Shown: positions 1 to 64,000 of the stretch, piece by piece
Position numbering within the stretch: position 1 is the stretch's first letter
Layout of the letters: every line of letters begins with the position of its first letter
Assembly (NCBI RefSeq): GCF_042242105.1
Contig: NC_092031.1
Span: 17,700,162-17,764,161, forward strand
Length of the DNA: 64,000 nucleotides
Origin: Pempheris klunzingeri
Lineage: Eukaryota > Chordata > Actinopteri > Acropomatiformes > Pempheridae
Direction: 5' to 3'
Translations under genes and position numbers: made by a program
The notes under the pieces: generated by a model
The model's database searches: none
Seen by the model: the letters and a program-made list of their open reading frames with translations, nothing else
What the model was told of the DNA's origin: nothing

Positions 1-1149
1 TTGATTTGTGCCACCAACTGGCAAACAAGAGCCTACAGAAAGTGCAATTGCTGTTAATCAAGTGTTTGGAGGCAGAACATGTAGACTTGTTACAGCTAAG
101 GGACATCTCAGGAATTAAGGAATCTTCAAAAGTTACACCAAAGCGTACTCTAGTAGCCAAAATCATGTAACCTTACGCTTATATTTGCTATACTGCCCTG
201 CCAATTTCTGCACAAGTTTTAAAAAGAGAGAATATAAAAACCTTTGGTAAGCCAAACGGTCAGCACACAAATAAGCAAAGCCCAAAAACCTCCCATCGCT
301 TCAGCCACCAACAGAAAATGCCAAACCTGAGCCACATGCCAGTTTTAAAAAAAGTCCATCAGGCAGGTTGCACAGCTGTTGCTGATCAGCTCTGATTGAC
401 TCTCTTCAGAGGAGCCAGTGGTAATTGAGAAGCAGCACTTCCTGAGAGTCTATAGAACTCTGAGAGTGTCGTGTTTGTGTATATATGTAAATCTAAAGTG
501 ATCATGCTATGAGAATTATGAAAGCTCAAACCAAGACATGTTGTCAAGTAGTATTTTGTTCAAATTATTTGTCAAGTAGTGAACTTTTATATCAGTTCCT
601 CTGCCTCGTTTGAAGATTTCAGACTAGTAAAAGGAGCAAATGTCTGGTAAAACCAGTTCATTCTGATCCAGATGTACAGTGCTTTATTGTGGAAACTTGT
701 CTTGGGTTGAATGCTGCTGTATGTCAGCCTTTACGACAAAAAAGCCACACAAATAAACAATTAGCACAAGCTTAAACAATAAAAACTATAAATGCACCAG
801 GCAAGGCACACACACTAAACATTCTTATAGGGTCTGGTCACCGGGTATAAAAAATAGGTTATTTAGGACTTTGACCCAGGAGATCACAGTTTGTGTTCCA
901 GATGAGACCAGCTGCCATGATAGTTTAATGTATTTGTAGACTTGGTCAACTTATATATTTCAATTTTCTTTTATCATTATCACTTTTCAGTCACAGTTTG
1001 GTTAGGTTTAGGCACCAGAACTACTTCAGATCATGGCTTGGGTTGGGTCAAATACAACAATAAAAGTCAGGGTACATTAAACATAAAATATACTATTTAA
1101 AACATGCAAAGAGTGTTGTTAGCCACTGACACCCGGGCGCAAACAGCAT
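1..1149. other. Gene-free stretch
   Basis: AT-rich sequence with no open frame that looks like a protein, no recognisable splice structure and no RNA gene that I can see. It lies downstream of the 3' end of mrpl38. Nothing further can be supported. Confidence 0.6.
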
Positions 1150-1320
1150 TTAAGTATATTCACTCCAAAACTGCACTGAAGTACTATTTTTAGGTACTTT
1201 TACCTGAGTTATTTCCGTAGACTTCTACTCCATGATATTTAAGGAACAAATGTTGTATTTTACTCCTCTACACTTATTTGGCGGCAGTAGTTACCAGTTA
1301 CTTTGATTTTACATCACACT
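1150..1320. repeat. Dispersed teleost repeat fragment (tacttctactcca family)
   Basis: This stretch contains alternating motifs such as 'aggtacttttacc', 'acttctactccatgatattt' and 'gtagttaccagttactttg'. They match in order a second copy at about 29985-30185 inside unc13d intron 14. I recognise the pattern as a short dispersed repeat common in percomorph genomes. It is diverged and non-coding. Family assignment is from memory. Confidence 0.6.
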
Positions 1321-1430
1321 AAGAGTCCACAGCCACACTAGCAGCTCTTTGTGGCTGTACTATCCTAACATTAGAATGCCAACATGTTAACAATGACAGA
1401 ACTAAAATGTTACACTGCTAAGGGGCCAAA
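1321..1430. repeat. Fragment of the 'cagcagctctgtgag' dispersed repeat
   Basis: Contains a degenerate version of the segment 'agcagctct-tgtggctgtact...catgttaacaatgaca', the left part of a repeat seen more fully at 13735-14115 and 25775-26130. It is non-coding and strongly diverged, so the boundaries are approximate. Confidence 0.5.
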
Positions 1431-1876
1431 TTTCCCATTTAATTTGGAGTGAGATTGAAGTCAGTGCATTTATTGAGGAGGCCCTCAGTGACCCACCATA
1501 GGGGTCGGGGTCAGGGTCAACACTTTTCAACCCCCGGGACTTTTGTTTTCCATGTTTTACAGCAAAATTCATAATTTTAAAGCATTTGTAGACAAAAAGT
1601 AATCATGGTCAGTGACATGAAAGACATGACATGTAGCTGCTACAGGTATGCTCAGTGATACATGACCATATGTGTGGTGTGTTTCAAGCAAAATACATTT
1701 GTGTACAAGGGTTTGATATATTAGATAATATAGTGTAGCGGGAGGAATGGGTTCCCCTGTACTCACTCACTTATGGCAAAAAAAACACCAGTTTTCATGA
1801 CTCCTGAAACAGACAAAAAAAGACAAATGATGGCACTATTATAGATCAGTTTGACACTTAATAAATCAAATTTAAT

Positions 1877-1892
1877 AGAAAGGCCACTCACA
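1877..1892 (+). repeat. Left target-site duplication of the L1 insertion
   Basis: The 16-base string agaaaggccactcaca at this position recurs exactly at 3566-3581, immediately after the short A-run that ends the LINE. Perfect direct repeats flanking a 5'-truncated, A-tailed element are the signature of target-primed reverse transcription. The LINE body therefore begins at 1893. Confidence 0.85.
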
Positions 1893-3306
1893 GATGAGGT
1901 TGAGGAGATGTTAAACAGATGGACTAATTTGCCTATATCGATGATGGGACGAATAAATGTTATAAAAATGACAATTTTACCCAAATTTCTGTACTGTTTC
2001 CAAACACTTCCACTGCCATTACCAGCTTCGTTTTACGACAAATTAAACAAATTGTTCAGTCAATTTATTTGGAACAATAGGAAAGCAAGACTTCGTTTAA
2101 AGTTATTATATATGCCTTATGAGAGGGGAGGACTTCAGCTCCCAAACCTTAGATGGTATTATATGGCTGCCCAGCTAACATCAGCTACACATTATTTCTA
2201 TACAACCTCACCCCCAGCTTGGGTGAGCATTGAACAAAAGTCCATTCCAGAGTTACCTTTACAGAGCTATCTATACTCTTCAGATGCAAAAACACTAAAA
2301 AAACGTACTAAAAATCCATTTCTGAAAAATACAATTTCAGTATGGCACACTGCACACAAGCATGTAGGAGACCTTCCAGCACTCTCTCAGTTTGCCCCTA
2401 TTTGGGGAAATGAACAGTTCACACCTGGAAAAAAAGATGGAGGGTTTAGACTATGGAATATGAAGGGCATCCAGAAAATTAAGTAATCTGTACACGGATG
2501 GAGTTTTACTTACCTTTGAGCAACTATGTGAAAAATATCAAATTCCCTCAAAACATTTCTTTAAATATTTACAGCTAAAAAATTATATGTCATCCAGATC
2601 CAGACAGATTATGAATACCCCGTCATTATCAAAAATAGAAGAAGTCTCCCAAACAGAAGGGAAAGGTATGCTCTCTAGATATTATGATGCACTAATGTCT
2701 ACTTCCAAAGATTCAGCAAGGGACAAACTAAACACCTGGAGAAGTGACATCCAAGAAGACATAAATGAAATGGACTGGAACGAGGCCTGTTTAAAGGCAC
2801 AAAAGCAATCTATAAATACACGGTTTAGGCTACTTCAATATAAGTGGCTGATGAGGATGTATATGACCCCTGTTAAACTTCATCATATGTCCGATAATAT
2901 TCCAGATACATGTACCAAATGTCTCATTGAAAAAGGAACAATTCTTCACTGTCTATGGGAATGTCCAAAGATTCAGAAATTCTGGAATGATGTCATCAAA
3001 TGTCTGTCAGAGGTGTTTAATATCAACATCCCCTTCAATGCTAAACTTTGTGTACTTGGAATCTACCCAGTGGGCTTCACACAAACAGAGAAACAGACTA
3101 AATTGCTGGACTTCGGACTTTTACAAGCCAGGAGAGTGATTGCATTACGTTGGAAAAGTATGGATGCTCCCTCTATACAACAGTGGATAAAAGAACTCTC
3201 GGAATGTATTGGTCTGGAAAGACTAACCTACATTGTGAAAGGAAAACGAAGGGAATTTGTGTACCTCTGGGAACCATATATGACTATTATAGAAGCCGGA
3301 AAGTAA
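1893..3306 (+). pseudogene. LINE ORF2 C-terminal fragment, one frameshift
   Basis: Two overlapping stretches read as L1 ORF2. From 1893 to about 2484 the frame gives the thumb-like region (DEVEEMLNRWTNLPISMMGRINVIKM, then FIWNNRKARLRLKLLYMPYERGGLQLPNL). It stops at 2484-2486. The homologous sequence then continues in another frame (LYTDGVLLTFEQLCEKYQIPS and onward) to the stop at 3304-3306. The shift lies near the A-run at about 2474-2480. The final part has a C-x2-C-x8-H-x4-C arrangement typical of the L1 C-terminus. Apparent coding sequence upstream of 1893 in the same frame is host DNA, not LINE. Confidence 0.85.
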
Positions 3307-3411
3307 GCCACAGTTATAAAAATATGGATAATGTGTATATTCAGTTATGTATGCATTTTATTTTAGACTATTTTATGTTATTGACATATAATTTGTGCAA
3401 GTCTAGCATGT

Positions 3412-3433
3412 GCGTGTGTGTGTGTGTGTGTGT
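3412..3433 (+). repeat. GT microsatellite in the LINE 3' region
   Basis: A short (GT)n tract with one interruption, lying within the 3' untranslated part of the LINE copy. Confidence 0.9.
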
Positions 3434-3565
3434 ATGTCCGAATGATCATATGTTTGAGCGGTGACCTATGTTAATGTGGTCCAATTGTTCATTTAATCTG
3501 TTGGTTTTTTTTTTCTCTTTATGTAACAACAAACAAATGTCAATAAAAATATTGGAGAAAAAAAA

Positions 3566-3581
3566 AGAAAGGCCACTCACA
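3566..3581 (+). repeat. Right target-site duplication of the L1 insertion
   Basis: An exact 16-base copy of 1877-1892 that follows the A-rich end of the LINE directly and marks its 3' boundary. Confidence 0.85.
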
Positions 3582-5000
3582 TGGTACAGCCACTCCTTAT
3601 TTGTGATAAACATCAGTTTTTAGCAGAGCTCACGTGTTCGGGAAGCTTGTTCCACAGGTGAGGAGCATAGAAACTAAAAGCTGCTTCACCTTGCTCGGTT
3701 CTGATTCTAACAATCAGTTAGAATCAGTTAGAAAACACATTTTTTCACCAGTGGCGTCAATGTCAATTCAAGATGGCCACCAAACGAACCCCATGGACCA
3801 TTAGTTGACTGTTCATGAACAGGTACAAAAAAAAAGCAAAAATGTGGGTTCATGGGAACCTATTCCTTCTACTTGTCTATGGTATGTAATATACCAAACA
3901 TGCCACACATTTCCTAATGTATATCACTGAGCACACAGTTACAGTTACACATCATACATTACTGAATTCCACACAGTCAGAACTTTCCAGCAAACCCTGA
4001 TTGTTGTTTCTGGCACGATCCCAGCCGAACCCACCTAAAAGGAAATGAACACACTCAACATCTGCTTATTGTACTACTGGGTTTAAAGTACTGCATTTCA
4101 CATTCAATTTTTTTCAACATGCAGTGGAACTTCTTGTCCGTTATCTCACACCAAATGTGAGCTCGCATTATAAAATTACACGAGTTCGAGTGCATCATCT
4201 CACATTCTGCCCGACTTTTTTTGCACCTCTTTTATTTATGGGGTGTATCACAATATCTGTAACCACCTGTAAGACCTTGGAGAATATAAGAAACATCGTT
4301 GTGTGTAGTTGTACCTCCAGAGTGCGTATGTCAAAAACTATAACCCCTTTAGAGGCCTTCCCTCTAGCCTAAATTGTGTGGCTGAAATGTGGAGTCGAGA
4401 GGACAGAGAAGAAGGGGGGCACTGAAAAATTGGACTGTCGGGAGAATTTAGAGGGTAGGCTTGTAGCTCCATCTGCAGACAGTAGCACTGTAGGAAATGT
4501 AAATAAAGGAGAAAAAAAGAACAGTGGATCCCTCTAAATTATTCTATTAAATTATGCTAATGACCAATTGTCGGCCTAATGTCTGATGAAAAAGAGCGAG
4601 GATAAATACCCGTGCATGATGCACTTTTGCAGCATAATGCATTCATCAGACAATGGCCCTTAATGATGAGTTGCTAATGAGTTAAACTGTCCATCAAAAC
4701 CATGGAAGCTAATGTGTTGTCCTGAAAATGTGAGTTATATCTGCAGAGAGTATCAACACACTGAGTCTGTCTTCCCCCTGCTGACACTGGACAGTCACTA
4801 ATAAATCCATAAAATCAATGGATTGTTGAATGAGTTGAATATACTGTACTATATGGAAACGCAGAAAGGAAGTAGCTACATTCATAGGATCAGAGAACTA
4901 GGGTGAAATGCTTTCCTCTATTCGACGTGTGAAAACAGATGAATGGCCCAAAATATTTCGACTGGATCATTGTGAACTCCTGCATGAGCTGTACAGGGTT
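3582..5000. other. Gene-free stretch with a weak hairpin
   Basis: No gene-like open frame or splice structure is visible. At 4573-4590 and 4642-4658 there are inverted arms sharing the perfect core tgtctgatgaa and its complement, separated by about 50 bases. The rest is unremarkable AT-rich sequence. Confidence 0.5.
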
Positions 5001-5200
5001 TGTATGGGAGCCCGGAGGAAATGTTGGCCAGACGGTGGCACTGGACGAAAGGTCAGGGGATCAAAATGATTACAATTCATCCACTGGGGACCATGAATAC
5101 GTGTACCAAATTCCATTCAAATGTATCGAATATTTGCCCAGCTCAAGCGTGCACTACAGGGAAAAGATGGTATCACCAAAGTCGGCCGGATACGTCGCCT
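5000..5200. repeat. Copy of the 'ctggggaccatgaat' dispersed repeat
   Basis: Contains 'aggtcaggggatca', 'attacaattcatcc' and 'ctggggaccatgaat' (5084-5098) in order. The last string occurs identically at 26023-26037. The order of blocks matches a dispersed repeat found in many percomorph genomes. An open frame crosses it but has no gene-like features. Confidence 0.65.
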
Positions 5201-5498
5201 GGACATCATGGACATGTGTACCAGATGTGACCAACAGAACTGCTCAGGCTGAAGGTCTGAGTACTAGTAGTAGTGATGGGTGGATGAAGCCTTATGAAGC
5301 TTTAGGACTTTCTCAGCATTTGTGCCTGAAGCTGTGGAGCTTTAAACTTTAAACTGACAGTGACATCTGGTGGTTTGCAAAATGTCCAGCTGATTTTGCA
5401 GTTTCAGTCTCAGGCTGCATGTGAGCAATAAGGGTCCAACAGTTTAACAAAAAAACTGTACAAACGAGGCCATTCATGGACGTGAATATTAAAAATTC

Positions 5499-5504
5499 TT
5501 TATT
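5499..5504 (-). promoter_or_regulatory. Poly(A) signal for mrpl38
   Basis: AATAAA on the minus strand, about 90 bases downstream of the mrpl38 stop codon at 5596-5598. It is the first such hexamer after the stop and fits a short 3' UTR. Confidence 0.7.
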
Positions 5505-5595
5505 GTTTTAAACATAAATATGCCAAACATAATTCCACATTGGCCAGAAGATGAGTAATGAGACGTTAGCAGCTCTGTGAACGTGTGTTTCATAA

Positions 5596-8500
5596 TCAGT
5601 ATATTCCATAGGTGTGCTCCTTCCCATCTCTGTATCTGTCCAGGTAGCGTAGGGGCTGTCGGTGAGGGTATTTGACCTGTGGAGGGTGGTACACTGGAGG
5701 CCGGATAACCTCAAACACCGGCTCCCTCATGTCTGCAGGGAGGAGAGGAAAGAGACAGGCTTTAGTTTCACTACAGGAAATCAAGGACAGTCAGTTCTTA
5801 AATCCACATCACGAAAACGACAGTCCTGTGCTTTTGCTTTTGCTTATGTGAGCGAGTATGGGACTCACTGAGTGTGTTGTGAAAGGTGTTGGTGACAGAT
5901 TCGTCCCACTGGCACTGGTAGAAGGCCAGGCCCGCGGGGGTCAAGTTGTCCTGGTGCTTCCTGTAGAATTCCACCGTCTTAAATGTGCGATCCACCAGGG
6001 AATGGCTGGGCAGGAGAGACAGCACAGGCTTAGTGTCTTCGTTGCTGTATTAAACATGAACTAACAACACATTAATGTTGTGAATACAGTTCGCTGGCAG
6101 GGTTCATGACCGCCGACGATGACGTCTTTTTCTTGGAATGTTTCATGTCCTACTTGCAAGGGGGACACGGTACATTAACTGGCATCTTCAGAGGTGATTG
6201 GAAATAACCTGAACTTCAATACTCTCAAACAAACTTCCCTAAAACAGAGGCCAAACACAGAATATTGGAGAGTCAACTTTCTCTTAACCCAGCTAACTCA
6301 CTTAATGATGTTTATTTCACATTTAAAGGAATAGTGCGACATGTTAGGAAACACACTTATTTGCTTGCTTCCTGTGGTGAGATGAGGAGATTCATATCAC
6401 TCTCATATCTGTCTCTTATAATCTATATACAGTTAGAGGAGACAGGTAGCTTCGCTTAGCATTTAGACTTAAAACATGGGGAGACAGCTAGCCTCCAACC
6501 AGCACTTTAAATCTTGTTTGTGTCCATCTTTAGGCTAAGCTAAGCTAACTGGCTGCGGGCTGTAGCATCACATTTAGCGTACTGGCGTGAGTATGGTTCT
6601 GATCCTCTCATTTTACTCTCAGCGAGAAAGCAGATGAGTGTATCGCCCAAAATGTGTCCACTAACTTTAATTTAAGCACCACAAGGAAAACTGTAAAAGT
6701 CTATTCAAATCTAGACTATGAAAAGCACATATCCTACGTAGAGGCGAGTGAACAAATACACAGATAATCTGCTTGTATTTCATACAAGACACAAACAACA
6801 CTGAGAGCATCAGCTTCCTGTCTGGATGCTGAGCGTTGTGCTCACCATGGCGACGGCCTGACATCCTCCTGGAAGTTGATGGGTCCCTCCTGCTTGAAGA
6901 GGACATAAATGTAGCGGTGGAAGCCCGTTCCTTTGGCGGGGAAGGGGGGCAGGTAGTGACACAGCTCCTCCCCAGCCTGCACTGCCCCCCCTGGTATGTT
7001 CCCCCTACAGAAACACAGATCAGTCAAAGCTCGAGTGGTTACAAATTCTTGACACTGCACCTGCTCCTCCTCCTCCCGCACTGAAAAACCAAAATCATCT
7101 AACAACTTTCAGCTGACTATTATTTCTAAAAGTGCTGCATCAATAAGAGTTGGCCTGAAGTACTCACACTAGCCAGTGGACGTATTCTGCCTCATTATCC
7201 AGAAGATGCTCATCTGAAAGAGATCAAATTATTTTAAACAGCCTGACAAATGCTGAGAATAAAATTCAGGCACTCTTCATGCACTTTAAAGGTAGCTGAG
7301 CCAGAAATATCCACAGTTTATCTTCACATCAAAGTCAATTTGTGTATTTTACCAGCAGTTCTTATTAACTTCGACAGTATATTTTGATCATGTCATCATC
7401 TATGTGAGACATCAGGAGACAACAAACACATATGACGACAGGATTGTTTCATTTCAAATATCAAAAGAGTTTGTGGTTTACAATAGTGAAGGAGTATATT
7501 TGAATTCTTTATCCTTACCTTCCTTAACCTGAAATTCAGCATTTCCCAAACTTTCAAGACTTTGTACAAATACTGAGCATAGAGGGTTGCTGATTATCAC
7601 AATCTAGTGAGCTGAAGCTGACCTGGACAGGTGAGCAGGAGGGTCCACAGGGAGCCCTCCTCTGCATCAAAGCTGACCTGAGGGACGGATGCTGCCTGGA
7701 GGCAAAAGCACAGCAAAGAATACGATTAGAACATCAACTGAAGAGCTAGATTACAGCGGATGATTTTTCCTTTTAACGTACTTCGGTGGGTGTCAGCCGG
7801 TTCCCATAATACACTTGGCCACCGTTGTCCTGGCCGTAGCAGATGCGGAGTGAGACTTGAGGTAAAAAAAAGGCCTTGGGGAAGAGATCTCTGAAGACCC
7901 CGTAGTGATCTGCCAGTCTCGTTATGTGAAATGGACCACTGTTCTTCTCCCAGGACTCCTGCACTCGATCCAGAGGGATCTTAACTGATGCGACAAAGAG
8001 AAAACACAACCGATTTATTGACTCAATTACAAGCTTGAGCATTCCCTTTCTGCTGAGTGTGTGTGTGTGTGAGCTTACAAGTGCGCAAACGAAAAGCCCT
8101 CTCCATCTCCACATTCTTCTTGTTTTCCTTCATCACCTGCCTCCTCTCCCTCAGCTGCTTGGTCCTGCAGGGTTGATAGTACGGCAGGCCGATGTCCACT
8201 CGCTCTACACCTGCAACTAAACAAGGCTCGTATGAACTGGTTTCAACTGTGACAAAGTGAAATCCAGTCCACATCCCTGGAGAACCAGTGTTTCTCACCA
8301 TGATCAGGATCAGCTTCTTCCACGTAGCTCCTGTAGCTCTTCCACCAGGCGGGTTTGTTCTTTGTCTCCTCAGCTTCTGTGAGGTAACGGGTGTAGCTGC
8401 GATACTTCTCCAGCGACTCCAGCTTTGTGACGTCAATCTCCTCATTTGGCATAGCACCCAAAGGAGGTATCCGTCTGCAGAGGAATGCTGTTACATGGAA

Positions 8501-9341
8501 ACACCCCCAACAGTTAGTTAGCAGAAAACTGTTGGTCATGTTGTCTACTTATTCCTACATCGATTTGGAGGTTGCACAGTTCTAATACCAGGGTTGTTAT
8601 GGTTGTCCATTCTGGGTCAAGACTGTCTGATGATTTATATTTACATGTTCATAATTTTGTAACTGACTTGTTTATTTCCTAAGTGCTATTTAATTTTTGC
8701 ATTTGGCTACACTCCCAGTTCTGTTGATTGTCTTGAAATGTTACTGTATAATTGATGAAGTTAAGTGGGGGATAGATTCTGAAAATCAATATATTATCAG
8801 AATTTAGCAAGCTTCTGTGGTTACTGACACCAGTAATTTCAGCACGCAAAGCTTACTAAAGGACATCCTCTGTGCATGCCAAACTCCATTCAAATATTTG
8901 ATGATTTTACGTCAAGGAGAGAGGCTTCAAGACTAGTTTCATCACGCAGCACTTGTTTCACCTGTCATGTTTGGTTCTGCTTCTGCTTCTTCAAACCAAT
9001 AGTGGGAACTAATACGAATGTCATGTCATGTTATTATCAGATGGATAACCCTATCGATGTTGACACTATTACTATTAAATTGTCGTATTTCTCTATCGAG
9101 TTTGGCGACACGTCTTTCTCCAGAGGACAGCATGTAACCCTGTCAGTGCTACACACTGATGTGAGCTGACACACGCAGCTCACATGCAATACTGAAGCGC
9201 AGGCACGAAGTTACTGAATATAAATCCAATGTACTTTAGCAAAATCGTTACGGTACCTGTTGTGACAAATGTCCTCGCATTATTGACCCCTAAATCTGTC
9301 CCACTTCTCAAGGCAACAGCACAAACCGTGCGCAGCGCCAT
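5596..9341 (-). CDS. mrpl38: Mitochondrial ribosomal protein L38
   Basis: Nine coding exons (transcript order): 9341-9257, 8487-8299, 8210-8079, 7984-7782, 7695-7623, 7213-7168, 7004-6846, 6005-5869, 5732-5596. They total 1161 bases (386 aa), close to the human protein (380 aa). The start [14 protein letters not shown] is basic and arginine-containing with no acidic residue, as in a mitochondrial targeting peptide. Diagnostic stretches are [24 protein letters not shown], the PEBP-like domain at about residues 190-350 ([37 protein letters not shown]) and the C-terminus [20 protein letters not shown]. The protein belongs to the large mitoribosomal subunit in the matrix. The PEBP fold is not known to be catalytic here. 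Splice phases agree throughout. The ATG lies about 340 bases from the probable trim65 5' exon, so the two genes appear to share a promoter region. Confidence 0.96.
6323..6674. repeat. TIR-bearing MITE-like repeat in mrpl38 intron 7
   Basis: Begins ttaaaggaatagtgcgacat and ends with a degenerate complement (aaatgtgtccactaactttaa). Internal blocks include gaggagattcatatcactctcat, acatggggagacagctagcct and taggctaagctaagctaact. The same layout occurs at 15185-15600, and a fragment lies at 33282-33320. I recognise it as a common percomorph non-autonomous element with ends of the TTAAAGGAATAGT type. It is non-coding and diverged. Confidence 0.65.
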
Positions 9342-9700
9342 CTTGGAGTGAACTCCTTCCTCTTTTTTCAGAATATACGGTGGCCGAAAAGGGCTAAACG
9401 AGTCCGTGCACTTTATTTGTTTTGCGTAGAATTGACTAACCGTGGTCTAGTAGCAGATAAATAACGGTCACATAACTTGGTGGTAACCATCACCAGTGTA
9501 CTTAGCACATTAATCTAAGCCATTTTAGCACAATTCTCGTATATGATTCAAAATATACATTAATCTTTTTAATTAAAATTCTGGTTTGTGAATAATTGCT
9601 AGTTGATGTTAAACCAAACTGATTCCGAACACTAAATATCATTATTGCAAATGTAATGCACCACTGTTACAGTAGCGGTGTTTGATGTATCACAGTCGAC
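9342..9700. promoter_or_regulatory. Putative bidirectional promoter, mrpl38 / trim65
   Basis: The divergent start regions of mrpl38 (ATG at 9341, minus) and trim65 (plus) lie a few hundred bases apart with no other gene between them. No clear TATA box stands out. That one region serves both genes is inferred from geometry alone. Confidence 0.45.
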
Positions 9701-9862
9701 AACACAACGACCTGTTGTGTTGGGTCGATTAAGACCGACTTTATCGATTTCCCGACAGCCCCTGAAGGCATCATTTTTGCGTATGTCGTCATCAGGGAAG
9801 CTTCATCTGACGTATACTCAGTGGTCACACAGATGCTGTGCACGGATGTATCTGTGGAAGTG
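9701..9862 (+). other. Likely 5' non-coding exon of trim65
   Basis: A strong donor (gtggaag|tg-gtaagaa) ends at 9862, and a good acceptor (polypyrimidine then cacag) lies at 10363 just before the coding exon. A leading non-coding exon would explain both. Its 5' end is not visible. An ATG just before the donor meets a stop right after splicing, so it would be at most a tiny upstream frame. Confidence 0.4.
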
Positions 9863-10386
9863 GTAAGAATTAACATTGACTCGGCATTGTGTAACAGCCA
9901 GGCGGCGAGTGTGAAAATATGAGCTAATTTATAGTTGATCCGCTGCCTGGTTAAATATTTTGACTATAAATTGTCCCCAAGAGTCCTCGGTAACGTGAAG
10001 TGACTGGGCTCCAGTGCTAATGTTAGCTACCGCTAGCTTTTCCTTCCACTTGGCTAAGTTATTGTGTGGTAGCCAACGTTTCCATTTGGACTGAGACGTG
10101 TATTGTTGCCTGACGGTGGCTTAGCTTCCTCCCTGTCTGATAACTGGCACCAACAGAATTAGGGGCGTTTTAATTACATTTCTCTCTGAGATGCTGTTTC
10201 TATACACAGGGCTTAAAACGTGATAATAACCTCTAAATCCAGAGAAATGAAGCAGTCAGTTGCATTACTGTCATTGTGTGGGACGGATCTGACATGCTGA
10301 CATGTCTGAGGTGTGTGACATCATGACCAACCTCCCTGTTTCTGCTCTCTTTTTTTTTCACAGAGGTGTCTGCTTTTTCCTCAAAG

Positions 10387-13300
10387 ATGGAGTCTCAGAA
10401 TTCAAACCTGACCTGCGTCATATGCCTGGAGCGTTTCCGAATCCCTGTCACCATCCCCTGCGGTCACACCTTCTGTCAAAAGTGCATCACCATGTGCTGG
10501 GACACCAAGAGCAAGTCTGACCTGGGACCTCAGTGCCCCATCTGCAACGAGGAGTTCCCCACCAGGCCCATCCTCAAACGTAACGTGTCCCTGTCTGTCC
10601 TGACCGAGGCCGCCAACAGCACCGGCCCCTCCTGCAGAGAGTCCCTGATGAGGGGGAGCGAAGGGGCCAGAGCCATGCTGCTGTGCGATCGCCATAAAAA
10701 GCCTCTGGTTTATTACTGCAGGCAGGATAAAATGTCTGTGTGCTGCGAGTGCGGCATCTCCGAATGCATGAATCACGAGAAGGTCTTGTTGGAGGCAGAG
10801 CGGGAAAATCAAGAGGTACAGTAACGTAACGCCACCACGGCCGCTTTAGTTTTAACTCCAGCGTGTGTGAAAGCCACTGTCTTAATTTGATGTGTTTTCC
10901 TTACAGCTGCTGCTAGAAAGGAAGAGTAAGGAGGTGGGGAAGCTCATGGAAGAGACGGAAAAAAGTATTAAGGACCTGGCTGAGAATATCAGTCAAGCCA
11001 AGGTTAGTTCCAGACATAAGACCTAAGACGTGCCTCAAACTCATTAGTTTTTCTCACCATGTCAGAAATGTGACTTAAAGGGGAATCAACTCAAAGCCAG
11101 AGAAGGAAGCTGTCCTTCAAACACAGGGATAGGGTTATGTTTGTTTGATCCATGATGTGACAGAAGCCTCGCTCCCCTTTACAGCAGTTGATAGAGTTCA
11201 AAAGAAGGTTAGTCGTCCCTTAGTATGCTTCAAACTGATCGAATGCTGAAATTCACACCAGTGTTTTTCAACTCTGGGTGGCTTACCACATTGGCACAAC
11301 TTCCAGCATCTGTCTCGCAGGTGGAGCCAGTTCTGATAGAAACTAGGCCATTCATTAGTCTCCTTGCACGCCCACAACACTTGTAATGCATTTGCAAGAA
11401 ACATTCAGGTGACTGACGAAGCTGCAGCTCAGAAGACAATTAAGCTTGATATTGGTGTAAATTAAGAATTAAAACACCAATAACTGTGCGTTCCCGGATT
11501 CCTCACAGCGGGCATATGAATGTGCGTCTTCCGCAGGTAACCCTTCAGCAGACTTCCACCTGGGTCAGTGTCAAGTTCTCCACCCTGATTAAGATACTGG
11601 CTGAGAAGCAGGAGGCGACGGAGCTCTTCATTGAGGAGCAGAAAGAAGCTGCCATCACTGAGGCGGAGGCGCGGCTGGCTGAGCTTGAGGAGCGTTCCAG
11701 GATCCTCCGAGAGAGCCAGGGACAGATAGCGGCCATACATAACCTCTCTGATACAGAGCTCATCAAGGTCCGTGCCCTGTCTTTACACTGTCGTTCTTTT
11801 GGTAACGTGTAAGAGTAACGGGAAAGATGCTTTCAAAGAGCCGTTCACCAGCACTTCTGACAAAATAATGTCCGGTAATGGATGGATTTTTAAATGTCTT
11901 CAGCACCTCTGACCACACCCCACAGTGGAGGTATAGCACTCAGCGAGGTGAATAGTTCTACTGCTAGATGGCAGCAAAAGCAGGATTATACCTGTCGTGT
12001 CGTGTCGTATCTGTTTATAGACCTAAAACCGCAAAGTGACAAAAAACTTTGATAACTTCCTGATCTAACTTTGAAAAGCGCCCGTGATCATTAAGGGAAT
12101 TAGTTATTTGTTGCTTTGACAGAAGGTTTTAGGCAGAGAATGTTTAAATGTGGATGGCATGACTGCTTCTCTTCTCTGCTGTGAGTCACCCACAGCGCTA
12201 CACACAGTTATATACTAGAGAGATTATTAGAAACACTTCAATATGATGCAGTCTAGTGACCTCAGTAAGAAACATCTCTCAGAACAAACGGTACCCAATA
12301 TAAGCTTTGTGAAGGTAGAATGTGTGGCAGTGCTGGATTTGCATTCCATTGTATAGGTGTACCTAATAAAGTGGTCAGGGAGTGTAGGTAAAACATCATG
12401 TGGATGTCTATAATGAAGGAGAGACATCTACATCCTAACCGTATGCCTTTGTGTTCTATGGTTAAATGACAATTATCAATCAAGCATCGAACCAAATGCA
12501 CGTCATCTAGGTCTTTTTTACGTCTTCACAGGAGTCACTGCTTATAGAAGTTCCACGTTTTAAGGATATACCCACAGACGTAACGCCAAACCTCCAGGAG
12601 CGATTAAACAGCGCCACAGACGTCCTGTCCCGAGTCTCCAAGCTGGTGTGTGAGGACCTGGAGAAAGCTGTGAGCACCGCTGTGGGTCAGGACAAAGACG
12701 GTAATCTGCCTCTGGGGAAAGATGCCCCCCCCGTAGGAAGTTAACTGGTTTTGATAGCAGTTTGTTCCCCAGTTTTTCGCTCTGTGTTCTCAAGCTTGTC
12801 ACCGGTCTGCAGGTTCCCCTCAGGATAAGAGGCCGATCCTAGCTGTGGTCCCCAGTCCAGCTGCCCCGTGCCACCCTGGTGGGAGGGAAGGCCTTAGCGC
12901 TTGTAAGTCCTGTCTAACATTTTAGACTGCAGGTTTGCGTTAGACATTTACCAGATTATGTGATCAGTTCTTGCCTGATTCTTCTCTTCCTCATCACAGA
13001 CCGATGCTCTCTGACCTTTGACCCTCGCACGGCCAACCAGCACCTGTCTCTGTCCCAGGAGAACCGGAGGGCGGAGCACCTGACCTCGGGCCCTCGCCCC
13101 GTCCCGGCCCACGAAGCCCGCTTCGATCACACCTGGCAGGTGCTCTGCTTTGAGGGCTTCACCCACGGGCGGCACTACTGGGAGCTGGAGGTGTCCAAGC
13201 CGTGGGCCTACCTCGGGGTAAAGAACCGTGCACGTTGTGTTGGTATACGGAGTGGTTCATTGAGGGTCTGATATTCAGGCAATACATTTTTTACAGTATC

Positions 13301-14541
13301 TGAAATGAACTGTACCAGCAACTGTGAGCAACTGTTAAAATGAAAATGAATGATTCATTTTTTTTATTATAACCAGCTAAATTCCCAGATAGATATACTT
13401 AACATAGAAATATGGAAAAAGTTTGCAGATGTTGCTACTCCTTTTTGTAGAGCCAGTGCAATATGCAGCTTATTTGAGTCAAAGCCAATAGTTTGCTTTG
13501 ACTCGACTGATGATGCTCAGTGTGGTAGTTACACTAAAGTGTTTTTCAGGTGAACCTTTCCTGCCAAATGTGCCCCACACAGATTTTACTTTCATGTGGC
13601 ACCATTCGGGTGGTTGTTTTAGACGATCCAACCTTTATGATTTTTCCATCAATATTGGAATTGATGCATAACAAAGTAGCGCTTATTTTCCTTTGCGTCG
13701 ACTCAAATGAATCTAACAGCAGCCCAGAGAGGTCTGCAGCTTCATCAGCAGCTCTGTGACACTTTGATTTGTACTCGGGCACAGCGGCGCTCTGAGCTAA
13801 ATGCTGACATCACCATGCCCAGCACGCTCAAAATGACAACCGTGGCATCGATCGCGTCAAACATGGTGATGTGAAGCAGGTATAATGTGGACTATCTTGC
13901 TTGAGCAGGTTGATTGTATCGACCTGCTGGTGGCGCTGGAGGAAGAGTCGGGGGATCGCCGGTGATCAGGATGCATCCTCTGGGCTTCACGAATGTCAAC
14001 ATTTTGTGCTAAGACATCCAGTTGAAGTATAGACATGTCCGCAGACCTGTGGGTGGAGAGGATTCATCCTCTGGGCACAGTGGATGAATGTGCCGAGCTT
14101 GATAGCAATCCATTAAATAGGTGCCACCAGAGTTAGGACTGGTCCCACGTGTGAGTCTGCCTCGGCACAGCCTTCCTTTTTCCCTTGTGCCGCACACTTT
14201 TCATCTACATGTTCTCCTGTGCCTCCTGCCAGGTAACCTACAAGACCATCCCCAGGAAGGAGAAGGGGAAGAGGTGCATGGTGGGTATGAATGAACTGTC
14301 CTGGAGCCTGCAGCTGGACGAGCATCAGCTCAGCGCCTGGCACAACGGCCGGCGGGAGACTCTGACCGGCCACTCCCAGCACGGCCGCATAGGGATGCTG
14401 CTGGACTACGAGGCGGGGACGCTCACCTACTACGGAGACGGGCAGACCAGGCTCCACGCCTTCCACTGTGCCTTCACCCAGGAGCTGTTCCCCGCCTGCT
14501 GGATAGGAGAGGGGGTTAGCATCACCCTCTGCTCCCCGTGA
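10387..14541 (+). CDS. trim65: E3 ubiquitin ligase TRIM65 (RING, B-box, coiled coil, SPRY)
   Basis: Seven coding exons: 10387-10815, 10907-11002, 11537-11767, 12532-12700, 12813-12902, 13000-13217, 14233-14541. The total is 1542 bases, 513 aa. The RING finger is at residues 10-53 (C10, C13, C25, H27, C30, C33, C50, C53). The B-box is at about 100-130 (CDRHKKPLVYYC...CCECG...CMNHE). A coiled coil spans about 130-265. The PRY-SPRY domain covers about 340-513 (LTFDPRTANQHLSLS, GRHYWELEV, GMLLDYEAGTLTYYGDG). The 96- and 231-base exons match the usual TRIM exon lengths. TRIM65 identity rests on position beside mrpl38 and likeness to the human SPRY part (NLTFDPVSANRHFYLS). In mammals it ubiquitinates MDA5 and TNRC6; that activity is inferred here. 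The first in-frame ATG after the acceptor at 10363 is at 10387. Confidence 0.92.
12200..12390 (+). repeat. Dispersed repeat ending 'acctaataaagtgg' (trim65 intron 3)
   Basis: The blocks gatgcagtctagtgacctca, gtaagaaacatctctcagaa and the end aggtgtacctaataaagtgg appear in order. This ending is shared by a short repeat I have seen widely in teleosts. It is non-coding and its boundaries are approximate. Confidence 0.6.
13735..14115 (+). repeat. Copy of the 'cagcagctctgtga' dispersed repeat (trim65 intron 6)
   Basis: Shares cagcagctctgtga (13746-13759) exactly with 25792-25805, followed by gagctaaatgctgacatca, ggtataatgt, ggtggcgctggaggaagagtc and catcctctggg blocks in the family order. It fills much of the intron upstream of the last SPRY exon. 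Confidence 0.65.
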
Positions 14542-15184
14542 GCTGACTCATAAAGACAAGTGAAGAAGGGAGTAACAAGAAGCACTATCAAACGTGGGCA
14601 CTAGCTGACTCAACATAGAGGAACCCCCCCCCCCCTAACCATTTAGGGTGTTTTTTAGGTCTTTTTTTTCCTTTACAATAGCACTACTTAATTCTGTTTT
14701 TTTTTTTCTTAAAGGTTTGTATGAAATAACCTTCAGTTTTAGATTGATGTCTGCTGTCAGGTCTCCTCAACTCAGTATGTCAACATTCTTGTTCTTTCAC
14801 CACATAAAATCGAATTTCCTTGTTCTCTTGCAAGGCATTATGCATTCATTAGAGGTGGGCTCACAGGCAAATGACTCACTATAAAATGCACTCAATTATA
14901 AAATCCACGTACATGCTGAGGCCGTGCTGAGGGAGACTTTCTGAGGAGCAGATGAGAACGGTGGTGTCAGTCGATCCATTGTGTCGCTTTGAGAGTGCTG
15001 CACCACAACTAAGCTGGCGGCCACTGCATCATGTTCCTTAGTGTCCTAGACACAGATTCTGAAGTGTGGCACACGAGCGGTTCGGCTGCTCTTACAAAGA
15101 CACAACCTCAAAGGTTGGCATTGCGTGCTGCCAACATCTGAGGCGCAGATGTCAGATTTGACTGTGCCTGGCTCTGGTCTGCTC
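14542..15184 (+). other. trim65 3' UTR / downstream region
   Basis: Non-coding sequence after the trim65 stop, with C- and T-homopolymer runs. No AATAAA is seen close to the stop. The first good candidate signal on this strand is at 16701, so the 3' UTR may be about 2.1 kb and include the repeat that follows. Confidence 0.4.
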
Positions 15185-15600
15185 TGAAGAGAGAGTTCGT
15201 CGTTTTTTTGGGAGATCCGCTTCTTCGCTTTCTTGCTGAGAGCTAGAGAAGAAGATCAACACCACTCTCTGTACAGTCTGTGTCTGTATGCCAAATGAGA
15301 AGCTACAGCTGCTTAGCGTAGCTTAGCATAAAGACTGGAAGCGTATAGGAACAGCTAGCCCGTCACTGCTAACAAAACCTGTCCACCAGCACCTCCAAAG
15401 CTCACCAGTAAACATGTAGTATCTTGTTGCCAGGCGACCAGTGGAGACAGCCATCGGCACACAACCCTCCAAACAAACACGATGGAGTGTGTTAATGAGC
15501 TTTAGAGGAGCTGCTTGGGGGCTTTTGCTACCTTTGCTACAGTCAAACCTGTTTCCATTCTTAATGCTAAGCTAAGCTTAACATGTGGTGGCTTTAGCTT
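15185..15600. repeat. Second copy of the 'gcttagcataaagactggaa' repeat
   Basis: Contains cttcgctttcttgctgagag, cttagcgtagcttagcataa and aagactggaa, then cagcacctccaaagctca. The 20-mer gcttagcataaagactggaa at 15321-15340 recurs exactly at 33288-33307. It belongs to the same family as 6323-6674. Confidence 0.65.
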
Positions 15601-16700
15601 TACTTTAAGTGTACAGACATGGAGTCAATCTAACTCTCAGCAAGAGAAGGAATAAGTGTACGTCCTCCAGGGGTCAGAGCCTCTTATCGACCGCTGCCTT
15701 GTTTTAGTTGTTGATTTCAGAGAAACAGATGAAACCCTGCCTGGAGCACACAGACATACAGTACACACACACACACATAAGACATCATCGCAGCAACATA
15801 CAAGAAAGAGAGAGGGACATTTTTGCAATGCTAGGAGAAGCCATTTGTTGAGGAATTGCTGAAGCATAACTTCACAATATTGCCCCGAGCTGTCTGAAAA
15901 TCTGTCACGTCTCCTGGTTACACTTGAACTTAAAAATTTTCTAAATTCAAGTAGAAGCCTGGAAGGAAAAAAAAGTAAAAGAAATATGCTCATACATGCA
16001 CAAACCTTTTGTTTTTCTCCTTTAGCAAGTTTTAATCTTTGAGCGGTCCACCGAAATATGGGAGCCGGGTAATCATGTGGTGTGAGTGGGCCAGTAAACC
16101 ACTGCAGGGTATCCTGAACATAATTCATTCTATGAGCCACTGTCCTGTTCAGAGTACAGCCCCCTGTTGTACCATAAGAGAAGTAGGTGAGACCACAGTC
16201 ATCGTGGGCTGTTCGTTACTACTGAGAATATAGAACTGAGAATGGAACAGCGTTTTTATCATCTTGGGATCTCAGCATGGATGCACGAGTTGCCCTACGT
16301 GTACAGTCTCAAACCTGTGACGCTGACAGTGTTGTGACAGAATCTGCTGTACAAATGTTTTTAATGAGCTTTTGGCCTTTTTTTTTTTTTTTTTTAAATC
16401 ATTAGCACTTAGAGGGCATAGCTGTGACCTTTGGGATGGTGAGGTACTCGAGGCTCAGGACACCAAGCATCAGCCTTTGGGAAACTGCTGTGGATTTGCA
16501 CAAGCTGCCTGAGAGTGCAGACGAGGACTACTGACTCTGAGGAGGGAAAAGCACATTTCTAGGCTGTTTTGGCCTAATGACATAAAACATATCCCTTCAT
16601 GCTGACTTTGGAATATGTTTGTGTTAAGTATGCTAATGCACTATGCTGTGTTCAAAGTGGAATACCCATCAGTGTGTGATATGGCAATGCTCAGTGTAGA
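15601..16700. other. trim65 / wbp2 intergenic or long 3' UTR
   Basis: No gene seen. An apparent long open frame on the minus strand lacks codon structure or any recognisable motif. It includes an (AC)n run at about 15763-15776 and a T-tract at about 16379-16395. Confidence 0.4.
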
Positions 16701-16706
16701 AATAAA
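16701..16706 (+). promoter_or_regulatory. Candidate poly(A) signal for trim65
   Basis: AATAAA on the plus strand, the first strong hexamer after the trim65 stop. It lies about 155 bases from the candidate minus-strand signal of wbp2, so the two convergent transcripts would end very close together. Confidence 0.45.
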
Positions 16707-16859
16707 GACAGAGACGCTCTATTTCACATGAATCAGGATCCATTTAATAAAATCCAATCCAATGCATACATGCATTAGTTGACATCATGCTTTGTTTTTT
16801 TCTTACTTGAGCCATTTAAATTAATTGTTCAATAAATTACTTTGAAATAAATACAGAGC

Positions 16860-16865
16860 TTTATT
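16860..16865 (-). promoter_or_regulatory. Candidate poly(A) signal for wbp2
   Basis: AATAAA on the minus strand, about 1.27 kb after the wbp2 stop codon at 18135-18137. The long 3' UTR it implies has no genes in it. Confidence 0.45.
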
Positions 16866-18134
16866 ATTATTGTTGTTGTTGTTATACACACAGCCATGAC
16901 AGAGCAAAGAGGAGCCTGATGCATAGCATTCTGAAAGTGCAAAGAATCAGCCACAGATGTGCCACAGATACAGTATACAGATTAGTGGTGGAGGAAGGAA
17001 GAGTAGAGGCTCAGATACTGAGGTGCTCAGATCAGATTTAAAGACTGACCTCAAACTGGACAGTTACGACCACAACCACAGAGAGTAGAAACTGTGAGAA
17101 AATTCCCTAAAGGTCTTTGTTTGTTCCTGTAGTGTTTAACATGTACGTTAGAGGAATGAAAGGTGAAGCGGGCTGGCGGTGAGTCTGACCATGTTCTCGA
17201 ATGTTCAGAGGCATGACAAAACAGGAAGTTACATCACTGGGCGACTGCTCTGCTCTTGCACATTATAAAGATAATCCCTCCTGGCAGTGCGTCCCTCCAG
17301 GCCCTGGTCGCCCTCGCTCTCCGCTCTAATCCAGGATCAGGGATTCACTGCCGGGGCTTGACGCTGCTCTAATCTTTGTGGTCCTCTCATCCACTAAAAC
17401 ATGTCGGAGCAGAGCAGGCCACCCTGCAATCCGCTCTCTTTTACAAAAGCTAGTTTTTCTCTAGGTTAGTGTTCTTGAGAAAATATCACATTTTTTTAAA
17501 GTCTACATATTAAAAGCCTGTACACACAAATAATAGAAAAATAAAAGACTGCATTCAGCTTGCCTCTGAGTAGATTAGCAAAGGAATTACTTCAGTCTAG
17601 TTTAATAGACAGTCATAGAAAATTATAAGTGAGCTGCACAGCGTAGCTGAATCCAACGTTTAGGGTGGTGGTATGATTCTCAGGACACCTGCAAGGCAAT
17701 GAATGCTAAAATAGCCGGTCAGGTTTCACAAAGTTTTTGTCAACTACATCGAAAAAAATCTCCCAAATCCGGCAATCCTGACAACTTTGGCCTGAACAAT
17801 CTTCTTGTTTCTCTCAAAGACTACCAATACTACTGGTTTCCATCCAGTTAAGGTGCTTCTGGAGAGACTGAAGCGGATTACAATACATGATTTGTTAACA
17901 GGAATGTGAAGTAGGCTGAGGTGGGAAAGCGATGGAATGAGAAGAAGGTGAAACCAAAAGGAATGAGCTGGGAGGGAGGGAGGGAGGGAGGGATTGACAA
18001 AGAGGGTATTATGTTGATAAAAGAAAAACTTTGGCCTTCCTGACGTCCAGTTAATAGTTACTAGAATGAGAAATGAGGTGATCCACTAGGATGGAGATTA
18101 GAGGAGACAGGAATGAGGGTGAGATCCTGCAGGT
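16866..18134 (-). other. Probable wbp2 3' UTR
   Basis: Non-coding sequence between the wbp2 stop and the candidate poly(A) signal. It contains a short (GGGA)n tract at about 17972-17992. No other gene is visible. Confidence 0.45.
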
Positions 18135-21100
18135 CTACTGGTTCTTCTTGTCTTCTGGGGGGGAGTAGGGAGGAGGCTTGTCCTGTAGAGAGAGAACAGT
18201 TATGGTTTGAGACAGAGAGTATGTCATAAAACGAAATAGTTCATCAAAAGTATTTACATCTATTGCGGCACAAAACTTTGAGACACTTCGCCCACATTAG
18301 TTCAGTGTGTTTTTGCACCAGAGGACGACACAATGGCAGCAAATAAATCCTGGGGGGGTCAGCCCCATATTTAAGAGGAGCCAGTCTGATATCAGTGCTA
18401 ACTGGGTCTGAAGTGCCAATATGTTGTTTTTAAGGACTAAAGAAAAAGAGGGGCAGCTGCTGTGAGATGTAAACTATAAGGTGATCTGCCATTGGTTGTT
18501 GCTAAGCAGCTGTTACCATGTGTGACATTGCCCGTTGTGATTGCCGATCATTTTCTTGACAAACTGATGAAAATCCCTCATGTGGGAACATGATGAAAAA
18601 AGGCAGATAAACAAGTTCACTGTAGCAGAGTGCTGGGGGGCGGCTTACCTGTGGCAGGTACACGTGTGTAGGAGGCAGCGTGGCACAGCTGGCGCTCGCT
18701 GCTGCTTCAGCTGCTTTGGCCTCCGCTGGGAAAGACACAGGGAGGGTGGAGCGGCGGGTATTAATTAAACACGGTTTTATAATTAATCCTTCGGATAGAT
18801 GAGATGACTGAAACTAATCAAGCCTGAGGTACAAAGCGTGGTGCGATGGGGGGGGGGGGTTGTCTACAAAATTAAGAGGTAATTATTCTGTGGCTTGACA
18901 TAATAAAACTGTTAAAATGTCAGGGGAAGGGATTTTCTCCTGAAATGTAATAAATATGTAAAAAAAAAAAAAGTGTATGTGAAGCAGCCGACATGATGGA
19001 TCTGTTAGTGGCTGAACTCAATGACGTGATATCGATAAGAACTTGACCACTCAACAGCTTTTTGTGGGGTTTCCAACCACATCTCACATCTTCATCACGG
19101 ATGCTCAGAGTACATGAGTTTGCCCCACCCACTGATGAGGACCATGAGATGTGGCTGACAGCCCTTTTTCACCACAAGTGTCAAAGTTTCATGTTCTATA
19201 AATAACAATGTTTTTTCCAATACTGACATATACCAAGACATGCCCAACGTTTGCAAAAAAATTACATATAAAATCATCAAATTGATGTTCAGTGCTCCAC
19301 TGACACACTCAACAGTAGACAAAACTCACACAAAGCCTTTAGTAATTACTTTTGCTAGTTTCTAAACGTTTTCTTGTCCACTGACAAGTAACTTATCAGT
19401 AACTTTGATGATAATCAATTCATTAAATTAAGTCCCTAGTTCCTGCTTCCACACAGCATGTCTCTTTTATGTGATTTATCTGATAGATGGTCATCCAAAT
19501 TATCATTAGATTAATCAATAAACAGGATTTGCATCATGATCTGATACCACTAACAAAAACTAAGGTAATTCTGTGCCCAAGGTAAGTTACCCAAAGCACC
19601 TCAGAGCCATCACTTTCTTTACATTTCCATTTTTATTTACTCCTGGAGTGAACTAGAGCAATCACCACTTCGTTAGAAATCAGTCAGAGCCTCTTTGGCA
19701 GAATGGCTGACCTGCTGCTGAGGAGGGGAGGTCTGGGTCATGAGGGGGCTGCTGGCCCAGAGGAGCAGAATAAGGAGGCGGGGGTACGTAAGACGCAGAG
19801 GCATCAAACGCTGGAGGGTTGGGGTAGAATCCGCCTGGATAGCAGGAGCACAGAGTTGCAATTAGACCAGCTGCAACAAACACTTCCACAGGGCTTGAGG
19901 AAAACTGGTATCTGAAAATCGAGGTGATAATGATAACGATGAGAAGTATTACAGCCCCTACCTGGTGGAGGAGGGTTGGGGTAGGAGTAGCCGGGTGGAG
20001 GACCGGCAGGGTACATCCCGTTAGCCGGGGGAGGAGGGTAAGCGTAGGCCCCGTTGGCCATGTAGGGGCATCCACCAAACCCAGGAGTCACTGGCTGACC
20101 TCTTGACGCTGAGGAAACATAAAATTGAGGGCAATCAGCCAAAGCGGCAGCACTACAACAAGAATATTGTTAGTGTTGCTTTGTGACCGTACCCTGTGCT
20201 GCCACCTGCAGCATGTACTGGCCAAACTCTATAGCTCCTCCAGCAGCAAACACAAACTTGAACGTAGCAGTGCCCTCCCAGCCACCTGTAAGAGAGAATC
20301 CATGTGGTTACTGTGCGCTGAACCAGCTGATGCACAGAGGTACAACCACAGCACCAGCACACACATGTACACCTACCCCCAGGCTCTGCATTGACGGTGC
20401 CCTTGATGTAATTGGCTCCCAATACAGGTTGTTTGACCTCACAGCCCTTCATTAGGTAGAAGGGCATCATGAAGGATTGCAGTGCATCCCGCCCTTTAGC
20501 CACAAAGATCACCTGGAAGAAAACAACAGCAACTAACATCATCGCAGGAACTCATAACAACTTCAGTGTGTCCCTGCTCCCTTATAGGGCTGGGCAGAGC
20601 TAAACCTGCAGGAGTGCTGCAGGTTGTTGTATACTCGCTGCCAATGGTGACAGCATTAAGTCAGCATGAGGCAGTGGCTGAATAACAAATAAAACATCCG
20701 AGTCTCGTCTCTCACCCTGTATGGAGTTAGGTAGACGCTGCCCTTCTTGCCCTTTCTGAAGGCTTCAGGCAGACTGTCCGCATCACAGAAAAGCAGCTCC
20801 ACGTTATCATAGTTCATCAGCAAACTGGTGACCGAAATAGACGCAAGAACACAGTCACTTGATCACAGGACGCAACCATTTTGATGATCAAAAGAGACAT
20901 TTTCATTACATCACATTTTCAGTGTACAAAAATTAAAAACCTACATTATTTAAATGGGGTTTTGTATACGACTCAAACCCTACTTTCATGAGCTCTGACT
21001 TAGCAGCTTAAAAATGAAATCATTGGGTTATTGTGCAACAGTCCAGTTACTTAACATGGCTCATCAGTTGCTTTCAGTAAATAGTACTGTAGTAAAAGGA

Positions 21101-22021
21101 TTAGGCTTACATGCCATGTAGTGCCAAGGCTTACAACTGGTTCTGGGTGAGCTGTAATGGGTTTATCATTACGCCCCAATATGTTCTAGAGAAATCTGCC
21201 GCTAATGTCGATTCGTGTAAACTGCAGTGTCTTGGTCTGGATGTGACCAAACAAAAGAAGCCTTTTTAATAAAGCAGACCAAGGTGCAGATGGAGAAGCA
21301 GTGCAGCAGCAGCACCATACTGTAATAATGTTTAAGTTAAGTGAAGCTACAGTGTGATTAAATAACGTTTTAAGCACCGTACGTCTGTTTGAATATAACG
21401 TTTGAAACAAGGAAACAGTCACTTGTGCAGCCTGCTATTGCTGACTGCTGTGGTGATATAACAGGTTGAAGGCCATGCTTGGGCTACGAGACCGAATATT
21501 CTTTTAAGAAACATGGCGACTTAACAATTAACGCAGCCTTGCTTGGAATGTGGCATTTATGTGCATAATTGGTGTCGTTTTGCACCAATTAGGAAGCACT
21601 CTTCAATTCGGCTTTCATGTGATATACCATAAAGCACGTCGTTGAAGTAAAATGGATGATAATGTTTCACCGAGCTAGCTACCGCCAGCACAACATACAT
21701 TTGTTGATACATCCAGGTTATAGGAAAAATATGCTAACACATGCTAAAAGTTAAAATGAAACAGTTGAATTCAATTAACTCGGCTTTGTGTATTAGTTAG
21801 AAATGAGGAATGTGTGGCTGCTCTTAGTGTGGAAGGTATTTTCTCCAATTAGCAGAGTCTTTATTTTATCTATATTTTAAAAAGATTTTGGCGTGACGTC
21901 CTACACGTCCTATAACTTGTTAACGGTAACTGCTAGCTAGCCGATGCAGCCGCCGCCGTTACCTTTCACTGTTGTTGATGATGACTCCGCCGGACTCCGA
22001 GTGGTTCTGGTTCAGAGTCAT
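18135..22021 (-). CDS. wbp2: WW domain-binding protein 2
   Basis: Eight coding exons (transcript order): 22021-21963, 20824-20716, 20512-20377, 20285-20193, 20108-19962, 19834-19712, 18725-18649, 18182-18135. The total is 792 bases, 263 aa (human 261). The N-terminal GRAM/PH-like domain covers about residues 1-140 ([52 protein letters not shown]). The C-terminal half is Pro/Tyr-rich, with PPPY motifs in exon 6 ([10 protein letters not shown]) and exon 8 ([15 protein letters not shown]). The alanine-rich [11 protein letters not shown] segment is also conserved. The family binds WW proteins such as YAP and NEDD4-type ligases through PPxY and acts as a nuclear receptor co-activator. It is convergent with trim65 and divergent from unc13d. 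All phases agree. Confidence 0.96.
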
Positions 22022-22218
22022 GTCGACGGGCCTCCGGACTCTCCGACAGCAAGAAGACTGAATGCTGTGTTCCTCTAACAGAAGACGTGTCTGCAGGCCT
22101 GTCTGCAGCCTCGGTGGCCTTCCCCTGAGCGCTGATAACGGTTGTTGTGATGATAATGCTGCTCGGTTGGCCGCTGTTGCACCTGCACTTCCGCCTTACG
22201 CGAGAAACGCCCACTGTG

Positions 22219-22226
22219 TGACGTCA
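22219..22226. promoter_or_regulatory. CRE-like palindrome upstream of wbp2
   Basis: Perfect TGACGTCA about 200 bases upstream of the wbp2 ATG, in a CpG-containing stretch. This is a classical CREB/ATF site sequence. Binding is inferred. Confidence 0.45.
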
Positions 22227-23242
22227 CTCGCCCGTAAAACGTGATAGACGGGGGAAAAAGCAGATTTAAATGATTTATATTAAAGATTTTAACAGATATT
22301 AACAGGTCAGTGCAAGATGCCCTCATTTATGAGTGAAGGTGGACAAATGATGTATAAGCTAAGTAATAAAGAAATAAGTTTCTAGAGGGTTCTGTACTAC
22401 ACTATGAAATTCAACATTCAGAAAAAGTTTGGCAGGACATTTAATATTCTTAGTTTTTACATTGATGAGAAAAGTAAACTATCTCCTATGGTAGTTTGTA
22501 GTAGCAGTTATAGTAGTTTGCTATAATAATTTGCACTGATGCTTATATTTTACAGATGGACAAAGATTTTGTTGTCTTTGCACAGTCGTTACTACTTACT
22601 TTGTATATATGTGGCATATTTAATTTGTATCTAGAGCATGTTGAGTGTTCAACATGAAAAACAAGAGACAAATTGTCCAATATTATCTCACATGATGTGT
22701 AAAGATGTCTAACTTAAATAAAAATAAATAAATATTACACAGAATGTATCCTGGTAATCTGTATGTGCATCTATCTATGTACAATTGTATGTAGTGAACA
22801 TTTCTATACTTAATGCGTGTTAGAATGCATCTATTTTTACTTAGATTGATATAATATAGTATAATATTACATAGTAGATTCCTGCTGCGGGGTGACATCT
22901 CTTTATTGGCGGGGTGAATCCCATCCATTCAAGGGGCAGAAAATCTGCTCCAGGTGAGTCTTAGGCATGACAACATGACAATATTATGCCAAACAGAGGT
23001 CCTAAGAGGGTCATCACAGTTAATATTCAATGTGTGATTTGTTGTGCACAGGTAGTGTAAGGCCTGTGCCTCTTACAGTAAGGAGCAGCAATTCTCAGAA
23101 TCAGTCAAGGAGGGTAGAGCGGTCAGGTTGCAAAAGTACCCACATGCTTGTGAAAGATGCAACAAGATGCAAATTCACAACGTGGGTTGGCAAACAATAG
23201 TGGAAGCCTTTATTTGTCTGGGTCTGTCTTTGTCTTCCTCTG

Positions 23243-23273
<31 letters not shown>

Positions 23274-23575
23274 GGATCAGACAGTGGATCAGAGTGGCAT
23301 TGACTTTTGTGTGCCAAAAATACAGTAGGTTGTGTAACTGTGATATTTAGTTCAAATCACTGGGTCACACACACAGGAAGTGATGTAATTAGTGCCAAAG
23401 TGTACAGATCACATGCAGAGGAGGCCATCAGGAAATGACATCATACCTACATACACACATACATTCTATTCTTCCACCATATATAGCTAAAAAATGAGAC
23501 ATTTACAGTATGTGTCCACTGTCTATATTATTTCCCATTAAAACTAAGCTCACTATGTTTGCAGACAATTTTGAA
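22227..23575. other. wbp2 / unc13d intergenic region, left part
   Basis: AT-rich, no gene recognised. It contains an (AC)n microsatellite at 23243-23271 and a 'tatatgtggcatatttaatttg' stretch typical of neutral intergenic DNA. No promoter motif beyond the CRE near wbp2 is obvious. Confidence 0.45.
23243..23271. repeat. AC microsatellite
   Basis: An uninterrupted (AC)n tract of about 29 bases in the wbp2-unc13d intergenic region. Confidence 0.95.
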
Positions 23576-23576
23576 T

Positions 23577-23680
23577 TTTGAATTCCTGAATCGTTGGGTC
23601 TCTCTCTAATTAAAGAGTTTGGTCTAGACCTGCTCTTTATGTAAAGCGTCTTGAGATAACGCTGTTGTGAACTGGCACTA

Positions 23681-23731
<51 letters not shown>

Positions 23732-23732
23732 A
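23577..23732 (+). repeat. Short retroelement-like repeat with (GATT)n tail
   Basis: The block order gaatcgttgggtctctctct, gtctagacctgctctttatg, gcgtcttgagataac and actatataaataaa, ending in a (GATT)n tail from 23691, matches a 3' end shared by many short retroposed repeats in percomorphs. A related tail ending in (TTGAA)n occurs at 28775-28847. Tail microsatellites are typical of some LINE/SINE 3' ends. The clade cannot be assigned from sequence alone. Confidence 0.6.
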
Positions 23733-24006
23733 CATGTAGGCTGGCTTCTTTATAGCAGAACTAACAGAACTCAGAGTATTAAAAAATATATATGCACATT
23801 TGTATTTAAACCATTTTTTATGCATTTAACGGAAAGTGAAATAATTTGTTAAATACTAAACTATTGTATAATGTGGGTCAAATATCGCTGTGTGTGGCTC
23901 AACACTTTCAACATTCTTGTGCTTGTTATACAGTATATAACATTTTGTGTTTTTCTTTTATAAGCACAATGGCACATTCATGGAGAAGATGAGGTTTGTC
24001 TGTACA

Positions 24007-24040
24007 GATGTAGATGTAGATGTAGATGTAGGTGTAGATA
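24007..24040 (+). repeat. Hexamer tandem repeat (gatgta)n
   Basis: About five to six copies of a GATGTA unit with small changes, and a further related pair at about 24079-24090. Confidence 0.9.
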
Positions 24041-24099
24041 TAGAAAAAGGCGTGGACATAGAAATACTGCAGGTAAAGATGTAGATGTAGACGCATGTA

Positions 24100-24673
24100 A
24101 ATACACAGTGAAGGAGGCAAATATTAGCTCTCAGTGCGGGGACTGTGATAATAGTATAATGGATTCAATAAATGTTTGAATAGGACTCATGAATAAGCCA
24201 GGCAGGACTTACACAAACATTAACCACATGCGGCCTGCAGTGGACTGTCTCATGTTTCATTACCTCATCCAGCTGCAGTTTAAGCTGCGTCTAAGATTTA
24301 CACCATGGATTTAGATTTATCGTAGAATATCTGTGGTTATAACGCTAAAAGTAAAAGAACAACAGAAGGCCTGAGCAACAGCTTGGTGCACAAAACCCAA
24401 GGTTGGTGCTTTGGCTCTCAGTGAACGTGCGTATGCGTGCGTTCAGGAAAGAGTTCTCATATGTTTGCATCCAGAAATGAAGTAGGGCACCAAATGAAAA
24501 AAAGTCTTAAGTCACAGTTATTGATGTTACCACCTTTTACAGGAAGTGATGACTTCCGGCTGCTACGTGACAGTTCATCGACACACACTGCGCACACAGC
24601 TTCCCTATACCATAGGCACAGAGCAGAGCAGCCACCAGGCAGGAGTCTGGTTGTCAAACATCACAACATCACT
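24100..24673. promoter_or_regulatory. Probable unc13d 5' flank
   Basis: Non-coding sequence directly upstream of the unc13d start codon. No TATA box or CpG island is obvious. The extent of the 5' UTR cannot be fixed. Confidence 0.3.
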
Positions 24674-27600
24674 ATGTCAAGTCAGAGTGAGCCCACCGGC
24701 GCAGGAGACAATCTACTGCAAACACCTGAACAGGTATGGGCTACAGTGCACCTGAGTCTAAAGTAAACTAAATATTTGTTTCATTTGGGCTCTCTGCTGC
24801 TAACCTCCTGGTTTATATGGCACTATGGTGATGGCCTGACTCATGATGCTGTCAAACATATTACAATGTGATCAATTTTTGCTCTGAGGGCGTTTTGTGT
24901 TTATCTAGGTCTTGTTTTTTTTCTCAAATATTCAGGCTTTTAGCCGTTAAAGTTGCTTATATGTTCTTTGTAAAAATCCCCTTACATACAATTGTGGGAT
25001 GAGCTACATCAGTGTTCAATTGTGCACCCAAACACTGAGCTGTGCTTTCCATGCAGCTATTTCAAGACGGTGTGACCGTGAGTCATAATTGCCTTGAATG
25101 TATTTTTGGATGGGATGATGCAGAATGAAGTGTGTGTGTCATGGAAGACGGCCTGTTTCTGCATATGTCGCATTTGTTGGCAGTCAACACATTAGTGAGG
25201 TCGACTGAGCCATGTTTTCATCGCCATCATCAGTATCACTGCAGAGTTCCCCAACATCACCACTATATGCAAACACGCAGGAAATAGTGTATGTGTGTGA
25301 GGCACAGGTGTATTTGCGTACTTATTTCTAGAATACTTGTTCTAGTCACTCTCAGGCAAATTTCCTCAGTGTGAATACTGAGTGTGTTGCTGCCTCAAAG
25401 TGGCTTTCATTATCAGCAGTAGAGGAAGTCTCTTACCGAGGCAGGCCATATCAGCAATCAAAAACAGGAGTGTTTCTCTCTGTCTTCGCCTGTCGATGCT
25501 ATTTTTTTTGCACATTCATGATGAGATGAGGTGACCTTAAAATAACTGTTTGTCTCAGTTTGATTTGACTGAGTACGTTGGCACCCGGGATTTAAACTTA
25601 ATCACCTTTATGTTTTCTTTTATAGGAGCCTGGCTTTACAAGACTCAGACAGGTAAAACACATTGGCTGTTTCACACAGTCTTGCAATTCAGAGTATAAT
25701 TTCTTCTGCATTTCTAATAGAAGAATAGTCTTAATGCAAACCACTCTGTTTGTTAATGCTCAGCAACGAGACTGAGTGTGTGCAGCTACACCAGCAGCTC
25801 TGTGAGGCTGTGTAAAAACAGATGTAATGTTAACCATGTTCGCCATCTTAGTTTAGCATTCAGACATCTGTTAATTAGCGCTAAACACAATGAACAGCTG
25901 AGGCTGATGGGAATGTTGAAAGTTTTTTTAGGAACTAAATTCAATAGATGCTGGATTTACTGGATGAATTAAAGCTTTGACCTATGGGTGGTGCCAGGGG
26001 AAACGGCAGTGAGGCTCATCTTCTGGGGACCATGAATGTATTTAGAGCAGTTCATGGCAATTCATCCAGTAGTTGTTGAGATACTTCAATTTGGATCAAA
26101 GTGGTGGAGCAATCAACAGGCAGATAACTGCTAGCATTGGTAAAAAGAGAAATCAACAGTATCAACAGACTTGACACTGATTTTTTACTTGTGTTTCTCG
26201 TAAATCCCCAAACTTTACGAAATTGCAATAATAATTGCTGTATTTGTATTGAATGGGTTACAACAGTTGAAGTTTTGTCACGGCTGGCTTGCCTTTTTCT
26301 GCCTTCCCCTTGTCTAGTTTTCCCCCGTCCATGTACGTAAACTGGGGTTGACAAGGAAAAATCGAGAAAGGAGGGTAAGCGACACTCCATGCCCTTCAAA
26401 CGCCTTGTGTTTCACCTCACAATATTCTAATTTACCTTGTGCATCTGACAGAGTCACGGTGGAAATGCATTGCTTCTTCTTCTCCTCTAGAATTTCAAGG
26501 AAGATGAGAACCCAGAAGAGAAAGCACGAAAACACAAGGAGCTGGAGGTATTGCCATGCATGTGCTGTGCTTCACATTGCAAAATCTTTTTTTTGTTTTT
26601 TCCAAGCTGAGTTCTCACTCTCTTTCTGTTCACAGCTAAAGCCTCTGTATAAGGAGCTGCTGTACACCATTGCTCATAAGATGGGTCACCCGTCAGACAC
26701 TGAGGTCTTCACAGACAGCCAGCTTCACCAGTACATCAAGGAGGTAAACGCCTCGGCCTCACACGGAACACAACCCGTAACTCCGCTAACGTGGTGGGGC
26801 ATGACCGACTGCAGAGATTGTTTTCTCTCACTCTATCTGTCCTATCTGCCAGGCTTTCACTATGACAGAGTCAGAGCACAGCGGTCTAATGGAGAAAGTA
26901 CAGCGCACAGAGGTGAGAAAAGGAAGTCAGCATGTTTTTTCCAACAAAGGCGTCCTTAGAGACCCCTAATATCTATTAATAGAACTCATACCGAGCATCT
27001 TAACTTTCCACTTAGTTTAGCAGTGGCAGATATTATGTCATTCACATGTTAGAGGCAGCAGTAAGTATCTAAATGACTGTGTGACCTTTACAGCCCCCAG
27101 TATACTGCCTGATGGTCACTGTAAAGGAAGCAAAGGGGATCCTGGGAAAAGACATCACTGGTGAGTTCTTGCTTCACCTCAGCAGACCGTATCGCTTAAC
27201 AGCAATGATGTGATGACTGGGATTTTAATACACCCGTTTCGCCTTAGCATTCGGTATGCGTATTCATGGTCGCCTAAGGATGAACCCTAATGACTTTGAT
27301 GATGCCCTGACTTGGTGGCACTGATCTGGTGCCACCAGCAGCTCAGACGTTTCACTTCACCAAAATTATCTCAACATCTGCTCAATGGATCAACACAGAA
27401 TCTGGTGCAGACTTTCATGGTTCCCTGATGATGTTTCCTGATGACTTCTGCTGCCATCATGGTCATCTAGCACCATCAGCAGATTTACGTTTTTAGCACA
27501 GAGTGAGATGACTCAGTAACTACTGGAAGGATTAACACTGAGACATTCATGCTCCCCTCAGGATGAATTGATTGATGTTTGTCCTAGCTCCATTATTAGA

Positions 27601-30264
27601 CCATATCTCCAAATTGTCCAAACAAATGACATTCCCATCTTTGATTTTTGTTGTGCTTACCGGTGCATCAGTCTTAGAAAGGCACAGATTACTTTTTGGG
27701 AAAGGTTGTCCTAAAAGGACAGGTACTAAATGTTATTTTACTCTTGAAACAATGAAATAATGAAATGCTACACGTCATTTGAGTCGACACTGCAGATCTC
27801 TTGTGTGTTTTGCACAGGTTTGAGTGACCCATACTGTATTCTGACCATACTGGAGGATGAGGAGGAGAGTCGAACACGCCGGTCCAGAGCCAAACCTTCT
27901 AAATCTGTGGTGAAGGACGCTGTTGCAGATGACAAAATCTACGAGACAGACATAAAGAAGCAGACTCTGAACCCCATCTGGAATCAAACCTTCATTCTGT
28001 GAGTATAAACTTGTGTATTTATATCAGGGAAAACCAGCTTGATGTATGTTTCACTTTTAATTTTTTTCTTTTTGTGCTTCAGGGAGTTGGAGGACGTCGC
28101 CGGCGCCAGCTTCCACCTGGAGATGTGGTGAGGAGAACGTCTGGAGTATTCTTCCTTAAAGTCTTCCACAGTCATTACCATAACACCTTAACATTTCTGT
28201 TCCAGGGATAAGGACGAAGAGGTTTCACTCACACAGAAACTAGAGGAGATCAAGACCAACTTTAATAGTTTAAAGAGGTAAAACACTCTCTCTGTAACTT
28301 ATACACAAACAGCTGACCGAGCAAAGCAGGTCAACCTTTCTGCTTGTTCCTGTTCAGGATGATCAAGGAGGCCAAAAAGGAAAAAGGCACAGACGACTTT
28401 TTGGGAAAGATTGTCCTAAAACTACAGGTAATAAATGTCAATGCTCGTACTCTTTTATATGCTTTTTTTCCTCCCTCATCACTGTCTTTGCAGTCTAATA
28501 CCCATTTGTATTGACTCCCTTAAGGACCTCCACTGCACTGAGGACAACTGGCACAATCTGGAGCCCAGAACAGAGACATATCCGGATCGCGGCCAGTGCC
28601 ACCTGAATCTCAAGTTTATCCATAAAGCGGTAAAAAGACACTTTCCCATTCCAATATATATACATCATATATGATTGTATCCATGTGCTTCAGTTTTTGA
28701 AGCACCTTAACCCTCCTGTTGTCCTAAGGGTCAAAAATGACCCTCCACCATGTGGCAGCAGAGAAAACCCCCTAAACGCTCTGAGATGACTTGTGTTGTG
28801 AGCAGCGCCATACAAATAAAATTGAATTGAATTGACTTGAATTGATGAATAACAGGTTGTTTCATCATGCAAACTAGATTTGGGATTTAAAATTCAATTA
28901 AGCGGCTTTATTTTAGGGGTTTAGTGAAGGGGGTCATTTTTGACCCTTAGGGCAAGGAGGAATATACAGAATGTTAAGACATCACAAGGGTTAAGACTGG
29001 GTCTGTGTTTTGTGACTGACAGAGAGACATGACGCTGAGTGCCGGCCGTAATGCTTACATCAACTACTCTGGGATTCTGCAGCAGTTTGTTCAGGCCTAC
29101 ATCTCCAAGCAGCAGGTGAAAGGCGAGCACACTCCAGGATCTTTTTTTGAAATCCCACTTATTAACTTCTAACTAACTAACTTTCTGTCTCCTTAACCGT
29201 CGTCTCGTTCATTTGTTTGTCCCCCAGAGTTCTGCTCCGTGGAAAGGAGCGCTGTGTGGCGAGGCTCAGACGCTGCTGGAGCTCTACGCTACGCAGAATG
29301 ACCTCTCACCTTTTCTACAGGACCTGGCGTAAGCGTCATGTGAAAGACTAGCAGATATATTATTACTTATATTATGGCAAATAATTCAGAGCACACCAGT
29401 GTTTGGACAGGGACAGAGGAGCAGTTCTGAGGCCCTGCGCAAGCAACTGGTGCAGCACATTCAAAAACCATAAATCTATGACACATATAATGCATTTCAA
29501 ATAAGCTTTATAGTGCATTTCACATTGTTGTCTGGATAAATTATGTTTCTGAGTGTGTTCAGTGTTGTAATTCATCAGCTTTCAGTAGGCTTGCATGAGG
29601 TGACATGAACATACTAAATGAATGAATGAATGATGATCCACGCAATATTATATTCAAACAAACGGCCGAACTGTACATCAACATATTCAAAACAAAGAAA
29701 AAAGTGTTGTTTCACATATCCATGCCAAAATGATTCAGAAACATTTATATTAACAGCACGATAGGTGTTTCAAACATATCGTCCAGCTCTGTGGGCACAT
29801 GCCCTGTTGTCTTTCTGTTGCACTTGTCCGTAAGCGTGTGGATGTGTGTGTATATCTGACAGGAAGTGGGTGGCTTACAGCAAGCTGTACCAGAGTTTGG
29901 AGGTGGACTCGTCTGTGCTGTTCCAGCAGATTACCAGCATAGAGTACCACTGGCATCAGCAGGAGCTGCCATACCAGCAGGTATATAAAAGTGCTCAGAT
30001 ATTGTACTTCAGCACGAAACTGAAGTACTTATACTTAACTGAGTGCTGCACTTCCATTTTATCCTGCTTTATACTTCTACTCCATTATATTTCAGAGGCA
30101 AATATCATGACTCGTTACTTTGCAAATGTAGATTTTACAAGCAAAAGGCTCATAAAATATGATCCATTGTTATAAACACTAATATAAATTAGTTGAATTA
30201 ATTCTAACTTGACCAGCTATAACATGAAAATGATGCTTACATGACCCATTAAGTATAAGGTGGC

Positions 30265-30299
<35 letters not shown>

Positions 30300-33200
30300 A
30301 CTGTTGTATTTTTAAACAATAATGGTCCAAATAGTCTGAATATTCCTTCCATTTATGTCCATTGCCTGTTGCGACCATATCATGAACTTACCAATTTTAC
30401 CCTCAGTTAAAGAGATGATTAAAAGAAACCAGGAGTTCACAGTGTTGCACTGTGTTGAGAAAGGTGTTGCACTGTGTTAAACAGAAACAGGAACTTGGGG
30501 ACTCTCTTCATGACTTCCTGCAGTATGGACTGTGTCTGGTGGCCAAATACAGAGACATCTTCCCCCCGACTCCCAGAGCCACCCCGAAACTACACACCCT
30601 GCTCAGGTACACACAAGGCCGTGTGTTTTTCCACACACTTGTTGTAATTAAATACAAAGTTTAAGCAGTGCATGAGTGTGTCTTTTCTGTCAGGATATTG
30701 GTCCAGATCTGTAAGACTCAAGCGTTTCAGAAACTGAACCCAGCACAGTTTGAGTTACATGATGAGGTCAGCGACGCCATTAAGGTCAGTAATCATGCTA
30801 ATGAGATTGTTATTAACAGTCTGCGTGTGTGTTTAAGTCTTTAATGACATATAACGTGACTTTTATGTCAGAGAGGTACACAGGAGTGGTTCACCATCAA
30901 GAAGGGATTGCATCAGCCAATGACCAAGGTAAAGACAAGCGTCACATTGTCTCTGGAATTGAAACTGATATGGTTTCTCCATTTTCTTTCATATCACTAA
31001 ATTCATGTTTTTCTTGCACCACGCTGACATGCAGGACCTGTCTGAGATTGTGAGCGCCCTCTCGAGTTTGATCGGGGAGGTGCAGGAGGACATAAAACAC
31101 AACAAGGATGTCTGGAATAGAGTATTTGTCAGGTAAGGTGGGACCACTAGTACCAGCTCTGGCTTCTCTCCTTTAATAGACAGGCTTTTTGACTCGGTGT
31201 AACAAACAAACACTGATTATGGCTGTTTTCCTTGTGTTTTTCTTCTCATGATTGTAGCGCCGTGCAAGTGGATGTGTTCACTGTTGTCTATAAGAGGTTT
31301 GACTCCCTGGTAGGTAACAGTTTGAGTTTGAGTTGAGTTGAGATCATTTTTTTGCACCACGTAAAAGAAGATGGACACATTATGAAATCCACACGAGAGA
31401 AAAAAGTACAGAAAACCGAAAACACACAGCTCAGATTCATACACACGACACCAGAGGTTACAACAGGTGTTGTATGTAGTTCACGTCAGGTTCCCAGATT
31501 TGACAGAATTGGTCTTTTTGATGACTCAGTATCATCTCACCCCACTTTCTCTCCTCTTCCCTCCATAGCTTGTGAACGAGGTGAGGGAAACCTTATCCCT
31601 GATTGAGGGTCAGATGGAGCAGCCTCTAGCCAAGAGCCTGTTCCCTGTCTACCTGAGCCTGCAGGCCATCCACAAAGACAAGGCCTTCTTACAGAGGAGG
31701 TCAGTCATCACACACACACACACCAGACTGTACAGCAGTTATTCCCAATCCTGTTTATCTGACAGCTGTTTCCTCCACCTCCCTTTATTATAAGTAATTA
31801 TAAATTATAAGAGTTTTTGATTTTGTTTCAGGGGATTTCTTGAGCTGACAAACTTTCAGGAGGGCTTCAGAGAGGCACTGCCCTACTGGCTGAACCAGGC
31901 GTTCAGCACAACTCAGGACAGGGTGGAGAGGGCCGTGCAGGTGGACCAGGTGACGCTCGTGTTTTGATGTTTTGCTGTTATGATAAACGTGGTTTATTAC
32001 TTTTGTTTCAAACGTATTATTTCCATGAAACTCTCCTCACCAGCTCCAGCCCCTGCAGTCTGGCGCCGTGCCCATAAAACACAGCTCCTCAGCAGTGGAC
32101 CTGGTGGCATGTATCCAGCCTATCTGCCAGCTGTGGGAGCAGCTGTCCTGGCCCGACCCCGAGGAGGCCTTCATGCTCATGGTCAAACTCACTGAGGTGC
32201 AGTTTCCTCGCGTTGATAACATGGTCCTGATCGACAGTTTCACTGCTCAGATTATCTGAATGTGGTCGATCTTTGCTTTCTGTGTCTTCAGGATGTGTGT
32301 AAGATTGTGGTGAACTACTGTCACACCCTGAAGGAGAGGGTCAGGGTGCTGTCTGAGAACTCCGACCACGGCAGCGCCATCAACATGGTAAGGACAGACG
32401 GACTGTGTGCTGGAAATAATTCTCATGCTATTTACGCACATCTCAAACCGCTCTCCTCTCCCTGCAGCTGTGTGTGGTGGTGAACGACTTGGAGCACTTA
32501 CGGTCGGTGCTGACACGACTTCCCACGCAGCTGAACTGGGCCGGGCTTCGGGACCGGACCCAAAACGTCATAGGGGAAAGCCAGTTCCACAACACTCTGC
32601 CCTTGCAGCTCCAGCAAGCCCAGGGCATCCTCGGCCGAGAGATCCGCTCCGCTCTGGACACTCTCGGGAAAAAGGTGTGACACTAAACACGTAACATTTA
32701 ATCGCCAGAACGTCATTGAAAAAGAAAAGCCTTCAACGTGACCTCTGCCCTGTCTCTTCAGTTAAACACAGACATTGAGACTCATGTCAGAAACATGTCG
32801 ACCAGGCGGAGGATTCCCTCCAAGTCCACAGAGGATGTAGGTGAAAATCACTGCCAGTCAAAACACAAATGCAGATGCCTTTTACAAGCGTGCTTGATAT
32901 TCAGCTTCTCCTCCGTTTTAGGCCGCAGCCCCACTGATGCGCTACCTGGAGCAGGAGCTGCACTACATGAACGAAAACCTGGTTCAAGAGAACTTCAACA
33001 GGTTCCACGTGTTACTCATTTTCATCCATTTAATCCATTTCCTCACTCGGCATCCCCTCGTGACATCGTGCCCCTGTTTTCCCTCTCATGTCCAGTCTCC
33101 TGACTCCTCTGTGGAACAACTCAGTGAGGATCCTCCACCAGGTGGCTACTCAGCATCCACAGCAAGAGGGGCTCATGGTGTTCTGCCAGAGACTGCTGTA

Positions 33201-35220
33201 TACACTGCAGGTCGGTCCTCAGCTACCTAGGGTATAAGAAAGCTTTTGTAGTGAAGCAGCGAGTGAAATGTGCTCAAGAGACTTTTAGCTTAGCATAAAG
33301 ACTGGAAGCCTTACTGGAAGCCTTACACGGCCTTATGGGACTTTTTATTTCCTTTATTTCAGTGCCTGGAGCAGTGCTTCCACGCTGAGGGGAACGGGCT
33401 GCCTCTGAATACACTCCACTCTAATGATTACAAGGTGAATAAGTGAAGCCAACAGAAGACTGAAATAACAAAGTGGAAATACTCGTCTTTCATTGTTCTC
33501 TCCCGTGTGTCCAGGCTCTCAAAGCTCACCTGACTCACAACTCTCTGAGCTGCAGGCAGCTGGTAGAGAAGTTCCTCGAAAGGAAAATATGGGAGCAGGT
33601 GAGACAGGTGAAGGAACACACTCTCAGACTACAGCAAACACAGGCCAACCGTTCACACCTCCTTTGGTTTCTCCTGTTTGCCCAACAGAATGTGTACAGT
33701 GGAGAGAAATACGGTGCAGTCACCCTCCTCACGTCCTACAGGAGATCGGACCAAAGACTCAGAGTTGAGGTGCTGAATGCAGTCAACCTCCTTCCGATGG
33801 ACTCTAATGGTAACACTAACTACGCTAATGGTCACAGCACAGATGCTTTACAGAAAAGGTGCATTGCTTTGACACGTTGATGCTTCTGCCAGGTTTTAGC
33901 GATCCCTTCGTGCAGCTGTGTTTGGAGCCTAACCACATTTTTCCTGAGGTGGAGCCTCGCTGCACTCAGATCAAAAGCTGCGATCTCAACCCCCTTTTTG
34001 ATGAGGCTTTTGAATTGTAAGTCGTTGATCTTATATTAATAAATATTCTGTGTCCCTCTCTCACAAGTGAACCTGCACAGTTGTTCGCTTTCAGGATGTT
34101 TCTGACCTCCTTCACTTCCTCTGCTCTCTGATCACAGTCTGGTATCCCTGGATCAGTGCCAGGCTCTGGGGGCCTGCCTGGTGGTGACGGTTCTGGACCA
34201 TGACACCTTGAGGACTGATGACTTTGAAGGCGAGGCCTTCCTGGCCCTCAAGGCCATACCAGGAGTAGGTGGGGGAAGGGAAGTAGACGGACTCAGCAAA
34301 CTGCCAGACGCCATCCCTGCACAGATCCGACTGCCTCTGATGCACCCGAAGCCCAATGGTACGATGGGTCAGGGGGTTCAGACCTCTCTTTTTAACCAGG
34401 GCATGACTGGACTAACCTGTTATGGGGCCCTGAGAAAAAACAAGAGATGCTGGGCCCCTGTTACATCCTCTTTATCCCACTTGAAAGGTCCAGTGTGAGT
34501 TCATGGGTCTATCAACAGAAATGGAATATAGTATTCATAGCCATGTGCCAGTCGAATACAATCACCTAAAACTAAGGATTGTGAATGAGCCCTTTATAAC
34601 TTCCTACAGTGCAAGCCTACCATGCTGCCCCTACATATTTGTACAGTAGCCCAGAATGGACAAACAAGGGCTTTTTGAATTCTTACATTCCAGTGGCAGC
34701 TGAACTTTTGTGGTGTAATTACACCGGTTTTAAGGCAAAGACAGATAAAGGAATACCACTTTGTGTTGTGGCAAGTGGAGGATCATACTTATTGCTTAAA
34801 ATAAGAAAAAGAAAGGCAGCGTGACTCCTTGTTGTCTACCATAGCTTCTCTGCACGCTTGGAAAGGGAGGGGGGAGGCGAGGGATATTCAGTTGATTGTG
34901 ATCTGCAACCTCATCACCAGATGCCACTTGATTCTACACACTCTACTTACACTTTTTTTTTTTTACAGGTCTCTCATGAAACCAGACAACTGGCATTATT
35001 CTATTAGTAATTTGTACCTGGCAAGTTCTGTTTTCATTCATTTGGTATTTGATGGAGAATTTGAGCCCAATTTTTGTTCCTGTCTTGTTTTTGTGTACTT
35101 TCTCCAGAGGACAGCATTCTGAGGTTACTGGAGTCCAGGAAAGGAGAGCGAGAGGCTCAGGCCTTCGTGAAGAAGCGAAGACAGAGAGAGAAACAGTCCC
35201 AGGAAGGGGTTCAGCCGTAA
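24674..35220 (+). CDS. unc13d: Munc13-4 exocytosis priming factor
   Basis: 33 coding exons, 3294 bases, 1097 aa (human 1090): 24674-24733, 25626-25652, 26491-26547, 26636-26743, 26853-26912, 27094-27160, 27818-27998, 28083-28127, 28206-28277, 28358-28427, 28525-28629, 29023-29115, 29228-29328, 29863-29980, 30485-30606, 30694-30784, 30872-30928, 31035-31132, 31258-31309, 31569-31699, 31832-31949, 32044-32196, 32292-32387, 32468-32674, 32762-32836, 32922-33001, 33096-33210, 33363-33434, 33515-33598, 33689-33809, 33893-34016, 34138-34358, 35108-35220. C2A lies at about residues 105-240 ([11 protein letters not shown]), the MUN region with MHD1/MHD2 in the middle ([44 protein letters not shown]), and C2B at about 905-1040 ([26 protein letters not shown]) with the aspartates expected for Ca2+ binding. 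There is no C1 domain, as in UNC13D. In mammals it binds Rab27a and primes lytic granules. Exon 26 uses a weak GTTCCA donor. Introns 11, 14 and 32 carry repeats. Confidence 0.97.
25775..26130 (+). repeat. Near-complete copy of the 'cagcagctctgtga ... ctggggaccatgaat' repeat
   Basis: The best copy in the window of a family also seen at 5000-5200, 13735-14115, 27240-27560 and 63050-63330. Blocks in order are cagcagctctgtgaggctgt, gtttagcattcagacatctg, acagctgaggctgatgggaa, ctggggaccatgaatg and gcaattcatccagtagttgt. It lies in unc13d intron 2 and is non-coding. Confidence 0.7.
27240..27560 (+). repeat. Diverged copy of the same dispersed repeat (unc13d intron 6)
   Basis: Two tandem-like rounds of the family unit: gaaccctaatgactttgatg, caaaattatctcaacatctg, tggtgcagactttcatggtt, then a second degenerate round ending with tcatgctcccctcaggatga. 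It is non-coding. Confidence 0.6.
28707..28994. mobile_element. piggyBac-type MITE in unc13d intron 11
   Basis: Bounded by TTAA on both sides (28707-28710 and 28991-28994). The ends TTAACCCTcctgttgtcc and, reading inward on the other strand, TTAACCCTtgtgatgtc are similar inverted repeats. Further in, the 21 bases at 28723-28743 have a perfect complement at 28931-28951. TTAA target duplication is the hallmark of piggyBac transposition, and a TTAACCCTCCTGTTGTCC terminus is common in teleost non-autonomous elements. There is no coding capacity. A LINE/SINE-like tail sits inside it. Confidence 0.75.
28775..28847 (+). repeat. Retroposed tail nested inside the MITE
   Basis: ctctgagatgacttgtgttg, then cagcgccatacaaataaa and an imperfect (TTGAA)n tail. 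It is related to the repeat at 23577-23732 and lies wholly between the inverted repeats of the TTAA-bounded MITE. It could be an insertion into that element or part of its own sequence. Confidence 0.5.
29985..30185 (+). repeat. Second copy of the 'tacttctactcca' repeat (unc13d intron 14)
   Basis: Contains gtacttcagcacgaaactga, tttatacttctactccatta, tttcagaggcaaatatcatg and gactcgttactttgcaaatg. It follows the same order as the copy at 1150-1320 and is better preserved. Confidence 0.65.
30265..30300. repeat. Compound (TA)n(GT)n microsatellite
   Basis: About 18 bases of TA repeats followed directly by GT repeats in unc13d intron 14. Confidence 0.95.
33282..33320 (+). repeat. Fragment of the 'gcttagcataaagactggaa' repeat (unc13d intron 27)
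   Basis: Exact 20-base match at 33288-33307 to 15321-15340, followed by a short local duplication of 'ttactggaagcc'. Only a small piece of the element remains. Confidence 0.65.
34482..34965. mobile_element. MITE-like element in the last unc13d intron
   Basis: Left end gaaaggtccagtgtgagttc; right end tctacacactctacttacac, an approximate complement. Internal blocks are tatcaacagaaatggaatat, gaatgagccctttataact, gtacagtagcccagaatgga and catcaccagatgccacttg. I recognise this as a repeat of about 0.5 kb that is very common in percomorph introns. It has no coding capacity. Confidence 0.65.
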
Positions 35221-37000
35221 CAGACACACACGCAATTTCTTCCTCCAAAAATATACAATTTGCTTTAATGATCTGTACCAAAACAAGAAAAATCCACTCA
35301 GAAAGAAACACTGGATGAGTAGTGTGGACTGTATGCTGAGCATGGGTTTACCAAAGACCATCACAGTGATCATGAACACTTTCACACCTGCATTTAAACC
35401 TCATACACCTTTACATATATGTCTGCTTCCTGATGTTTTGTCTAATCAGTGCAAGAGATAAGTATGACATCACTTAACTATGTGATGAGATAAAAATAAG
35501 ACATACTGAACTGTCGAAGATGACTACAAATATAAAAATTTTGGCAGAGAAACTGTCATACATTGATTTTTAACATAGCAAATAAGCCGGTTTTAAACAA
35601 AAAATGTGTATGTTTCAGTTAACATGAAAAGTATTTAAGGAAAAAATTAAAAATATGTAATTTTAAAGACTACACAAGTTGACCGAGTACATTTGTCTTG
35701 ATTGTGTTAACATGCTTTCCTCTTCCAGTTTATGTAGAAGAATATTAGAGAAAACCTGAGAGCTTTAACAGAGGCCATCTGTTGTAAATTCAAACAAATA
35801 TTACTAAACTTTTAAATATGTTCTGTTATTATTCAACAGTAATTGAACATTTTTAAATTTCTTTCACTAAAAAACACCTATGGAAAAAGAAATTCAATAT
35901 AATCTAGACAAGTGCTACCAGCAGACTGGTACGACGGCCCCCTTTTGGCTGTAGCAATAGAATAGGTTGTCTGGATGAAACTAAATATGCCCTTTAAGTG
36001 TTTTCAATCAGACCTGTTTGTTCAGACATCTCATCACCCTCGAAAAATAAAATAGCTGCTAACCTGCTGCCTCATCCATCCATGTAGAAACTTTTAAGGA
36101 CTTTGTTGTCGCACGACTAAATATGCCTCTTTCCAGAATTTGTAGCGCAGTTACTCATAATAGCCGACGGCTACCGGGCCACCAGGCATCAGCCAAGAAG
36201 ATAAGTGTAGTTTTACATTCACTTCTGTGTTGTCACAAAGCATCTGCATCTCATCCATAAGCACTGGTATGCTTCAATCCATTTGGCATACACAGTTACT
36301 TTAGTAGGAAATACTCCTCACTTTAACCGCTCGTCACTAGAACTGCTCCCCACTGTGGATTCTTACAACTGCAGTCTATGAGGACTGTGGATTATCACGA
36401 GTAATGGTCTTGCTTTCTGGAAAGAGACCTAACAGTTCAACTTTCATATGAAATGTTTAGGAGAAACCAAATGCCATTGACCTTTGTGGTGCTAAGGTGA
36501 CAGTGGGCATCTTTAAACCTCAGAAAATCACGCAGAAACTGTCCGGGTATGTAAATATCATTCCACAAATGTGTTTCCTTTATGCTTTGAAACATATCAA
36601 AAATATGATTTAGAACTATGTATGCAAATGTTTCATAGTTAGTTAGAGAAGAAATAACAGCAGGTCTTAAAGTTATTTTCACAAATCAAGAACAGGGGTT
36701 AAAAACAGTGTCGCTGGTCAATAGCAATAACTAGTAAAATGTATTGTGTTCCATGGGTAACACTGGAAATATTAATAATCCTTAATTCCACATTAAGAGC
36801 TTTCACTTAGTGACCTATGCTCATTAAGATGGTCATTCATCAGTAAACGTCATCTTAAAAATATAAAACCACATCAGTGCTCGTGTTGTCACCACATTAT
36901 ACGATGACCTCGACATCATTTTTGAGATCCAAGGCTGGTATCTGTGGAATCAGGACTGACTGGTCTGGAATCTGTCGTGGTCCAAACGGGGGGTGTGAGG
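35221..37000. other. Convergent 3' UTRs of unc13d and unk
   Basis: Non-coding, AT-rich. Candidate plus-strand signals for unc13d are ATTAAA at 35646-35651 and AATAAA at 36046-36051. I could not fix the poly(A) site of unk on the minus strand. No gene is seen between the two stops. Confidence 0.45.
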
Positions 37001-40000
37001 TCAAGAGAGCTGCTGCTCCAGGGTCTGTTCGGGGCAGAGTGGGCACTCTGTGGAGGTGGAGCAGCTCTCACACTGTAGTCCATGGCCACAGGGCAGGGAC
37101 ACTGAGCCCTGCTCTCCACATGTCACACAGCACTGTCTCTGTTTCCTGTACACCACCTTGGAAAACACAGGGAAACATGTCGACCTCTCAAAGTCAAGAA
37201 CGTTGGATGATGGAGGGGACAACACATGCTGTTCGCCACTATTTTGAGAGCAAAGGAAAACTAAACTATAGTATGCTAATGTGCACTTGGTTCTCTGAGA
37301 ACTTGCAATGAGCATTTCTGGTTATTTCTGGCACTTTGTGAACCATAAAAAATAATCAAGACATTATTGCTGGATTATTTCGTAACTCAAATAATAAGAG
37401 GTGTTAAAGTCAAACTTCTTGCCACTTTTATGTGGATGTCCAACCAGTGTTGATGGTAAGTTGTCCACTGCAGCAATAAATACCTTTGTGTGTGCTATAT
37501 TGACCAAGAAAGATGAGTTGTTCTCGCAGGACTGTGCCAGAACTGCATACATTTACCATGATGCATTGCACACGAGCCTCTGTCTCCCAACCCACAAATC
37601 CTCTCTGCTGTCTTGTGGGTACTGTCAGACGCAGACAGCTCACAAACTTAACCAAACCTGCCTATGGTGAAATTCATTGCAACAGAGCAGGTTGATTACC
37701 CAGGCCGACAGAGCCTGCAGTTCTTCCTGGTCACCAGTGCTGTCATTTGAGTTGTCAGCGACCAGAAGAAAGTACGACAGATTTTTTTTATATATTTTTT
37801 TAATATATTTTCAGAAAACTCAGTTTTCCCAATCAATACAGCGCACACTGAGGTATTTTTTCTTCAATTGCCAGTAACCCTGATTGGACATCCATGTGAA
37901 CATCCAACATCCAAGTTGTTGTGTTTTACCTTATTACCTAAATTACTTTAAAACTTTAAAAATGCCAATAAGCACTGTCTGGCTACAGTGTTAGTGTTGA
38001 TGTGTACAAACTATTTAATCAGAACACACCATGTTGGGGCCGTATAAATTTAGGTTTACCACGCAGGTCTTTATGCTGACTCACATACGTGTAAGTTCTG
38101 AGTCAGTGGTATTACCTGTTCCACAGCGTGTAAGCAGCTACAGAGCTGAGCCTGCAAACTGAGGACTGACTCTAAGGGCAGCCGGTGTAGGAGCTGGAGT
38201 TGGTGCAGTGCTAGATGGGGATTGTCTCCGCTCCTTAGGCTCTCCAGCGCCTCCTGCAGGAGAGACGCCTGTCTCTGTGCCTCCTCCTCAGCCTGCCTGG
38301 CTCTCTCTGCTTCCATGGCTAATCGTGCTGCATGCGCACGGGACTCCTCTGCATCTGCTTTCAGCGCAGCCCACGACTACAAGAGGAAGAATACGGGAAT
38401 TCAAAACTCAGAATTCAAAACTGGTTTAACTGGATATACTAATGTTTATGCAATATGCATAAACATACAAGCCTCTGCACCACAAACAGCTATTTTACAG
38501 ACATGCATGCACACATGTCCCACTACCTACCTACCTGAGCTGTGTGTCTCCAGCTGTGACCCCACTGCTTGAGTGCCCTATGGGCCTCCTCCAGCTCCTG
38601 TTTGAGCCTAGAAGTCTCTGCACAGGGGCCGGAGGGCAGCAGGGTGGGGGGCGTGCCAGGGGAACCCTGGCCTGATGGGAAGTGCTCCCAGATATTAGTG
38701 CTCATACCATTCAGACCTACAAAAAAAAAAAGAATAGATATAAACAAAATGATATCATCCCTCCCTGCACCACTTGATGTCTTTAATCAAATGCCACAAA
38801 CCTAAAGAACTATGAGATGGTCCCAAGAAGGTGCTTTCTGATTGGCCAGGTTGTGACAAGTGAGTAGAAAAGAATGGTGAGGCGTGCGGCCTGATTGGGG
38901 GAGATGGCGAAGGGGAGCTAAAAGGAGCAGAGCTGCTAAAGGATCCTGGGATATTGACTGGAGCTGAGCTCTGAAACTGGCTACCTCCTATAAAGGCAAA
39001 GAGACAAATCATTATGAGTTATATTTAGGTGCGCTTCTAAATGGTGTTTTGCTCTCGTGTCTTTGAAATACCGAGCATGACTCCCACACTGGGCAGAGCA
39101 GAGCTGCTTTCCAAGCTCCTCTCCAACGCCGACACACCAAAATCGTTCAGGTCAAGATCATCCAGGGCTGACTCTGGAACACGAACACCACGAGAGCAAT
39201 TAGTCAGATTTAGAGTTACACAACTGGTGCTTACACAACAACACTGGACATCTTCACTTACCAACAACTGACTCTACAGTCTCACTGGTGGGGTAAAAGG
39301 GCAGGGCGTTAGCGTTCATGCCAGAGGAGATGCTAGATCCAGGGGGTCCGAGGGGGGCGGGGCTGGGTGGTGTGGCGGCCAGACTGGAGGGAATGCTGGA
39401 GGACAGACTCAGAGGGCTGCCCACAGGCAGAAATACTAACAAGTCCTGCAGGAGAGCCAAAGTGGAATGTGGTGTTTGAAAGAAACAGTTGTTACTTTAA
39501 ACTTGTGTCCTTGCAGCAAGACTACATTTAACAGAAAAAAAGTATGTATTCCTGAAGAAAAAACGTGGACCAATTTTAGACCACAAGACACACAACCACC
39601 TTGTATGTGAGCGTGTCACTGTACCTGTTTGCTTTGCGTTGAGGCTAATTCTCTGTTGCGCTGCTCAAGAGCAAAACTCCTTTGCTTAGCCTGAAACCAC
39701 AAACGACACAAGAATGCTAACATGAAAACATGCTGGATGAGCCTCTCTGCAGTAACTATGACTTCAATCAAGAGATTTTCCTTTGTTTCATTTAATAGTG
39801 TCAAATAATGCCAAGTCCCCCTTTTTCACTGTCCCTCCGCTGCATTTCTATACATTCATTGCTTCCCTCAGACCTTAAAGCCTTACACTCTGTTTTACAT
39901 ATTTATCTCCTCTATATATAGATCTTTATACATCTTTATTGCATCACACAAGTGTACTGGTACAACCAAAAAGACAATACCTTGAACACCTTGAATCTTG

Positions 40001-43000
40001 AATCTCTCACCTGGTCCTCCCTCTCAAATCCGGGCGCTCTGCAGTAGCCTCCCTCTCCGGCCCAGGGAGACAGCGGCTCCGCTCCCCCACTCACGTCCTC
40101 ACACAGAGACAAAACGCTTCCCAGCAGCCCCTGCTCTGCTACACGCGACCCCGCAGATGGGGAGAAGGGGTCTGAAACTGGGCCAGAGGCAGAGCCCATG
40201 TTGTGTCTGCTGGGACTTGAAGAGGCTTCCTGGGCAGGATGAGGGTCTGGAGGTCTGGGGGGTGGAGGGGAGCTCGGTGTGGGGAATGATGGCTCCTCGG
40301 GAACAAAGGGCTCTGGATGAGGTTTAAAAATCAAAATAGAAAAGAGGATGTTACATTGCATCAAATGGATGTTGAGAGATGTTTAGAAATGCATCGTGGG
40401 TACTCACTTTCAACATGAGCAAAGGCACAGAAGGGCCCTCTGGGACAGCTGCCACACTGCTGCATGTCGTTACACTTACTGGATTTATAGATCTGTGGCA
40501 AAGAAACAAAACACACGTTGACACTCATCTCCTGTGATTTCTGGTTTAGATTCTATGAGGTCTCTGCTGAATCAGACAAACCTCTGGGTGGAACTGTTGT
40601 TCTGTTCTTGTGTGGCAATACTGACATCCCTCTGCTCCCTCACATTTACTGGGATCCCCCCATTCCTCACTCTGTTTCACAGCTGGACACGGCAGCGCTC
40701 TGTGGCAAGAAGGAACAATCGCGTTAATAAAAACATTCACAATCAGCCAAAAATAGCTTCCAGTGATTTTCTTTGACATGAAGTGATGGAGCACCTGTAT
40801 TTGTGCTTGTGCGGACTGCGCCTCCGGTCTTTGCTGTTATGGTAGTATGGACAGGCGTAGCCTTGACGGCACAGACGAGGTGGTTTCTTACAGAGTTCTG
40901 TCTTGTAGTGGGACAGCACGTAGTTGTTGTCTAAAGACAAAGGAGGACAACGAGGCAGACAGATGGTAAGGGCTGGTCAAGAAACATTCCACATCAAACC
41001 CTCGTTTCGTTCTGAACCCCTGCTGAAGTGCTTTAACACAGATATACCTTGCCAGCGTGGTTCTTCGCTCAGGATCTTCTCTATGAGGGCTGTGCTTGCT
41101 GCCTGTCCAGACTGTCCGTCTCCTCCACCGCCCTCTGGGGCCCCCGAGCCTCCCTGAGAGTCCATCACCTGCACTTCTCTGTCAAATCCACAGTGCAAAG
41201 AGACTGTAAACAACTACAACACCGATACACATCCAGAAACCAATATGAAGCGGACGGTTACATGATAGAATAAAGTTCTTTTGGCACCTGATGTCATAAA
41301 CAGGGCTGCGCAAGTCATGCGATCCGTGTGCAAAGGCACAGTGGGAGCCGTTTTTGCTGCAGTGGCCTTTTGCATCAGTTTCATGGATACATGATCCAGT
41401 CTTGTAGTAGCGAAGGTGGTACCTGCGCTCGGTGTCACCTGCTGTCCGATGTAGAAACGGGCATCTGGAACACACAGAAAAATGACATTCAAAAGATAGG
41501 TACAAACACAAAGACATGCAGATCTCTGGAGCAAATAGTGTCCAGTAAACAGAGCAGCCATTTAGTTAGCCAGACTATATGCACATGTGGCACACCTCTG
41601 GTTTAAGGCTATTTCATTAATTGTCTTGTCAACCTCACTCGAAGCTGGTAACTAAGACTTCTCACTTTCCTGCATGAGCACAACATGCAGCCTTTCAGTA
41701 ACTACCACGCTACAACCTGACCTTGTCTACACACTGCATGGCTGATTAAATTAACATGACTACTGCTAATGATATGAGCTTTACTGAGCCTGCGGCAACG
41801 TGCTGGTACTTCTCTCACACATCGGCAGAGTCATTTCCCACAACAGACCCCCTAGACTAGGTCACACATCATACATAATATATAACAGATAACACAGGTA
41901 CATTTAGACTACTGTCACTGACACAATTAGATTTCTTTGTATCATTATTAAGTGTTTGCTTGTCTTGACAGACCGAGAGGGAACATGGATTGAACAAGAG
42001 AAAAGGAGAACTGAGGGAGGGACAGATGAGGAGAGGAAAGTGTACCGGCAAGAGGAGCAGGAGAAGAGAAAGATAGAAAGATTGCAGTCCCCCCCCCATC
42101 CACACACTGCCCCCACAGCAAACACTGTACTGTATACTACTGGTGCAGCTTCTGGTTATTTTCATTATCAATTAATCTGCTGATTATTTGGTTGGTTAAG
42201 CGATACATTTTTTTGCTTGTAAATTAATGAAAAATACCCATCACAACTTCCTAGAGCCTAAGGGGACGTCTTGAAGTTGCTTGTTTCGTCTGACTAACAG
42301 TTCAAAATCACTACATTTCCCATCTACAGTGAAATAACGATACAATTATAGAAATCCTCACTTTTAAGAAGCTGGAAAAAGAAAAAGTTTGGCATTTGTG
42401 CTTGAAGGGTGACTCAAAAAACAAAAACTGTAACTGCAAAATGATCTGTAGCAATAGCCTTATGCTGATAACATTCACAAAATATTATGGTTTCGACCGA
42501 ACCCACATGAAAATAAACTTTTCTTTTCTTAAATGTAATATATCCATAAGTAGAACTAAGACTAAAACTTTCAGACCAAAACTTCCAGAGCTCTTTCCAC
42601 TTCTGTGTAACGGTGACAAAGGTTTGGAGAGGAGTCAACTCGCCCCCCCCCCCCCTCGTCTGTCATCCACATTTACATTCCCTTTGTCTGTGACTGGCAC
42701 CAAGTGGGTGCCAAAACACCATGAAGGCTCAGCACATTTCAGTCAAAAACAGACTGACGATGGCTATGTTCAGGTGCTAATGCTCACTTTAAAAGATTAT
42801 GCATCAGACACTATTCTTCCAAGGTGTTCAACTTGACTCACAATTGTGGAGAGGGTGCGTCCCCAATCACTACTCCGCTGAATTTGTCCCACTTGAAAAA
42901 AGATTCTTTGCCATGTAAAGTCCTACTCGTTCATTTACATGCAAAAAGGCTTACAAATGTTAGTGATGAGACAATGCTTTGGACACAGCAAAGTTTAACC

Positions 43001-44070
43001 TCCTCAATAGACCTGGGTCTGTGGAGTTTGTAAACAAAAAGCCAAACGCTGTGAAAAAGCCATGTGCTTTACACAGATGTGTCACCACCAGTCAACAATA
43101 ACGCTTCCCTTTTACAGAGGAGCCTGATTTTTTTCTGTTAAATGTACGGGTCTATGGAATGGCCCCTCGATAATGGTACTTTTACAACGCTGACGTCTCA
43201 GTTGCACTCACTCATCTCCATCAGGGCAGGTGCCTGTTCCCTCATCGTATTTGGTGCAGTAAACATCTGGGCTGTAGTTGAAGGTCCCGTCCCGTCTGCG
43301 GATTGGCCTGCGGCGCCGCTGGTTCAGGAAGTGCCAGTGGAAACAGGAAAAGGGCCTGTGCTGTGTGCATTTATGCTGCACAAACAGGGGGCACTGCTCA
43401 GTTCTGAACTCTTTCAGATATCTGGAAGAGAGGGAAGCAGCAAGAGTGGAGTGCATTTCTAGACAGTGTTCATTGCCTTTAAAAGTGTCTTCCACAAGCA
43501 ATAGTGTATTCATATTCACATACAGCACATTCAACATACTGGCTTATGGTGATAGTGTTTCTGTCTTATTCTCTGCTGCAGTAACAAACCTCTTCCCACG
43601 AAGAGCTAATATATAATGCAACTATGCTAACATTAGGTTTACTCAGCAGTATGACATATTCACAAACACTTGAACTATGCAGTGCCACAAAGCTTCTAAG
43701 AAATGGCTACTGTTTGTGAGTAACGTTAGGCCTCTTTCAAGAGAGCTGCTCCGGTTGGTAACTACATTACCGCTGAATAGCCTTGTTCCAGTCGTTTTAA
43801 AGAATATCAAGCTTACAACTGGCTTATTTTTTCAAATTCAATTTAGCTGTAATTTGGTATAAGCAACTACACGTGAGGTTGTGTACACTTAGCTAGCTAA
43901 TCCAGCTAACTAGCTACGTACGTGTAATGTTGAGGTTTCTCGGGCTGCACGTTCAACACGGTTGCGGGAGATGTCGAGCCCCCTGCGGGCGAGGACGAAG
44001 AAGACGAGGAGGGTCCCCCGGTAGTCGTCGCTGCCGAAGATGACGGCGGCTGTGAGTGTGTTTTAGACAT
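37001..44070 (-). CDS. unk: RNA-binding CCCH zinc-finger protein Unkempt
   Basis: Fifteen coding exons (transcript order): 44070-43922, 43421-43212, 41464-41288, 41178-41048, 40930-40795, 40699-40582, 40492-40408, 40312-40011, 39690-39625, 39445-39262, 39173-39072, 38987-38802, 38716-38535, 38376-38116, 37156-37001. The total is 2445 bases, 814 aa (human 810). The N-terminal half holds a series of CCCH fingers (CPLFVQHKCTQHRPFSCFHWH, YCTKYDEGTGTCPDGDECPFLH, ELCKKPPRLCRQGYACPYYHNSKDRRRSP, KCNDMQQCGSCPRGPFCAFAH). A Ser/Pro-rich middle follows (SVVESALDDLDLNDFGVSALE), then a coiled coil (exons 13-14) and a C-terminal RING-like module (CCVTCGEQGSVSLPCGHGLQCESC...CPLC). Human UNK binds UAG-containing mRNAs and represses translation in neurons. 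unk is divergent from the H3.3 gene. All phases agree. Confidence 0.97.
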
Positions 44071-44500
44071 TTTACCCGTTTGAAGCCTAACAACGAGAAG
44101 CTTGTTTTTAGCTTACTGGCTAGCTATCCTTGTTAGCTTCGAAATCCGCATTCTACAACGATGTGAGCTTGCGCAAGGCAGGAGGAAGTAGTCGCAAAGG
44201 GACAACTAGGGGCAATACGGAACTATGGGACATGGAGTTCAACTTAACTAGTGATTGTGAACACCACGACGCATTTACGACAATAGATCATTCACTGTGA
44301 CAATGCGTTTTCGAGCTACACACACTGGCTTTGTAGAAAGGTGAAAAAGAAAAGAAAAATGAGACAAACAGTACGGCTTGTGTTTGTTTTGAAGCGTCGT
44401 TTCTATTGGCTGAACGACACGTCCATTTTGGAAGATGAACCAATGACCGTGAAGTGTCTTACAAGCATGACGTCACTGGAAAGTATTAATACTCGGCCTC
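44071..44500. promoter_or_regulatory. Shared promoter region, unk / H3.3
   Basis: The unk ATG (44070, minus) and the first H3.3 exon (plus) are about 450 bases apart. Between them are inverted CCAAT motifs (44405-44409 as ATTGG, 44450-44454 as CCAAT) and a perfect CRE, TGACGTCA, at 44468-44475. CCAAT plus CRE is typical of replication-independent H3.3 gene promoters. That unk also uses the region is inferred from spacing. Confidence 0.6.
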
Positions 44501-44580
44501 AACTCCCCCTCCCAACACAAACCGTTGTCATTATAACTGGTGATACACGACGATTGCTTCATATTACCCGACGTCCTAAA
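44501..44580 (+). other. Likely 5' non-coding exon of the H3.3 gene
   Basis: A donor (cctaaag|gtaaat) at 44580/44581 and an acceptor (ttatttag|caagtacgag) at 45348/45349 frame an intron just before the start codon. H3.3 genes of vertebrates have such a first non-coding exon. The exon's 5' end is approximate. Confidence 0.6.
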
Positions 44581-45358
44581 GGTAAATATCGCAGCCTCGC
44601 TTGATTGGATAATATACGTGAAATCGACCTTGTTACTGTGGTGTGTTGGGTATGTGGAAATGTGCGCTTCTGTTAACAGGCATTGTTTGGTACTCGGGCA
44701 AACGTCGACTTGCTAACGTTAGCGTTAGCTAAAAATAGAACAATGGAGACTCTACCTTTGACGGTACTAGTCTAACGTCACCGTTAACCCGTTTAACTGT
44801 GATAAGGCAGATAGTACGAGCTCAGTGTTGGTTAGACTTAACAGTCGAGATTGATGTTGGCTATTATACAAATGGCCATTGGCAGAGCTAATTCTTTCTG
44901 TAGGCTAATATTGTATGAGCTGAATCGAGGCAATGTCGCCTGGGGGTGAAATGAGAAGCAGTGAAAATGGCGAAGTCGATAAGCAAAGACTGACTGTTTG
45001 GGCTGGTTCAGGCGGCGAGTGTTTTGACGCAAGCTATTGGTGTCTGAGGGCCCCTGGCTCTGTCAGAAGTTCAGTGACCACGTCGCCGTTTGTCCATTGT
45101 AATTAATGTAAAAGAAAACTATAGACGTTAAGTGGTTTTAATGGAAAGACCGTGTACTGGCGCAAACACGACGCCTCTCAGTGCTTATAAACTGGGGGAG
45201 GGGAGCTCTTTAATAGTTAGGCTAGGCTAGGCTAGGTTAGCATCGTAGCCAGGCGCTTAATACCGCACCTGTAAGATTTATTCTGAAACTCCTACTTCTG
45301 ATTTGACACTCGCCCTAGTATTTTAATCGCGACTCTTATTTTATTTAGCAAGTACGAG

Positions 45359-45944
<586 letters not shown>

Positions 45945-46506
45945 GCAGCAAGTGACAGCATTGTCAAGACAAATGATCCTATTTATCGTACTTAACCATT
46001 TTTGTGGACGTTTTTATTTCTTGGGTATTTTTTACAAGTTTTCTTTTGAATTTTGTATTTTTAGATTGGGACAATTCATCAATCATTCCACAAGCCTGAG
46101 TGTACTTAGGGTAGTTGGAAATGTTGTTCAGTAGGAGTGTATACCTATTCCATCATGGGTCATTACAATACATTACAGCCATCATACACCCCTCATGTTT
46201 GTGGGTATTGCGCTCCCTCTGGTGATGGAATTGTCTTTGGTGCGAGGATGAGGTCTTCACATCTTCCACGGGGGTCCAGGGTCTCTTCACCCATCTACCA
46301 TTTACCACAGAATGCCAGCATGTCTTGCTCAACAGGTCTCACTGCAGGGTTTGGTATTGGCTACCAGTCAATACTCTACTCTCAGTGACTAAGAGCATGG
46401 CAGACCCCTTCTGTATTTTTCTGGACTGCTTTTTACATGTTTTTCAACATAAATCTTGGCAGCTACATTTAATACTATTTATGAAAATGTTGTCACATGT
46501 CTTTCT
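45945..46506 (+). other. H3.3 gene 3' UTR
   Basis: Non-coding T-rich sequence after the H3.3 stop, running to the ATTAAA at 46507. No histone stem-loop is seen, as expected for H3.3. Confidence 0.55.
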
Positions 46507-46512
46507 ATTAAA
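46507..46512 (+). promoter_or_regulatory. Candidate poly(A) signal for the H3.3 gene
   Basis: ATTAAA, the commonest variant signal, about 560 bases after the stop codon. It lies only about 90 bases from the minus-strand signal of the convergent neighbour. Confidence 0.5.
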
Positions 46513-46601
46513 GGTCTTTATGATTAGAAACCTTTTGTGTTCTGTAGTCGATTTGCAATGTGGTTGTATTCAGACACTAATGCGGTGTTATGGTATTTAC
46601 A

Positions 46602-46607
46602 TTTATT
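46602..46607 (-). promoter_or_regulatory. Candidate poly(A) signal for the RUN-PDZ-PTB gene
   Basis: AATAAA on the minus strand, only about 36 bases after the stop codon at 46643-46645, giving an unusually short 3' UTR. Confidence 0.5.
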
Positions 46608-46642
46608 TACAGCCACACATGAAATAGGAGGTGCTCTCATTG

Positions 46643-49600
46643 TCATACAAACCACTCCGTATGCTTGAAACCCGTAGCTGTAAAGATAACGACAAAATCA
46701 TGACATCTTGGCTGTGAAGAATTTTGGATCACTTGTGTATTGCTCACATGCTGTGCCTCACCAATACGGCAGACTATCTCCTCACACTCCTTAATGGTGC
46801 TGGCTCGGAGTGCCACACAGCAGAAGCCTGTCGACTGAGGGGTTTCTGGGGAGTCTCTGTGAACAGAGCCAATCATATACTGAGATGATGTCTGGGTCCA
46901 GCCAATGACAACACAGCTGTACTGTCTTGGGTATTGCATCATCACATGTTTATGGAGAGGTGTGTCCTAAACTACTGTAGGCCTGGATTAATGGCTGTGT
47001 GGGAAAAACCTTTATTTTTCTGCCGCTAAATCTGACAGTTCTGCTCTTCAAAGGTTTGACGGGTTCATTTGGTACTTACGCCACACAGAATGCAAATATG
47101 GTGTAGTCTGGTTGACCAAATCTCCCCACACACGAAATCTCTGGATAATGATGTTCAAACAGCTCCTGTGGAAACACGAACACAGTTGACCTGTTAACGA
47201 CCAATGTCGAGCAATAGCAAAGACGGCACAGACAAATGTCTCCTTACCAGTTTACTGCTTCTGTCTGTGCAGGTCAAATGGGTTTCCTTCATGTCTAAAA
47301 GCACTTCCTGCAGGGCAAATTGAAACAGATTGAACACACATTGATATTGACAAGTGCTTTGCAGAACATGACAGTAGTGTTATTACCTTGCTGGGCAGGT
47401 TTTTCTGCAACACTTGTGGAATGGCGTGCTGTAGCACTTCCTTGCCTCCAAACTAAGAAAGGATAAGACCAGATATATCAGTTATCTGAGTCTAGCACAT
47501 ATATACACACACAGATTGAACATTTAATAAAGTGTAAAGCAAAAGCATTTGTTTACCATTCCAATGTTTGCCTTTCCCAAGAACTGCACTATGTACACAA
47601 TTCTGTAGGGAGAGTAGAGTCAGTGTTATAATGGAAAGAGTAAACTTGGCAAAATGTTCCTTAAATGGCTCTTCCAGATTTGGTAAGCAACTTGCCTTCC
47701 CTCTTTGAGACACTGTGACGGAGAGGTTCTCTCGTCCTTGGTGGCTGACTGTTGGGAGGAAGCAGGACTGAGCTGTAGGGTGGGGTTCTCCATCCTCAGG
47801 GTCCGCAGGAGTTTGATAAGGGGCCGATACACTGTTCCATCGTGAGCCCTCCACCGCAGGACATTGATGGACAGAGGGCTGCCCTTCAGCCGAGACAAAA
47901 CCACACCTGCCTGGGAAACAGAGCAATGCACCGTGACTCTATGTACGACAGCTTCTATGACTTGTGCAGTGGCAGGTTTTTTTTAATTACGCAAACTCGT
48001 CTTGTCAAGGGTGTGACTGGCCAGTGTCCCATGGGTTCGATCAATCGGACAACACTCACAGAATGTGAGCTGTGCTTCTTGGCTGTTCTCATTTTTGTAC
48101 CTATCTTCAAGTGGGATCGCGTTCACAATGATAACAAGAAGAGTCTTGTATACCCAGTCAGGCGTTGCCACTATTTTCTGGCTGATTAGAGTTCTGTTCA
48201 TGTAGAGGGTGCAGCTGTGCTGGGCATTGTGTAATGTCACCAAACTACACATAATCACAAAAATGATTAAGTGCACATTGTCCCTCCCTAACTGCCTAAA
48301 GTCATAGGAGTATCAGGGAGATGTCTCTTTCACAGTCTGTACATACCAACCCAAAGTCAGCACAATGTCTAATCAGGGCACTTTTGAGAAGCCGTCAGTG
48401 TAAAGCTCAGTTCACTGCACCTACACTTTACTTTGTGTTCTGTGATGGCTCAAATGTCTGATATTAATTTATTTAACACCAGCTACACTGTGGTGACACA
48501 GAGCACACATGATGTCTGTGACCGTCAGTGAGTGTTAGAACGTATAATACTGCTTGTTTGAGGATACCTGTCCACTCTTGGAGTTCCGCAACGAGGTCCC
48601 GTTGATCTCATCAATGAGGTCACCAGGAGAGATAAACTTGTCGACATGAGCCTGACTCCCAGGCACCAGATCGAGGACAAAGACGCGCCCACTGAGATAT
48701 CTGAGAGACAGAGGGGGAGTGGATGCAGCAGTTCGAACAAAGCTATTTATGAGTAGATATTCTTGATGGAAATAAAGCACTTTATAGAGTGGGAGATACA
48801 AACCTCAACACCATCCCTACCTCCCGACAGGGCACCACTTCATATGTCTCACACACCTGGAAACATTCGAAACAATTAACAGACAATCTCACACATTCTG
48901 CTGTTCCGTTATCTCACTGCGATGTGTGCCTTTCCATGCATTTTCAGAGTTACTATCATTGTTTTTACCGGTATGAGCCAGCTCTCATCCAGAAAACTGC
49001 AATTCTGTGAAAAAAGACCAGAGGTGGTTGTTAGTGTAGAGTCATTTGAATTGAATTGCTCAAACCACATGATTGTAGACATGGTTGTATTTTGGTGTGT
49101 GTGTGTATGAAAATATTGAAAATGGCTTGTGCATTTGCAATTTAATGGTATAAAAAAGGAGTTGCTCTGACCTCTACGTTCAGTTTAAACTCCATGTGAG
49201 AGAGGACAAGCAGCAGTGACATGAAAGGCTCTGGAAGAGGGAAAATATTTGTTGTTGACGTTGGACACAGAATTTCCTGGGCTTTGCTCAGCATTTAGTG
49301 GAAACAATCAGATCCGGTAAAAAGCCTCACCCACGAATTCCTCATTCCTGAGGAGTGACATTGCCGGACTGTACCACTGGAGGGGAGAGAAACGGTATGA
49401 ACCCAAGCTATTTTAGTATCTGAGACAGACTTACTTAAATTTGAATCAAGTCTAGCGACTGGGCATGTTTGGTGGACACTTTGCCCAGAGCACCCAACAG
49501 CAACAAGAGAAGACACATATGGGCAGCACCAGAAAAGACCATCAACCCCTAAATATGTGCGTTGTAGAAAATGTATCTGGTCCATGCGGCTGACCTCCAG

Positions 49601-50669
49601 GACTCTGGGGGTGTGCAGCAGGTGTGTGATGAACTGTGGCAGAACCTTGCGGCCGAGGGCCAGTCTGAGCAGGTAGCGGCCTCGGCCCTGAGCTGAGAGC
49701 AGCTTCCTGCAAGCTCTGGTCTGCTCCACCACCAAGGACAGGGCAGACAGCCTACACACACACACACCAGCAGAGACAGCAGGTATTAACAGGGCGTGAA
49801 ATAATGCTGTTGTTATTAAAGTAACGTCTATTACATTATACAGTTATAGTAATGTTAAAATGCAGTTCATGATGTTGTTACCTGCCACAGGCATCTTGGT
49901 GGATCAGCTGTTCAAAACACTGCCAGTAGTCTCTGTGTACCAGACTGAGAACTGGCTCTGGAGGGAGAGCAACACACACTCAGTCCATACAGCAAAAACA
50001 CATGTTCACATGTAGTGCTTCAAATGATTAAGGTATTCTGACCCAAAACATTGTGTTTTATACACCTGTTCCAACCATTTAAAGCATAAACTGACACCCC
50101 AACATATGTAGTTGTTAATGTCAGGCATGTGCACTTGCAATAGAGCATTTTGACAAATAAGTACAGAGGTGATATATTTTAGGGGAAGCCCACATTGTGG
50201 GGACACTCACGTTGAAGCCCCTTCCTAAAGACCAGCTCAAGAAGCTCACAGCAAGAAGCGAGGTGAGGGTTGGTGTCGGTCACGGTGTCTCCATCTGACT
50301 GCAGGTTCAGGACACAGACTGGGAGGGGGAAAAAACAGAGGATCTGTTGTAGGTCTGGTCAAAAACATACGTTTTTCATGCATCCTGCGTGATCGTCGCC
50401 TTTACACGCATCATCACTATTACAGAAGCGGCACGGCAGATACTGTTCATGTAAAAAAGAGAAGAAAAAACACTGGTTTTGTGTGCAACAGGAATACAAC
50501 TGAAATGATCAAAACAGGTGTCACTGTATCGACAAATAAGACGCGCGACACACGACGAAGCAATCTGCTGCCACTGGAAGCGAAATTATAATCCAAAAGC
50601 CTTTGCATTTTGCATTGATTATGCATCCTTACCTTTGAGAGTGCCGAGCAGAGGGTCTTTAGGAGCCAT
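46643..50669 (-). CDS. RUN-PDZ-PTB domain protein, unnamed
   Basis: Sixteen coding exons (transcript order): 50669-50633, 50318-50211, 49957-49882, 49751-49595, 49376-49331, 49230-49172, 49004-48969, 48856-48804, 48700-48568, 47910-47696, 47602-47557, 47452-47387, 47307-47248, 47165-47080, 46856-46762, 46677-46643. The total is 1308 bases, 435 aa, all in phase. Residues about 30-170 look like a RUN domain (CCELLELVFRKGL, HRDYWQCFEQLI, EFVEPFMSLLLVLSHMEF). Residues about 185-265 look like a PDZ domain (GRVFVLDLVPGSQA, ISPGDLIDEINGTSL, SPLSINVLRW). Residues about 305-435 look like a PTB/PID domain (RIVYIVQFLGKANIGM, CVALRASTIKECEEIV). Such a layout suggests a cytoplasmic adaptor linking small GTPases to membrane proteins; that is inference. 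I cannot name a mammalian counterpart. The intron after exon 10 has a GC donor. It is head-to-head with the SPRY gene. Confidence 0.88.
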
Positions 50670-51400
50670 GTTGGGGGACCAGCTGTGATCGGAGGCTGTC
50701 GCTGACAGCAGACGCACCAAGCCTGCTGTCATTTAAACACAGTGACAAGCGCCGTGGTAATAACACTTCCGTGTAGCCTCCCGAACATACCGAGACACCT
50801 TCCCACACCGCACCACCTGAGAGCGTGGACAGCTGGGCTAAATACACACCGTGTAATTTAGTTTGTCAAGGATGATGTTATCAAATACCCACCGGGCTAT
50901 AAGGACCTATAGACACCCATGGGTGGAGATATGAAGTGTTTATTAGCTGTAGTGACATCTGCTGCTCTGCTATCATAACTAAAACTGCCGTGCTGCCTTC
51001 AGGGACTCAGTGTCGGCTCTAGTGACTAAAGTCTTATTTCCAAATTGGTGTGTTTACTGACTAATATATTTTTTTTAATTAAAACGTAGCCATTGAACAT
51101 TGGAGAGAACATTAATAAGAGTTTTAGTCAACTCACTTTTTTTGTAGCAAATTGGAATATTTCCGAAAGCAGACCCGCCATTAGCATGAGACACCGTTAG
51201 CATGAGATCGATACTGAGAGCTGGTGGCCAAACTGTTCACTGTGGGCTTGTAACGTTGTTTGCTTCAGTCGAATAAACATAAAGAAACACGGGAGGCTGG
51301 ATGACAGAGTCCCCGGGCAGAGGTGTGCGGTCTCCCCGGGCTCGGCGGAGCTGTGGCGGCCTCTCGCGGCCTTTCCTCCGAAGTGCAGCTCGCTGAGCGC
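50670..51400. promoter_or_regulatory. Region between two divergent unnamed genes
   Basis: Lies between the RUN-PDZ-PTB start codon and the GC-rich first exon of the SPRY gene. Near its right end, from about 51300, the sequence becomes CpG-rich (ggcggcctctcgcggcct, gagcgcggcgctag), as at a CpG-island promoter. No TATA box is obvious. Confidence 0.4.
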
Positions 51401-51462
51401 GGCGCTAGATTTAGAGCGCGCGCCCCGTCCGTCGTGCCGCAGTTGGAGCTCCTGGTGAAGCG
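51400..51462 (+). other. Likely 5' non-coding exon of the SPRY gene
   Basis: A CpG-rich stretch ending in a strong donor (gaagcg|gtgagt at 51462/51463). A second possible donor lies at about 51549. Further non-coding exons may follow near 51802. The coding sequence itself starts in an exon whose acceptor is at 53148. Confidence 0.4.
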
Positions 51463-51549
51463 GTGAGTCCGCGGAGGATGGCGGAGAACTAAATGAGCCA
51501 AAACATCACTGAGAAGTTGTCTGCGGAACCGAGAATTCTCCCATAACAA

Positions 51550-52770
51550 GGTCAGACTTTATATTTTTCACTAAATGTCTGTTTTAACGGAGCAAAGCGG
51601 TTGAACCGCGACACCGTCGAAGGCGAAATTAAAGCAAATAATTTGTTGTCAGTTTGGAAAACATGGCCTCAAGCGCACAGTAAGGGTGGCGTCAACATGT
51701 CAAAATGAGACAATGTGACGACGGGAGTTTTTTTTTTTTACACGTTCTTCCAGTGGTTATAAGGTGTTTTACAGTGTGTTTGTTTTGATGCTGACTTGCA
51801 GGCGGAGGTCGGTCCGTCAGTCCCAATATAGAAAGTCACTACCTGGGTTTGCGCCGCAGTGGCTCCGGCCATAATCCTGGATTTCCTCTAATCTACCAGC
51901 TCCTCTGCCACCTCGCTCTGCCTTCACTACCTAAAGTAAGCCCTCCCTCCCACCAGGAGGAGATATGCAAACATTTCTCTCCACAATTTCATAGACAAGT
52001 CTTCAATAATGTGCCACCGCCTCTTATTTACCATGAAATGCATTATTAATTGAGCTTCCCTGTATCTATTTAATTAGCTAACAGGCTAGGTGTCACCCAG
52101 GTGTCCTCCTCCTCCTCCAGCACGTGCCATGGCCTTAGTGGGCTAAAGTTAACGCGGCTCATGTTTGGAACATCAGTAATGGCATGTGACTCTTTCTGGC
52201 TTATTCAGACATGTGACAAGGTTCACCACAGTGTGTTTTCTGAACGACCCTTAGCCTCCACCATAGAGAGACTTCTGCACTTCTAAACTTCTCTGCTAGA
52301 AAAGCATTCATTTATGGATTATGTGTCCTAACAGATCACCGTGATATTGCTCACTCAAAGGTGAACTTTCAGTCCTGACTGATAGCCACCCAGCTGTATG
52401 TTTGCCAAGTCCTTAAATTCTCAATACCATACATGCTCTTCAGTCTTTGGAAAGTCAGTGCCAGCATCGTTTGGCTCAGCTGCCACCCCTACATCACAGA
52501 AAGCACAGCAAATCCCCTCAGCGCATCCAGCAGGCGTGCAGGGGCGAACTGCTGAATCAACAGCAAACTGGTCCAAAGCTCCCCCGCATCCTCCACAGTG
52601 TTCTAAAGCGCTCTGCGCTGCTGTCTCAGATCTCCTTGGGAATAAATTTCCAATTTCAAGGCCATGATCGAGATGCATCGACCCACACACGTCAGGAAAT
52701 CCTGTTAGTGTGCAATATATTTTTGCCCATTTCTACATTGTTTGCTGCTCACTTTGTCGCTCTGTGTGTG

Positions 52771-52833
<63 letters not shown>

Positions 52834-53148
52834 GCTGAGTAGGTGGGCTGTCTATTTTCACTCTTCCACCAATGTGTGGGTCCTGTTTACTCTCCTCCTC
52901 CTCACCCAGCGGTAGCTCAGAGTACCTAATAATGAGCTCTCTGTGGACTTCCAGCGCAGAGCGGTGATGAAAGTTCTGCAGTGCTTTTCTCCCTCTCTCG
53001 TCACACATATATACCTTTTGCCACCTCTCATAAACTACCGATTTCTGCTCTCTCATCGATTTGTGGGGGCTCAGTCAGCTGCACTTCAGCTCTAGCTCTT
53101 GACGGAGTAAGTGCCAGCGTGCTAAAGCTTTTTATTATTGTACCACAG
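51550..53148 (+). other. 5' intron region of the SPRY gene
   Basis: No coding exon recognised. It contains a long GT microsatellite at 52763-52834. Open frames here have no gene-like features. Confidence 0.4.
52763..52834 (+). repeat. Long GT microsatellite
   Basis: About 72 bases of (GT)n with two G-to-C changes, the longest simple repeat in the window. Confidence 0.95.
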
Positions 53149-53177
53149 GGCACCGGCCTCGCTCTCCTGCTGCCAGC

Positions 53178-56170
53178 ATGATGAAGGACTGCCTGCAGTT
53201 CCTTATCGAGCCGGCCAAAAAGCTTAAGATCCGACTCAAGGTAGGGGTGCATGACTCTGTTCTCCTCTGATAGCACAGTAGTCACATCAAGTGCTAAATT
53301 TGTACAGCCTGCTCAAAAAATGTCCTTCAAGTCATGCTCTCTTCCCATTTGTCCTCTGCTTCTTTGCTCCAGGAGTCTCGTAAGCGAGTTAAACTTGAGA
53401 AGAAGGAGCCGCTTGTGGAGAGTCAATTATTTATTATGGAATTGGCCCGAGAACTCAACAAAATTTGCCAGGTAAGCTCTCCTCCTCTACCATCTCTGTC
53501 ATAGACGCACATGCATCTGCAGTTTATCTCATTCAAATTATTGGTATTTTCATCCCAGAGGTCAAACATCCTCGGCCACATCTGGACCAGCGAGGACGTC
53601 TGGCCGGCCAGTGTGTGTCGTGAGTTCATCGTGGAATGGGCTGCTGTGTTGGAGAAGAGAGTACAGGTTTGCTGCTTTTGCTTTCACGTCAGAAAATAGT
53701 GAAAGATGTCCATCTCAGGATGATGTCTTCAAATGTCTTGTTTTGTCAACTAGCAGTCCAAAATCCAAAGATCTTTAGTTTAACATGACTTTAAACAGAT
53801 GAGGGCAGGAAATCTTCATATTTAAGAGGCTGAAACAGCATTTTTTGCCTTTTTTGGCCAAAAAAAAAATGGTATAAATGGTTATCTAATGTTATTATTA
53901 TATAATGGTGTGTCTCTTGTTCAGCCGAGGATCATCCCGACTGACTTCCAGTATGAGAAACCAGAGAAGAAAGACTGGAAGGGACACCTCTTCTGCATGC
54001 TGGAGGCAGGGGGGGAGTGCGACATGGGGCCCCACAAACGAGTCATCATGGACTGGACACGGGAGATTAAAAGCAGACCTCAGGTGACTATGGGATGGTG
54101 GACCTTTAGTGTGTCAGTACTTTCTCCCAGCAACGGGTGGCCGCTTAGTGATTAAAATGTGACCCAGTTTCCTTCTTACATCTGATAAAGATGATTAAGA
54201 TAAACCCTACCCTTGTCAATCATCCCATCATTCTTAGAGTGCGCTGAAGCTATGATCACAAGTTAAAGGGATAGTTTGGATTATTTGAAGTGGGGTTGTG
54301 TAAGGTACTTATCCATAGTCAGTGTGTTACCTACATCAGATTGCGATCAGCACGCCCCCCCAGTTTGGGAGGAGCAGGCAGAAGTCCCAGAACAGATGCA
54401 GAAAAAAATATATTTTAGCCACTTGAAAAAAGCCCCACTTAAATACTTCCAAGTGTGTGTTATATTTAGAATATTTGCATCGCTTTACAGCGTCAGACAA
54501 CCGTTTCCGAGGAGAACTGAAGCCGGCGTATTATTCTTTGCGCTCAATTCAAAGCCACCAGCCCCTATTGACAAAAATAGTGATTTTACCTTGCAGAGTA
54601 CGGGAATTTGCTGTGCTGCAGCTGCCGTGATCAATGAATTAACACGTTCGTTTTCTATGCTAAATAATCATTTAAAACGCCAAAGTCACACAATAACACA
54701 AGCAAACTCACTGAGGCATCAGTAGACCAGCAACTCCCATGTTCTGTGAGGTAGAATTACTGTTTTAGTCAGTGGAGTTTGGTGGCTTTGAAGTCAGTGA
54801 AAACTAAGAGAGGACTGCTTCACCTTCCTGTTGAAAGGGCTGTCTGATGGTAACAGCACACAGCATAGATTAGCTGATGTTGATGTGTTTAGGTGGGCTT
54901 TTTTTTTTTGGTGGCTAAAATCCTTTTTATTCCCCCGTCCACAGCAGTACATTGCTGAGCATCTGTGCTGGGACCCCTGTGTTTATTGTCTCTGTCTCAT
55001 CCTTTCCAGCCCACCGTCTGGCCGGGCGAGCCTGTGCTCATGATGCTGGACGACCTGGAATTCCAGTGGAAGAGGGGTCGACTGCCCAACCTGCTCCCAG
55101 CCATGGAGCTGGTCATGCTGGCAGTGCTGAATGCCGACAGCCCCGTCAAGGTCTGTATGTCTCTCTCAGCATGTAGCTGATTGGATTGTGTTGAACCGAA
55201 TTCGTCTTGAACCCATGATAGGATAAACAGTGAGCAAAGTAAATGTAATTAAGTATGTGATACATTTCCGTGATGCTGTCTGTTTAACATGTATATGTGC
55301 TGCATGACTCCCAGTCAGGCTGATCCCTTTATCTCATTGTTAAACTCACCCTGGCCTGCTTTGTCTTTACGGTCCCATCGTCTACCCCTGTGTGTGTTTA
55401 GGAGGACGTGACAAAGCAGTGGCTGGTGAGAAAGCAGAGGAGCCAGAAGACTGGTGAGTGCATGTGTGCTATCTCTCATTAACTGAAGAGGGTGTTACAG
55501 ATAAGGAGCGATGAACAAAACCCCACCTTAAAACAATCAAATTATAAAGAGATCATTCGGTATTCAAGATGAGGCGAACCCATCCATAATGTGTTAATTG
55601 CTGATGATTGTAAGAGTGTGTGTGCATACAGTAACACTATTGGCTTAATCAACGTATTTAGCAGGAGAGAAACTTGATGAGGTGCTTCCACCGGAGATAA
55701 TCAGGATCGATGTGTGATGAAAGGAGCATGTGGAAGGATTTGGTTCAGTGAAACGACTGACTGTCTGCCTTTTATCGCTGTTTTCTTTCAGACGCTGTCC
55801 GCTACATCCCCCACAGTGGTGAGTACAAGTCCTGCCTATTGTTGAAATGAATATCCTGAAATGAAGTTGCTGTTTTAGTGGCAGGGCTGCAGCTAGTGAT
55901 TATTTTCATTGTTGACTAATCTATTGGCCGGGGGCTGGGTGATACTATCTAAAATCTACTGTTGATCATGTTGTACTTCCTTACTTTTAATCAATTAGAA
56001 TTTGACTAGTTAATAACTCTAGACGAGATCAGAGGTGGTTGGTTGGTTAAACATATCGTTAGAACATTAATATAATATAACATATACTGACCTTATAAAG
56101 ATGACGTCAGCAGTCAGACGCCTATTTACACATCCAGCACACACAAAGCAACATTAGTGTTCATTCAGAG

Positions 56171-56205
<35 letters not shown>

Positions 56206-57176
56206 CACCTTATCAATGAAAGCACAATACTCACTCTCCTTTTAGCTCTGTTTTGGTCTCCAGCCCTCCTTGGGGAAATATCTGGCTCTTTAGCTGCTCC
56301 ATGCCAACTGTGCCTGTGTGCTGTGCACAGTGAGTTCATTAGAGATGCTAAAAACAGCCCTGATAAACAGCTGGCTGAAAATTCACTGTGAGCGACTTTC
56401 TCACCTTCCACACAGTCACTGGATCTGTTGAGGCTAGAAACATTTTTATGTGTAGCAGCTTTAAAAGTTTCTCTTCTTTGTCTTTGCAGTCTGGAATTGG
56501 ATTTGTGATGCTGCAGGTATGAAAAAACCATTTACAATCACATCATCTCTTTTCCTCGTTATAATCTCTTTGCAGATTTTACAGTCTGTAATCATTCTTG
56601 GTCTGTAACTCCACAGAGGAAGTGACTCTGGACTCAGACTCCGCCAACCCTGACCTGCTCCTCTCCAGCGATGAAAAGCGCATGCGGTGCGGCCTGCAGC
56701 GCCAGGAAGTCCCACGGTGCCAGAAACGCTTCAACGGCTGGTGGTGCGCCGCGGGCCGGGAGAGCTACGCCTCCGGGCGCCACTACTGGGAGGTGGAGGT
56801 GGGTGAGCGGGACTGGCGGCTGGGCGTGGCCAAGGCGTCTGCGGCGAGGCAGGGCTTCCGCTCATTCAACACAGACACAGGCTACCTGACCCTCCGTCTG
56901 GAGAGGGGCACAGATCTGAAAGCCCTGACGGTGCCCGCCACCCCGCTGCCACAGTGCATGGTGCCCAGGAAGGTCGGGGTGTACCTGGACTATGAGCAGG
57001 GCCAGCTGTCCTTCTACGACGTGGAGAAGCGCTCCCACCTGTACACCTTCAACGAGAAGTTCACAGAGGAACTGTTCCCCGTGTTCGGGACTGTGGAGGT
57101 GGTCAAAGAGCTGGTGCTAAGGCCTGCAGACGTCAGACAGCCGTGCCTCTGCCCCGGGCCCTGCCTCTGGAACTGA
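53178..57176 (+). CDS. SPRY/B30.2 protein with unrecognised N-terminal half
   Basis: Nine coding exons: 53178-53240, 53373-53471, 53559-53666, 53925-54083, 55010-55150, 55402-55453, 55792-55818, 56490-56516, 56617-57176. The total is 1236 bases, 411 aa, in phase throughout. Residues about 228-405 are a complete PRY-SPRY domain (LDSDSANPDLLLSSD, SGRHYWEVEVGERDWRLGV, GVYLDYEQGQLSFYD, FTEELFPVF). Residues 1-225 are not RING, B-box or Ig. They start MMKDCLQFLIEPAKKLKIRLK and contain tryptophan-rich segments (NILGHIWTSEDVWPASVCREFIVEWAAVLEKRV, MDWTREIK, SVWNWICDAAE). Two consecutive 27-base phase-1 mini-exons precede the SPRY exon, recalling the mini-exons of butyrophilin genes. There is no signal peptide or membrane segment. 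The start is the first ATG in the exon (a second follows at once). Function is unknown; SPRY suggests protein binding. Confidence 0.88.
54263..54960 (+). mobile_element. MITE-like teleost repeat in SPRY-gene intron 4
   Basis: Starts ttaaagggatagtttggatt, then gaagtggggttgtgtaaggt, cttatccatagtcagtgtgt, agtttgggaggagcaggcag and, near the end, ggtggctaaaatcctttttatt and cagcagtacattgctgag. I recognise this as a non-autonomous element common in percomorphs whose ends resemble TTAAAGGGATAGTT. The right end is degraded and lies about 50 bases upstream of the exon 5 acceptor. Confidence 0.65.
56172..56204 (+). repeat. GT microsatellite
   Basis: About 33 bases of uninterrupted (GT)n in the intron between the two 27-base exons of the SPRY gene. 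Confidence 0.95.
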
Positions 57177-57811
57177 ACTGCTCTACACACAGCAGTCACT
57201 CCTCAGTGCTGATCCTCAGCAACCCACAAAGTCTGTGCTGTTACTCTGGTCCATTATTTAGTGAATTTGAATCTTGTGTGCTGCTTCTGGACTAAAGGTG
57301 TGACTCTTTCTGAGTTGCCTTATGAGATCACGATGAAGAACCGCCATGATTCTGCATTACACTTTCTGTTATTTCATGGAGACATACAGTGTTTGACTAT
57401 TTGTCTTGTAAAGATGAATATTTTAAGGCTGTCGAGTCAAAACCTCCAAAAACAGCCTTGTTTCTAGCTGAACGGAAATATTTTCTTTACACTGTCCGAT
57501 ATGGAAATGTATTTTTTTCATTGCTTTTTTTTTTTTTTATTTGTTAGAGATGAAAATAAAACGTTCTAAAATGTTCTGAAGCGTAAAGGCACTGTGAAAG
57601 GACGTGTGACCAGCTACTTAGAACCTCAGTGCAGTGAGATGTTGCAGCTGATAATTACAGACTGGGTTGACATGCATGTGAAGAGTTCATTCTCACTGTT
57701 TACTTCTTTGTCTCAAGCTTCCTGCAAACATTTGTCAGGCATGAGCTTCTTTTTGCAGCTGTGTTTTTGTTAATGTGTGTAATATTATGATGGCTTTTTT
57801 CCCCAAACATC
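57177..57811 (+). other. SPRY-gene 3' UTR
   Basis: Non-coding sequence after the SPRY-gene stop. It contains an earlier AATAAA at 57555-57560, so two alternative 3' ends are possible. Confidence 0.5.
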
Positions 57812-57817
57812 AATAAA
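57812..57817 (+). promoter_or_regulatory. Candidate distal poly(A) signal of the SPRY gene
   Basis: AATAAA on the plus strand, about 640 bases after the stop, with a T/G-rich stretch nearby. Confidence 0.5.
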
Positions 57818-57891
57818 TGAACTGTAAATGCTCCACCTTGGCTCCAGTGGTCACACATACACATCCAGGTACGGTGTATTTATTTCAAATC

Positions 57892-57897
57892 TTTATT
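57892..57897 (-). promoter_or_regulatory. Candidate poly(A) signal of itgb4
   Basis: AATAAA on the minus strand, about 1.07 kb after the itgb4 stop. It is only about 75 bases from the SPRY-gene signal, so the two convergent transcripts nearly meet. Confidence 0.5.
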
Positions 57898-58964
57898 AAG
57901 TGCAGTAGAACATACCATAAAAAGAAACAATGCAAAAAAAAAAAAAGTAAGTGATACGTGTCGATCAAAAGTACATGAACGCTTAGATGAGTGTTTTTGG
58001 TGAAAAGTTCGTCCTCTTCTCTTCATCGGGGTTTTCGGACAAAAAAATCCTCTCAATATGTGTTTTACAAAATGTCGAGCTGAAGTACAGCAGGACCTGC
58101 TTTGAAGCAAATACAATCTTTCTGTCTTTACGTACTCTTTAAAATATAAAGATCTCACTGTTCCAATGTTCATCTACTGAAAATGCAAAAAACAGCCCTG
58201 CTTCATCGCATCTATTAGACTTTTGATAGTTTGTCTGCATTGTAAAATCATGCCCCTACTTGTCAGTAGGAAACGTGCATATAAATGAGCAACACAAGCA
58301 CCAGCGTGTGTTTGTGGAAACAGCTCCAGGTTTGGCATTAAATCTAATGTAACTCTGTATAAGTAAAAATCTTAAAAGGTATTAAATATGTTTGGAAAGA
58401 AAAAAAACTTTCTCACACTTTAATATAATACAAATCTATGAACAGAAGCCCCAAATACACCAGTTATACCACGTGGTGAAAATGAACCTCATAAAACATC
58501 CGCAGCAAACTCTCTTCTGCAAACAGGTGAGATTTTAGTGAAAAACACCTCACGAAACATCTCTTACAGACAGGTGGAGGACACAAGGAGACAAGGGGGA
58601 AAGGTCACTTTGGATTACTGAACTGCAGTCAGATTACTGCTGTGCGCTGGCCTGATTACAGCCCCGGTGTGTGTGCGTTTCCAGGCCTGAGCCGACAGAG
58701 GGAGCGCAGCCTTGGCGGATTGAAACACATCAGAAGCAGCAGTGAAAATGAAGGTACAAGTTAGAAGGAACCTCACTTATGGAGGAGAGTGGCCGCAGTT
58801 TGTAACAGACAGGACAGAGAGGCCTCCTCTCCGTCTATTTATTACACCGAATCTGTTTTTGGCAGAATCTCACACACACACACACGAAAACATACACTGT
58901 CCGTGTGTGATTCCTCATCGCGTTGGACCTTTGGGTGTTGATTTGGGCGTAGTAAAGTAAGATC
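57898..58964 (-). other. Probable itgb4 3' UTR
   Basis: Non-coding, about 1 kb, between the itgb4 stop codon and its candidate poly(A) signal. No further gene is seen. Confidence 0.5.
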
Positions 58965-61900
58965 TTATGACTCATAAAACATCTTCTTTGTGACCGTGGT
59001 TTCTCCCATGACGCTCCTCTGGACCACTTCCTTGGTGAATTGCCGCGTCACCATGCCGGCGGTCTCCGTGTGCTGTGTGGTCATCATCATCCCATCTGTT
59101 AGGAAACAAGCAGCTGGGGTTGATGCATGCTGTTATCTATGCTCGTGGGAGCGCGGCTGAGAGTTCATCCGTACCTGAGAAGTAGGGGTCGTCGAGCATG
59201 GTGTGGGAGACGTTGGTTCTCGTGCTGACCTCTGTCGGCATGTGGAAAACTTCCCTCCTCGTCATTGATTGGCTGTTGTACTGAGACAAAGCGCCTGCAG
59301 GTGGCGAGGAAGGACAGAGATGCAGACGTTAGAATACTTTGCACTGGCGGATATTCTGAAAAAGTGGCGGGAAGGCCGAACAGGTTATTGGATCATGCTG
59401 AAATCTTGTGTGCAAGGTTGAATACTGATCTGATCTGAGGCAAGAAATCTACAGCAACAATTAGTGGTCAGGATGTATGAACAGTTTTACTACATGTCAT
59501 TTCTAATGATTATGGTGACCTCCTTGGATTTTTTTCACACAAGATGTAAATCTAAAGGCCTGATTTTTGATGCAAATATCCAGCCCCCAGGAGATTTCTC
59601 TGGTGCCAACATTAGGGCCAACATTTCCACATTCATGCCCTTGAGAGGATGATCACTTCCTATTTTTCTCTACTAGCTTTGCTCTAGTGCATCCCCGCTG
59701 TCACATGGTGGGGTGTAATGGACATTTCAGTTTTTAGATTTATATGGAGGGCTCTGTCGGTAGGATTCATCTTACTCCCATCCTGAGACTCGATGGTGAT
59801 GATGCCCTCCCTCTCAGGACCGAAGCCCTGCGTGGTTCGAGCCTGAACTTTAAACTTGTAGGGAACGTTCTCGGCCAGGTTTGGGACGGTCAGGCTGGTC
59901 TCTGCGCTGTCGCCGTTCACCTGGAAGGAGCGCACGTCTCCTGCGGGAGACAAAGAAGGCGCTTTCACACGGGAGACTAACGGCCTTATGGGAAATTCTC
60001 AAACCAGTCATGTAAACATATGTAAATTATTATTTCATTTAATCTTTCCTGAGAGCCTCACCTCCACCATGCAGCTGTTCGCAGGTGACCACATAGCCCA
60101 GGATGTCTCCGTTGGGTTTACGGGGCTTCTCCCAGCTGAGCTGCAGGGAATCAGGACTCAGGGCGGTGAAGACCAGGGGGCCCGGGGCACTGGGGGTGCT
60201 CAGAGTAAATGGCGAGCCTACAGAGAAAGAGGAGACTGTCAGTGAGTTCATGAAGTGAGGAGCTGTGACCCACAAAGCAACAGAATCAGTACCTGGCATG
60301 GGGCTGAGGGGACTCTTGGGGTCGACTGCAGACTCGATGGTGATGACTCCCTCTCTCTCTGGCCCCCAGCCCTCCTGGCTCTGAGCCTTCACCTTAAATA
60401 GGTAGGAGTGGTTGGGCAGCAGGTCCTGGATGATCACAGAGTTCTCTGCTGGGTTGGTCACATCAATACGTTTCACGTCACCTGCAGGAGAAGATACTGA
60501 TGTTCACCATCGGCAATAAATATGAAAATGCAGGAAACTGTATGAATGGGATTTGGCCTGTTCTTCCTCAGTGGAAGCTACAGCAGCGTGTAGTGTCAGA
60601 AGGCAGCAGACAGCCCTAGAGGGGGTTCATTTACCTCCATTGAGCAGCTGGTAGAGAACACAGTAGCCCAGGATGTCTTTCTCACAATGGGGCTCCTGCC
60701 AGCTCACTTTGAGGGCAGTGGGACCCAGAGCAGAAAACACCAGTCTGCTGGGGGTGTCTGGAACTCCAGGAGAATGTCGAGCATCTGACGGCGGACACAG
60801 AGAGACACGAGTAAGAACACTGTTGGACACAATCGTTGTAGATGCGTAGTCAAAGTGACAAAGAAGTACAGACTGAACCTGTTAATAGAAATGACATGTA
60901 CAGTACTGCACAACACTTTGGACCGTTTTCTAAATCTTTTTTTTTTTTTAATCAGTTGTTTGATTGTTATACTTCTATCCAGAATCCCTTCACTGGATGA
61001 TCTGGTGTTAAAATAATAATAATGAGAATTCTTCTCATCACAACTTTTTTGTATATATTTAGGGGCGACAGAACAACTTTGACATTATTATCACTTTCGA
61101 AAGTTGTGATGATGGACAGGTTAGCAAACGGTTGCCTCTTTGCACACTCAGCAGACAGAGAACAACATTAACATTCATTTGGAGTCCTGTTTCTGTCCAT
61201 CTGATGAGTCCAGCTCTATTCTGGTCTCCGGGGAAAACTACGTGGCTCTTCAGAACCTAACTGATCAAAAAAGAAGCATGTTTTGAAAGGCATACGGAAA
61301 TGAATAAAAATGATGATTTAAAAAGTAGAAAATCAGCTAAAAACATGACACGGTCTGAAAAATGGTTGCCAGTATAGTAAAAATAAGTCATATGTGGTGG
61401 CTGAAACACATAAAACAGCAGGTGAGACATTTAAAGAGGAAATCAGAGACACAATATGAGACAAAAACAAGGGCAGGAATGAAGAAGACCGAAGAGAGGT
61501 GCACACCCCGCAGGCACATCCAGTGCCTTCATGCTTGTGTGCCGCAGACTTACCCTGCAGCACCCTGTCCAGATTATATAGGGCTTCACTGACGTCCGTA
61601 GACTGGTTCCTGGCCCTCGAACCCTGAGACAGGCTGTAGCTGAACTGGCTCTGAGAGCTGCTCTGCATCCCAGTGTAGCCAAACCCACCTGATGGCGCAT
61701 TGAGCAGGGGGGCAGAGGAGGAGGATGAAGGGATGGTAAAGAGGAGAGGCAGAGAAAATGATGGAAGGTAGCACAGTAGGGGGTGGGGTGAAGTACAAAA
61801 AAAAAAAAAGGAGGTACAATAAAACATAAAGTTGGGATAAGGGGAGGGAGGGAGGGAGGGAGGGAGAAATGGCGATAGTCAGCATAGCTCCTGCAAAGTC

Positions 61901-62515
61901 AGTGTAACAAGCTGTGCAGCCAATAGCCCCAACCGTGCTACAGCGGTACAGCCATCGGCCTCATGCACCTGCACAGCTTACCTGCTTAGGCATCTCAAAT
62001 ATTGCAAATATAAAAATGTTGGCCAGAAAGACAAATCTAATTCCATTGACATTTACTCTGGAATGAAATGAGACCACTGCTGAGGTGCAAAGCTAACCTA
62101 GATCTGGGAACTTGCTCAGCACATCTCCCATGACGATGGAGTCCCGGATGTTTTCATCCGTGTAGCCCCTGTTCTCTGAGCGTTTCCTCATGATGACTTC
62201 TGACGTGTGCACTCCTCCGATCATGTCCTGTCTACGTGTGCTTCCTGCAAGCGGGCAGAAAGAGAAAAGATGAAGACAAACAGTTTCTTCTTCACATCTT
62301 GTCTAAATGGTGCTTGATGCAGTTACTGGCGTAATGACCTGGTCCGGACATGTAAGTCGTGGATGTTTCTGTGGTAAAGGAGCCGCTGCCGCCGCCTGCC
62401 CCTCTGTAATTTGAGCTCAGAGTGGACATAGGAGAGGATGATGCGGACATGTTGCGCGTCACTGATCCTCCCGGGAAAAGGAAGTTCTGGTCCCACTTCC
62501 CGTTCATCACGTAAT
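58965..62515 (-). CDS. itgb4: Integrin beta-4, C-terminal part (gene continues to the right)
   Basis: Nine exons are visible (transcript order): 62515-62339, 62244-62098, 61688-61554, 60784-60635, 60481-60293, 60217-60062, 59940-59776, 59294-59175, 59095-58965, with the stop at 58965-58967. The first three encode the Ser/Gly-rich connecting segment ([39 protein letters not shown]). The next two form the third fibronectin type III domain ([58 protein letters not shown]) and the following two the fourth ([59 protein letters not shown]). The last two give the tail, ending [11 protein letters not shown]. Every visible intron is phase 1. The beta-4 cytoplasmic tail binds plectin and BP230 in hemidesmosomes. 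The connecting segment and tail differ from human more than the domains do. Confidence 0.95.
61841..61866 (+). repeat. (GGGA)n tract in an itgb4 intron
   Basis: A short purine tetranucleotide repeat, about six units. Confidence 0.9.
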
Positions 62516-63049
62516 CTGTGAAACACCACAGCAGGAGGCAGAGTTATCAACAGACAGAACGTGGAAAATGCAGCGGTTAGCATTCAAGCATTCGGACATT
62601 TGATTGGAACAACGCGGTGCCGCTGATGTCAAGCACCCCAAACCAGCCAGTCTACAGAGGAAGCAGCAGCAGTTCAGACCTGTAGCTCCAGTCCTGCCTG
62701 CACCACCTGCAGGCCACAGAGCAGCAGTTTAGACGGACACAAGTGTGCCATCTTCAGGCAAGGACAGTAATCCCTTGTTAATTGAGCCATCTGCAGGCAA
62801 TTAGTGTTACATGCATTTTTTTTCTTTTTTGTTGTCTTGATGACTTGTTTCTCCAGATAATTTAACCTTACACTAACTGCTCTTAGATGTTTAGAAAGGT
62901 AAACCCATTTAAACTCATTCACAGATCTTAAAGACTATTAGGTGTTAGTCACAAGTTAAATCTGTTTTTGGTTGATTACTGAAAATCATTTTTATTGGTT
63001 TTATTTTATTTTATTTTATAAATTTGTTGAGACATTTTAGCAGAGTCAT
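62516..63049 (-). other. itgb4 intron, left part
   Basis: Sequence upstream (in itgb4 direction) of the first visible exon. No further itgb4 exon could be recognised up to the window edge, so the rest of the gene lies beyond 64000. It contains T-rich and (TTTTA)n patches. Confidence 0.45.
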
Positions 63050-63330
63050 TTGGATCAGTAGTCTGGGAACTTTGAATATGTTTTGTCTCAATTATTCCAG
63101 TGGACGTGGAGATATTTCACTAGTAGTTTCGCATTTCACCGAAAAACCAAAAAAAACCTCATGATGGCACTAAAGGAAAAGTCAGGGGATGAATTTAGTC
63201 ATGAGGATTCAGACCAGGACATTAAGTTTAGATTTGTATGGCAGTCCATAAAGTAGTTATAGATTTTTCAGTGTGCACAAAAGCTGCAGGTCTACACTGC
63301 CAGCCCTGGAGCCACGTTTCTAGTGTGGCT
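63050..63330. repeat. Another copy of the 'gtcaggggat ... gtggctag' dispersed repeat
   Basis: Blocks tggagatatttcactagtag, catgatggcactaaaggaaa, agtcaggggatgaatttagt and cacgtttctagtgtggctag follow the family order seen at 25775-26130 and 5000-5200. It is diverged and non-coding. Confidence 0.6.
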
Positions 63331-64000
63331 AGAAATACAGATATAACACTAATTTCCTGCAAGTAACCCAATTGATAAAATGGCCGTAGTTTGAGCTTTC
63401 TCTTCCTGCAGGTGGCGACAGCGACATGTCATCATCTACAGATCTAAACCATCGCTGCTATCAGTTAGCCATGTGGAAAAACTGCTTTGTGGAGAATTTA
63501 CCACCTGCTAGATGTGAATATGCTAGTTTTTACAAACCAGTTTCACAAGGTGCTTTCCATTTTTTTTAAAAAAAAGGCACATCAGGAGATTAAAAACAGC
63601 TGCAAGAAAAAAAAAACAACAAACAGCTCTAAGGAAAGGTGTCATCATTGAAACTGCCCTGCAGAGATGAGACCGAATTCAATAAAGAAGCCATTATTTC
63701 CCTTTACACACACCCAACAGGCTGCCTCCAGATCACTGCCCCCCCTCCCCCTCCCAGAGGGACGGAGAGAGGATGATCATCAACTGGAGGTGGGGCAGTT
63801 GATGCCAGTGCTCCTCTCCGGGCAGGTGGCGGGAGGAAAGATGGGATAGGTGCCAACCAGAGGCGAGGGGACAACAACTGCAGCCCGAAACTGAATGATT
63901 GACCAGATGTTGATATTTCTGACAGGATCGAATCACGGAGGCAGAGAGAGAAACGCTGGTTGCCTTGCCGGGCACCTGACTGGCCGTGCACAATAGCTGG
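63331..64000 (-). other. itgb4 intron, right part
   Basis: No exon recognised. Overlapping open frames on the minus strand at about 63704-63993 are proline-rich by base composition only and have no integrin-like sequence. Confidence 0.4.

Follow-up and report, generated by a model that had tools for sequence, protein, structure and literature searches.

The window, by which we mean the whole stretch of 64,000 nucleotides that was analysed, holds on its minus strand a gene that runs from an ATG at 50669 to a stop codon ending at 46643. Its 16 coding exons encode 458 amino acids with a RUN domain, a PDZ domain and a putatively PTB-like C-terminal part. Around this RUN-PDZ-PTB-like gene, the following features were recognised:

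10327-14538, plus strand: RING, PRY and SPRY exons (Pfam), with a B-box match below cut-off
near 19.7-20.2 kb: proline-rich WBP2-like stretch, named by eye, no Pfam match
27.7 kb: C2-domain exon (Pfam), presumably UNC13D
41-43.5 kb: UNK, matched by two Unkempt-type zinc-finger models
45.3-45.9 kb, plus strand: H3.3, recognised from its sequence, no Pfam match in the one frame scanned
46602..46607, minus strand: candidate poly(A) signal AATAAA of the RUN-PDZ-PTB-like gene
56592-57173, plus strand: PRY-SPRY exon (Pfam)
59.7-60.9 kb: three FN3 exons (Pfam), one of them below cut-off, presumably ITGB4

The H3.3 gene on the plus strand and the RUN-PDZ-PTB-like gene on the minus strand converge, and their candidate polyadenylation signals, ATTAAA at 46507 and AATAAA at 46607, lie about 100 bases apart. 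PRY-SPRY exons flank the block on both sides (10327-14538 and 56592-57173, both plus) and presumably belong to TRIM-type genes. Two long open frames at 1845-3303 (plus strand) resemble by eye the end of a LINE-type element; the first of them has no Pfam match.

To build the gene model, exon cores were located by translation, the donor and acceptor pairs that keep the frame were listed, and the exons were assembled; at some junctions several pairs kept the frame, and there the choice was made on consensus and by eye. The resulting model is as follows, with all features on the minus strand and introns included in the domain spans:

50633..50669, minus: exon 1, ATG at 50669-50667, donor AAG/GTAAGG
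50211..50318, minus: exon 2, start of RUN, K45 in FRKGL
49882..49957, minus: exon 3, RUN
49595..49751, minus: exon 4, RUN, GRGRYLLR with R97, R99 and R103
49331..49376, minus: exon 5, RUN
49172..49230, minus: exon 6, end of RUN
48969..49004, minus: exon 7, interval between RUN and PDZ
48804..48856, minus: exon 8, probably the first PDZ strands, with a putative carboxylate loop EVGM at residues 185-188
48568..48700, minus: exon 9, PDZ core
47696..47910, minus: exon 10, end of PDZ and linker, GC donor
47557..47602, minus: exon 11, PTB-like strand 1, IVYIVQFLG
47387..47452, minus: exon 12, PTB-like helix 1
47248..47307, minus: exon 13, PTB-like strands
47080..47165, minus: exon 14, PTB-like strands, EISCVGR...TIFAFCVA
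46762..46925, minus: exon 15, insert followed by the probable last strand and the beginning of the C-terminal helix, placed by the MAFFT alignment only
46643..46677, minus: exon 16, ATGFKHTEWFV and stop, possible end of the PTB-like helix (MAFFT only) and possible PDZ ligand
49172..50250, minus: RUN span, Pfam match, residues 36-161
47869..48687, minus: PDZ span, Pfam match, residues 196-249
46643..47601, minus: PTB-like span, residues ~308-458, from custom profiles, Pfam below cut-off

The rebuilt model has the same coordinates and the same number of exons, 16, as those proposed in an earlier, sequence-only reading of this DNA. That reading also described in-phase exons with good splice sites, and in the rebuilt model the frame is indeed kept throughout: all junctions are in phase, with GT-AG borders at 14 introns and GC-AG (AAG/GCAAGT) at intron 10. 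The product it gave, 435 amino acids, has to be corrected, as the spliced coding sequence yields 458. The GC content at third codon positions of the coding sequence is 0.61, compared with a GC content of 0.41 in the introns. Read in its other two frames, the spliced sequence contains 15 and 17 stops, and 2000 base-shuffled versions of the coding sequence have on average 20 internal stops and at least 4, a contrast that is partly built in and thus somewhat overstated, since the exon cores were picked for being open. The RUN match crosses the junctions of exons 2-6 and the PDZ match crosses the junction of exons 9-10, so that homology backs these junctions. Upstream of the gene start, in windows of 51.0-52.0 kb, the observed/expected ratio of CpG rises to 0.8-1.2. 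Intron 15 (46678-46761, 84 bases) is the only one of the 15 introns that is both a multiple of three in length and free of stops, and hence a retained-intron form is possible, which would add 28 residues, giving 486 amino acids, and keep the C-terminus. Judged from these features, the gene looks real and intact.

When the whole protein was compared with Pfam, RUN and PDZ were the only matches at E values up to 1. The RUN domain (PF02759) matched residues 36-161 with an E value of 5.5e-14 and 52.9 bits against a curated cut-off of 22, bearing out the RUN domain of the sequence-only reading. Among the best 60 of 73 PDB matches of the whole protein, the RUN chains were PLEKHM1 (E 0.0038) and RUFY3 (E 0.42). 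Genome profile searches run exon by exon gave 26 matches for PF02759 and 33 for PF00640; the RUN-PDZ-PTB-like locus was among neither, as is expected for domains that are split into small exons, though these searches lend the assignments no support.

According to a report on PLEKHM1 (PMC5379943), residues H60, R117, R119 and R123 of its RUN domain are important for Arl8b binding. The block GRGRYLLR (residues 96-103) of the fish protein aligns with GRCRAWLR of PLEKHM1, and by spacing R97, R99 and R103 presumably match R117, R119 and R123. In a non-significant alignment (i-Evalue 190), K45 is paired with the H of HGL in Rab6-interacting protein 1, and this histidine may be the equivalent of PLEKHM1 H60. 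Similar blocks occur in RUFY3 (GRGRAWLR) and, loosely, in Rab6-interacting protein 1 (GKARAWVR, not significant alone). Since GRxRxxxR is common to other RUN domains, it argues for an intact RUN surface and does not pick out a single GTPase such as Arl8. The earlier suggestion of a link between the RUN domain and a GTPase gains some support from these counterparts of the basic PLEKHM1 residues, although other RUN domains share the motif.

The PDZ domain (PF00595) matched residues 196-249 with an E value of 1.9e-5 and 25.4 bits, above the curated cut-off of 23.2, as had been proposed; the segment alone reached 27.9 bits. The best PDZ chain among the best 60 of 73 PDB matches of the whole protein was InaD-like protein (E 1.1e-4). 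The protein had been described as almost free of linkers, which is true between RUN and PDZ but not between PDZ and the PTB-like part, where some 45-60 residues intervene. Helix B of a class I PDZ domain typically begins with a histidine. In a gap-free alignment, S233 takes the place of this histidine in RNASHEQAA of PSD-95, so that by this rule the domain would not be a standard class I PDZ. The protein itself ends in E-W-F-V, where positions 0 and -2 are hydrophobic; such a C-terminus is compatible with the rule for PDZ ligands of the hydrophobic type. One may speculate that the C-terminus docks into the protein's own PDZ domain or that of a partner and so regulates access to it. The MAFFT alignment puts the EWFV residues within the C-terminal helix of the PTB fold, and this speaks against a free tail.

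Against Pfam, the C-terminal segment alone matched the PTB family PF08416 with an E value of 0.088 and 13.3 bits, below the cut-off of 27, and no match to PF00640 was reported. A phmmer search of the PDB with this part, at E values up to 10, returned no PTB chain and one irrelevant match (E 0.76). Custom profiles were also used. The smaller one was built from 12 PTB sequences taken from PDB alignments, with the query left out: DAB1, DAB2, the engulfment adapter GULP1, APBA1, APBA2, APBB1, APBB2, human Numb, Numb-like, a second Numb that we take to be the fly's, SHC1 and part of ANKS1B. The ANKS1B stretch was used and TBC1D1 was left out, as the TBC1D1 PTB seed had retrieved no TBC1D1 chain. 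On this profile, the query segment scored 12.9 bits, compared with 7.4 for the best of 2000 shuffles, and the unsplit 458-residue protein only 9.7. The comparison set comprised 973 open reading frames of at least 60 residues from the window and from fetched genomic loci. Twenty-one of the 973 outscored the query, the best at 67.6 bits, and every one of them came from a locus fetched with PF00640; the best frame outside PTB loci reached 6.7 bits. On a profile widened to 32 sequences the margin was thin: the query had 11.4 bits, the top-scoring one among 5000 shuffles 10.2 and the best frame outside PTB loci 5.4.

The HMMER alignments cover residues 7-91 of the segment, from IVYIVQFLG to FAFCV, on the 12-sequence profile and residues 7-89 on the 32-sequence profile. 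Past this stretch the only alignment is that of MAFFT, which aligns any input; it sets IATGF on IGQAF in the C-terminal helix of PTB domains and leaves an insert ahead of the last strand. Comparison of the single C-terminal sequence with the PTB alignment by hhalign gave a probability of 18% in local mode (P 0.0013) and 2% in global mode (P 0.0083), a result that does not by itself support a PTB domain. Given that single PTB exons of this genome reach 67.6 bits, the query is at best a very diverged member of the family. On these comparisons, the PTB-like nature of the C-terminal part is probable, not established. The PTB-like domain of the sequence-only reading thus fails the Pfam cut-offs and passes, weakly, on a custom profile where it ranks above all shuffles. 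As that reading had named the lack of a significant RUN or PTB match as evidence against itself, the outcome is divided: RUN passes, whereas PTB fails by Pfam and passes the custom test weakly.

Several known proteins share parts of this arrangement. The Arl8b effectors PLEKHM1 and PLEKHM2/SKIP resemble the fish protein in having a RUN domain with the arginines of the GRxRxxxR block, although the similarity of their RUN domains to it amounts only to E values of 0.0038 to 0.006. SKIP carries PH domains and PLEKHM1 carries PH domains and a C1 zinc finger, unlike the query, while the X11/Mint proteins (APBA1-3) combine PTB and PDZ in one adaptor, as the query does, with one PTB and two PDZ domains, which it does not have. 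RUFY3 and Rab6-interacting protein 1 have the RUN core block in common with the query. The latter is presumably DENND5A, and the remainder of the two proteins consists of coiled coil and of DENN/PLAT modules. In X11/Mint the order is PTB-PDZ-PDZ and the C-terminal tail docks into the protein's own PDZ. RGS12 has a PDZ and then a PTB, as in the query, followed by RGS, RBD and GoLoco. To our knowledge, PLEKHM1 and PLEKHM2/SKIP have no PDZ or PTB, and neither X11/Mint nor RGS12 has a RUN domain. No PDB chain with the RUN-PDZ-PTB order was found among the matches listed (the best 60 of 73, 1 of 1, the best 60 of 105 and 5 of 5). In the literature searched, mainly open-access, no description of a single protein with RUN, PDZ and PTB was found. 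The protein brings known modules together in an unusual way and does not represent a new kind of system.

When the fish's own genome was searched for paralogues, 13 matches appeared at E values up to 10, all 13 inside the RUN-PDZ-PTB-like locus; since the search takes the best candidates one exon at a time, a distant paralogue split into small exons could have escaped it. Among bacterial and archaeal contigs, a scan gave 17 pattern matches, none of which was confirmed. Human 17q25.1 presumably contains ITGB4, GALK1, H3-3B, UNK, UNC13D, WBP2, TRIM47 and TRIM65, and we know of no RUN gene in this block. With some of the fish names assigned by resemblance, the neighbours of the RUN-PDZ-PTB-like gene resemble the human ITGB4-H3-3B-UNK-UNC13D-WBP2 block.

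These results bear on three other accounts of the locus. That it is a pseudogene, or that exons of two genes were wrongly joined, is highly improbable: one donor is GC and the exon cores were chosen as open, but 458 open codons over 16 exons with coding composition speak against it, as do RUN and PDZ matches that cross exon junctions. An account that deserves more weight, though we consider it unlikely, is that of a protein with RUN and PDZ domains in which the C-terminal part is something other than a ligand-binding PTB. That part could be unrelated to PTB domains, could be a diverged PTB that has lost NPxY binding, or could have another PH-like fold and serve as structural support or as a platform for a GTPase. 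PH-like domains do follow RUN in the SGSM proteins, and the lack of a Pfam PTB match over the cut-off, the lack of a PTB chain among PDB matches at E values up to 10, the low hhalign probability and the narrow margin on the 32-sequence profile all fit such a protein. Yet HMMER aligns the segment to PTB profiles and ranks it ahead of all shuffles in both tests, and the placing of IATGF on the PTB C-terminal helix agrees with this, with the reservation that MAFFT will align any sequence it is given. The PTB fold is thus supported by profile comparison, not proven.

The gene may also be an ordinary one, the orthologue of a fish or other vertebrate gene that has already been named or described. 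This is quite possible, even if we do not favour it, and it is compatible with a function as an adaptor. Because the neighbourhood is like a conserved vertebrate block, orthologues probably exist and are probably present in automatic annotation. On the other hand, no such protein turned up in the mainly open-access literature searched.

We favour, with a probability of roughly 0.6, the reading that this gene of a teleost-like vertebrate encodes an adaptor, or scaffold, that links a GTPase-marked membrane to PTB and PDZ ligands. Its function is deduced from its parts. Through its RUN domain the protein would bind an Arl8/Rab-type small GTPase in its active state and thereby be recruited to a membrane of endosomes or lysosomes. 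There, its PTB-like domain would recognise NPxY-like tails on membrane proteins and its PDZ domain C-terminal tails, with the outcome that cargo or receptors are tied to the GTPase-marked membrane. Docking of the EWFV C-terminus into the protein's own PDZ or a partner's might regulate access. The identity of the GTPase, the ligands, the membrane site and the self-docking are all predicted from the domains. A bolder proposal, which we put forward as doubtful, is that of a RUN-PDZ-PTB family of vertebrate adaptors that was kept in the fish ITGB4-H3.3 interval and lost in mammals, that couples an Arl/Rab GTPase to NPxY cargo, and that locks itself via its C-terminal PDZ ligand.

If the domains act as proposed, one protein of 458 residues would connect receptor tails of two kinds with a GTPase-marked membrane, a task that is usually divided among several proteins. 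The absence of the gene from humans, if confirmed, would suggest that a trafficking adaptor is retained by some vertebrates and is dispensable in mammals.
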